Source: Flavobacterium sp. (GTDB lineage Bacteria; Bacteroidota; Bacteroidia; Flavobacteriales; Flavobacteriaceae). Taken from it: DNA of 50,923 nucleotides. Shown here piece by piece: positions 1 to 50,923 of this stretch (the stretch's first letter is position 1; each line of letters opens with the position of its first letter). The position numbers and the translations under genes were made by a program. The stretch covers positions 1 through 50,923 of the forward strand of contig JAPLEX010000016.1 in NCBI GenBank assembly GCA_026390995.1, read 5' to 3'. A model generated the notes under the pieces. That model did no database searches. It was not told the origin of the DNA and saw nothing but the letters and a program-made list of their open reading frames with translations.

Positions 1-3000
1 TGAATACAGAAATCAATGGTTTAACCATGGGTGGTGTTGGTTCTGGAACTACAATTGACTACGTTCAAGTATCTCATTCTAATGACGACGCTTTTGAGTG
101 GTTTGGTGGATCTGTAAACTGTAAACACTTGGTTTCTTTCAGAAACTTAGATGACGATTTTGACACCGATAACGGATACAACGGAAACGTACAATTTGGT
201 TTATCTGTAAGAGACCCACAAGTTTCTGATGCGCCTGCTGTTTCTACTTCTGAAGGTTTTGAATCAGACAACAATGCATCAAGTACTTCAGTTTCTCCTT
301 ATACTGCTGCAATTTTCACCAACATGACTATGGTAGGACCAAACTTCCGTTTAGGTTTACCTAATGGTGGAACTTTGGCTTCTGGTTACAAACGAGGAGC
401 TCGTATCCGTAGAAATTCACAGTTGAAAATTTACAACTCTGTCTTTATGGATTACAACGAAGGTGTTCACGTAGATGGTTTAACTACTGAAACTAACGCC
501 TTAAACGGAACTTTACAATTTAGAGACAACGTAATTGCAGGCACAATAAATACAGCAAAAGTTTACCAAGTAAATACTTCTGGTAACAATGCTTCTTTTA
601 ACATCGCTACTTGGTATGCGGCCAGTAACAATACTACTGCCACTACAAACGCTGGATTGTTAGTAAATCCTTACAACAGTACTTCAGCTACAATTTATAC
701 TGGGTTAGATTATCGTCCAGCTGCTGGTTCTATCTTGTTGAACTCGGCTAACTTTAGCGAAACTGCTCTTGGTGCTGCAACTGCTTTGGTTGCTCCAGAA
801 GTTGCTTCACCTGTTAACTTGTGCTACACACAAGTGGCTTCTCCATTGACTGCTACTTTATTGGGTGGTACTTCATTAAAATGGTACACTGTCGCTACAG
901 GCGGAACTGCTTCGACTACTGCTCCAACTCCGGCTACCACTGTAGTGGGTACAAAAACCTATTATGTATCTCAAGTTCGTAATGGAATTGAAAGTTTACG
1001 TACTGCTATTGTAGTGAATGTAAATGCATTGCCTACAACTCCTAGTTTAATCATCGGAACTGCTGCTCAAGGTGTTTTGGTAGGAACTGCTACTACAGCA
1101 ACTTATGCTACTACTGATGTAGCCGGTGCTGTATCCTACACTTGGTCTGTTCCTGCAGGAGTTAACATTATTTCTGGTCAAGGAACTACCTCAATTGTGG
1201 TAAATTTCTTGAACGTGGCTCCTGGAGCTGGTACAATTGGTAATTTATCTGTTCGTTCGGTAAATGATAACGGTTGTTCTAGTGCTGCTAAAACATTGTC
1301 TTTAACTAAAGCCTTGCCTACTGCACCAGTTCTTTTAACATTGACTAATGGTGTAACTACTACAGGTATAACTAACATTAGTGCTTATGTAGGAACTACA
1401 ACAGCTTTAACGCTTACTGCTGGAAATGTAACTACAGCTACTGGATATGCTTGGAACTTGCCTGCAGGTGTAAACCAAGTTAGCGGTGGAAATTCAAGCA
1501 TTATCCAAGTAAACTTTGCTGGTTTGAACGCTGCCGAGATTACTGCTGTTGTAATTGGCGTAAGTTCAGTGAATGGTGTAGGTACTTCTACAACTGCTAA
1601 AACCTTGTCGTTAACTAGAGCGTTGCCAACTGCACCACTAGTGCTTTCTATGACTAACCCTGCTTCTGCTACGCCAACTACAGCAATCACAAACGCAAGT
1701 ATGTTTATTGGAACTTCAACACCATTAACATTAACTGCTACTGCTGTAACTACTGCTGCAAATTATGTATGGACCTTGCCTGCCGGTGTAAACCAAGTAG
1801 GTGGTGGTGCTAACGATAGAATTATCCAAGTAAACTTTGCTGACGTTCCTGCCGGAAATTCAGGTGTTGCCTTAAACATTAGTATTGCAGCCGCAAACGG
1901 TGTGGGTACTTCAGCTTTGAAAACACTTGCTTTAACTAGAACAGTGCCTACAGCTCCAACCACCTTATACTTGACTGATCCTGCATCGGCTACGCCAACC
2001 ACAGCGATTACAGCAAGTTCATTGTACATAGGTACTTCAACTACTTTAACACTTACTGCATCTGCAGTAACAACTGCGTCATCTTACAGTTGGACATTAC
2101 CAGCTGGTGTAAACCAAGTAGGTGGTGGTGCTAATGACCGCATCATCCAAGTAAATTTTGCTGACGTTCCTGCCGGAAATGCGGGTGTTGCTTTGCCAAT
2201 CACCGTTTATGGTGTAAATGGTGTAGGTTCATCGGTAGCGAAAACACTTGCATTAACACGTGTGTTGCCTTCAACGCTTGTAACAGTAACAGGTCAAATT
2301 GGTGCAATTTGTGGTGGAAGTAGCTACAGCTATACCATGACTCCTGCTTTGTATGCCAACGCTTACCAAATTATTGCTCCGGTAGGTAGTATTGTTACTT
2401 CTGCAAGCAATTCTTCAAATGCATCAGATGTATTAGAAACTAGCGACTTGACTTTCTCAGTTGCTTTGCCTGCAAACTTCTCAACATTAGCTGATAAAAC
2501 GATTAAGATCTACAGTAAAAACGGTGTTGGATTAAGCGCTACTTATAAAGTATTAACCTTAAACCCTGCCTCTCCAACTATCCCTGCAGTAAACGGTGGA
2601 ACTACCTTTACTACTTGTGCTAACGTGACTTTCTCGGTAGCTGATATGGTAGGTGCATCTTCGTACACTTGGACTGTGGCCAATGGTGCGGTAATCGTGA
2701 GTGGTCAAGGAACAAACACAGTAGTTGTTTCTTTTGCTGCAGTAACTGTACCAAGTACTTTATTACGTGTGAAAGCTATTTCTAACTGTGGCGTGGCTGG
2801 TGCTGATAAATACATCTCTTTAACTAATGTTGCTTGTTTTACTGGTAACAACGATACCACTGCTAAAATTTCTAACGTGTCTGAAGTGTATCCTAACCCT
2901 GTGGTGGATGCCTTTACGCTAGAAATGCAGTCTTCTAAAGCGACAGCTGCTCAAATGCAGGTATATACTTTTGAAGGGAACTTGTTGCTTAGCAAACAAA

Positions 3001-3128
3001 TCAATTTAGCCGAAGGAGAAAACACTGTTTCTGAATCAGTATCTGAATTGAAAAAAGGACTTTACATTGTGAAAATCACCAACGAAGCTACAAATGATGT
3101 TGTAGTGAAAAAGATGATCAAACAATAA
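1..3128 (+). CDS. C-terminal part of a large secreted beta-helix/Ig-like repeat protein with T9SS type A sorting domain (5' end outside window)
   Basis: Frame is open from position 3 upstream of the listed ATG (NTEINGLTMGG...). Ig/PKD-like repeats (YTWSVPAGVN..GQGTTSIVVNF). C-terminus VYPNPVVDAFTLEM...LKKGLYIVKITNEATNDVVVKKMIKQ is a typical T9SS type A signal. Confidence 0.85.
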   Translation, partial: NTEINGLTMGGVGSGTTIDYVQVSHSNDDAFEWFGGSVNCKHLVSFRNLDDDFDTDNGYNGNVQFGLSVRDPQVSDAPAVSTSEGFESDNNASSTSVSPYTAAIFTNMTMVGPNFRLGLPNGGTLASGYKRGARIRRNSQLKIYNSVFMDYNEGVHVDGLTTETNALNGTLQFRDNVIAGTINTAKVYQVNTSGNNASFNIATWYAASNNTTATTNAGLLVNPYNSTSATIYTGLDYRPAAGSILLNSANFSETALGAATALVAPEVASPVNLCYTQVASPLTATLLGGTSLKWYTVATGGTASTTAPTPATTVVGTKTYYVSQVRNGIESLRTAIVVNVNALPTTPSLIIGTAAQGVLVGTATTATYATTDVAGAVSYTWSVPAGVNIISGQGTTSIVVNFLNVAPGAGTIGNLSVRSVNDNGCSSAAKTLSLTKALPTAPVLLTLTNGVTTTGITNISAYVGTTTALTLTAGNVTTATGYAWNLPAGVNQVSGGNSSIIQVNFAGLNAAEITAVVIGVSSVNGVGTSTTAKTLSLTRALPTAPLVLSMTNPASATPTTAITNASMFIGTSTPLTLTATAVTTAANYVWTLPAGVNQVGGGANDRIIQVNFADVPAGNSGVALNISIAAANGVGTSALKTLALTRTVPTAPTTLYLTDPASATPTTAITASSLYIGTSTTLTLTASAVTTASSYSWTLPAGVNQVGGGANDRIIQVNFADVPAGNAGVALPITVYGVNGVGSSVAKTLALTRVLPSTLVTVTGQIGAICGGSSYSYTMTPALYANAYQIIAPVGSIVTSASNSSNASDVLETSDLTFSVALPANFSTLADKTIKIYSKNGVGLSATYKVLTLNPASPTIPAVNGGTTFTTCANVTFSVADMVGASSYTWTVANGAVIVSGQGTNTVVVSFAAVTVPSTLLRVKAISNCGVAGADKYISLTNVACFTGNNDTTAKISNVSEVYPNPVVDAFTLEMQSSKATAAQMQVYTFEGNLLLSKQINLAEGENTVSESVSELKKGLYIVKITNEATNDVVVKKMIKQ
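1311..2261 (+). repeat. Three tandem Ig-like coding repeats (309, 321 and 321 bp)
   Basis: Units begin ALPTAPVLL / ALPTAPLVL / TVPTAPTTL at 1311, 1620 and 1941. Units 2 and 3 share long near-identical DNA, e.g. gtaaaccaagtaggtggtggtgctaa...gctgacgttcctgccggaaat. Confidence 0.85.
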
Positions 3129-3149
3129 TCAACCCTTTCCAAAAAATTA

Positions 3150-3175
3150 AAGGCGCCTTAGGGCGCCTTTTTTTA
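3150..3175 (+). terminator. Rho-independent terminator
   Basis: aaggcgcc-ttag-ggcgcctt followed by a T run, just after the stop at 3128. Confidence 0.85.
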
Positions 3176-3271
3176 TGTTATTTAGTAACAGTTTCTTTAC
3201 ATATTGATAATATAGGTAGCCGCCTATGAAGGTAATTTTGCAAGGAATTTTCAACCCTTAAGGAATATAAA

Positions 3272-6205
3272 ATGAAAACACTTTTACAATGGATTTTTTT
3301 ACTGGTAAGCCCTATTTTGCTTAGTCAAACAAACGGTGGCTTAAAAGGAACTGTTTTAGACGAATCAAACGGCAAACCCGTTCCTGGGATTAATGTAGTC
3401 GTGAAAAACACCAAATATGCGCTATCCACCGACATGGATGGAAATTACATTTTTCGTTCTATTCCTGCAGGAACCTACGAAGTAGAATTTTCGTCGATGG
3501 GCTATGCGTCAAAACTCATTTCTGAAGTAATTATCAAAGAAAAAGAAATTACCGACTTGAGTCCTTCTTTGGGCGAGCAAAAAAATATGCTGAACGAAGT
3601 AGTAATTACCCGTACCAAAGCCAAAACAGAATCAGTAAAATCCTTATTGATTGCACAAAAAAACAGCATCAGTGTGTCTGATGGTATTTCTGCCGAAACC
3701 ATCAAAAGAACACCAGATAAAAGCACCTCTGACGTGATCAAACGTATTTCGGGTGCCAGTATCCAAGACAATAAATTTGTGATCATCCGCGGATTGAATG
3801 ACCGTTACAACACGGCTTTCATTAACGGTTCTCCTCTTCCGAGCTCGGAGCCAGACAGAAAAGCGTTCTCCTTTGACATTTTCCCGTCAAATATGATCGA
3901 TAATTTGATCATCAGCAAAACGGCTACTCCCGATTTACCTGGAGAATTTGCTGGAGGAGTTGTGCAGATTACCACCAAAAGTGTACCAGACAAAAACTTC
4001 CAAGCCTTTAGCATCGGAACCGGGTACAACACCGTGACTACCGGACAAAAACAAGTGTCGTATGTGGGCGGAAAATTGGACGATTTAGGCATGGACGATG
4101 GATCTAGAGATTTGTTCCCAATTCCATCAAACTTAGCGGCCAATAACCCAAATGATCCCAACAACGTAGCTTGGGCAAGCGCTTATGCAACCGCTACCCA
4201 AGGCGATTGGAATTTGTTTGACAAAACCTTTACGCCGAATATGAGCTTGCAATACACTTTGGGAAGACAATTTTCTATTGGGGAGAAATCATTGGGCGCC
4301 TTGGTTTCCTTGACCTATAACAAAACCAATTTGTTTCAAGAGACTATTCGTAGAAATTACAAAGAAACTGTTGTAGGTCAGGCCAACACTATAACCGAAG
4401 ATTTTCTAGACAAAAATTACAGCGAACAAGTTTTGGCTGGTGCCTTGGCAAATTTTTCATTCAAAATAAACAACAACAACTCAATTAGTCTCAAGAACCT
4501 TTACAGCGTCAACTCTGAAGACAAAGTAATTATTCGTACCGGTCAATCCGGTTTAGATGAAGGAGATCCTCTTGACCCTTCTACTTTCTTTAATTTTATC
4601 AATAATGCTCGTTGGTTTACCAGCAATAAAATAATGTCTAGCCAATTAAACGGCGATCATTATTTCTCCAAAAGCAAAATAAAAATCAACTGGAATGGGT
4701 CGATCAGTAAAGTTTCTAGATCAATTCCAAATCTTCGAAGAAACTCTTACTTGCTATATTATACCCCTAATTATGTTGCGCAAATAAGCCAAGCAGTAAA
4801 TTCCCAGTCAGCTGGTAATATTTTCTATTCGCAAAATGACGAGACAATTACGTTTGCCAAAACGGATATTTCTAAAAAATTTACCTTTACCGACAACGTA
4901 AGTGCCGAAATTAAAACAGGATTTTCGATGCAAAATAGAAACAGAAGCTTTGACGCCAAATTCTTGGGTTATGTAACGATGAACAATTTTGATCCTAACG
5001 GTACCGGACAATTGTTGTCATTGCCAGACAGTGAGATCTTCAGTCCTGCAAACATGGGAGTCTTAGGGAATGGGGAAAACGGATTAAGTATGCTTAATGT
5101 AACTTCTCCAAAAGACAAATATGAGGCTTCATCTAAATTGAATGCGGGCTATGTTATGGTGGACAACATCTTCAATAAATGGCGTTTGGTATGGGGCGTG
5201 CGAGTAGAAAACTATACGCAAACCTTAACCACTAGAAATGATGGCGGGCCGATAAACCTAAACAATACACAACAAGATATATTGCCGTCCTTAAACGTGA
5301 TTTATGCGATTAATGCCAAGAAAAACTTCCGAATCAGCTACTCTAAAACCTTGAACCGTCCGGAGTTTAGAGAATTGGCTCCGTTTAAATTCTACGATTT
5401 CCAAACCCAATTCAACACCCAAGGTAGTATAGACTTGAAAATTGCTACGATAAAAAACTTTGACCTCCGTTATGAAGTATATCCGGGCAAAGGCCAATTG
5501 TTCTCGTTTAGTGTGTTTACCAAACAATTTGAAAACCCCATCGAGATTAAAGCATCTCCTAACAATCCAAGAGAAGTATTCTACAGGAATGCGCCTTCGG
5601 CCAAAAACTCCGGATTTGAAATCGAGTTTAGAACCTTGCTTAGCAGCCTAATGGGCAGAGAAGCCGGTTCGTCGCTAGACAACTTTACCTTGTTTTCTAA
5701 CGTAGCCTTAATATACTCAGAAGTACAAGTAGCAAATGAGCCAGGACTTAGCGATGCGCAAAAATTCCGCCCGATGCAAGGCCAATCGCCTTATGTGTTG
5801 AATGCCGGTTTACAATACATGAATAACGGTTGGAGTGCTTCTACTTCGTTGAACCGTGTGGGGAATCGTATTGCGATAGTGGGTGTGCCACAAGGGGATT
5901 CTGGCGAGCCTACCCTTTGGGAAAAATCAAGAACCTTAATGGATCTACAAATTGCCAAAAGCTTTATGGACAACAAATTTGAAGTGAAATTGAACGTGCA
6001 AAACTTATTGGCGCAAGATCAGATTTTCTACCGCAACAATGATACGCGCGTGCGCAACAGCCAAAACTACAACACCATCTTAGACTCCGATTTCGAGAAA
6101 ATATTGTTTAATGCAAATAATTATTACAATCCGGACAAAGATGACTTAGTTTGGTCTACCAAATACGGACGTACATTCTCCTTGTCTGCAACCTATAACT
6201 TCTAA
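3272..6205 (+). CDS. TonB-dependent receptor with carboxypeptidase-like regulatory (CarboxypepD_reg-like) N-terminal domain
   Basis: GGLKGTVLDESNGKPVPGINVVVKNT, plug domain (VIKRISGASIQDNKFVIIRGLNDRYN), C-terminal barrel ending YGRTFSLSATYNF. Confidence 0.93.
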   Translation: MKTLLQWIFLLVSPILLSQTNGGLKGTVLDESNGKPVPGINVVVKNTKYALSTDMDGNYIFRSIPAGTYEVEFSSMGYASKLISEVIIKEKEITDLSPSLGEQKNMLNEVVITRTKAKTESVKSLLIAQKNSISVSDGISAETIKRTPDKSTSDVIKRISGASIQDNKFVIIRGLNDRYNTAFINGSPLPSSEPDRKAFSFDIFPSNMIDNLIISKTATPDLPGEFAGGVVQITTKSVPDKNFQAFSIGTGYNTVTTGQKQVSYVGGKLDDLGMDDGSRDLFPIPSNLAANNPNDPNNVAWASAYATATQGDWNLFDKTFTPNMSLQYTLGRQFSIGEKSLGALVSLTYNKTNLFQETIRRNYKETVVGQANTITEDFLDKNYSEQVLAGALANFSFKINNNNSISLKNLYSVNSEDKVIIRTGQSGLDEGDPLDPSTFFNFINNARWFTSNKIMSSQLNGDHYFSKSKIKINWNGSISKVSRSIPNLRRNSYLLYYTPNYVAQISQAVNSQSAGNIFYSQNDETITFAKTDISKKFTFTDNVSAEIKTGFSMQNRNRSFDAKFLGYVTMNNFDPNGTGQLLSLPDSEIFSPANMGVLGNGENGLSMLNVTSPKDKYEASSKLNAGYVMVDNIFNKWRLVWGVRVENYTQTLTTRNDGGPINLNNTQQDILPSLNVIYAINAKKNFRISYSKTLNRPEFRELAPFKFYDFQTQFNTQGSIDLKIATIKNFDLRYEVYPGKGQLFSFSVFTKQFENPIEIKASPNNPREVFYRNAPSAKNSGFEIEFRTLLSSLMGREAGSSLDNFTLFSNVALIYSEVQVANEPGLSDAQKFRPMQGQSPYVLNAGLQYMNNGWSASTSLNRVGNRIAIVGVPQGDSGEPTLWEKSRTLMDLQIAKSFMDNKFEVKLNVQNLLAQDQIFYRNNDTRVRNSQNYNTILDSDFEKILFNANNYYNPDKDDLVWSTKYGRTFSLSATYNF

Positions 6206-6225
6206 TCATTCGATTATAAAATACA

Positions 6226-6255
6226 AAAGGAGCTGTAAATACAGCTCCTTTTTTT
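6226..6255 (+). terminator. Rho-independent terminator of the TonB receptor gene
   Basis: aaaggagctgta-aa-tacagctccttt plus T run. Confidence 0.85.
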
Positions 6256-6260
6256 ATACC

Positions 6261-6291
6261 AAAAAAGGGTAAGATTTGCGTCTTACCCTTT
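6261..6291 (-). terminator. Rho-independent terminator of the convergent OmpA-family gene
   Basis: aaagggtaaga-tttgcg-tcttacccttt; on the minus strand it is followed by a T run (A run 6261-6266). Confidence 0.8.
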
Positions 6292-6313
6292 CTTTATTCT
6301 TGTAAATTAATCG

Positions 6314-7273
6314 CTACAACTCGTTTAACATTTTGGAAATCTCATCCAATTTTGGCGTTAAAATAATTTCGATTCGGCGATTTTTGGCTTTGTTTTCTGG
6401 GCTATCGTTGGCCACTAATGGCGCATATTCGCTTCGGCCGGCAGCCGTGAGATTCAGGCAATTAATTCCTTTATTCTCAGACAAAATAGATACAATGGCG
6501 GTGGCTCTTTTGGTTGACAAATCCCAGTTATCGGTAATCGCTCCAGAACCCGCATAGGCATCGTTATCGGTATGCCCCTCAATTAAAACTGAAATATCAG
6601 GGTTTGCAGCCAATACTTTTCCCACCTCTACCACTGCTTTTTTTCCCTCTACTCCTACCGCCCAGCTTCCTGAACCAAATAGCAATTTGTTTTCCATAGA
6701 AACATATACTTTGCCATTTTTCTCTTGCACGGTAAGCCCTTTTCCTTCAAATCCACGCAAGGCTTTAGACAATGTTTCTTTTAGTTTTTTCATGGCGGCG
6801 TCTTTGGTAGCCATCATGCCTTCCAATTCAGCCAATCGCTTGGAGCTTTCTTGCAAGTCGTTTTTCAATTTGTCTAAGCGCTCTTGTTCGGCCGCCAAGG
6901 CTTTTCCTTTGGCTTCCAACTGGGCCAACAATTCACGGTTTTTGGCCATGTTACTTTGTAGGGCTTCGTCGCTGTTTTTTTCTAAAGCGGCATACGAAGC
7001 TTGTAGGGTTTTTAAACTTTTATCGGTGGCGGTAAAATCAGCCAAGTACTTATCGCGTTCTGATTTTATTTTGTCGTGTTCCGTTTTTAAAGCAGCCAAA
7101 TCTAAATCCAATTGGTTTTTGGCTTTGGTACACGCTTCGTTGTCATCTTGCAACTGGCGGTTTTCTTTCTTTAAATCGGCAAATTTATTCTCTAAATCGG
7201 TGTACAATTTTTTGGACACACAAGAGCTAGTTACCGCTAATACTAAGAAGGCTAAGGAGATTTTACGTTTCAT
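6314..7273 (-). CDS. OmpA family lipoprotein with coiled-coil region
   Basis: Signal/lipobox-like SSCVSKKLY; C-terminal OmpA domain (VLIEGHTDNDAYAG...NWDLSTKRATAIVSIL...AAGRSEYAPL...NRRIEIIL). Confidence 0.9.
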   Translation of the reverse strand: MKRKISLAFLVLAVTSSCVSKKLYTDLENKFADLKKENRQLQDDNEACTKAKNQLDLDLAALKTEHDKIKSERDKYLADFTATDKSLKTLQASYAALEKNSDEALQSNMAKNRELLAQLEAKGKALAAEQERLDKLKNDLQESSKRLAELEGMMATKDAAMKKLKETLSKALRGFEGKGLTVQEKNGKVYVSMENKLLFGSGSWAVGVEGKKAVVEVGKVLAANPDISVLIEGHTDNDAYAGSGAITDNWDLSTKRATAIVSILSENKGINCLNLTAAGRSEYAPLVANDSPENKAKNRRIEIILTPKLDEISKMLNEL

Positions 7274-7290
7274 ATGTTACAATTTAGGGT

Positions 7291-8052
7291 TTATTCAATT
7301 TCTACTGCCGTTGGACAATGGTCAGAATGTTTTGCTTCAGCTAAAATGAAGGCTCTTTTTATACGGTCTTTCAAGGGTGCACTCACCAAGCAATAATCAA
7401 TGCGCCAACCCTTATTCGTTGCTCTAGCGCCAGCTCGGTAACTCCACCAGGTGTAGTTATGCGGTTCTTTGTTTAGGGCTCTAAAACTGTCTACAAATCC
7501 ATTTTTTAAAAACGCATCCAACCAGGCGCGTTCTTCGGGCAAGAAACCAGAAACAGTTTTGTTGCGCACCGGATCATGAATATCAATGGCTTCGTGGCAG
7601 ATGTTGTAATCGCCACAAATAATCAAATTGGGGATTTCTTGTTTGAGGGTGTCAATATACTGCTTAAAATCATCCATGTACATAAACTTATGCCCCAAAC
7701 GGTCGCTGTTGGTACCCGAAGGCAGATACAAACTCATTACCGAAATGTCGTCAAAATCTACGCGGAGGTTTCGTCCTTCAAAATCCATGTGCGAAATTCC
7801 CGTGCCAAAAACCACCTTTTTGGGTTTTGTTTTAGACAAAATGGCTACGCCGCTGTATCCCTTTTTTTCGGCTGGAAACCAATAATGGTAAGGATAACCG
7901 GCCAATTCTATATCTAAAGTTGGAATTTGATCGGGTGTGGCTTTTATTTCTTGCAAGCAGATTACATCGGGGTTGGCCTGTTGCAACCAATCTAAAAATC
8001 CTTTAGAAATAGCTGCACGAATGCCGTTCACATTGTAAGAAATAATCTTCAT
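7291..8052 (-). CDS. xth: Exodeoxyribonuclease III
   Basis: MKIISYNVNGIRAAISKGFLDWLQQANPDVICLQEIKA...GDYNICHEAIDIHDP...RIDYCLVS...HSDHCPTAVEIE. Confidence 0.95.
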   Translation of the reverse strand: MKIISYNVNGIRAAISKGFLDWLQQANPDVICLQEIKATPDQIPTLDIELAGYPYHYWFPAEKKGYSGVAILSKTKPKKVVFGTGISHMDFEGRNLRVDFDDISVMSLYLPSGTNSDRLGHKFMYMDDFKQYIDTLKQEIPNLIICGDYNICHEAIDIHDPVRNKTVSGFLPEERAWLDAFLKNGFVDSFRALNKEPHNYTWWSYRAGARATNKGWRIDYCLVSAPLKDRIKRAFILAEAKHSDHCPTAVEIE

Positions 8053-8170
8053 CCCGTAAAATTAGTTTAAGCCTTTCAAAAGTAGTAAAAAAGTGATGGC
8101 TTGCTTTAGAAAAAAAAATAAAATTGGAGTTTTTTGTTATCTTTGTTTCACTTCAAAAAAACAAATATTC

Positions 8171-9988
8171 ATGGGGTTAGTAAGTGCTAAAGAAGTTGCC
8201 AAAGCAATAAACACGGACAAATATGGCCCATTAGGTACCTTCTCCGGATGGCTTCTCATGAAAGTGTTAAAGATTTCATCCTTAAACAAAATATACGACC
8301 GAAACAAACACCTCAAAGACTTAGAATTCTTGAATTCAGTCTTGGATGAGTTTCAGATTAAGTTTGAAATTCCAGAAGCAGATTTGAAACGATTGCCCAA
8401 AGACGGCGCCTACATTACCATTTCCAATCATCCATTGGGCGGAATCGATGGGATTTTGCTTTTGAAATTAATGTTGGAGCACGAGCCTAATTTTAAGATC
8501 ATCGCCAACTTTTTATTGCACCGCATTGATCCGCTCAAAAAGTACATCATGCCGGTAAATCCCTTCGAAAATCATAAAGGAGCAAAGTCAAGCGTGATTG
8601 GCATCAAAGAAACCTTGCGCCATTTGAGTGACGGCAAACCTTTAGGGATGTTTCCAGCAGGGGAAGTTTCCACCTACAAGGCGGGAAAATTAGTAGTAGA
8701 CAAACATTGGGAAGAAGGTGCGATCAAGGTGATTCGCAAAGCACAGGTGCCTGTTATTCCTATCTATTTTCACGCCAAAAACAGCTGGATGTTCTATTTG
8801 CTTTCCAAAATTAGCGGAACCTTGCGCACCGCAAAACTACCTTCAGAATTACTCACCCAAAAAGACCGAATTATTAAAGTGCGCATCGGAAAACCCATTT
8901 CGGTAAGCGAACAAAACGAACACACTACAATAGAGGATTATTCTGAATTTTTGCGCAAGAAAACCTATATGTTGGCCAATTCGTTCGAAAAAGACAACAG
9001 CTTTCTTTCGGCGTCCAATTTAAATCAATTGATGCCGCCTAAAAGCCCCAAAACAATTGCCACGCCGGCCAATAATGAACAAATGATCCTGGAGGTGGAG
9101 GCATTGCGCAAAGAAGGCAACAGCCGCCTCACACACAGTAAAAACTTTGAAGTGTTTTTTACAACCGCCAAAAGTATTCCAAACATCATGCACGAAATAG
9201 GCCGTTTACGGGAAATTACTTTCCGAGAAATTGGCGAAGGCACTAACGAATCTACCGATTTAGACGATTTTGATCACTACTATCACCACATGTTTTTGTG
9301 GGATGATGAAGCCCAAAGAATTGCTGGCGCCTACCGCATGGGATTAGGAGCCGAGATCTTTAGCAAACATGGCATTAAAGGATTTTATTTGCATGAATTG
9401 TTTCGTTTTGAGCCCGAATTGTATGATATGATGAGCAAATCAATCGAAATGGGGCGCGCCTTCATCATCAAAGAATACCAACAAAAACCCATGCCGCTTT
9501 TCCTGTTGTGGAAAGGCATCGTGCACACCACCTTGCGCTATCCGGAGCACAAATTCTTGCTTGGCGGTGTGAGCATCAGCAACCAGTTTACCGATTTTTC
9601 TAAATCGTTAATGATCGAGTTTATGAAATCGCATTATTACGATCCCTATGTGGCACAATACATCCACGCAAAAAAGGAATTTAAAGTAAAACTCAAAGAC
9701 GCCGATAAAGATTTTATTTTTGACGAAGCCGAAGCCGATTTAAATAAGTTTGATAAAATTATTGACGAAATCGAACCGGGAGCACTTCGTATGCCGGTGT
9801 TGATTAAAAAATACATCAAACAAAATGCAAGAGTGGTCGCCTTTAATGTAGATCCGTTGTTTAACAACGCGATTGATGGATTAATGTACATTCGCATCGC
9901 CGACTTGCCCGAAAGCACTGTAAAACCTGTTATGGAAGAATTTCAAGCCGAACTGGAACGCAAATTGGCCGAGAAAGGAGAGCTATAG
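8171..9988 (+). CDS. Bifunctional acyltransferase: N-terminal PlsC-like (NHPLGGIDG) plus C-terminal GNAT/hemolysin-like N-acyltransferase (OlsF/GlsF-like amino-lipid synthase)
   Basis: PlsC-type HX4D motif NHPLGGID; C-terminal block LREITFREIGEGTNESTDLDDFDHYYHHMFLWDDEAQRIAGAYRMG typical of OlsB/GlsB-type acyltransferases. Start placed at ATG 8171 rather than 8093. Confidence 0.8.
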   Translation: MGLVSAKEVAKAINTDKYGPLGTFSGWLLMKVLKISSLNKIYDRNKHLKDLEFLNSVLDEFQIKFEIPEADLKRLPKDGAYITISNHPLGGIDGILLLKLMLEHEPNFKIIANFLLHRIDPLKKYIMPVNPFENHKGAKSSVIGIKETLRHLSDGKPLGMFPAGEVSTYKAGKLVVDKHWEEGAIKVIRKAQVPVIPIYFHAKNSWMFYLLSKISGTLRTAKLPSELLTQKDRIIKVRIGKPISVSEQNEHTTIEDYSEFLRKKTYMLANSFEKDNSFLSASNLNQLMPPKSPKTIATPANNEQMILEVEALRKEGNSRLTHSKNFEVFFTTAKSIPNIMHEIGRLREITFREIGEGTNESTDLDDFDHYYHHMFLWDDEAQRIAGAYRMGLGAEIFSKHGIKGFYLHELFRFEPELYDMMSKSIEMGRAFIIKEYQQKPMPLFLLWKGIVHTTLRYPEHKFLLGGVSISNQFTDFSKSLMIEFMKSHYYDPYVAQYIHAKKEFKVKLKDADKDFIFDEAEADLNKFDKIIDEIEPGALRMPVLIKKYIKQNARVVAFNVDPLFNNAIDGLMYIRIADLPESTVKPVMEEFQAELERKLAEKGEL

Positions 9989-9995
9989 CAACGTA

Positions 9996-10649
9996 CTACA
10001 ATTTCATTTCAGGAATAACTCCCTCTATAATCAAATCGGCTTCTGTAGCAGCAATAATTTGCTCTACGGTCACGCCAGGTGCGCGCTCAAGGAGCTTAAA
10101 TCCGTTGGGCGTTACTTCCAATACGGCCAATTCGGTCACTACTTTTTTAACGCAACCTACTCCGGTAAGCGGTAAACTGCATTGTTTAAGAATTTTGGAT
10201 TCGCCCGCTTTGTTCACGTGCATCATGGCGACAATTATATTTTCTGCCGAGGCCACTAAATCCATGGCGCCTCCCATGCCTTTCACCATTTTACCTGGTA
10301 TTTTCCAATTGGCTATGTCACCATTTTCAGACACTTCCATGGCCCCCAAAATGGTCAAATCGACATGTTGTCCGCGAATCATGCCAAAACTGGTAGCCGA
10401 ATCAAAAAAAGAAGCGCCCGGCAAGGTGGTAATGGTTTGTTTTCCGGCATTGATTACATCGGCGTCTTCTTCGCCCTCAAACGGAAATGGACCCATGCCC
10501 AATACTCCGTTTTCGCTTTGAAACTCTACCTCAATATCGGTGCGTACATAATTGGCCACTAAGGTGGGAATTCCAATGCCTAAATTTACATAATAGCCAT
10601 CTTGCACTTCTTGGGCAATTCGTTTTGCTATTTCTTCTTTACCAAGCAT
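9996..10649 (-). CDS. scoB: 3-oxoacid (succinyl-CoA:acetoacetate) CoA-transferase subunit B
   Basis: IAKRIAQEVQDGYYVNLGIGIPTLVANYV...SENGVLGMGPFP...GGAMDLV. Confidence 0.93.
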   Translation of the reverse strand: MLGKEEIAKRIAQEVQDGYYVNLGIGIPTLVANYVRTDIEVEFQSENGVLGMGPFPFEGEEDADVINAGKQTITTLPGASFFDSATSFGMIRGQHVDLTILGAMEVSENGDIANWKIPGKMVKGMGGAMDLVASAENIIVAMMHVNKAGESKILKQCSLPLTGVGCVKKVVTELAVLEVTPNGFKLLERAPGVTVEQIIAATEADLIIEGVIPEMKL

Positions 10650-10678
10650 ATATATCTTATTTGGAAGTTTGGTTTCCC

Positions 10679-11380
10679 TTATTTTAGGACTCTAACGGTT
10701 CGTTGCTCAATTCGTTTTTCAAAAGTTTTACCTTGAAAAATGCGCTGCACCAATATGCCTGGAATATGGATCTGATTGGGGTCTAATTCGCCCGCTTCAA
10801 CCAATTCTTCTACTTCGGCTACTGTAATTTTGGCTGCGCCACACATGCTCGGATTAAAATTACGGGCAGTACCTTTAAAAATTAAATTCCCTGCGGTATC
10901 GCCTTTCCAGGCTTTTACAATAGCAAAATCAGCTTTGAACGCGTGTTCCATCACGTGCATTTTTCCGTTAAATTCGCGTGTTTCTTTGCCTTCGGCCACT
11001 TCGGTCCCGTAACCCGCTGGGGTAAAAAAGGCAGGAATGCCTGCTTGGGCTGCGCGGCAGCGTTCGGCCAAAGTACCTTGAGGGATTAGTTCTACTTCGA
11101 GTTCTCCCGACAACATTTGTCGCTCAAATTCGGCGTTTTCGCCCACATACGACGAAATCATTTTTTTGATTTGTTTGTGCTGCAACAACAAGCCTAAGCC
11201 AAAATCATCCACTCCGGCATTGTTGGACACGCAAGTAAGGGTGTTCACTTGTTTGGCCACCAATTCTGCAATGCTGTTTTCTGGAATGCCACATAAGCCA
11301 AATCCGCCTAGGAGTAAGGTCATGCCGCTTTCAACGCCTTGCAGCGCTTCTTGAACTGTGGCTACTTTTTTATTAATCAT
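10679..11380 (-). CDS. scoA: 3-oxoacid CoA-transferase subunit A
   Basis: [23 protein letters not shown]...[15 protein letters not shown]...[37 protein letters not shown]. Confidence 0.93.
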
Positions 11381-11392
11381 ATGAAAACCGTA

Positions 11393-13687
11393 TTATAATC
11401 CTATTTCTTGGGTGTCTTGGTCGGCGGCAACGGTATCTTGCACAGGTGGTGCCCAACAATCAACTTTTATAGACAAATTAGCCGGACGTTCAAAATCAGT
11501 TTTGGATACCGTTAAGGTTTCGTCGGCATAACATTTTTTCATAAATATTGCCCAAATAGGTAGGGCAGCGGTGGCGCCTTGCCCGTAGGTAATTCCTTTA
11601 AATCGGGCCGATCGGTCTTCACAACCTACCCAAACACCCGCAGCCAAATTGGGAACCATACCCATAAACCAACCATCCGATTGATTTTGTGTGGTTCCTG
11701 TTTTTCCGGCAATCGGATTCGTAAATACATACGGATATCCGGTTACGCGGTTGTAGCCGTGCCCTCCACCTTGGGTACGCAAACGGGCTCCCGATCCGCC
11801 TTCGGTCACGCCTTCCAATAATTTGATTACCGCAAAGGCAATGTCTTTGTTGAGCACGTCATGCGATTCGGTGCTGGGTTCGTAGATGACCACGCCATTT
11901 TTGTCTTCTATGCGAGTAATGAATTGAGGTTTGATGTATACGCCTTCGTTGGCAAAAGTGCTGTAGGCGGCCACCATATCTTGCACCGTGATTTCTACTG
12001 CGCCAAGCGCAATGGCTGGTTGTGCAGGTATGTCTGATTTTACGCCCAATTTATGGGTTAATTCTACGACCGCTTCTGGCCCAACTTTGTCAATTAATTT
12101 GGCCGATACGGTATTGATCGACATGGCCAAGGCTTTTTTCAAGGTCACCATGCCGCGGTATTCATTATCCGAATTGTGCGGTTCCCAATCTTCGGTTACA
12201 TTGTGACGGCCTTTGTGAATCATAAACGGACTGTCTATGATCGAATCGCAAGGCGACATATTCAGTTGCTCAATGGCTGTGGCATACACAAAGGGCTTAA
12301 AGGTTGAGCCCACTTGTCGGGCGCCTTGTCCCACGTGGTCGTACTGAAAATATTTGTAATTGATTCCGCCCACCCATACTTTAATGTGTCCGGTATTGGG
12401 CTCCATGGCCATCATGCCCGTTTGCAAAAAGCTTTTGTAATAGCGAATAGAATCCAGAGGAGTCATTACGGTATCGCGTTCGCCTTTCCAAGTAAACACT
12501 TTCATTTTGGTTTTTTTAGAAAACGAACGAATGATGTCTTCTTCTGATTTATCCAAAGCACTCATTTCTCGCCAACGCTCTGAACCGCGCATGGCTTTGT
12601 CTAGTAATTTTTTGGTTTCGGCCTCCGAAATATTGACAAAGGGCGCGTTTTTGTTTTCTTTTTGTTGCGAAGCCAATTCGGCTTGTAAATTGGGCAAATG
12701 TTGCTGAACTGCTTCTTCGGCATAGGTTTGCATGCGCGAATCAATAGTGGTGTAAATCTTCAAACCGTCTTTATACATATCGTATTCGGTGCCGTCTGAT
12801 TTTTTATTTTCTTTCACCCAGTTTTTCATAAAATCACGCAAATATTCTCGAAAATAAGTGCCTATTCCGTCGGTGTGGCTTTCGGGCTGAAAATGCAATA
12901 CGATGGGCTCTTTTTCAAGGACTTCCTTTTGGTTTTCGGGTAAGAAATTGTTTTTCACCATTTGTCCCAACACCACATTGCGGCGTGCTGTTACTTTTTC
13001 GATGCGTCGAATTGGGTTAAATAGAGAAGGGTTTTTAAGCATTCCCACCAACATGGCGCTTTCGGGTATGGTTAAATCGCGGGGTTCTTTGCCAAAATAG
13101 ACCTTGGCTGCCGAACGAATTCCCACGGCTGTATTCACAAAATCGGCCTTGTTAAAATACATGGCGATGATCTCGTTTTTAGTGTATTGGCGCTCCAATC
13201 GAATGGCGATAATCCATTCCTTGGCTTTTTGGATAATGCGTAAGGGTAAAAATCGGGAGCCCTCGCCGTGAAATAACAACTTGGCCAATTGCTGGGTGAG
13301 CGTACTGGCTCCTCCACTGGTTCCCACACTCAAAACGGCCCGCAATGTTCCCCGTCCGTCTATTCCTGAATGCTCAAAAAAACGTTCGTCTTCGGTGGCA
13401 ATTAAAGCGTTTACCAAATGTTTGGGTAAGTCGGCATACTTAATGGGCGTGCGGTTTTCGTTGTAAAACTTACCAATTGTCGCTCCATCGGCCGCAATAA
13501 TTTCGGTGGCCAAATTGGAATCCGGATTCTCTAAATCTTCAAATGAAGGCATGGATCCAAAAAGGCCCCAAGAGGCAAACAGAAAAAACAAGCTTAACCC
13601 ACCCAAAAAATAAAAAAATACTTTCCAGAAGCGTTTTTTGAAATACGCCAAATCGTGTTCTTGGTTTAAATTAAATGAGAACGCCAT
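11393..13687 (-). CDS. Penicillin-binding protein 1A (transglycosylase/transpeptidase)
   Basis: Transglycosylase ATEDERFFEHSGIDGRGTLRAV...GGASTLTQQLAK; transpeptidase GSTFKPFVYATAIE, SIN, GKTGTTQNQSDGWFMG. Confidence 0.95.
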   Translation of the reverse strand: MAFSFNLNQEHDLAYFKKRFWKVFFYFLGGLSLFFLFASWGLFGSMPSFEDLENPDSNLATEIIAADGATIGKFYNENRTPIKYADLPKHLVNALIATEDERFFEHSGIDGRGTLRAVLSVGTSGGASTLTQQLAKLLFHGEGSRFLPLRIIQKAKEWIIAIRLERQYTKNEIIAMYFNKADFVNTAVGIRSAAKVYFGKEPRDLTIPESAMLVGMLKNPSLFNPIRRIEKVTARRNVVLGQMVKNNFLPENQKEVLEKEPIVLHFQPESHTDGIGTYFREYLRDFMKNWVKENKKSDGTEYDMYKDGLKIYTTIDSRMQTYAEEAVQQHLPNLQAELASQQKENKNAPFVNISEAETKKLLDKAMRGSERWREMSALDKSEEDIIRSFSKKTKMKVFTWKGERDTVMTPLDSIRYYKSFLQTGMMAMEPNTGHIKVWVGGINYKYFQYDHVGQGARQVGSTFKPFVYATAIEQLNMSPCDSIIDSPFMIHKGRHNVTEDWEPHNSDNEYRGMVTLKKALAMSINTVSAKLIDKVGPEAVVELTHKLGVKSDIPAQPAIALGAVEITVQDMVAAYSTFANEGVYIKPQFITRIEDKNGVVIYEPSTESHDVLNKDIAFAVIKLLEGVTEGGSGARLRTQGGGHGYNRVTGYPYVFTNPIAGKTGTTQNQSDGWFMGMVPNLAAGVWVGCEDRSARFKGITYGQGATAALPIWAIFMKKCYADETLTVSKTDFERPANLSIKVDCWAPPVQDTVAADQDTQEIGL

Positions 13688-13690
13688 AAT

Positions 13691-14173
13691 TTACTCTGTT
13701 TTTTCAATTCTAAATCCTACATCGGTAATTCCGGGAAGTTCAGTCACTCCAGGGATTTTTCCAGTTTGGCGCACTGCTTGTTGTATGCGCACCTGATAGG
13801 TCCCTGCTTGAGCTTTGAACTGAGATTTGTAGGTCAATTTGCTTTCCTTCACGTCGGTAAATCCGTCGCCCATTAGGCTGCCGTCGGGATTGGCCATCGC
13901 ATATTCTAAGGTGTCTACCAAGGTAACTTTGTTGGGTTGATCCAGGCTAACGATCAAAAAAATATTATTGAAGGGATAGTCGTTATTGTCTCGAAGCGTG
14001 AGGTACATGTTGTACTTTTTGGTTGCTTCTAAGGCGGGCAAATCAAACCGCACCAAACTGTCCTGATGCCAAGCACTGCCCACGTCTTTGTATTCATCAA
14101 AAACACGGTTTTTATCGCAGGAAACCAACACCAAGGCAGCTGCAATAATCGCTATACTATTGCTTATTCTCAT
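13691..14173 (-). CDS. gldH: Gliding motility lipoprotein GldH
   Basis: Lipobox LVSCDKNRVFDEYK, size and family pattern; downstream of a PSP1-domain gene and upstream of PBP1A, as known in Flavobacterium. Confidence 0.85.
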   Translation of the reverse strand: MRISNSIAIIAAALVLVSCDKNRVFDEYKDVGSAWHQDSLVRFDLPALEATKKYNMYLTLRDNNDYPFNNIFLIVSLDQPNKVTLVDTLEYAMANPDGSLMGDGFTDVKESKLTYKSQFKAQAGTYQVRIQQAVRQTGKIPGVTELPGITDVGFRIEKTE

Positions 14174-15401
14174 TCCGGTTATTGGGCGTTATTTTGGGTT
14201 GATTAGGTCGCGGTGGACGATTCCCGTTGGATGGCCTGTTGTTGTTTGAATTGGCTGGGGTGTTTTCTCCGTTGGGTTTGCGATTTTTATTGTTTTTTTT
14301 CTTTCTTTTCGGCTGATCAAAACGGGTGAGACTCTCTTGACCCATCGCGTTGTTGAAGTCTTTTTCTGGTTCGGTTGTCACTTCTAAGGCATAATCTTCG
14401 AGCGAAGAAACTTTGTTTTTTAATTTGTTTTCGGCCAAAATTTCTTTTACCTGTTCAATTTTTAACACATGCCAATTGGCAAAATTATCGGTGTAGGCAA
14501 ACCACATCAGCCCTTTAAAAATATCTTGTTTTTGGCAAATTGCCATTCCTTTTTCGGTCTGCAATTTCGTGTCGAAATCGGGAAATCCTTGAAGTGCATC
14601 CAAGTAGGTGTCCAATTCGTAGTTCAAGCAGCACTTCAATTTGCCACATTGACCCGCTAATTTTTGCGGATTTAATGACAATTGTTGGTAACGGGCTGCC
14701 GAGGTGTTTACGCTTCTAAAATCGGTGAGCCACGTAGAACAACACAGTTCGCGTCCGCAAGATCCAATGCCTCCCAAACGAGAAGCTTCCTGACGAAAAC
14801 CTACTTGTTTCATCTCAATTCTCGTGCTAAAATCTTTGGCAAAATCTTTAATCAGCAAACGAAAATCAACTCGGTCATTGGCGGTATAATAAAAAGTCGC
14901 TTTCGAGCCGTCGCCTTGAAATTCAATATCCGAAATTTTCATTTCGAGTTTTTGTGCAATGGCCAATTCGCGGGCACGCACTTTCATGGCTTCTTCTTTG
15001 TCGCGGGAAGCCGACCAAATGTCGATGTCTTTTTGGGATGCTTTGCGGTATATTTTGGCTATTTCAGGACTGGTAACGGCTACTCCTTTTTTCTTCATTT
15101 GGATTTTCACCAATTCGCCAGTGAGCGTAACGATGCCAATGTCATGGCCCGGAGAAGCCTCAGTCGCTACAATATCGCCAATGCTTAAACTTAGTTTTTC
15201 GGTGTTGCGGTAAAATTCTTTGCGGCCATTTTTAAACCGTACTTCTACGCAATCAAATGGTGCTTCGCCGTTGGGCAGGCTCATGTTGGCCAACCAATCA
15301 AATACCGTCAATTTGTTGCAGCTATCGGTGCCGCAAGTCCCATTATTTTTACACCCTTTGGGTGCACCACCCGTTGAGGTTGAACAACTTGTACATGCCA
15401 T
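14157..15401 (-). CDS. ricT: PSP1/RicT (YaaT-like) domain protein
   Basis: GVAVTSPEIAKIYRKASQKD...KATFYYTANDRVDFRLLIKDFAKDFSTRIEMKQVGFRQEASRLGGIGSCGRELCCSTWL; overlaps the gldH start by 17 bp. Confidence 0.88.
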   Translation of the reverse strand: MACTSCSTSTGGAPKGCKNNGTCGTDSCNKLTVFDWLANMSLPNGEAPFDCVEVRFKNGRKEFYRNTEKLSLSIGDIVATEASPGHDIGIVTLTGELVKIQMKKKGVAVTSPEIAKIYRKASQKDIDIWSASRDKEEAMKVRARELAIAQKLEMKISDIEFQGDGSKATFYYTANDRVDFRLLIKDFAKDFSTRIEMKQVGFRQEASRLGGIGSCGRELCCSTWLTDFRSVNTSAARYQQLSLNPQKLAGQCGKLKCCLNYELDTYLDALQGFPDFDTKLQTEKGMAICQKQDIFKGLMWFAYTDNFANWHVLKIEQVKEILAENKLKNKVSSLEDYALEVTTEPEKDFNNAMGQESLTRFDQPKRKKKNNKNRKPNGENTPANSNNNRPSNGNRPPRPNQPKITPNNRNENKQ

Positions 15402-15563
15402 AATCTATATCTGGTATCGCTACTGGAGCGAATTCTATGTGTAAAACGATTCGTTCGTAAAGATAGTATTTAAGTTTTAAAGTTTCAACAGCATATTTTG
15501 CCCCATCGGGAGCAGTCGATTTACTGAAATAAGGTGCGACTGACGGGCGTTCAAGGTCAATTT

Positions 15564-16946
15564 TTAATTCAAATCTTGAGGTAGAATTTTATACACTTTG
15601 TCCGATAAACGCAAACGAAAAGGCACTTCGAAAGTTACCTTATCTCCCGTTTTAGCCACCGTATTTTCGAGGCCGTTTACCGCCATTTTTGTGAGTACTA
15701 GTTTTTCATTCCCCGTCGTTGGCCCTACTATAAGCAAAGTATCACCCGTATGAAGTTGCTCGTTTTCTAGCTCAAAAAGGCCCACTTGTGCTTTCACATA
15801 ATAGTGACTTATTTTACCCAGAAGCAGTTTTTTCTCGCGCTGTTTTAGGTTTATTTTATGTCTAATGTCGGTTGTCTCTTGTGCTTTTGCCAAACTTATG
15901 TCCGACAAGACTCCCGAATGCTTGAAGGTTAATTTCTCTGATTTCCCTTTGCGAAATACCTTGTTTCCTACTTGTTTGCCGCTTCTAATTTTTACTTGTT
16001 CGGCCAAAGGCAGGTGCGTGATGGATAAACATTCTTGGGAACAGCAATTTTCCATGGCGTCTTGGCAGTCGTCGCATTGAATAAACAACAAATGACAGCC
16101 GTCGTTCAAGCAATTGGTGTGGTTGTCGCATGGTTTTCCGCATTGGTGACATTGCGACACGATGTCGTCGGTAATGCGTTCGCCCAAACGGTGATCAAAC
16201 ACAAAATTCTTTCCGATGAATTTGCTTTCTAAGCCTTCTTCTTTAATTTGCTTGGCGTAATTGATGATGCCCCCTTCGAGTTGAAATACGTTTTTGAAGC
16301 CTAGGTGCTTAAAATAGGCCGAAGCTTTTTCGCATCGAATGCCTCCTGTGCAATACATCACCAAGTTTTTGTCTTCTTTGTGCAACTTGAGTTGTTCGCG
16401 GATAATGGGCAAACTCTCGCGAAAGGTTTCCACATCGGGTGTGATGGCGCCTTTAAAATGGCCAATTTCGCTTTCGTAGTGGTTTCTAAAATCGACCACG
16501 ATGGTGTTGGGATCGGCTAGAATTTGGTTGAACTCGTTGGCTTTTAAGTGTGTACCAATGTTGGTTACATCAAAGGTATCGTCGTGTAAACCGTCGGCTA
16601 CAATTTTGTCGCGCACTTTGATGGTGAGTTTCAAAAACGAATGGTCGTCGTGCTCCACCGCCACATTTAAGCGGATGTTTTGCATGAAATCATAGGCTTC
16701 TAAGGTTTCCCGGAATGCTTCCATGTGTTCGGCTGGCACGCTCATTTGTGCGTTGATTCCTTCATGAGCGACGTAAATTCTACCTAGGGCGTCGAGGGAA
16801 TTCCAGGCAAGAAATAGAGCGTCTCTAAATTGTTTAGGATCTTGAATTTTGGCATACGCATAGAAAGACAACGTGAGTCGTTGTTTACCGGCTTGGTCAA
16901 TGAGTTCGGCTCTTTCTTCTGCGCTTAAGGTGTTGTACAGTTGCAT
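15564..16946 (-). CDS. trhO: tRNA uridine-34 hydroxylase / rhodanese-related sulfurtransferase (TrhO) with C-terminal beta-barrel-like extension
   Basis: IYVAHEGINAQMSVP; rhodanese CTGGIRCEKASAYFKHLGFKNVFQLEGGI; Cys-rich CHQCGKPCDNHTNCLNDGCHLLFIQCDDC; extra ~85 C-terminal residues. Confidence 0.92.
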   Translation of the reverse strand: MQLYNTLSAEERAELIDQAGKQRLTLSFYAYAKIQDPKQFRDALFLAWNSLDALGRIYVAHEGINAQMSVPAEHMEAFRETLEAYDFMQNIRLNVAVEHDDHSFLKLTIKVRDKIVADGLHDDTFDVTNIGTHLKANEFNQILADPNTIVVDFRNHYESEIGHFKGAITPDVETFRESLPIIREQLKLHKEDKNLVMYCTGGIRCEKASAYFKHLGFKNVFQLEGGIINYAKQIKEEGLESKFIGKNFVFDHRLGERITDDIVSQCHQCGKPCDNHTNCLNDGCHLLFIQCDDCQDAMENCCSQECLSITHLPLAEQVKIRSGKQVGNKVFRKGKSEKLTFKHSGVLSDISLAKAQETTDIRHKINLKQREKKLLLGKISHYYVKAQVGLFELENEQLHTGDTLLIVGPTTGNEKLVLTKMAVNGLENTVAKTGDKVTFEVPFRLRLSDKVYKILPQDLN

Positions 16947-17107
16947 GCTATAAACAGTTTAAGTGAGAAAAATAAAGCACAAAAATAGGGGTTTTATCCC
17001 AACCGCATGCCGCTAAAGTTAAGTTAAGTGATGCCTGCTTGGAATTTTGAATTTCATTGGCAGAGAATTGTTATTTTAGCTAAAATTTTGACAAATCTAT
17101 TTCGCTT

Positions 17108-18262
17108 ATGAAACCATCTGCTTATCCCGCATTATCGCTGCTCTTTATTCTTTTTTCGTCTGTTTGGATATCGTGCAAAAAAGAAGCTGCTCCAGAAAAA
17201 AGTGTGGCTATGCAAGCCCCTTTTGTGACTGTTGAAGCCAAAGACGTGCCCATCTATACCGAATATGCCGCGCAAACTTCGGGTGATATTGACTTGGATT
17301 TAGTTTCCCGGGTTGACGGCACACTCACCGGCATTCATTTTAAAGACGGCCAATTTGTAAAAAAAGGCCAACTCTTGTATACCATAGACCCCTTGCCTTA
17401 TGAAACGCAAGTGGAGCAAGTGCGGGGCCAAGTTGCCATGGCGCAAAGTCGTTTGGCCAATGCCCAAGAAGAACTCAACCGCATCAAACCTTTGGCCGAG
17501 ATGAATGCCGTGAGCAAACGAGAACTCGATGCAGCAACCGCCAATTTTCAGGCTGCCAAAGCCAACTACAGCAGCGCTTCAGCAAGTTTGAAAAATCAAC
17601 AATTAGAAAAAAGTTACTGCCAAATAACTGCCCTAATGGACGGCATCATTGGCATCAGTAAAGTAGAGGTAGGCGATTACATCAGCCGCATGAGCGCCAC
17701 CTCCAAACTCAACACCTTGTCTAAACTGGATGTGGTAGGCGCCAAGTTTACCGTGAGTGAAACCCAATACTTGCAACATGTAAAAGCACTAAAAGCAGGT
17801 GACAAAAACGCCTTTGACCAAATCGAAATGGTCTTGTCAGACGGAACAGTGCATCCCTACAAAGGAAAATTAGATTACGCCGACAACCGCATTGATCCAA
17901 CTACCGGAACCATGACGGTAAAGGCGAGTTTTCCTAACCCAGACAAAACCTTGCGTTCAGGCCAGTTTTGCAAAGTGCGCTTTGCCTCGCATACCGAAAA
18001 GAATGCCTTGGTAGTGCCGCAAAAAGCAGTAACCGAAATGCAAGGGATTTTTCAGGTAAACACCTTAAACGAAAAAAACGTGCTGGAAGTAAAAATTGTA
18101 GAAGTAGGTTCGAAAGTGGATGAAAATTGGGTAATTACCAAAGGCCTCCATTCGGGTGATCGCGTAGCCATTATCGGCAATCAATTTATGCAGCCCGGGA
18201 TGCCCGTAGTGCCTGTGCCTTATGTAGCCGAGCCCTTGAAAAAATTAACACAAGCCAACTAA
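17108..18262 (+). CDS. RND efflux periplasmic adaptor subunit (MFP/HlyD-like)
   Basis: Lipoprotein-like N-terminus ISCKKEA; VDGTLTGIHFKDGQFVKKGQLLYTIDPLPYETQVEQVRGQVAMAQ. Confidence 0.93.
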   Translation: MKPSAYPALSLLFILFSSVWISCKKEAAPEKSVAMQAPFVTVEAKDVPIYTEYAAQTSGDIDLDLVSRVDGTLTGIHFKDGQFVKKGQLLYTIDPLPYETQVEQVRGQVAMAQSRLANAQEELNRIKPLAEMNAVSKRELDAATANFQAAKANYSSASASLKNQQLEKSYCQITALMDGIIGISKVEVGDYISRMSATSKLNTLSKLDVVGAKFTVSETQYLQHVKALKAGDKNAFDQIEMVLSDGTVHPYKGKLDYADNRIDPTTGTMTVKASFPNPDKTLRSGQFCKVRFASHTEKNALVVPQKAVTEMQGIFQVNTLNEKNVLEVKIVEVGSKVDENWVITKGLHSGDRVAIIGNQFMQPGMPVVPVPYVAEPLKKLTQAN

Positions 18263-18264
18263 GT

Positions 18265-21200
18265 ATGGATAATTTTTTTGTTAGACGGCCCATCGTCGCG
18301 ATTGTATTGTCGCTGTTTATTGTAATCATAGGCGGATTGGCCATTACCTCTACGCCGGTATCGCAATATCCCGAAATTGCGCCTCCGGTTATTCAGATTC
18401 AAACCAATTACCGCGGTGCCAATGCCCTCAATGTAGAGCAAGCCGTGGCTACGCCCATTGAACAAAAAGTAAATGGTGTCGAGAACATGCTGTACATGCA
18501 ATCGACCAATTCGGGCGACGGAAACATGTCGTTGTCGGTTACGTTTGACATGGGCACCGATTTGGACAAAGCCACAATGCTTACCCAAAATCGCGTGTTG
18601 CAAGCCACCTCAACCTTGCCGATTGACGTAAAAAACACCGGGGTGACCACCAAAAAATCATTGGCCATGCCGTTGTTGCTGGTTTCCTTGTATTCGCCCA
18701 ATAATACCTACGACAACAACTTTTTGTCCAATTATGCCAGCATCAATTTGGTGGATGCCTTGGCGCGTATCAAAGGTGTGGGTGAAGTATCGTTATTTGG
18801 CGGTAGCAATTATGCCATGCGCATTTGGACCAAGCCCGATATTTTGGCCAAGTATAACCTCACCATTACCGACATTATGAATGCCATTCGGGAGCAAAAT
18901 GCCATTGCCCCTGGAGGGAAACTGGGTGCGCCACCGGCCAAATTTGGCAACGAATACACCTACAACGTAACCCTCAAAGACCGCCTAATTACCGAGGCCG
19001 ATTTTGAAAACATCTTGCTCAAATCCAACAACAGTAACCAACAAGTGCGACTCAAAGATGTGGCCCGGGTGAATTTAGGCATCGAAACCTATGCGGTAGA
19101 TGCGCGCATGAATGGCAAGCCGGCTACGACCATCAACATCAAGCAAATGCCGGGATCCAATGCCTTGGATGTGGCGGCCAACATCAAAAAGGTGGTGGAA
19201 GAAGAAAGCAAAAAATTTCCTAAAGACTTAAGATATAAAATCTCCTTAGACACGACTTTGGCCGTATCGGAAGGAATTAATGAAATCATGCATACCTTGT
19301 TTGAAGCGGTATTGCTGGTAATTATCGTGGTATTTCTCTTCTTACAAAATTGGCGTGCTACCTTGATTCCTTTGCTTACTGTGCCCGTTTCGCTAATTGG
19401 GGTATTTATGTTTTTCCCACTCTTGGGCTTCTCGGTAAATGTTTTATCGTTACTGGGATTGGTGTTGGCCATTGGAATAGTCGTCGACGATGCCATTGTG
19501 GTGGTCGAGGCCGTGATGCACCACATTCAGCACGGGAAAAGTCCGCGGGAAGCGACCAACTTGGCCATGAAAGAAGTAGCCGGCCCGGTAATTGCGATTG
19601 CAATAATTTTGATTGCCGTATTTGTACCGGTAGCCTTGACGCCTGGAATTACAGGACGTTTATACCAACAATTTGCGATTACCATTGCCATTTCGGTGTT
19701 GTTCTCGGCCATCAGCGCCTTGACCTTGAGTCCGGCCCTGTGTTCTATTTTACTTAAACCCAACCAAGAAGCCAAAGGTTGGCTGGGTAAATTCTTTGAC
19801 GGATTCAACAAACGTTTTGATGCCTTTACCAATAGATATACCGGTTTTGCTCAATTGTTGATTAAGAAATCCATACGGTCTTTTGTGTTTATTGGGCTAA
19901 TTATAGGCGCCGTAGTGCTTTTGGGTGGTAAAATTCCCGGCGGATTTGTACCCGAAGAAGACCAAGGTTATTTGTTTCTAAACGTAGAATTGCCAAGTGC
20001 CTCCTCCTTAGAACGCACCAATCAAGTGTGTAAAAAAGTGGAATCCATTTTGGGCAAAAACGAAAACATCGATTCCTACACCATGGTGTCGGGTTTTAGT
20101 TTAATTAAAAACTCAATTGCCACCAACAATGCCGTGTTTTTTGTCTCGCTCAAAGAATGGAGCGAACGCAAAGAAGACGTGTTTCAAATCATCAAAACGC
20201 TCAATGGCCAAACGATTGCTGGTATTTCTGATGCCACGGTATTTGCTTTTGGTCCGCCTCCGATTTCGGGTATTGGAAACGCAGCGGGTTTCTCTCTTAT
20301 GTTGCAAGACCGCGGTGGAAATACGCCCCAATACTTGGCTCAAAATGCAGCGGCCTTTATGGCTGCAGCCCAAAAGCATCCCGAAATTGGCAGCATCCGC
20401 ACCACCTTTAATCCCAATGTGCCCCAAATTCGGTTGGATATTGACCGCGATAAAGTAGAGGCATTAAACCTCTCGCTGTCTGAAGTAAATGCCACCATAG
20501 GCAGCAGTTTGGGTGGCCAATACGTAAACGAATTCAACAAATACGGTCGTCAATACATTGTGCTCATTCAGGCCGCGCCCGAATACACCATCAATCCCGA
20601 AGACATCAATAAAATATTTGTGCGTAGCCGCGACAACAAAATGATTCCGCTTTCAACCATAGCGACCGTGATTCGCGAAACCGGGCCCGAATTTACCACC
20701 CGATTTAATTTGTACCGATCGGCCGAAATTAGCGGAACGCCCGCCGATGGCTTTAGCAGCACGGATGCGCTCAATGCCTTGGAAGAAACGGCCAAAGAAG
20801 TATTACCAAAAGACATGGGCTACGAATGGTCGGGCATGAGTTTTCAGGAAAAAGCCGCGGAAGGCAAAGGGGGAACCGTGTTTTTAATGGCCTTGATTTT
20901 TGTGTTTCTCATCTTGGCAGCCCAATACGAGAGCTGGAAACTGCCGTTTAGTGTATTGCTTGGCACGCCGTTTGCCATATTTGGCGCCTTTTTGGGCTTG
21001 TATTTGTGTAATTTATTCAATCCCGGCTATGTGAATAATGTATTTGCGCAAATTGGCTTGGTGATGCTCATTGGTTTGGCGGCCAAAAACGCCATCTTGA
21101 TTATCGAGTTTGCCAAAGCCGAATACGACAAAGGCATGCCGCTCAAAGAAGCCGCGATTTATGCCGCCAAGTTGCGTTTTCGACCCATTTTGATGACGGC

Positions 21201-21411
21201 TTTTGCCTTTATCTTGGGCGTAGTGCCCTTGCTTACCGCCACCGGTGCGGGCGCACAAGCACGAAAAGTAATGGGAATGACGGTATTTAGCGGAATGTTG
21301 GTGGCCACCATTTTGGGTGTGTGTTTGATTCCGTTTTTGTATGTAACCATTGAAAGTCTTGGGGAAAAACAAGTTGTGACTCCTACTAATACCGATACCG
21401 ATGAAAAATAA
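18265..21411 (+). CDS. HAE1-type RND efflux permease (AcrB/MexB-like)
   Basis: MDNFFVRRPIVAIVLSLFIVIIGGLAITSTPVSQYPEIAPPVIQIQTNYRGAN...GIVVDDAIVVVEAV...LAAKNAILIIEFAK; 1048 aa. Confidence 0.96.
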   Translation: MDNFFVRRPIVAIVLSLFIVIIGGLAITSTPVSQYPEIAPPVIQIQTNYRGANALNVEQAVATPIEQKVNGVENMLYMQSTNSGDGNMSLSVTFDMGTDLDKATMLTQNRVLQATSTLPIDVKNTGVTTKKSLAMPLLLVSLYSPNNTYDNNFLSNYASINLVDALARIKGVGEVSLFGGSNYAMRIWTKPDILAKYNLTITDIMNAIREQNAIAPGGKLGAPPAKFGNEYTYNVTLKDRLITEADFENILLKSNNSNQQVRLKDVARVNLGIETYAVDARMNGKPATTINIKQMPGSNALDVAANIKKVVEEESKKFPKDLRYKISLDTTLAVSEGINEIMHTLFEAVLLVIIVVFLFLQNWRATLIPLLTVPVSLIGVFMFFPLLGFSVNVLSLLGLVLAIGIVVDDAIVVVEAVMHHIQHGKSPREATNLAMKEVAGPVIAIAIILIAVFVPVALTPGITGRLYQQFAITIAISVLFSAISALTLSPALCSILLKPNQEAKGWLGKFFDGFNKRFDAFTNRYTGFAQLLIKKSIRSFVFIGLIIGAVVLLGGKIPGGFVPEEDQGYLFLNVELPSASSLERTNQVCKKVESILGKNENIDSYTMVSGFSLIKNSIATNNAVFFVSLKEWSERKEDVFQIIKTLNGQTIAGISDATVFAFGPPPISGIGNAAGFSLMLQDRGGNTPQYLAQNAAAFMAAAQKHPEIGSIRTTFNPNVPQIRLDIDRDKVEALNLSLSEVNATIGSSLGGQYVNEFNKYGRQYIVLIQAAPEYTINPEDINKIFVRSRDNKMIPLSTIATVIRETGPEFTTRFNLYRSAEISGTPADGFSSTDALNALEETAKEVLPKDMGYEWSGMSFQEKAAEGKGGTVFLMALIFVFLILAAQYESWKLPFSVLLGTPFAIFGAFLGLYLCNLFNPGYVNNVFAQIGLVMLIGLAAKNAILIIEFAKAEYDKGMPLKEAAIYAAKLRFRPILMTAFAFILGVVPLLTATGAGAQARKVMGMTVFSGMLVATILGVCLIPFLYVTIESLGEKQVVTPTNTDTDEK

Positions 21412-22759
21412 ATTGATTCTTGGCTTACTGGTTTCCTTACTTTTAGCCAGTTGTAAAGTAGGTCCAGCCTATAATCGACCCGAATTGGGATCACCTGCCT
21501 CGTTTTTACAGGCACAACAACTATCCGAAAACGAATCCGTGGCGAATATCAAGTGGTTTAGTTTGTTTAATGATCCTGAATTATCCGCCTTGATTCAAAA
21601 AGGAGTGGAAAACAACTACGACCTGAAGATTGCGCTGGCTCGCATGGATCAAGCCCAAGCCGTTTTGGGCATTACCAAAGCCAATTTATTGCCCAGCGTG
21701 GGGTATTCGGCTACGGTAAATAGGCCGGAATCCCTTGTTAATCCGTCAACCGCCTTTGGCACCTTGAACTGGGAGTTGGATTTTTTTGGTAAAATTCGAT
21801 CTGAAAAAAGTGCCTTACAAAACGAATTGTTGGCCACCGATGAAGCTAGAAAAGCTATTCTCTCTGAATTGGTCGCACAAATAGCGAGTACCTATTTTAA
21901 TTTGCGCGATTTTGACAACCGTTTGCGCATTACCCAACGCACCGTTGAGTCTAGAAAAGCAACCTATGACATTGTGGTGAAGCGTTTTGAAAAAGGCTAT
22001 GTGTCAGAGCTGGATAAAGTACAAATCGAGCAACAAGTAGCGCTTGCCGAAGGAACCTTGCAACAAATTATTCGCGAAATCACCTATTTGGAAAATGCCT
22101 TGCAGCTGCTCACCGGGCAAATGCCAGGAGCAGTAAAGCGTGGTCCAGAAAATAGCGGCCTCAACGAAAACTTGGTTTTACCGGCTTCAATTCCGGCCAA
22201 TTTGTTAGAGAATCGTCCCGATGTGAAAAAAGCCGAACTGGCCTATAAAGCAGCCGTTGATCGCATTGGTGTGGCCAAAGCCATGCAATATCCGTCGTTT
22301 AATATTTTGGCTTTTGCAGGCTATGCCCAACCCGATCTAATGGAATTGTTTAGACCCAGCTCATTTACCAAAGGGGCAGCGGCCACTGTTTCAGGAAATG
22401 TGTTTGCCTTTGGAAAAAACCGACGTAGAGTTGTATTGTACAAAAGTTTAGCAAACGAAGCCGAACTGCAGTTTCGCAAAACCTTTTTGACCGCATTGAT
22501 TGAAGTAGAAAACGCCTTGGTACAATTGAATACCTATAAAGCAGAATGGGCTGCCGCCGACAAACAAACCCTAGCGACACAACAGTATTTGAAGTTATCG
22601 CAAGCACGCTATGAAGCGGGTTACGTATCCTATTTAGAAGTTTTGGATGCCGAACGATCCTTGTTTAGCGCTGAGTTAAATCGGTCGTATTTGGCCCAGC
22701 AAAAACAAATTGCCACGGTACAATTGTACAAAGCCTTAGGAGGCGGTTGGCAAAACTAA
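21401..22759 (+). CDS. TolC/NodT-family outer membrane efflux lipoprotein
   Basis: LLASCKVGPAYNRPEL...IKWFSLFNDPELSALIQKGVENNYDLKIALARMDQA; overlaps the permease stop. Confidence 0.94.
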   Translation: MKNKLILGLLVSLLLASCKVGPAYNRPELGSPASFLQAQQLSENESVANIKWFSLFNDPELSALIQKGVENNYDLKIALARMDQAQAVLGITKANLLPSVGYSATVNRPESLVNPSTAFGTLNWELDFFGKIRSEKSALQNELLATDEARKAILSELVAQIASTYFNLRDFDNRLRITQRTVESRKATYDIVVKRFEKGYVSELDKVQIEQQVALAEGTLQQIIREITYLENALQLLTGQMPGAVKRGPENSGLNENLVLPASIPANLLENRPDVKKAELAYKAAVDRIGVAKAMQYPSFNILAFAGYAQPDLMELFRPSSFTKGAAATVSGNVFAFGKNRRRVVLYKSLANEAELQFRKTFLTALIEVENALVQLNTYKAEWAAADKQTLATQQYLKLSQARYEAGYVSYLEVLDAERSLFSAELNRSYLAQQKQIATVQLYKALGGGWQN

Positions 22760-22764
22760 ACCAT

Positions 22765-22795
22765 AAAAAAACCACGCTACTGGCGTGGTTTTTTT
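22765..22795. terminator. Bidirectional terminator between convergent genes
   Basis: aaaaaaaccacgc-tactg-gcgtggttttttt, 13-bp stem with A/T runs. Confidence 0.85.
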
Positions 22796-22810
22796 ATGTT
22801 CAATTGAAAC

Positions 22811-23221
22811 CTAGCAATATTCTGCGTAGGCATCTTGCAAGTTTTCGGCAATCAACTCAGCAGGACGACCCTCAATGTGGTGACGCTCTAGCATGTGAAC
22901 CAATTCACCATTTTTGAACAAGGCCATACAAGGCGATGACGGTGGAAAAGGAAACATGTGCTGACGCGCTGCATCTACCGCTTCTTTATCAACGCCGGCA
23001 AAAACAGTTACTAAGTGGTCCGGTTTTTTGGTGCCGGCTATACTCATTTTGGCGCCTGGACGGGCATTGCGAGCAGCACAACCACAAACGGAATTGATAA
23101 CAACCAAAGTAGATCCTTCGGTTTTTAAGGCGGCATCAACAGCCGCTGCGGAGTATAAATTTTCGAAGCCCGAATCGGTTAGTTCGGCTCTCATGGGATT
23201 CACCATTTCTGCTGGATACAT
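22811..23221 (-). CDS. BrxA/BrxB (YphP/YqiW) family bacilliredoxin
   Basis: MYPAEMVNPMRAELTDSGFENL...VVINSVCGCAARNARPGAKMS...FPPSSPCMALFKNGELVHMLERHHIEGR; start at 23221, not 23275. Confidence 0.93.
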   Translation of the reverse strand: MYPAEMVNPMRAELTDSGFENLYSAAAVDAALKTEGSTLVVINSVCGCAARNARPGAKMSIAGTKKPDHLVTVFAGVDKEAVDAARQHMFPFPPSSPCMALFKNGELVHMLERHHIEGRPAELIAENLQDAYAEYC

Positions 23222-23332
23222 ACTATTTGTGTTTAGATTGAGGAAATTTATGTAAAATTCGAGGCAAAGATACACAGAAATTGACCTATATTTTGTTGTG
23301 CTTTAGGAGAAATTTAGGAAATCTTGTTGGGT

Positions 23333-24295
23333 TTAGGCGCTGTATTTTTCCTTGATTTTGTCCACAATCACTTGGGCCAATTTGAGGTGGCTTTCGTGCG
23401 TCCAGCCGGCAATGTGCGGTGAAAGCAGTACGTTGGGCATGGCCAATAAGGCTTGGAAAGCCGCTGGAATTTCGGAGGTATTTTCTTGAAACAAGGTCTC
23501 GAAGGAACTTTTTTCAAATTCCAACACATCAAGGCCTGCGCCTAAAATTTGGCCACTTTGTAATGCCTCCACCAAATCGGCAGTGACTACATTTTTACCA
23601 CGGGCGGTATTGATGAGCCAAAACGGTTTGGCAAAAGCATCTATAAAATTCTTGTTTACCAGTTGATGCGTGAGCGGTGTCCAAGGCACATGCAAACTGA
23701 GCACATCGGCTTGTTGTTGCAGTTCTTGGAGTGAAACTTGTTGGGCATGGGCATCGCCTATATTTTTTTGGATATCGTAACACAGCACCTTGACGTCAAA
23801 GCCCTGCAGTTTTTTGGCAAATGATTTTCCCATGTTGCCATACCCAAGGAGTCCGATGGTTTTCCCTTCGAGTTCATAGCCACGGTTTCCTTCGCGTTGC
23901 CACACCCCTTGGCGTATTTGCGCATTGGCCTGATTCAAGTTGTTGAACAAGTTGAGTAGCATACCCAAAGCGTGTTCGCCCACGGCATTGCTGTTCCCCT
24001 CGGGGGCCGCAATGAGGGTGATGTTTTTTTCTTGGGCGTAGTCGCAATCGATGCTTTCGAGGCCGGCGCCTACGCGAGCAATGAATTGCAACTGGGTAGC
24101 GCTGTCGATAAATGCTTTGTCTATCGGGAAACGGCTGCGAATGACGATACCATGGTACTCGGGCATGCGCGCCATGATTTCGGCTTTAGACGAGGTAAAA
24201 TCGGCGGTGTTGGAAAAACCCAAAGACTCAAGTGTATCCCACAAATAGGGATGATTGCTGTCGAGGTGAAGAATTTTTATCGTGTTCAAATCCAT
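23333..24295 (-). CDS. D-2-hydroxyacid dehydrogenase (phosphoglycerate dehydrogenase-like)
   Basis: IARVGAGLESIDCDYAQEKNITLIAAPEGNSNAVGEHALGMLLNL; GLLGYGNMGKSFAKKL; NTARGKNVVTADLVEALQSGQILGAGLDVLE; SPHIAGWT. Confidence 0.93.
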   Translation of the reverse strand: MDLNTIKILHLDSNHPYLWDTLESLGFSNTADFTSSKAEIMARMPEYHGIVIRSRFPIDKAFIDSATQLQFIARVGAGLESIDCDYAQEKNITLIAAPEGNSNAVGEHALGMLLNLFNNLNQANAQIRQGVWQREGNRGYELEGKTIGLLGYGNMGKSFAKKLQGFDVKVLCYDIQKNIGDAHAQQVSLQELQQQADVLSLHVPWTPLTHQLVNKNFIDAFAKPFWLINTARGKNVVTADLVEALQSGQILGAGLDVLEFEKSSFETLFQENTSEIPAAFQALLAMPNVLLSPHIAGWTHESHLKLAQVIVDKIKEKYSA

Positions 24296-24316
24296 GGCGT
24301 GTGTTTGTTTTTTGGG

Positions 24317-24405
24317 CGCATTAGCGATGGCAGTGGCATCCTTTTGTGTAGGCTAGCCGGAGCAAAAGATACAACGGACAGCGCGACCTGAACAGGGAAT
24401 GCCCA
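24317..24405. other. Possible dispersed intergenic (REP-like) element
   Basis: cgcattagcgatggcagtggcatccttttgtgtaggctagccggagcaaaagatacaacggacagcgcgacctgaa resembles intergenic motifs I recall as recurrent in flavobacterial genomes; only one copy here. Confidence 0.35.
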
Positions 24406-24408
24406 AGC

Positions 24409-25761
24409 TTAAAATCCCAAAATCAATTTGGCGATCGAAAAATAAATTAATATTCCACAAATGTCGTTGCTGGTAGTGATAAAAGGTCCGGTGGCCAAGG
24501 CAGGATCGATGCCAAATTTGTCGAGTAATAAGGGGATAAAGGTGCCAATGAGTGAGGCAATAATAATTACGGAGACCAACGCAATGGTTACAATTATGCC
24601 GATAATCACTTCTACATTGAGCAGAAAATGACTGCCCACAAATAAGATGGCGGCCAAAATTACGCCATTGAGTAAACTCAAGGAAACTTCTTTGAGTAAT
24701 CGATTGATAATGGATCCGCTCAGGGTGTCGTTGGCCAAACCTTGCACGATAATCGCCGAGGATTGTACCCCCACGTTTCCGGCCATCGCGGCAATAAGCG
24801 GCGTGAAGAAAAACAAGTTGCCGTGGTTGAGCATGGCGCCTTCAAACAGGCCCAACACTTTTACGGTAATAAATCCGCCCAACAGCGCCAACACCAACCA
24901 AGGCAAACGGGCTTTGGTCAATTCGATGATGCTGTCATCGGCTTCTACGTCTTGGGAGATACCCGCCGCCAATTGGTAATCTTTGTCGGCTTCGTCCTTG
25001 ATTACGTCTACGATATCATCAATGGTAATGCGGCCTACCAATCGGCCCAACTCGTCGACTACAGGAATGGCCTCCAAGTCATACTTTTGCATGATACGGG
25101 CCACTTCCACGTCTTCGGTGTCAACCTTTACGTAATTTAGTTTGCTAATGTATACTTGGCTAATGGGTGTTTTGGTCGAGGTGGTTAGCAAATCTTTGAG
25201 CGACAAACGGCCTTTCAGGCGGTCTTCGTCATCAACCACATAGATAGAATGCACGCGGGAAATGTTTTCGGCTTGGATGCGCATTTCTTTGACACAGGTG
25301 AGTACGTTCCAATTTTCGTTGACTTTTACCAACTCTTTGTGCATGATTCCTCCTGCGGTATCCTCGTCGTAACGCAATAACTCGACAATGTCCTTGGCGT
25401 GCTCTACGTCTTGCAGCTCGGAGATTACCTCTTCTTTTCGGTCTCGAGAAAGTTCGGCGATGATATCCGCCGCATCATTGGTTTCTAATTCATCTAATTC
25501 TTCTGCAATCTCTTTGGGCGAAAGGCGATTCAAGATGTTTTCACGCAAATCATCTTCCAACTCCAAGAGTATTTCAGCCGTTTTCTCGGAATCTAATACC
25601 TTAAAAATATAGGTGGCTTCGTCAAAATCGAGTTCGTCAAGAATCTCGGCGATATCAGCATGGTGTAAATCATTCAACAACAATTCAAGCTGATTGTCAT
25701 TCTTTTCCTGAATGAATTGCTCGAGTTGTTGAATAAGTTCTTTGCTGATTTTAAATTCCAT
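24409..25761 (-). CDS. mgtE: Magnesium transporter MgtE
   Basis: MgtE N domain ([29 protein letters not shown]), CBS domains, C-terminal TM region ([39 protein letters not shown]). Confidence 0.95.
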
Positions 25762-25888
25762 CGGAAGCTATTTTTTGAGTTAGTCCAATAAATTGATCGA
25801 CGTCCAATTGTTCCGGACGGAGGTCAAAGATACTATCTTCTCGCAAATTATCAGATAAATTTAAAGTTTTTAAACTGTTGCGGAGGGT
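25761..25888 (-). pseudogene. Orphan duplicate of the ksgA 3' end (128 bp), still abutting mgtE
   Basis: 126/128 identical to 29614-29741 by direct reading. In this copy the ksgA frame would end ...KIASDGI-TAA overlapping the mgtE ATG. Confidence 0.93.
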
Positions 25889-26146
25889 CTTGATGCAGTT
25901 GCATATATCTAATAATTGAATAAGACAAATGACAATCGCATACTGTTGTACATCATTAACTCGCTCGAACTAAAATATTCATATGATCTAAATTTGATAA
26001 AATTGTATAAAAATAAATTGAAATTATAGCCCTCAAAAGCAGATTTTATGCTTTTCGTACTCCTTTTTTTGCTTTGTGTCGAAAAAAAGTTGGGGTAAAG
26101 ACCAAATTATTTACATTCGCCACCCAATTAAATAACATATAAAAGG

Positions 26147-29100
26147 ATGAAAAAAATTACCCCGTTTTTGATTGCCTTACTTTTACTTGCCGCTGCACCT
26201 ACTATGCAAAGCCAAGTGGTAATTAATGAAGTACTCAGTTCCAACTCCACCGTTCTAGCCGACGAAAACGGCTCGTACGAAGATTGGGTTGAATTGTTTA
26301 ACACCGGAGCAACTACCGTAAACCTCAATGGCTACGGACTCTCAGACGACGCAGCGGTCCCACTCAAATGGATCTTTCCAAATGTTTCTATCGGCGCCGG
26401 ACAATACCTTTTGGTATGGTGTTCGGATAAAAACCGCCGCGTGCCAGGAAGCCCTTTGCATACCAATTTTAAAATTAGCTCCGAAGGCGAATCTGTTTTG
26501 CTTTCTACTGCAGCAGGCGTTTTAGTAAACAACAGCCCTGCTACCGCATCGTTGCAAAACATTTCTATTGGACGTTCGCCAAACGGAACCGGGAACTTCT
26601 TGTTTTTTGGCCTACCCACTCCCAATGCCGCCAATACCACAGCCAGTTACACAGAGAGCTTGCCCTCTCCAATTTTTTCACAAAATTCGGGTTTTGTTAC
26701 GGCAGGATTTTCTTTAAGTATCTCAACCGATGTGCCTGGTGCTAGTATTATTTATACAGTAGATGGTTCGGAGCCAAAATCGACCAATTTAGGCGGAACG
26801 ACTTACTCCTACAAAAACCAATACCCCGAAGTATTTGGCCAAGTTTCTGGACCCTTACTCACCAAAAGCTTTCAAACACTAAACTATACGGGGCCAATTC
26901 CTATTGCCGATCGTTCGGCATTGCCTAATAAATTGGCGGGTATCTCAACTACTTATGATGCCGACCCCTCTACTTATATGCCGGCCAATCCTATTTACAA
27001 AGGAACCGTGGTGCGAGCCAAAGTAATTAAACCCGGTGCTTTAGACAGCAAAACTACTACCCGTTCCTATTTTGTAAGCCCTTCAGGATCCAATCGTTTT
27101 TCATTGCCGGTGGTTTCGATCAGCATTGACGAAAATAAATTCTTTGACTACAACAATGGGATTTATGTAGCTGGCGCCGATTTTGAGACCTGGCGTAATG
27201 CTAATCCAGCCGACAATGCCGATTGGGAAACGAATAACGGAAACTTTTATAGAACTGGAATTGCCAACGAAAAAGTGGGCAACATTTCCTATCTCATAAA
27301 CGGCGCCGAAGTGCTCAACCAAGATGCCGGTTTTCGAATTCACGGCGGAATTTCTCGTCGGTACCAACTCAAATCCTTAAATATCTATGCCCGTTCTGAA
27401 TATGGCAAAAACAGTTTTGATTACCAACTTTTTAACGACCTCAACACCGACAATTTTTCGAGTTTTGTGTTGCGCAACTCGGGGGGTGATTTTCCCAACA
27501 CCATGTTTAGAGACGCTTTAAACCAAGCGGTGCTTAAATCATTGCGTCCCGACAAAGAAGCCTACCAACCTACCGTATCATTTGTAAACGGGGAATTTTG
27601 GGGGATTTTAAATATCCGAGACCGCTACAGTTCAGATTACTTTAAACGCACCTACAACGCCGAGGAAGTAGATTATTTAGAAAACAACGCGTCTGTCATG
27701 GAAGGTGATAATGTAAATTACAACGCCTTGATGAATTACATCAACACCAATTCATTGGCAACTCCTGCCAATTACAACTACGTGAAAACCCAAGTAGATC
27801 CCGAAAATTTTGCCGATTATTACATCGGAAACATTTTTATGCTCAACGAAGATTGGCTAAACAACAACGTCAATTTTTGGCGCAACAAAATACCGGTAAA
27901 CAATTTGGGCGCGGCCAACGGCTTGGACGGCAGATGGCGTTGGGCCTACCACGACATGGACAACACCATGGGTTATGTGTTTGGCGACATCAATGCCAAC
28001 AATTTGGCTATCGCAAATTCCTTTGGTACAGTTTCTTATAACCACGAATGGGCAACTCGTTTGTTTCGTAAAATGCTAGAAAATGCGGAGTTTAGAAATT
28101 ACTTCATCAACCGTTTTGCCGACGCCTTAAACACGACTTTTTTACCCGCCAGAACCATTGGGATTATGCAAAGCATGAAAGCGGTTATTTTCCCCACCAT
28201 ACCCGAACACATAGCCCGTTGGAAATCACCGGCAGTAATTGGAGACTATAATTGGTACATGGGTTACCAAACCGGATTCTTTAATCAACGGCCTGCCTTT
28301 GAGCGCAACCACATTCGTTCGGTATTTAATATTACAGCCAACATTAACGCCAATTTAGATGTTTCGGCACCCGAACACGGCTACATCAAAATAAATACCA
28401 TAGACGTAAAACAAGGCACCGACGGAATCACTTCCTATCCTTATCCTTGGACGGGAATCTATTTCTCTAACATTCCAGTAACCCTTAAAGCCATTGCCTA
28501 TCCAGGGTATACATTTAGTCATTGGACCGGCGCTTCATCGAGCACCAATCCAGAAATTACAGTCAATTCGGCTAGTAGTTTTTCGGTAACCGCGGTGTTT
28601 ATAGCCGAGGCAGCTCCGTCGAGTCACCCGATTTATGCTTGGTTTATGAATTCGGCTATCGCCAACAACGAGCCGTTGACCACCTTGACCTCGACCTACA
28701 AAACTGGCGCCGTAGATGGAGTGTTAACCTACCAATCTTGTTTAACAGGTTACCCATTTACCTCGGCCGATCCCAATTGGCGTAAAGCATCTATGGAACG
28801 TCGCAACAGTCCTACCGAAATCAATTACTACCCCGAAGTAAACAGCAACTTGCCTTTTGCCACCAGCGACATGAAAGGTTTGCAAATTAGAGAGCCGTTT
28901 CAAAACGGAAGCGCCACAAACACGATGGTATATTCGTTTTCTACTAGCGGATACAAAGACATTCAATTTACCTTTGCAGCCATCAACGAATTAACCAATG
29001 CCACCGGAATTTTGGTTGATTACTCCACTACGGCTGGCGCACCTTCATGGCAAACGGCTGGATTGGCCTCGTCGACCTTGGCTTTAACCAACGGCTACCA

Positions 29101-29503
29101 ATCGTTTATGGTTGATTTTACAAACATTCCGTCGGCCAATAACAATCCCGATTTTAAAGTGCGTTTGCGCTTTGCTGGAAGCAACTTAACTGTAGATGCA
29201 GGAAATCGCGTGACATTTAATAATGTTACGGTAAATGGCACTTTATTGCCATTGGCCGTGGCGTCCAACGACTACACTAAGTTTTCGGTATTCCCAAATC
29301 CGGTGAACCAAGAATTATATGTTTCTGGAGCTTCACCTGCAGAAATCGTTCGCTACCAAATTTTTGCGGTAGACGGAAAATTAATGCAAAAAGGAGAAGT
29401 AACCAACGGACAAATTTTCTGTGAACAATTGACCAATGGCTTGTATTTCTTGCAATTGGAATCAAACGGAAAAACCGAAACCAAGAAAATAATCAAAGAC
29501 TAA
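26147..29503 (+). CDS. Secreted CotH-kinase family protein with lamin-tail domain and T9SS sorting signal
   Basis: N-terminal LTD (VVINEVLSSNSTVLADENGSYEDWVELFNTG), chitobiase-like YTVDGSEPKS, CotH-like FRIHGGISRRYQLKSLNIYARSEYG...VLRNSGGDFPNTMFRDAL...WRWAYHDMDNTMGY, C-terminal FSVFPNPVNQELYVSG...NGLYFLQLESNGKTETKKIIKD. Confidence 0.9.
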   Translation: MKKITPFLIALLLLAAAPTMQSQVVINEVLSSNSTVLADENGSYEDWVELFNTGATTVNLNGYGLSDDAAVPLKWIFPNVSIGAGQYLLVWCSDKNRRVPGSPLHTNFKISSEGESVLLSTAAGVLVNNSPATASLQNISIGRSPNGTGNFLFFGLPTPNAANTTASYTESLPSPIFSQNSGFVTAGFSLSISTDVPGASIIYTVDGSEPKSTNLGGTTYSYKNQYPEVFGQVSGPLLTKSFQTLNYTGPIPIADRSALPNKLAGISTTYDADPSTYMPANPIYKGTVVRAKVIKPGALDSKTTTRSYFVSPSGSNRFSLPVVSISIDENKFFDYNNGIYVAGADFETWRNANPADNADWETNNGNFYRTGIANEKVGNISYLINGAEVLNQDAGFRIHGGISRRYQLKSLNIYARSEYGKNSFDYQLFNDLNTDNFSSFVLRNSGGDFPNTMFRDALNQAVLKSLRPDKEAYQPTVSFVNGEFWGILNIRDRYSSDYFKRTYNAEEVDYLENNASVMEGDNVNYNALMNYINTNSLATPANYNYVKTQVDPENFADYYIGNIFMLNEDWLNNNVNFWRNKIPVNNLGAANGLDGRWRWAYHDMDNTMGYVFGDINANNLAIANSFGTVSYNHEWATRLFRKMLENAEFRNYFINRFADALNTTFLPARTIGIMQSMKAVIFPTIPEHIARWKSPAVIGDYNWYMGYQTGFFNQRPAFERNHIRSVFNITANINANLDVSAPEHGYIKINTIDVKQGTDGITSYPYPWTGIYFSNIPVTLKAIAYPGYTFSHWTGASSSTNPEITVNSASSFSVTAVFIAEAAPSSHPIYAWFMNSAIANNEPLTTLTSTYKTGAVDGVLTYQSCLTGYPFTSADPNWRKASMERRNSPTEINYYPEVNSNLPFATSDMKGLQIREPFQNGSATNTMVYSFSTSGYKDIQFTFAAINELTNATGILVDYSTTAGAPSWQTAGLASSTLALTNGYQSFMVDFTNIPSANNNPDFKVRLRFAGSNLTVDAGNRVTFNNVTVNGTLLPLAVASNDYTKFSVFPNPVNQELYVSGASPAEIVRYQIFAVDGKLMQKGEVTNGQIFCEQLTNGLYFLQLESNGKTETKKIIKD

Positions 29504-29513
29504 TCTTGATGAT

Positions 29514-29558
29514 ATTCCAAACAAAAAAGAGGCTTCGGGCCTCTTTTTTGTTTGGAAT
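29514..29558. terminator. Strong bidirectional hairpin terminator
   Basis: 20-bp perfect stem attccaaacaaaaaagaggc / gcctcttttttgtttggaat around loop ttcgg. Confidence 0.88.
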
Positions 29559-29603
29559 TATAGTTGAAAATATTAATAATTTAAATGTCCGAATTAACTG
29601 GTT

Positions 29604-30383
29604 TTAGATTATATCGGAAGCTATTTTTTGAGTTATTCCAATAAATTGATCGACGTCCAATTGTTCTGGACGGAGGTCAAAGATACTATCTTCTCGCAAA
29701 TTATCAGATAAATTTAAAGTTTTTAAACTGTTGCGGAGGGTTTTACGGCGCTGTTGGAAGGCTGTTTTCACTACAGTAAAAAACAATTTTTCGGAACAGG
29801 GAAGGGTGTAATTATCTTTTCGAATTAGCCGAAGCACTCCCGATTTTACTTTGGGTGGCGGAATAAACACGTCTTCGTTTACCGTGAACAAATACTCTGC
29901 TTGATAAAAGGCTTGGACCAAAACCGATAAAATACCGTAGGCTTTACTCCCTTTTTTTTCGCAGATGCGTTGCGCCACTTCTTTTTGAAACATACCAGAA
30001 AATTCGGGGATTTGCTGCCGGTTTTCCAACAAGCGAAACACAATTTGAGTAGAGATGTTGTACGGAAAATTCCCAATAATGGCATAGGGTTTGTCTTGAA
30101 AAATGGACGAAAAATCGTATTTCAAAAAATCTTGAGCGATTATTTTTCCTTCCAATTGCGGGTATTTTTCCTGCAAATACTCCACTGATTCGGTATCAAT
30201 TTCTACTACATAGGTCGTAATGGGTTTGGGCAATATATACTTGGTGAGCACGCCCATGCCGGGACCAATTTCTAAAACCGTATCGTAGCCATTTAGCGTT
30301 AAGGTGTCGGCGATGGCTTGCGCAATGGTTTCGTCTTTAAGAAAATGCTGTCCTAAATGCTTCTTGGCCTTTACCTTTTCCAT
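29604..30383 (-). CDS. rsmA: 16S rRNA (adenine1518-N6/1519-N6)-dimethyltransferase
   Basis: [22 protein letters not shown]...[16 protein letters not shown]...[19 protein letters not shown]; KsgA family. Confidence 0.96.
29614..29741. repeat. 128-bp direct repeat, copy in functional ksgA/rsmA (partner 25761-25888)
   Basis: Same length, no gaps, two mismatches to 25761-25888. Confidence 0.95.
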
Positions 30384-30406
30384 GGGAATATCTGTGTTTG
30401 GGAAAT

Positions 30407-30730
30407 TTAGTTGGGTTGAAAAAACTCGGCCACCAGGGCCAATTCGGTGCGAAAAGCCAGCATTTTATCACCAAAAAGTCGGGCGCCTTCTTCCCGCAAG
30501 CGGGGCGCGTCTTCTTGGTAATAGCGTTCGAGCGTTTCCTTGTTTACGGCAGCGTATTGTATGGCATAGGTTTGTCCGCCCAGCTCCTCTTCGACCAACA
30601 CTTTGACCATGCGTGCCGATAAAAATTTTCCGGTAGCCAAGACTTCCTTGATGTGTTTTTCTTGCATCCACTGCATCCATTGGTCGTGGACACTTTCGTG
30701 TATGTTGACGGTTACATTGTAGTAAATCAT
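30407..30730 (-). CDS. DUF4286 family protein
   Basis: [45 protein letters not shown]; start at 30730 (MIYYNV) preferred over 30787. Confidence 0.8.
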
Positions 30731-30740
30731 AGTCTTGTTT

Positions 30741-32555
30741 TTATTGCGTTTTATCGCCCCGCAACACACGAAATTTTTTGCGGGCATCGGTATAGTTAAT
30801 ACTGTCTTCGTGATGCAGAATCACATACTCGTAGGCGGCCATCGCTTTTTGTTTGCAGGCAGCCAAATAGGTTGGATCGGCCGTGTTGGCCTCTACTAGG
30901 CTGCGGTAGATTTCGGCCAAAAAATAATTTGCTTCGTCGTTGTAAATACCCTCCTTAAACTGCGCAATAAGGGACTCGTAGTACGGAATGGCTTCCGAGA
31001 TTTTCCCCATTTTTTCCTGCAGTTTAGCCAATCGGTAGCTTGTTACTTCTTCTATTTCTTGGCCTTTGTAGGTTTTAGCCATGGCTTCATAGGCCAAGAA
31101 CGCTTCTTGGTTTTTGTTTTGGAAATTCAAAAAATCAGCCTTGGCCAAACTTTTCAAGGCGGTTTGGGTAGAATCGGCTACGGTGGCGTCGCTGATGAGT
31201 AAAAAATAATCGAGCGCGTCGTTGGCAATGAGTTGCGTTGACGCCGATTTGAGCGCTTTAAATTGTTGTTGTGCCCAGGTGAAATCAGTGGTATAATAGC
31301 TGGTTTTGGCCGATTTTAAACTGGCTTCGTGGCCGATTTCATTGTCTTTTAATTCCTCTTCAATCTGGCTGTAATAAATGAGCGCCTGATTGAAGTTTTG
31401 TTCAAATACCAAAATATCGGCCAATTCCATTTTGAGCTCGGCTTTTTGAAACCCATTGAGCGGCAATTCTAAGGCTTGCTTCAACAGCTTTTTGGCTTCC
31501 GTGCCTTGCTGTAAGGTAAAAGCTAAATAATGCGCGTAGCTTTTTTGCAACGGCAGCGTAAATGGCGTTTGCCCAAAGCGTTTCAGCAACAATTCATAAT
31601 CGGCGGTGAGTTGTGGGAGATCAGTGGTTTGGGCCACCTCGATGCGCATTTGCAACAAATAGGTGTGTGATTTTACGAGCAATTCTACGTCTTTGCTGTT
31701 TTCTAAAATAAAGGTAAAAATTTCTTTGGCCGTTTCTTTCGCTCCTTCGTCACGGGAAAGTTGGGCCAAATTGATGATGTTGGCCAAGGATTCCGGGTTG
31801 CGCTTATACACCGCTTTTTCTTGGGTAAAGGCTTTGCCATATTGGCGTTGCTGCACATAATACCAACTGAGCAATTGATTCCAAAATAGATCTGGATTTT
31901 TTTGGGCCCGAAGCAACAAGGCTTTTTTCAAGGTTTCGTGAAAATTTACACTGGCGTCTTCTTGCATAAACCGGGTTAACTGGTTTTGGATGAGCGGCAA
32001 ATTTTGCGGATTTGTATAGGCTTCGGTGAGAAAAGTGTCAATCATTTGATCGGTATGACCCAACTGCCCGTGCAACAAAGCCATTTGAAAATTGAAATTT
32101 AGTTGCGGTGCCAAACTCAAGGCCAATTCGTAGGATTGCAGTGCGTAATCCAACAACACGTGGCGCTCAAAAGTAATGGCGATACCGTAGGCTTCGTTGG
32201 GGTTTTTGCGAATTTTATCGAGGGCTTGCTCGTAGTGTTTTTTGGCTTTCTCGGGCAGTTTTTGCAACTGATAATTATAGCCCAATTCAACCAAAAGTGA
32301 GGCCTGTTGAAATTGTTTGCTGCGGTTTAATAAGTTTTTTTCGGCCCCTTGAAAGTCTTGTAATTGTTGTTGACACTCCACAACTCGCTGAAAATACAAG
32401 GAATTGTAGGGCTGTGCCCCCAAGAGCGATTCGTAACTGATTTTGGCTTTTTCGAACTCCCCTTTGTCAAAATAATTTTGCGCCAATTGCTCGTTCTGCG
32501 ACCAAAGTTGCCAACAGATTAAGCACAAAATTACACTGAGTTTCTTCATGTTCAA
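30741..32555 (-). CDS. Tetratricopeptide-repeat protein
   Basis: Repeated TPR-like helices (LAQNYFDKGEFEKAKISYESLLGAQPYN; ALIYYSQIEEEL; AIPYYESLIAQF) after an N-terminal signal. Confidence 0.85.
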   Translation of the reverse strand: MNMKKLSVILCLICWQLWSQNEQLAQNYFDKGEFEKAKISYESLLGAQPYNSLYFQRVVECQQQLQDFQGAEKNLLNRSKQFQQASLLVELGYNYQLQKLPEKAKKHYEQALDKIRKNPNEAYGIAITFERHVLLDYALQSYELALSLAPQLNFNFQMALLHGQLGHTDQMIDTFLTEAYTNPQNLPLIQNQLTRFMQEDASVNFHETLKKALLLRAQKNPDLFWNQLLSWYYVQQRQYGKAFTQEKAVYKRNPESLANIINLAQLSRDEGAKETAKEIFTFILENSKDVELLVKSHTYLLQMRIEVAQTTDLPQLTADYELLLKRFGQTPFTLPLQKSYAHYLAFTLQQGTEAKKLLKQALELPLNGFQKAELKMELADILVFEQNFNQALIYYSQIEEELKDNEIGHEASLKSAKTSYYTTDFTWAQQQFKALKSASTQLIANDALDYFLLISDATVADSTQTALKSLAKADFLNFQNKNQEAFLAYEAMAKTYKGQEIEEVTSYRLAKLQEKMGKISEAIPYYESLIAQFKEGIYNDEANYFLAEIYRSLVEANTADPTYLAACKQKAMAAYEYVILHHEDSINYTDARKKFRVLRGDKTQ

Positions 32556-32628
32556 AAGCTTATTAAACCTAGTTGCCGCAGCTGCTTTTGGCGGGTATCC
32601 GTTTCCGTAACTTGCGAAAGTCTAGATC

Positions 32629-33900
32629 CTAATTTATGAGGTCAAATCCGGTGTAGGGACGCAACACCTCAGGAATTACAATGCCGTCAGCAGTTTGGTA
32701 GTTTTCTAAAATGCCCGCCAATACACGGGGCAAGGCCAAGGAACTGCCGTTTAGGGTGTGCGCCAATTGGGTTTTTCCGTCTTTGCCTTTGAAACGCAAT
32801 TTCAAGCGGTTGGCTTGAAAGGTCTCAAAATTGGATACCGACGAGATTTCTAACCAACGGTCTTGGGCAGTAGAAAACACTTCAAAATCATAGGTCAAGG
32901 CCGAGGTAAATCCCATGTCTCCGCCACACAAACGCAAAATGCGGTAGGGCAATTTTAGTTCTTGCAACAGGGACTTCACGTGTTCCACCATGCCATCTAA
33001 GGCTTGGTACGAATTATCTGGGTGTTCAATGCGCACAATCTCAACTTTATCAAATTGGTGCAAACGATTCAATCCGCGCACATGAGCGCCATAAGATCCG
33101 GCTTCTCTTCTAAAACAAGGGGTATAACCGGTGCACAAAACAGGCAATTCGTTTTCTGATAAAATCACATCGCGAAATAAATTGGTTACCGGCACCTCAG
33201 CGGTAGGAATAAGATACAAATCATCAATGCCCACGTGGTACATTTGCCCTTCTTTGTCGGGTAATTGGCCTGTGCCGTAGCCCGAAGCTTCGTTGACCAA
33301 ATGGGGTACTTGGTATTCTTTATAGCCTGCTGCAATATTTTTATCTAAAAAATAATTGATTAGCGCACGCTGCAAACGAGCGCCTTTGCCTTTGTATACC
33401 GGAAATCCTGCTCCAGTAATTTTGGTGCCCAACTCAAAATCGATGATGTCGTATTTTTTGACCAAGTCCCAGTGCGGCATCGCGCCTTCATGTAGAACTG
33501 GTATTGTGCCTTCTTCAAACACCGTGAGGTTGTCCTCGGCTGAAGTTCCTGCAGGTACAATATCGGCAGGCAAATTGGGCAGGGTATATAATTTTTGCTG
33601 CAAGGCAGTAGCCAATTGCTCGGTTTTCTCACCCAATTCTTTGCTTTGCTCTTTGAGTAGTACTGTTTTTTCTTTTAAAATGGCCGCTTTTTCGCGTTCC
33701 CCCGATTTCATCATTTCGCCAATAGCAGCCGAGAGTTTGTTGGCTTCGGTTAATACAGCATCCAATTCGGCTTGAGCTGCCCGGCGGTTTTCGTCCAATT
33801 GAACCACTTCATTTACCACTTGGCTGGCCTCGATATTTCGTTTGGCCAAGGCGGCAATTACGTGTGCTTTGTGCTCGCGGATGTAGGCAATTTGTAACAT
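32629..33900 (-). CDS. serS: Seryl-tRNA synthetase
   Basis: MLQIAYIREHKAHVIAALAKRNI...TAEVPVTNLFRDVILSENELPVLCTGYTPCFRREAGSYGAHVRGLNRLHQFDKVE. Confidence 0.97.
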   Translation of the reverse strand: MLQIAYIREHKAHVIAALAKRNIEASQVVNEVVQLDENRRAAQAELDAVLTEANKLSAAIGEMMKSGEREKAAILKEKTVLLKEQSKELGEKTEQLATALQQKLYTLPNLPADIVPAGTSAEDNLTVFEEGTIPVLHEGAMPHWDLVKKYDIIDFELGTKITGAGFPVYKGKGARLQRALINYFLDKNIAAGYKEYQVPHLVNEASGYGTGQLPDKEGQMYHVGIDDLYLIPTAEVPVTNLFRDVILSENELPVLCTGYTPCFRREAGSYGAHVRGLNRLHQFDKVEIVRIEHPDNSYQALDGMVEHVKSLLQELKLPYRILRLCGGDMGFTSALTYDFEVFSTAQDRWLEISSVSNFETFQANRLKLRFKGKDGKTQLAHTLNGSSLALPRVLAGILENYQTADGIVIPEVLRPYTGFDLIN

Positions 33901-34097
33901 GATTTTTAGGTGTATTTTAGGTATAGAATATCCGTATTTTCGGGAGCAAATTTACGCAATTGTTTGAGAAAAAGGAGGCCGTGCTCAAAAAAGAACAGCC
34001 GCAGTAAATTAATGGATTTTGGGCAATAAATTCCACAAACTAAAATTTTAAGAATTGTTTCTCGATTAATTCTATAAATTCGCAAAAAAATACGATT

Positions 34098-36041
34098 ATG
34101 AAACCTATTTACATATTATTTTTAATTTGTTTTAGTAGCGCCACATTTGCTCAAAATATTCAGGGAGAATTTGACGAATTAGTACAAGCTGAGAAAAGAG
34201 CAGCAGCCAAAAAAATGCGACTGCAAATAAATCCAAACACTTATAATTACGATGTGGTATACCACCGTTTAGATTTGGCCGTAGATCCTGCTGACCAATA
34301 CATTTCGGGAGAAGTAACCACCAAATACATTGCCAAAGAAGACCTTTCGACCGTGGTTTTTGAATTGTCCAACGACTTAACCGTGAGCTCCGTGAAGCAA
34401 CGTGGCGTATCACTCGCCTTTAGCCGAAGTACCAATAACGAAGTGATAATCAATTTGCCTGAAGTACAATTCATGACCGAACTTGATTCGGTGAGCATTA
34501 CCTATGCTGGGATTCCTACTTCGTCAGGATTTGGTGCGTTTTCGGCTACCACGCACAATGGCACACCGGTGTTATGGACCTTATCTGAACCTTTTGGTGC
34601 CATGGAATGGTGGCCTTGCAAACAAGATTTGAACGACAAAGTAGACAGCATTGACGTATACATTACTACCCCAAGCAATTACACGGCAGTAGCCAATGGG
34701 TTGGAACAATCTAAAGTTGTGGTTGGGAGCGGAAACAGCAAAACCCATTTTCATCACGGATATCCAATTCCCGCCTATTTGATTGCCATTGCGGTAACCA
34801 ATTATGCCATTTATACCCAGCAAGCCGGATTAGGCACTCCTGAAAGTCCCTTTTTCCCGATTGTAAATTACCAATATCCGGAGACCGCAGCCACCAATAC
34901 AACTAGTTTGGCGCCTACACCCAGTATCCTCAATTTTTTTGAGGCCACCTTTGTTCCCTATCCTTTTCGAAATGAAAAATACGGCCATGCTCAATTTGGT
35001 TGGGGCGGCGGAATGGAGCATACGACGGTTTCGTTTATGACTGCAGGGAATAATGGCGGCTACAGCCGAAGCCTTATTGCACACGAAATGGCTCACCAAT
35101 GGTTTGGCGATAAAGTAACCTGTGGCAGCTGGAAAGACATTTGGCTTAACGAAGGATTTGCAACTTATTTGGCTTCGATGGTGATTGAATTCTTAGACGG
35201 CGATGCTGCTTTTGTATCCAACAAAAACTCGATGATTACCAGTATTACATCGCAAACCAGCGGAGCGGTTTACTTAACCGATACCGAAGCCCTCGATGTG
35301 AACCGCATTTTTAGCAGCCGTTTATCCTACAACAAAGGCGCGATGGTGCTCAATATGTTGCGTTATAAGTTGGGCAACGAGGTGTTTTTACAAGGCTTGC
35401 GCAACTATCTAAATGATCCAGCTTTGGCCTATGCTTATGCGGTAACTCCTGATCTTCAAGGACATTTAGAAGCCGTTTACGGCAGTAGCTTGCAAGAGTT
35501 TTTTAACGATTGGGTTTACAACCAAGGGTATCCGGTCTATGCCATCACTGCGCACAATATCGGAAATGGACAAGCCGTGGTGACCATCAACCAAACTCAA
35601 TCGGATGCTTCGGTAAACTTTTTTGAGATGCCGGTTCCCGTACGTTTAACAGGAGCTGGTGGCTTATTTCAAGATTATAAATTAGAAAACACTATAAACG
35701 GACAGCAATTTATAGTAAACGTTCCTTTTACAGTTACTGGAGTGGTGTTCAACATCAAGAAAGACATTATTTCTAAAAACGGTTCGGCAACTTTGGGTAG
35801 TGCCTCATTTGAATTGAGCGAATTGGTTGGGGTGTATCCAAATCCAACAAGCTCAGAAATAAACATTAGCCTACCCAACACAATTGCATTTGAAAATTGT
35901 GAAGTATTCAATGCTTTGGGGCAAAAAATGGGCACATACAACAGCACACAATTTACTATTGACCAACTGGCTGTAGGCATGTATTCCTTAGTAATCAATA
36001 CCTCAGAGGGGAGTATTCATAAAAATATCATAAAAAAATAA
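34098..36041 (+). CDS. M1 family metallopeptidase with T9SS sorting domain
   Basis: GGGMEHTTVSFM, HEMAHQWFGDKVTCGSWKDIWLNEGFATY (HEXXH-18-E); C-terminal VYPNPTSSEINISL...GMYSLVINTSEGSIHKNIIKK. Confidence 0.95.
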   Translation: MKPIYILFLICFSSATFAQNIQGEFDELVQAEKRAAAKKMRLQINPNTYNYDVVYHRLDLAVDPADQYISGEVTTKYIAKEDLSTVVFELSNDLTVSSVKQRGVSLAFSRSTNNEVIINLPEVQFMTELDSVSITYAGIPTSSGFGAFSATTHNGTPVLWTLSEPFGAMEWWPCKQDLNDKVDSIDVYITTPSNYTAVANGLEQSKVVVGSGNSKTHFHHGYPIPAYLIAIAVTNYAIYTQQAGLGTPESPFFPIVNYQYPETAATNTTSLAPTPSILNFFEATFVPYPFRNEKYGHAQFGWGGGMEHTTVSFMTAGNNGGYSRSLIAHEMAHQWFGDKVTCGSWKDIWLNEGFATYLASMVIEFLDGDAAFVSNKNSMITSITSQTSGAVYLTDTEALDVNRIFSSRLSYNKGAMVLNMLRYKLGNEVFLQGLRNYLNDPALAYAYAVTPDLQGHLEAVYGSSLQEFFNDWVYNQGYPVYAITAHNIGNGQAVVTINQTQSDASVNFFEMPVPVRLTGAGGLFQDYKLENTINGQQFIVNVPFTVTGVVFNIKKDIISKNGSATLGSASFELSELVGVYPNPTSSEINISLPNTIAFENCEVFNALGQKMGTYNSTQFTIDQLAVGMYSLVINTSEGSIHKNIIKK

Positions 36042-36118
36042 CTAGCCGCTGGCTGCATAACCGAAAGTAGGGTGAAAACCTTACTTTTGTGCGTTTATAA
36101 AACTACACATCGCTATTT

Positions 36119-37462
36119 ATGGAAATCGCAATCAAGTTGTCTCAGTTTTTATTGAGCTTGTCCTTACTGATCATCCTGCACGAATTGGGTCATTTTATCC
36201 CGGCCAAATTATTTAAAACCCGGGTTGAAAAATTTTACCTGTTTTTTGACATCAAGTTTTCTTTACTCAAAAAGAAAATTGGCGAAACCGAATACGGGAT
36301 TGGCTGGCTTCCGCTAGGAGGATATGTGAAAATCTCGGGGATGATTGACGAAAGCATGGACAAAGAGCAAATGGCTTTGCCGCCACAACCCTGGGAGTTT
36401 CGCAGCAAACCAGCTTGGCAACGCCTCATCATTATGTTGGGTGGCGTAACCGTCAATTTTGTTTTGGCCTTTGTGATTTATATTGGAATGACTTTTTACT
36501 ACGGTGAATTATACCTAAAAAATAGCGAATTAAAAGACGGAATCGCCGTGACCTCTAAAGTAGGCGAAGAATTGGGTTTTAAAACCGGCGATAAAATCAT
36601 AGCCATAGACGGCGAAACGGTAAGCCGATTTAATGAGGTGCCCAACAAATTATTGTTTGCAAAAAACGTAACGCTAGCTCGCGATGGCGCACAACAAACC
36701 ATCGACTTGCCAATAGATTTAATCAAAAAAGTAATGGGCGGCGAAAAACGTCCGTTTATTGGTTGGAGAGAACCCTTTGCGGTGGGCTTGGTGGATGATA
36801 AATCGGCCAACAAAAACAACTTGAAACCCAAGGATATTGTGTTGCGCATGGGCGAGCAATCGACTCCCTACATGGACCAAGTAATTGCCTATGCCGAAGC
36901 GCACAAAGGGCAAATTGTTTCGGCAGTAATCTTGCGCAACGAAGTGGAAACTCCCGTGAATATTAAAATTAATGCACAGGGCAAAATTGGCGTTTACCAA
37001 GCGCATTTGAGTGTAGAAAGTTTGCAAAAACTAGGCATATACCAGTTTACCGAACAACACTACAGCTTTTTTGAGTCGATTCCGGTGGGCCTCCAAAAAG
37101 GAAAAGACCAAGTGCTGGGCTATGGCAAACAACTCAAAGCCATTTTTAATCCAGAAACTGGCGCCTACAAAGGCGTAGGCGGATTTAAAGCCATTTTTGA
37201 TATTTTCCCTAAAACCTGGAGTTGGGAAGTGTTTTGGAGCATTACTGCGATCCTCTCGATCATGTTGGGCGTCATGAATTTATTGCCTATTCCAGCCCTT
37301 GACGGAGGCCATGTGGTGTTCTTGTTGTATGAGATGGTGAGCGGCAAAAAACCGAGCGATAAATTCTTAGAAAATGCCCAAATGGTGGGGTTTGTCCTGT
37401 TGATCACCCTGTTGGTTTTTGCCAACGGAAACGACATTTACAAGGCCATTGTAGGCAAATAA
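36119..37462 (+). CDS. rseP: RIP metalloprotease RseP (site-2 protease)
   Basis: LIILHELGHFIPAKLFKTRVEKF (HExxH), PDZ region, NLLPIPALDGGHVVFLLYEMVSGKKPSDKFLE. Confidence 0.95.
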   Translation: MEIAIKLSQFLLSLSLLIILHELGHFIPAKLFKTRVEKFYLFFDIKFSLLKKKIGETEYGIGWLPLGGYVKISGMIDESMDKEQMALPPQPWEFRSKPAWQRLIIMLGGVTVNFVLAFVIYIGMTFYYGELYLKNSELKDGIAVTSKVGEELGFKTGDKIIAIDGETVSRFNEVPNKLLFAKNVTLARDGAQQTIDLPIDLIKKVMGGEKRPFIGWREPFAVGLVDDKSANKNNLKPKDIVLRMGEQSTPYMDQVIAYAEAHKGQIVSAVILRNEVETPVNIKINAQGKIGVYQAHLSVESLQKLGIYQFTEQHYSFFESIPVGLQKGKDQVLGYGKQLKAIFNPETGAYKGVGGFKAIFDIFPKTWSWEVFWSITAILSIMLGVMNLLPIPALDGGHVVFLLYEMVSGKKPSDKFLENAQMVGFVLLITLLVFANGNDIYKAIVGK

Positions 37463-37490
37463 TTATTTTTAGAAAATTTGTACGCATTTA

Positions 37491-37521
37491 TTTGCAAAAA
37501 ATATTTTTCGCGTTATATTTG
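37491..37521 (+). promoter_or_regulatory. Bacteroidota-type promoter for tRNA-Asn
   Basis: TTTG (37491-37494), 19-bp spacer, TATATTTG (37514-37521), about 27 bp upstream of the tRNA. Confidence 0.8.
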
Positions 37522-37547
37522 CAACCGCTTTAAAAGGCAACACGCCT

Positions 37548-37621
37548 TCCTCCTTAGCTCAGTTGGTTAGAGCATCTGACTGTTAATCAGAGGGTCCTTG
37601 GTTCGAGCCCAAGAGGGGGAG
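37548..37621 (+). tRNA. tRNA-Asn (anticodon GTT)
   Basis: Cloverleaf: tcctcct/agggggA acceptor, ctgac-tGTTaat-cag anticodon arm, cttgg-ttcgagc-ccaag T arm; CCA not encoded. Confidence 0.96.
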
Positions 37622-37623
37622 CT
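37594..37623 (+). repeat. att direct repeat (tRNA-proximal)
   Basis: 30-bp exact match to 47289-47318; overlaps the 3' end of tRNA-Asn. Confidence 0.95.
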
Positions 37624-37626
37624 TTC

Positions 37627-37658
37627 AAAAGCCTTTACAGAAATGTAAGGGCTTTTTT
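37627..37658 (+). terminator. tRNA-Asn terminator supplied from inside the element
   Basis: aaaagcctttaca-gaaa-tgtaagggctttt plus T run (13-bp stem, one G-T pair). Confidence 0.8.
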
Positions 37659-37835
37659 GTGTTTATATAAATCCCTTTAAAATATAGCTTTAGGTTTCTA
37701 TTGTAGAAATCACAATAGATAATATCATGATACAATTAGTATTTAATTGTATTAAAAAGGCAGCAAAAAAGGTAACATCACTTTTAGAAAAGGTAACATT
37801 TTATTGAATTGTACGTCTTGTTAACCATTCAAGAC

Positions 37836-39059
37836 ATGACAAAAAACAATTTTAAAGTACTATTTGTTCTTGTAAATAATAGAACTAATAAAAAGAATCA
37901 GAAACCCATTTACTGTAGAATTACTTTAAATGGTCAAAGAAAACAGTTTAGCACTGGAATCAATATTGAAGACATTTATTGGAATTCCAAATCAAAAGTG
38001 ATTTCAAAATCGCATAAATCATCTAGTATTTTTAACTCCCAACTAGAAAATATTAATTCTAAACTTCAAAACATATTTCTGTTTTTCCAATTTCAGAATC
38101 TATCATTTACAGCCGAGGATATTATAGCAAAGTATTTAGGTAAAAATCAAAAAAAAGAAGAACACGTTTTATCGTATTATCTTAAATATCTTGAGAAGAT
38201 AAAAAAACTCATAGGTCTAGAGATAAAAGAAAATACCTACTCTAAGTTTTTTTATGTTTCAAAGCATTTAGAACGCTTTATTCAATGGAATTTTAATAAA
38301 AATGATATTCCATTAAGAGACTTAAATCTTCAGTTTTTAGATGATTTTGATTTCTATTTAAAAACTGAAAAAAAACAAGAACAAATTACAATAAATAAAA
38401 CAATTCAAAGGTTTAGAGCTCCTATAAAATTAGCCATTTCAGAGGGTTATTTGGATAGAGATCCATTCATACTACATAAGACTAAAAAAGTGCGTAAGGA
38501 GGTCTTATTTTTAACTACAGAAGAGCTTAAAACATTAGAAAGCAAGCCAATTAAACAACAAAGGTTAATTGTTGTAAGAGATTTGTTTTTGTTCTGCTGT
38601 TATTCTGGCTTAGCATTTAATGAGATGTCAAATTTGTGCAAACAAAACGTTGTAATTGGATTTGATAAAACAAATTGGATTATGATGAAAAGAGAAAAAA
38701 CACAGCGGCAAATATCAATTCCTATTTTGCCAAAAGCACAAAATATTATTGACAACTATAAAAGTGAAGTAACTGAATTAATTTTTCCAAAAATCAGTAA
38801 TCAAAAATTCAACTCTTATTTAAAAGAAATCGCTGAAATTATTGGTATAGAAAAAAACTTGACTCATCATATCGCAAGAAAGACATTTGCTTCAACTGTA
38901 CTATTATTTAATGATGTGCCAATGGAAATAGTATCAGAATTATTAGGACATTCTAACTTACTAATCACCCAAGAAAGTTATGGGAAAGTTGTTCAAAAAA
39001 AAGTTAGTCAAGTTATGATTGACCTTGCTATAAAATTAGAAACCAATAAAATGGATTAA
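37836..39059 (+). CDS. Tyrosine-type site-specific recombinase/integrase
   Basis: Arm-binding-like N-terminus (QKPIYCRITLNGQRKQFSTGI); catalytic domain FCCYSGLAFNEMSNL...HHIARKTFASTVLLFNDVPMEIVSELLGHSNLLITQESYGKV. ATG at 37836 preferred over TTG 37809. Confidence 0.95.
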   Translation: MTKNNFKVLFVLVNNRTNKKNQKPIYCRITLNGQRKQFSTGINIEDIYWNSKSKVISKSHKSSSIFNSQLENINSKLQNIFLFFQFQNLSFTAEDIIAKYLGKNQKKEEHVLSYYLKYLEKIKKLIGLEIKENTYSKFFYVSKHLERFIQWNFNKNDIPLRDLNLQFLDDFDFYLKTEKKQEQITINKTIQRFRAPIKLAISEGYLDRDPFILHKTKKVRKEVLFLTTEELKTLESKPIKQQRLIVVRDLFLFCCYSGLAFNEMSNLCKQNVVIGFDKTNWIMMKREKTQRQISIPILPKAQNIIDNYKSEVTELIFPKISNQKFNSYLKEIAEIIGIEKNLTHHIARKTFASTVLLFNDVPMEIVSELLGHSNLLITQESYGKVVQKKVSQVMIDLAIKLETNKMD

Positions 39060-39302
39060 TTAAAGATTGTTGATCTCTAATTCCTTTGAAACTTCACAAA
39101 CTGAAGTATTTAAGGCATAACACATCCTTAAAAGTAGATTAATTGTTATGCCTTGTTCATGCCTAAATAATCTTCTTATAGTTGTTTCGCTGCATTGAGT
39201 TGCTTTTGCAAATTCAGAATTGTTTCCGTTAAATTTTACAAGGAATAACTTGTATATCCTTTGAATTAATTCAACTTCTATTTCTTTTATCTGTTTCTGC
39301 AT
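39060..39302 (-). CDS. Small XRE-like helix-turn-helix regulator
   Basis: NNSEFAKATQCSETTIRRLFRHEQGITINLLLRMCYALNTSVCEVSKELE; 80 aa; converges exactly on the integrase stop. Confidence 0.7.
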   Translation of the reverse strand: MQKQIKEIEVELIQRIYKLFLVKFNGNNSEFAKATQCSETTIRRLFRHEQGITINLLLRMCYALNTSVCEVSKELEINNL

Positions 39303-39344
39303 TAAACAAAGAAAATAAACAGGCTTTTCAATAATGTAAATTCA

Positions 39345-39364
39345 ATTCGACTTATAAGTCGAAT
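39345..39364. promoter_or_regulatory. Perfect 20-bp palindrome, candidate operator of the adjacent HTH regulator
   Basis: attcgacttataagtcgaat, starting 43 bp upstream of the divergent HTH gene. Confidence 0.6.
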
Positions 39365-39582
39365 ATTTATCTAGTTTTGTATGTTTGTAAACAAATCCAA
39401 AAAATATTAAATCACAAATTCATCAGTCTACTTGATAAATTTTTGATTAATAACACTAACTGAAAGGTGGTTGCAGTGTAAGAATCTAATATTGTAATTA
39501 ACTTTTTTTAAAAAATACTAGTATAAAAAGGCGTAACCAAAAGCCTGTAGAGTAGTAGGTAAATAATAACACTTTAAATATT

Positions 39583-41154
39583 ATGAGAAAAACAGTTTTA
39601 CTTTCAATGATCATGGGGCTTATGCTATCAGCCCAATCCCTAGTGGCTCAAGCACCAACTATACAATGGCAAAAGTCACTGGGAGGATCAAACCAAGATA
39701 TTGCCTATAATATTCAACTTACAACAGATGGCGGATATATTGTCGCTGGTGGAACTAGTTCAATAGATGGAGATGTAACAGGACAACATGGACTATCTGA
39801 TTTTTGGGTTGTTAAATTAGACAGCCAAGGCGGTGTATTGTGGCAAAAAACATTGGGTGGCTCAGGTGAAGACATTGCCAGAAGCATTCAACAAACAAAT
39901 GATGGCGGATATATAGTGGCTGGATATACTTATTCAACAAATGGGGATATAACAGGTAATAATGGACAATCTGATTATTGGGTGGTAAAATTAAATAGTC
40001 AGGGAGATCTGCTTTGGCAAAAAACACTAGGAGGATCCAACCAAGACGATGCTAGAAGTATTCAACAAACTGCTGATGGTGGTTATATAGTGGCAGGATG
40101 GACTTTATCAATTAATGGTGATGTAACAGGAAATCATGGTGAGCGTGATTATTGGGTTGTGAAAATAGACAGCCAAGGAACAATACAGTGGCAAAAGACA
40201 TTAGGTGGTACAGCTGATGATTTCCCAAGTAGCATTCAACAAACTAATGATGGCGGATATATAGTAGCTGGATATACTTCATCAAACGAGGGAGATGTAT
40301 CAGGGAATAATGGACTAACTGATTATTGGGTTGTAAAACTAAATATCCAAGGAGAATTAGTATGGCAGAAAACACTTGGGGGATCAGATAGTGACGCAGG
40401 TATTAGCATTCATACCACTGCCGATGGCGGATATGTAGTTGGTGGATATGCTTATTCAAACAACGGTGACGTATCTAGCAATCAAGGTAATACTGATTAT
40501 TGGGTTGTTAAATTAGATAATCAAGGGGTCATACTTTGGCAGAAAACACTTGGGGGAACTAACCAAGATGCAGCTTATAGCATTCAGCCCACTTCAGACG
40601 GAGGATATATTGTCGCTGGATATACTTTATCAACCGATGGGGATATTATATTAAATCATGGAGCTATTGATTATTGGGTGGTAAAATTAAACTATCAAGG
40701 AACTATACAATGGCAAAAAACACTTGGCGGCACGGCAGTTGATTATGCCAATAACATTCAACTTACTTCAGATGGCGGTTACATTGTGGCCGGGTATAGC
40801 AATTCAAACAACGGAGATGTCACAGGAAATCAAGGCAATAATGATATGTGGATAGTAAAATTATCTCCAGATGCACTTCAGACCTTAGAATTTGGAAGCA
40901 ATTTGGTTTCTATCTCCCCCAACCCTACTAGCGATAATATCAAAATCCAATTAAAAAATATAACTGAACTAAATGGTGGCACTATCAACATCATTAATTC
41001 TTTAGGACAAGTGATCATCACTACACCAATTAAAATTACTGAAATGAACAACAGCATAGAATTAAATACTCTTGGTAGTAAAGGGATTTATTTTGTTCAA
41101 ATCATCAACTCAAAAGGACAACTTATAGATGTCAAGAAAATCATTTTACAATAA
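39583..41154 (+). CDS. Secreted seven-repeat (beta-propeller-like) protein with T9SS type A sorting domain
   Basis: Signal peptide; seven repeats of WQKTLGG..D.A.SIQ.T.DGGYIVAGYT.S..GDV.GN.G..DYWVVKL..QG; C-terminal VSISPNPTSDNIKIQL...GIYFVQIINSKGQLIDVKKIILQ. Confidence 0.9.
   Translation: MRKTVLLSMIMGLMLSAQSLVAQAPTIQWQKSLGGSNQDIAYNIQLTTDGGYIVAGGTSSIDGDVTGQHGLSDFWVVKLDSQGGVLWQKTLGGSGEDIARSIQQTNDGGYIVAGYTYSTNGDITGNNGQSDYWVVKLNSQGDLLWQKTLGGSNQDDARSIQQTADGGYIVAGWTLSINGDVTGNHGERDYWVVKIDSQGTIQWQKTLGGTADDFPSSIQQTNDGGYIVAGYTSSNEGDVSGNNGLTDYWVVKLNIQGELVWQKTLGGSDSDAGISIHTTADGGYVVGGYAYSNNGDVSSNQGNTDYWVVKLDNQGVILWQKTLGGTNQDAAYSIQPTSDGGYIVAGYTLSTDGDIILNHGAIDYWVVKLNYQGTIQWQKTLGGTAVDYANNIQLTSDGGYIVAGYSNSNNGDVTGNQGNNDMWIVKLSPDALQTLEFGSNLVSISPNPTSDNIKIQLKNITELNGGTINIINSLGQVIITTPIKITEMNNSIELNTLGSKGIYFVQIINSKGQLIDVKKIILQ
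39667..40884 (+). repeat. Seven tandem 174-bp (58-aa) coding repeats
   Basis: W of WQK at 39667 and of unit 7 at 40711 (6 x 174 bp); no indels between units. Confidence 0.95.
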
Positions 41155-41198
41155 ATAACACAATTTATTTTTCAGTTGTGAATTAAAAATTAAAAATC

Positions 41199-41564
41199 AT
41201 GAAATCAATCTTAAAAAAAATCACATTCATTGTCTTATTTTCATCTTTCATTGCTTGTAGTAGTGACAATTCTTCTACTAATTCTAATACATCAAGTATT
41301 ATTGGTAAATGGGCCTATGGGCCAGCTAGGTCATGTGGTCTTAGAAACTATTTTGAACTTAAACCAAATAATGTTTATATAGAAAATCACTATTCAAACA
41401 CTTGTGTATTATCATCCTATTATGATGAATATCAACTTACCGGTGAAAATGAAATAACTTTTTTTGGTAATATCGTAAACAACATAATTGAATTAACACC
41501 AACTAAATTAGTACTTTATGACCCCAGCACTAATGAAACAACAACACACGACAGGATAAATTAA
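41199..41564 (+). CDS. Small lipoprotein, lipocalin-like
   Basis: FSSFIACSSDNSSTNSN lipobox; SIIGKWAYGP...YFELKPNNVYIENHY pattern. Confidence 0.65.
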   Translation: MKSILKKITFIVLFSSFIACSSDNSSTNSNTSSIIGKWAYGPARSCGLRNYFELKPNNVYIENHYSNTCVLSSYYDEYQLTGENEITFFGNIVNNIIELTPTKLVLYDPSTNETTTHDRIN

Positions 41565-41866
41565 TTTAATTTTTTAGAATTTATTGATATAATTTATAAT
41601 CAATGGCCTAAGGATAAGAATATAATTTTAAAACCTTTAAGCAAAGAATTTAAGAAATACATCAAGTAATTTTTTGATAAAAATATTTTCTAATTTTTTT
41701 TCAAACCTTTTTTTAAAAGTAAGAACACACTAACCCAAAATCATCCCCCGACCTTTTTTAAATTTTGGGAGAACCCCATGCCAACTTAATATGTTGTGTG
41801 TCATTACACATTGTTAAGTGTTATGGGTTTTCGCCGTTTTGTATAATCTTATAAATTTAAAAAACT

Positions 41867-42211
41867 ATGGTTAAAATTGTAGATTTTAAAACCTATCAAA
41901 GAGAAGATGGGGAAGACTTCAATGTACTTGTTGTACAAGGAGGGATTGAAGCTGTAAAAAGCAGAGAAAGTGGCAGAACTTATTTTACTGCCAAAACAAC
42001 AAGAGTACCTTGTACTTTTGATGAAGAAACTTGTGAATTATTAATTGGCTCAAATCTACCTGGCTCAATTAAGAAAGTAGAAGTTGAACCTTATGAATTC
42101 ACCATTGAACAAACTGGAGAGGTTATTGAACGCTCTCACAGATATGAATACATAAGTGAGGAGGATGACATTGTTGAAAACAATGTGCTTCGAAAAGAAG
42201 AGGTGTTGTAG
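41867..42211 (+). CDS. Hypothetical protein (114 aa), first gene of the element's replication-like module
   Basis: MVKIVDFKTYQREDGEDFNVLVVQGGIEAVKSRESGRTYFTAKTTRVPCTF; long intact ORF followed by a terminator; no family recognised. Confidence 0.65.
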   Translation: MVKIVDFKTYQREDGEDFNVLVVQGGIEAVKSRESGRTYFTAKTTRVPCTFDEETCELLIGSNLPGSIKKVEVEPYEFTIEQTGEVIERSHRYEYISEEDDIVENNVLRKEEVL

Positions 42212-42234
42212 CCTCTTTTTTTAATTAAATGAAT

Positions 42235-42267
42235 AAAGGAGTTTCAGCAATGGAACTCCTTTTTTTA
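42235..42267 (+). terminator. Rho-independent terminator
   Basis: aaaggagtt-N10-aactccttt plus T run. Confidence 0.7.
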
Positions 42268-42316
42268 TTGTAATAAACTATAATTAAAAATATTAGAAAC
42301 CCTTAAAAATAAAATT

Positions 42317-43213
42317 ATGAAATTAACAAAAGCTGAACGTCATCAGGTCAAACTAAGACTTGGTCTATCAGGAGCAAGTGGTTTTGGTAAAACCTATTCT
42401 GCATTATTATTAGCCTATGGAATTACCAATGATTGGAGTAAAATAGCCGTCATTGATACAGAAAATGGCAGTGCAAGTCTCTATTCTCATTTAGGAGATT
42501 ATAACACTTTGACTTTGGAAGAACCATTTAATCCAGAACGTTACATAGAAGCAATCAATACTTGCGAAAAGTCAGGTATGGAAGTGATTATTATTGATTC
42601 CATTTCACATGAATGGTCAGGTAAAAATGGTTGTTTAGAATTACATGAGCAATTGGGTGGTAAATTTCAAGATTGGGCAAGAATCACTCCAAGACATCAA
42701 GCCTTTGTAAACAAAATTATTCAATCAAGCTGCCATATAATTACAACTGTTAGAAGAAAAGTTGATTACTCAATGGATGCTGATATGAATGGTAAATCTA
42801 AAGTGGTTAAACATGGAACGAAAGAAATTACAAGAGAAGGTTTTGAGTACGAATTGACCGCCAATTTTGAATTAATTAACGATAAGCATCTAGCAAAAGC
42901 AAGCAAAGACCGTACAGGATTGTTTATGGATAAGCCCGAGTTTATAATTAATTCAGCAACGGGTAAAAAGCTAATGGAATGGTGCAACAAAGGTATTTCT
43001 TTAAGTAAAATTCAAGAAGAAATTCTTAAATGTGAAACCATTGAAGCGCTAAAACAATTGTATACCAAATATCCAAGTTTTCAGAAAGAAATGCATCTAT
43101 TAATTATGGAAAAAAAAGGTCAATTAGACGATATAAACAATCAACTAATTTCAAGTAAACAAGTAGTAAAATCTAATGAATTTGTAGAGCATGCAAGCAA
43201 CAGTAGTAAATAG
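42317..43213 (+). CDS. AAA/RecA-like ATPase (phage nucleotide-binding / Sak4-like)
   Basis: Walker A GASGFGKTYSALLLA, Walker B VIIIDS, ITTVRRKVDY; TKEITREGFEYELTANFELI...KDRTGLF. Confidence 0.82.
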   Translation: MKLTKAERHQVKLRLGLSGASGFGKTYSALLLAYGITNDWSKIAVIDTENGSASLYSHLGDYNTLTLEEPFNPERYIEAINTCEKSGMEVIIIDSISHEWSGKNGCLELHEQLGGKFQDWARITPRHQAFVNKIIQSSCHIITTVRRKVDYSMDADMNGKSKVVKHGTKEITREGFEYELTANFELINDKHLAKASKDRTGLFMDKPEFIINSATGKKLMEWCNKGISLSKIQEEILKCETIEALKQLYTKYPSFQKEMHLLIMEKKGQLDDINNQLISSKQVVKSNEFVEHASNSSK

Positions 43214-44177
43214 TAATGTCAACAATCAAATTATTGATGAAACAGAAGTAATTCAAAAAGCTTCAAGCAGTTTTATTGAAGCAAACACCATTAAAGTCAA
43301 TTTAAAGCATCTAAAAGAGGATTGTATTATTCCTGTGTTCTCAAAGGACAATGAAAGCACTATATCTCATTTTCAATTTATAAATAAAGCGTTTGAAGTT
43401 GTAAAAGATTTGTTTCCAGATTTTAACCCAAAAGAGCCTGAAATTAGAGTTTCACATGAAATTAAGGGCAGAGTGCCAAGTGCAATAGGAAAACCCGCTA
43501 AAGAGCTCTTAGAAGCAGAAAAAACAGTCTATTATGAACGATGTGCATTCTTAATAGAATTACATCAGGCAAAAGAAGTTGTAAATGGAAATGCATTGAC
43601 ATTATCTGTAGGAGGCGTTCGAAGCTACAGTCAAGAAAATCTATATAGTAAGAAATCTGTAGAGAAATTCAAAATCTTTATAGGCTACCAAAATAAGGTG
43701 TGTACCAATCTATGTATAGCAACAGATGGGTTTAGTAATGAAGTTAGAATATCATCTATTAATGAATTACAGACGGATATGTGCAATTTGTTCAGTAATT
43801 ATGATAGAATAAAACACCTAGGAATGATGGAGCGAATGAGCAGATATTTTTTGGATGAAGAACAATTTGCTCATTTGATTGGCAAAATTAGAATCTACCA
43901 ACATTTGGAAAAAAGTGATCAAAGATTAAAACAACCTTTCCTGTTGAATGATGGACAAGTTAATTCGGTAGTTAGAGATTATTTTAATTGCCCTAATTTT
44001 TCAAGAGATACAAACAAAAACATTTCGCTTTGGAGCTTATATAATTTGTTTACAGAAGCTAATAAGAGCAGCTATATTGACAATAATTTAGAACGAAATG
44101 TAAATGCATACGAGTTCATAAATTCCATTGCATATTCGCTCCAAAATGAACAACCAAATTGGTTTCTCCCATTATAA
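43191..44177 (+). CDS. DUF3871 family protein
   Basis: IPVFSKDNESTISHFQFI...EIRVSHEIKGRVPSAIGKPAKELLEAEKTVYYERCAFLIE...GGVRSYSQENLYSKKSVEKFKIFIGYQNKVCTNLCIATDGF; overlaps the end of the ATPase ORF. Confidence 0.8.
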   Translation: MQATVVNSNVNNQIIDETEVIQKASSSFIEANTIKVNLKHLKEDCIIPVFSKDNESTISHFQFINKAFEVVKDLFPDFNPKEPEIRVSHEIKGRVPSAIGKPAKELLEAEKTVYYERCAFLIELHQAKEVVNGNALTLSVGGVRSYSQENLYSKKSVEKFKIFIGYQNKVCTNLCIATDGFSNEVRISSINELQTDMCNLFSNYDRIKHLGMMERMSRYFLDEEQFAHLIGKIRIYQHLEKSDQRLKQPFLLNDGQVNSVVRDYFNCPNFSRDTNKNISLWSLYNLFTEANKSSYIDNNLERNVNAYEFINSIAYSLQNEQPNWFLPL

Positions 44178-44245
44178 TTATATAGCATTTTTTATAATCC
44201 CAAGTAATAAAAGTATATGCAAAAAAGAGAAAATAAAGAGTTAAA

Positions 44246-44494
44246 ATGAACAAAAATCAACTGGCTGAGATACTAAAATACTGCACGCCAAAAGTTATTT
44301 ACGTTGTTACTTGGAATAATTTACTTAAAAGAATTCTCTGCCCATTTAGAGTAAGAGTGCTAAACCCAGTCGGTGAACTAAAAATGGGCGAGATTTTTTT
44401 AGTTGATGAAGTAAAAGTTACAATGGAATTAAAAACAATTTTTATCATAAATGGTAATGCATACTATTATCACCACTTTGATATTATTATATAG
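44246..44494 (+). CDS. Hypothetical small protein (82 aa)
   Basis: Intact ORF in a same-strand series; no recognised domain. Confidence 0.4.
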   Translation: MNKNQLAEILKYCTPKVIYVVTWNNLLKRILCPFRVRVLNPVGELKMGEIFLVDEVKVTMELKTIFIINGNAYYYHHFDIII

Positions 44495-44773
44495 CTAATT
44501 GCTGAATTTAATTATCCAAAACTACTTCAAAAAATATTTCCTAAAAATTATGTTGCTAAATCGAATTTTTTAAATATTCAGTAAAAATATGTTATTTTTA
44601 AGTGTTAATTATACGGAATAAACATTTTTTTAACAAATAAAGTGATAATAATTAGGAAATGTCAAAAATATTTTGTACGTTTGCAATAATTACAGATTTA
44701 GCATAGTTAAATTGTGTGAAAAAAATAAAAAAGCAATCCTACAAAACAGCAGACAAAAACGACAAAACACATT

Positions 44774-44835
44774 TAAACTATAACTCTTTATAGTTTAGTC
44801 TGACTAAACAGACGCGTCTGACAATAACTGCAGAC
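44774..44835. other. Palindrome/short-repeat cluster, possible replication origin or regulatory RNA/operator
   Basis: taaactata-actctt-tatagttta (44774-44797), tttagtc-t-gactaaa (44794-44808), perfect 12-bp palindrome cagacgcgtctg (44809-44820), repeated cagac/gtctg pentamers to 44835. Confidence 0.6.
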
Positions 44836-44910
44836 AGTTTATATCGAAAAATAAAAGAGGTTATTAAAGTTGTAATTTAAAAATATTATTAATTTTTTAA
44901 ATTATTGAAA

Positions 44911-46419
44911 ATGCCTATTAAAAGGAATGCTCAAACTAAAATTGAGCAGAATGTAGAAATCAAAACTGATAAATTAATTTATCAATCAACTACTCCACTA
45001 ATACCATATCATTCAACTACATATACCCCCATATATGTTACTGATAATAATAATGTGGAATACGTTTGTAAAAACCCTTTAAAACTGGGGATTAAAAAGC
45101 ATTTTGATGCTGAAATCATAGCTGAATGTCAAGCAAATTTTCCGCTATTTTTTGAAAATATAAATACGATATATATTCCCAAAAAAGTCGAAACGCATTT
45201 AAAGAGAAGTGTGCCAAATAGCATTTTAAAAAGAATTGATGCTAATTTAGATATAGCTGTTGAAAAAAGTATTCTAATAGCTTCCGGTCTATCTTCTACA
45301 TTTTACTCTGATGAAAGATGGAAAGAACTCTCATCAAAAATAATGGATGAACAGACCAGAAAAGGAAACGATAATACTCGCATTTATCCAATAATTATTG
45401 ATGCCTTAAAATATAGTACAAATACCACAGAGGGAATTATTAAAGTAAAAACAAATGAATATGGTATCGAAACATATCAAGAAGGTGTTGCCTGTAAATC
45501 ATATTGCATTTCAGACACTTTTTTCAAAGGCAATTTAGTTAAGTACGTCATTAAAGACATGGAGATTCTTGAAAAAAGAAAAAGGTTTTTTTACAATCAA
45601 TTAAAAAAAGCTATTGATAATCCGATTGCAAATAATTTAATCGGGCTTTATTCAAAAATAAAACTCCCGAGTTATGACGAAATATTATATGCAGCAAAAA
45701 AGTTAACTCTAAGTAAGCATAAAAACAAAAAGGGCAAAACACTTACTTTTTTAAATAAGCATCCAAAGTCTTATTTTAAAGATTCTACAACAAGATGTTT
45801 CGTTGAAGAAAACATAAAATTATTTGATTATTTAACTCAACAAGGATTTATGATCCCAATTATTGGCAATGAAAAATCAGGAGGAAGAGTTGTAGATAGT
45901 TTTACGCTCATGCCTAGTTGGATTCGAAAACTTGTTAAAATTGATGGCGAATCTATTGTTGAAGTTGATTATAAAGCTTTACATCCAAATATAGCTATGT
46001 CTCTTTATAGAGGTTCAAAAAAATATTTGACACATAAATTAGTTGCAGAAGAAAGTAATATTGACCTAACAGTAGTTAAAACACTGCATCTTTCATTTTT
46101 CAACGAAACGTTGAGAGGCATGAAGGCCAGTAAACTTTATAATTACTATAAATCATCAGAACCGCAAATGCTGAAAAAAATTGAAGAGGAAAAATGGGGA
46201 AGCATCAAAAATCATAAAATAACATCTATGAGGATGTTTGCTAAAGAAGTAGAAATAATGACAAACTCAATTAGTGAGCTAAATTCAATGGGGATTTGTG
46301 TAGGATATGTTTATGACGCTCTGTTTTGCAAGAAATCAGATGCTCAAATAGTAAAAGAGATTATGGATAAAGTTGCATTAGAAAATAATGTGTTTACGAC
46401 ATCTTGTATTAATTATTAA
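44911..46419 (+). CDS. Divergent palm-domain (family-A-like) DNA polymerase/replication protein, putative
   Basis: Motif-A-like GESIVEVDYKALHPNIAMSL (Asp at codon 45967), motif-C-like GICVGYVYDALFCKKSDAQIVKEIM (Asp at codon 46315), intervening Lys/Arg-rich helix region. ATG 44911 preferred over TTG 44905. Confidence 0.5.
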   Translation: MPIKRNAQTKIEQNVEIKTDKLIYQSTTPLIPYHSTTYTPIYVTDNNNVEYVCKNPLKLGIKKHFDAEIIAECQANFPLFFENINTIYIPKKVETHLKRSVPNSILKRIDANLDIAVEKSILIASGLSSTFYSDERWKELSSKIMDEQTRKGNDNTRIYPIIIDALKYSTNTTEGIIKVKTNEYGIETYQEGVACKSYCISDTFFKGNLVKYVIKDMEILEKRKRFFYNQLKKAIDNPIANNLIGLYSKIKLPSYDEILYAAKKLTLSKHKNKKGKTLTFLNKHPKSYFKDSTTRCFVEENIKLFDYLTQQGFMIPIIGNEKSGGRVVDSFTLMPSWIRKLVKIDGESIVEVDYKALHPNIAMSLYRGSKKYLTHKLVAEESNIDLTVVKTLHLSFFNETLRGMKASKLYNYYKSSEPQMLKKIEEEKWGSIKNHKITSMRMFAKEVEIMTNSISELNSMGICVGYVYDALFCKKSDAQIVKEIMDKVALENNVFTTSCINY

Positions 46420-46436
46420 TAGGAAAACTTTCAAAT

Positions 46437-47096
46437 ATGAAAAACTCAATCAACAATTATATTATATATAAAGCCCAAAATATCTATAACGGTGAAACTT
46501 ATATAGGAGCCACAACAAAATCTCTAGAGGACAGGAAAAAAGACCATATACAAAAATCAAATAAAAAAGTTGGAAGTTATTTTCAAGAAGCCATTTGGAC
46601 TTTTGGCCCAGAAGCTTTTGTGTGGGAGCAAGTCGACACTGCTAAAAATATTGACGAACTAGCTTCTAAAGAGATAAAGTATATTTCAGAATTTAACTCA
46701 TTAGAAAATGGATACAATAGAGATTTTGGTGGTGGATTTAAGAAAACCATCTATAGGTATAATTTAGATGGTACGTTAAACTCAACTTTTGAAAATCTTA
46801 GTGATGCTGGAGAGAGTATTAATGTTAGAAAACAAGACATAAGCAGAGCCTGTTGGAGTGTGAATCATAATCTAAGTGGATTCTTGTGGAGTTATGATTA
46901 CGTTGAACCATTTATACCTATAGCAGACATTAGGAAAAAAGAAGTTTTACAATATTATTTAAATGGTGATTTTGTAGCAAGGTATATTTCAGTATCAGAA
47001 GCATCAAGTATTACAGGTGTATCAAAAACTTGTATTTCTAGGTGTTGTAGAGGAGAAAGAGTACAATCTGGTGGTTTCCTTTGGAAGTACTCCTAA
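46437..47096 (+). CDS. GIY-YIG nuclease with NUMOD-like C-terminal repeats (homing-endonuclease-like)
   Basis: YIIYKAQNIYNGETYIGATTKSLEDRKKDHIQKS; two NUMOD1-like segments (ENLSDAGESINVRKQDISRACWS..., ISVSEASSITGVSKTCISRCCRGERVQSGGFLWKY). Confidence 0.85.
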   Translation: MKNSINNYIIYKAQNIYNGETYIGATTKSLEDRKKDHIQKSNKKVGSYFQEAIWTFGPEAFVWEQVDTAKNIDELASKEIKYISEFNSLENGYNRDFGGGFKKTIYRYNLDGTLNSTFENLSDAGESINVRKQDISRACWSVNHNLSGFLWSYDYVEPFIPIADIRKKEVLQYYLNGDFVARYISVSEASSITGVSKTCISRCCRGERVQSGGFLWKYS

Positions 47097-47100
47097 ATTT

Positions 47101-47126
47101 AAAGGCGGTGTAAAACCGCCTTTTTT
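47101..47126 (+). terminator. Rho-independent terminator after the GIY-YIG gene
   Basis: aaaggcggt-gtaaa-accgccttt plus T run. Confidence 0.85.
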
Positions 47127-47288
47127 AATACTAGCACTTTCATTTTTTTATGATCCTAAAATCAGTTTATTTAAAATCAATCAAGTAAAGAAAATAAGAA
47201 ATAACAACATTTAATTTAGATTTAAGGCATACAATTCGATAACATAAATGAATTCATTTGCTGAATGCTGACTTATACTGGCTTCAAT

Positions 47289-47318
47289 GTCCTTGGTTCG
47301 AGCCCAAGAGGGGGAGCT
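47289..47318 (+). repeat. att direct repeat (distal)
   Basis: 30-bp exact copy of the tRNA-Asn 3' end; no other part of the tRNA is present. Confidence 0.95.
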
Positions 47319-47326
47319 AATTGAAG

Positions 47327-47353
47327 AAAGAGGTCAAAAATGACCTCTTTTTT
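47327..47353 (+). terminator. Terminator just outside attR, probably the ancestral tRNA-Asn terminator
   Basis: aaagaggtca-aaaa-tgacctcttt plus T run, 9 bp after the att repeat. Confidence 0.7.
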
Positions 47354-47559
47354 ATTTTTGCAATTTTGCAAAACCTTACTGGCATTGAGTAGAAGTTGTA
47401 TTGGAGTTTTGAATTTAGGGGTTGTAACTTTTTTTTCTTCAAGAGGTAGCTTTTCTTCAAGTTTAAATAAGTCACGATGAAATTAATAAATTTAAAGACG
47501 ATAACTCATAAAAAGTTAATGTTTTTTTTAATAGCATAAAATATCATATTTTTACACTT

Positions 47560-47886
47560 GTGAAATTATTTAGCATCATAATATCAATCTATATTATAGC
47601 ACTTTCGTGTTTGCCTTGCGCGGATATGGAAGTAAGTAGCTTGGCACATAATGCAACCAAATTTACTGCAAACCACGAAGACCATTCTCACGATAAAGAA
47701 AATGATTTATGTTCTCCTTTCTGTATTTGCAGTTGCTGTGGTTCACAAATAGTTAGTCTTTTTCTAATAAATTCAATAAACTTTCCGATACCATCACAAG
47801 GTATTAAAACACAATTGCCAACCTATAAATCCGTTTTTGCTTCCAATTTCTACGGAAGCATTTGGCAACCACCTCAAATAGCATAA
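47560..47886 (+). CDS. Small Cys/His-rich exported protein (DUF6660-like), GTG start, upstream of a metal RND pump
   Basis: N-terminal hydrophobic signal; NHEDHSHDKENDLCSPFCICSCCGSQIVSL. Confidence 0.6.
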   Translation: MKLFSIIISIYIIALSCLPCADMEVSSLAHNATKFTANHEDHSHDKENDLCSPFCICSCCGSQIVSLFLINSINFPIPSQGIKTQLPTYKSVFASNFYGSIWQPPQIA

Positions 47887-47980
47887 TGAAGCCCGAGTAA
47901 TTTCGGGTTATAGAGTTGTGGATTTTCCACATTATTCAATGGGCATTAGTGCCTAATTACTCATTCATTATACTATTTCG

Positions 47981-50923
47981 ATGATAAATAAAATCATTAA
48001 TTTTTCCGTAAACAACAAACTCATTACAGGCGTTTTGTTGGCGATATTTGTTTTGTTTGGCATTTATTCATTCACACAATTAAGTGTAGATGCGTTGCCA
48101 GATGTAACTAATAATCAAGTGCAAGTAGTTACAAATACACCTAATTTGGCTACCCAAGAAGTAGAACAATTCATAACCTATCCACTAGAAACCGAGTTTA
48201 AATCATTGTCAGATATGGTCGAATTGCGAAGTACTAGCCGTTCGGGTTTGTCGGTAATTACGATTGTTTTCAAAGACAACGTTCCAGTTAATATTGCTCG
48301 TCAGCGAGTAGATGAAAAAATAAAAACGGCTACCGATAATATTCCAAAACAATATGGGACACCCGAATTATTGCCACCAACAACAGGGCTTGGCGAAATA
48401 TTTCAATATGTTTTAGTGCCACAAAAAGGATATGAAGAAAAATACAACCTATCTGAATTAAGAACCATTCAAGATTGGATTGTGCGCCGTCAATTATTAG
48501 GAACGGTTGGCGTGGTCGATGTGAGCAGTTTTGGTGGTAAACTAAAACAATACGAAGTTTCAGTAAAACCCGAACGACTTTAGGCTAATAATCTAACGTT
48601 AATCGATGTGTTTGATGCGCTGCAAAACAACAACGAAAACACAGGCGGAAGCTACATTGATAAAGGTCCAAATATTTATTTCATTCGTGGCGAAGGATTA
48701 ATTCAAAACATAGAAGACATCAACAATATTGTAGTCAAAAACAATACAGGTGTTCCTATTTTAATAAAGGACATTGCGGAAGTTAAATTTGGTTTTGCAC
48801 CTCGTTACGGAGCAATGACAAGAAACGGAAAAGGTGAAACCGTTGGTGGAGTAGTTTTAATGCAAAAAGGAGAAAACGCTGTACGAGTAATTGAACGAGT
48901 AAAGGAAAAAATGAAATCCATCGAAAAATCTTTGCCAAAAGGTGTGAAAATTGATGTATTTGTAGATAGAACCAAACTAATTGAGAAAACTGTTAGTACG
49001 GTTTCAACCAATTTATTAGAGGGTGCATTAATCGTTATTTTAGTTTTGGTTTTGTTTCTCGGCAGTTTAAGAGCAGGTTTAATTGTGGCTTCTGTCATTC
49101 CTTTAGCAATGCTTTTTGCCATCATTATAATGAATATGTTCGGGTTAAGTGCCAATTTAATGAGTATGGGGGCTTTAGATTTTGGACTTATTGTTGATGG
49201 TGCTGTAATAGTGGTCGAAGCCACTTTGCATATTTTCTCAAAGCATTATAAGAGTAATATCCTTTCTCAAAATCAAATGGATGAGGGTAAAATGTTTATG
49301 CCAATGGCACAAACTGTTAGTTTCGCTATCATAGGCGCATTAATCCTTTCACTTACTTATGTGCCTTGGGCTAGTAGCCTTTTTTTAAGTAAAAGGGTTA
49401 GCGATAAACCTAATTTTACTGATAGGTTTATGAATAAACTGAATAATTTGTATCAACCTTATTTGGTGAAAGCTTTAGAGCGAAAGTTTGCAGTTATCGG
49501 ACCTGCAATATTATTATTTATCGCATCATTATTTATATTCAATTCATTGGGTGTCGAATTTATTCCCGAATTAGACGAGGGAGATTTTGCAATGAATTAC
49601 ACTATTCGACAAGGAAGTAGTTTACCTCAAAGTATTGAAGTAGGTACACAATTAGAAAAACTTGCGCTTACATTTCCGGAAGTTAAAGAAGTAGTTGGCA
49701 AAATTGGAAGTAGCGAAATTCCAACCGACCCAATGCCTATAGAAAGTGCTGATTTGATTATGGTAATGAAAGATAAAAAAGAATGGACAACAGCACACAA
49801 CAAAGAAGATTTAGCCGAGAAAATGAATGAAAAATTAAGTCAGATTCCAGGTTGTAATTTATCTTTTGAGCAACCTATTCAAATACGTTTCAATGAACTA
49901 ATTGCAGGAGTAAAATCGGATATTGCTATAAAAATATTTGGCGATAATTTAGATAAATTGTTTTCAGAAGCCAACAAAGCAGTTCCTATTATTAAAGGGA
50001 TTGAGGGTTTAACCGATATAAAAGTAGAACAAGTTACAGGTAAAATACAATCGAAATAAAATTGCTCAATACGGTTTGAATATTTCCGATGTAAACCGAA
50101 TTTTAAATACGGCTTATGCAGGAGGAACAACTGGCGTTGTTTATGAGGGAGAGAAAAAATTTGATTTGGTCGTTCGTATTCCTAAAAACCAAAACACAGA
50201 TATTGATGCTTTAAAATCATTATTAATTCCAACACCGAGAGGCAATCAAATTCCATTAAACGAAATTGCAGAAATCACTTTTAAAACTGCACCATCACAA
50301 ATAAGTCGTGAAAATGCCGAACGTAGAATAGTAATTGAAGCCAACGTTCGTGGTCGTGATGTAGAAAGTGTAGTATTAGAAATTCAGCAAAAATTAGAAG
50401 CCAAATTAAAACTCCCCGAGGGCTATTTTATTACTTATGGTGGGCAATTTCAAAACCTGCAAGAAGCAAAAGGAAGATTGCAATTGGCTGTTCCTGTTGC
50501 ACTTTTACTGATTTTCTTTTTACTCTTTTTGTCGTTCCGTTCACTCAAAGAAGCAACCATAATATTTTCTGCAATTCCTTTAGCATCTATTGGCGGAATT
50601 ATTGCTTTATGGGTTCGTGGAATGAATTTTAGTATCTCGGCAGGAGTTGGTTTTATTGCGTTATTTGGAGTAGCAGTTTTAAACGGAATCGTTTTAATAA
50701 GTTATTACAATCAATTAAAAGACGAGGGCGAAGACAATCTTTTACAACGTATTTATAAAGGCAGTAGCGCACGATTAAGACCAATTTTAGCAACGGCAAC
50801 CGTTGCTTCATTAGGATTTTTACCAATGGCATTAAGTACAAGTGCAGGTGCAGAAGTGCACAAACCATTAGCAACAGTAGTTATTGGCGGTTTGCTAACT
50901 TCTAAACTGTTAACCTTATTTGT
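47981..50923 (+). pseudogene. CusA/CzcA-family heavy-metal RND permease, degraded and running off the window
   Basis: MINKIINFSVNNKLITGVLLAIFVLFGIYSFTQLSVDALPDVTNNQVQV; in-frame TAG at 48581-48583, apparent in-frame deletion near 49280, frameshift near 50030-50060; reading resumes as KYNRNKIAQYGLNISDVNRILNTAYAGGTTGVVYEG to the window end. Confidence 0.9.

Follow-up and report, generated by a model that had tools for sequence, protein, structure and literature searches.

A tRNA-Asn gene of Flavobacterium sp. (contig JAPLEX010000016.1; the whole 50,923-nt stretch that was analyzed is hereafter the window) is occupied by what we consider, with a probability of roughly two in three, a small integrative element equipped with replication machinery of its own, which excises, copies itself and, being non-conjugative, moves with outside help. 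Its features are as follows, in window coordinates.

37548-37622 (+): tRNA-Asn(gtt), the integration target (ARAGORN)
37594-37623 (+): attL, the 30-bp 3' end of tRNA-Asn; perfect direct repeat; the site is empty in G299
37809-39059 (+): tyrosine integrase, 416 aa; TTG start at 37809, alternative ATG at 37836
39060-39302 (-): small Cro/C1-type HTH protein (HTH_26, 2e-4)
39583-41154 (+): cargo repeat protein with a T9SS sorting tail (Por_Secre_tail, 7.6e-10; 174-nt repeat unit)
41199-41564 (+): cargo, putative lipoprotein (Cys after a signal peptide, from the sequence)
41867-42211 (+): 114-aa core protein, kept in 10 elements (alignment)
42317-43213 (+): RecA-like AAA_24 ATPase (AAA_24, 5.1e-14; phrog_1366, 3.5e-78)
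43191-44177 (+): DUF3871 core protein (PF12987, 6.7e-118)
44246-44494 (+): 82-aa core protein, left edge of the replication-gene slot, kept beside DUF3871 in the GIY-bearing lineage
44495-44904 (no strand): long non-coding, AT-rich stretch preceding the polymerase gene, candidate origin or operator
44905-46419 (+): predicted divergent family A polymerase; start at TTG 44905 or ATG 44911
46437-47096 (+): GIY-YIG nuclease with NUMOD1 repeats (Pfam, 3.6e-7 and 7.4e-6)
47289-47318 (+): attR, second copy of the tRNA-Asn 3' end; the sequence on its far side aligns with the unoccupied G299 site

The two copies of the 30-bp repeat GTCCTTGGTTCGAGCCCAAGAGGGGGAGCT, at 37594-37623 and 47289-47318, are 100% identical and spaced by 9695 bp. 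In 12.3 kb of like composition, chance would produce ~3e-9 30-bp repeats of any sequence and ~8e-17 exact copies of this particular 30-mer. The tRNA-Asn gene is complete despite the insertion, and the G+C content is 30.2% in the element, 43.1% on its left side and 34.4% in the 3.6 kb on its right. In contig C27 of the close relative G299 the site is empty: the window flanks, once joined, align with it end to end over ~147 nt, scoring 238 versus 153 for the occupied left junction, with ~70 bp of right flank compared as the contig ends at the site. Since the G299 sequence following tRNA-Asn matches that following attR in the window, the element is an insertion that leaves the tRNA gene intact; at the level of sequence comparison, its integration at a tRNA gene and its mobility are shown. 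Beside attR, at window positions 47981-50059, a CusA-like RND efflux gene is split into two ORFs (47981-48583 and 48608-50059), which suggests a frameshift or an assembly error.

The first-pass annotation had described a 9695-bp unit bounded by perfect 30-bp tRNA-Asn repeats, which the direct-repeat search and the G299 empty site confirm, and had named ten ORFs, all of which exist in the ORF list. Its view of a discrete tRNA-targeted integrative element carrying a replication-type module is supported, and Pfam, PHROGs and NCBIfam back its labels for the integrase, T9SS cargo, AAA ATPase, DUF3871 and GIY-YIG products. The HTH label holds more loosely, the minus-strand gene product having an HTH_26 match that is weak; it is a probable regulator. 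The integrase combines Arm-DNA-bind_5 (6.4e-14), SAM_5 (4e-15) and Phage_integrase (1.6e-15) domains. The T9SS cargo protein also matches the LipL53-type SBBP family and the delta-60 repeat, and its similarity to the rest of its own genome is essentially confined to the sorting tail. No significant family was found in Pfam, PHROGs or NCBIfam for the lipoprotein, the 114-aa ORF and the 82-aa ORF.

The ORF at 44905-46419, labeled "polymerase-like" in the first-pass annotation, had no Pfam match of any kind, and its PHROG match, phrog_4756 (2.9e-12), is of unknown function. Single-sequence searches yielded almost nothing, with no hit at all in genome contigs, viral contigs, plasmids or the PDB, and the family opened up only with an alignment of three relatives, which retrieved 16 loci in Flavobacterium, Allomuricauda, Nonlabens, Lutibacter, Chitinophagaceae and other MAGs, together with one IMG/VR contig. 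The gene is single-copy in its source genome. An AlphaFold model built from 16 sequences reached a pLDDT of 79, with almost every position from 201 to 502 scoring above 80, and Foldseek against the PDB returned 89 matches at E <= 0.001, the best at E 9e-7 with a probability of 1.00; the PDB fold matches listed are family A enzymes (Klenow, Taq, apicoplast Pol, T7 DNAP). Normalized by query length, global TM scores against PDB structures reach only 0.27-0.37. Such low values make the protein a distant member of family A, and the best BFVD scores (0.52-0.65) are to 400-aa phage proteins, one of them named putative DNA polymerase I. D353 in motif A (VEVDYKALHPNI) and D469 in motif C (YVYDAL), motifs assigned by eye on a hand alignment, are invariant in 16 relatives. 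In the same kind of hand alignment an invariant His, which is unusual, occupies the position of the dNTP-selecting Glu of Pol I, and no exonuclease domain is apparent in the protein. Judged by its model, the product belongs to family A as a highly diverged polymerase of predicted activity; the earlier label is upheld by the fold. Family A membership goes beyond that first annotation, as do the interchangeable replication gene and the defense genes of relatives described below.

The element does not stand alone. At least nine other att-bounded elements with parts of the same core occur in Bacteroidota at Asn, Asp, Met, Val and Arg tRNA genes, the family core consisting of the integrase, the 114-aa protein, the RecA-like ATPase, DUF3871, the 82-aa protein, a replication gene and the GIY-YIG nuclease.

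L044, Flavobacterium ALD4: tRNA-Asn, 41-bp repeat, 15375 bp
L045, Flavobacterium GT3R68: tRNA-Asp, 57-bp repeat, 9110 bp, without AAA and DUF3871
L046, Allomuricauda: tRNA-Asn, 21-bp repeat, partly masked
L048, Allomuricauda zhangzhouensis: tRNA-Asn, 29-bp repeat, 14337 bp
L082, DUF3871 element: tRNA-Met, 32-bp repeat
L083, DUF3871 element: tRNA-Asn, 20-bp repeat
L087, DUF3871 element: tRNA-Val, 38-bp repeat
L092, DUF3871 element: tRNA-Arg, 40-bp repeat
L096, DUF3871 element: tRNA-Asn, 47-bp repeat

When the window proteins were used as tblastn queries, the gene order integrase, cargo, 114-aa protein, AAA_24, DUF3871, 82-aa protein, polymerase, GIY-YIG was found in L044, whose integrase is 67% identical to that of the window, and in L048; it recurs with gaps or breaks in L043, L045, L046 and L053. 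The linked gene set that the first-pass annotation had proposed to seek in other Bacteroidota thus recurs at tRNA genes with att repeats, and instead of genes unlinked to tRNA or pieces of a larger prophage or ICE, compact att-bounded units were found repeatedly. A second att repeat was not found in the DNA fetched for the tRNA-adjacent polymerase loci L047, L050, L053 and L055-L057. At the L047 locus (L035:9241-12888, Flavobacterium omnivorum), a tRNA-Met gene is accompanied only by an unrelated tyrosine-type integrase, a 125-aa ORF and the polymerase, possibly a minimal element. The polymerase and nuclease frames are interrupted in Nonlabens (L053:9959-11952), as is DUF3871 in L095:9416-10314.

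Some relatives are filed in databases under other names. The IMG/VR "virus" IMGVR_UViG_2778261482_000001 (L099, 1-13743) is an att-to-att element with 83-bp terminal repeats that begin with a tRNA-Asn 3' end; it contains a VapE helicase and defense-like cargo, and no structural genes were seen in it. In Bacteroides finegoldii, NZ_OY725960.1 (L034, 1-15501) is recorded as a complete circular, non-mobilizable plasmid of ~15.5 kb that carries two tyrosine integrases, DUF3871, a lipocalin-type lipoprotein and an Eco57I-type restriction-modification gene, without the polymerase. This plasmid is probably the circular form of a related integrative element; it was set aside as a proven excised circle, as the tRNA 3' end was not found in it and hence no attP.

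The region between the 82-aa ORF and the nuclease behaves as an interchangeable replication slot. The window and some of its relatives have the window-type polymerase there. In L092 the slot holds a second polymerase-like protein (motifs DITNSQPY and PIHDSI) fused to GIY-YIG, in L093, L099 and L100 a VapE-type helicase (E 3.7e-35 to 5e-41), and in L098 and L103 a RepA/DnaB-like AAA_25 ATPase. In L097 the slot is empty, so this position does not always require a replication gene, and in L082 and L087 the second type of polymerase is encoded at another place in the element. Comparison of the two polymerase types gave 97.8% with the fused GIY-YIG domains, an inflated value, and 47% (E 2e-4, motif A only) without them; on these alignments they may be remote homologues. 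VapE and RepA/DnaB-like proteins are replication proteins, and their replacing the polymerase at one and the same position argues that the polymerase is a replication gene too. This swap is the best evidence for such a role, which is deduced from it and from the fold.

The GIY-YIG nuclease accompanies every type of replication gene, which indicates that it is a feature of the lineage as a whole and is not tied to the polymerase. Y11, Y22, R33, H37, E79 and N94 are invariant in 12 sequences, so that the catalytic Tyr, Tyr, Arg, Glu and Asn are all in place. The polymerase is fused to GIY-YIG twice (L046 and L048) and to HNH once, in a Chitinophagaceae MAG (L049:1266-3500) where the family A-like polymerase is joined to a NUMOD4-HNH homing-type nuclease in a protein of 745 aa. 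The GIY-YIG nuclease may nick DNA for priming, or may be a settled homing endonuclease.

Among the other core proteins, the AAA_24 ATPase has relatives in 409 phage records, several of them annotated as RecA-like recombination proteins. These phage annotations are the ground for proposing that the ATPase and the 114-aa protein help in handling ssDNA; judged solely by its position beside the ATPase, the 114-aa protein could possibly bind ssDNA. Assignment of the ATPase to the Sak4 annealases was rejected (HK620 Sak4: BLASTP E 1.4, hhalign probability 6%). DUF3871 is present in 15 of the 198 genomes of the order that were surveyed; its model (pLDDT 77) had no PDB match at E <= 0.001, and the sole mention of it met in a literature search was an iron-response study. 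The domain now has a context, as part of the core gene set of integrative elements. The AT-rich interval that immediately precedes the polymerase gene contains the perfect palindrome CAGACGCGTCTG (44809-44820) and copies of CAGAC/GTCTG. As a conserved origin motif the CAGACGCGTCTG cluster was discarded: the position of the interval recurs in relatives, its sequence does not.

From these observations we infer excision, replication of the circle, a role for the nuclease and transfer. Given the type of integrase, circular excision is expected: the enzyme would recombine the 30-bp repeats to release a circle of 9695 bp and would reinsert it, the tRNA gene being rebuilt each time, probably under the control of the small HTH protein. 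The excised element would then be copied by its own replication gene, here the divergent family A polymerase devoid of an exonuclease domain. The 114-aa protein, DUF3871 and the RecA-like ATPase would assist, probably through ssDNA handling and recombination. The GIY-YIG nuclease, adjacent or fused to the polymerase, may nick the DNA and thereby provide the 3' end. Cargo would ride along, usually anti-phage defense in the relatives and, in the window, the T9SS surface or secreted protein and the lipoprotein. As no transfer genes were detected, movement between cells would depend on outside help, be it phage capsids, a conjugative element in the same cell or natural uptake. A bolder version of the copying step, in which the GIY-YIG or HNH nuclease cuts the element's origin and the family A polymerase extends the 3' end, allowing self-copying without a primase or Rep protein, is tentative and in our judgment rather unlikely. 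It somewhat resembles Penelope-like and group II elements, which pair a reverse transcriptase with such nucleases.

Cargo in the relatives is rich in defense genes. PADLOC detected type IIG or type II restriction-modification in L044, L082, L092 and L097, a Lamassu-like match (LmuB, 3.7e-12) with a methyltransferase in L099, an NsnA-type match in L100 and the phage-defense candidate PDC-S60 in L048, where the match (L048:12186-15329) is a 1047-aa calcineurin-like phosphoesterase plus STAND NTPase. Such cargo, together with sizes of 9-16 kb, would suit a phage satellite with a PICI- or P4-like lifestyle, whose excision and replication are induced by a helper phage, which packages it through a cos/pac-like site while the defense cargo shields the host. 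The VapE-type helicases occupying the replication slot of relatives point the same way, as such helicases occur in many PICIs, and so do the proximity of the RecA-like ATPase to phage homologues and the miscalling of relatives as viruses in IMG/VR. Nevertheless, no capsid-remodeling, terminase or packaging family appeared in the window or among the families listed for nine relatives, and a narrow literature search returned nothing on satellites in Bacteroidota; we regard a satellite as rather unlikely. The first-pass annotation had reported no packaging or transfer genes, and this is supported: Pfam, PHROGs and NCBIfam revealed no capsid, terminase, relaxase or T4SS match in the window element, and the 51 variable proteins of nine relatives contained no capsid, terminase or relaxase family (all NCBIfam families; first 25/50 PHROG families).

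An integrative mobilizable element, conjugating from a cryptic oriT with a relaxase supplied in trans, would not require a relaxase of its own, and Bacteroidota carry many conjugative elements that could supply one; but neither oriT nor relaxase evidence points to it and the related circular plasmid is typed as non-mobilizable, making such a lifestyle very unlikely. We find it highly improbable that the region is a stationary defense or adaptation island whose polymerase and nuclease act in defense or repair, not in replication of the element. Defense genes are indeed common as cargo, yet relatives fill the polymerase slot with replication genes of VapE or RepA type, and mobility is shown by the unoccupied G299 site and by the scatter of tRNA targets. 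As for descent by decay from some larger prophage or ICE, which the phage-like integrase and recombination genes might evoke, it is largely refuted and scarcely credible for a compact att-to-att unit with intact ORFs that recurs in many genera. A self-copying integrative element thus remains our preferred reading.

Among known systems, pipolins are piPolB-encoding integrative elements with a tyrosine recombinase, tRNA-associated att-like repeats and variable cargo, and are sometimes episomal (PMC7385651). The window element likewise has a tyrosine recombinase, tRNA att repeats, its own polymerase and variable cargo. However, this polymerase is family A-like and ~500 aa long instead of family B, and the family differs further in its interchangeable replication gene, its AAA_24-DUF3871-GIY-YIG core and its several tRNA targets; with a family A fold and no piPolB, the element was not retained as a pipolin. 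PICIs and SaPIs share its size, its integration at tRNA or att sites and the regulator beside the integrase and, with the relatives, VapE-type genes and defense cargo; in contrast, no packaging-interference or terminase genes were found in the window element, and a polymerase replaces the VapE helicase. Where the window element has this polymerase instead of a VapE-type or primase replication gene, L093, L099 and L100 do carry the VapE type. Neither the relaxase, with or without a T4SS, of ICEs and IMEs nor the structural and packaging genes of prophages were found in the window element. NBU-type mobilizable elements of Bacteroides, from the same phylum, have a tRNA-targeted tyrosine integrase, but their relaxase/mobilization gene was not found in the window element.

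The family looks like a little-studied vehicle moving anti-virus defenses between bacteria, and it brings into view Bacteroidota mobile elements that carry genes for defense and surface proteins from one tRNA site to another and are listed in some databases as virus or plasmid. The varying genes in the replication slot of otherwise similar elements offer a natural experiment on the exchange of replication modules. Biochemistry can now also reach a new set of compact polymerases of family A, several of which are fused to nucleases. The phrog_4756-type phage polymerases and the "Putative DNA polymerase I" of an uncultured marine phage (BFVD A0A8D9FR19) have a similarly compact family A-like fold of ~400-500 aa, whereas the window type resides in a non-viral integrative element and is sometimes fused to GIY-YIG or HNH. 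More distant proteins in other genomes of the phylum (L062:934-2481 and L063:559-2172) display GGR(F/Y)Y, E(V/L)DYxxLH and HD(S/G)F motifs, a hint that polymerases of this kind form a far broader family.
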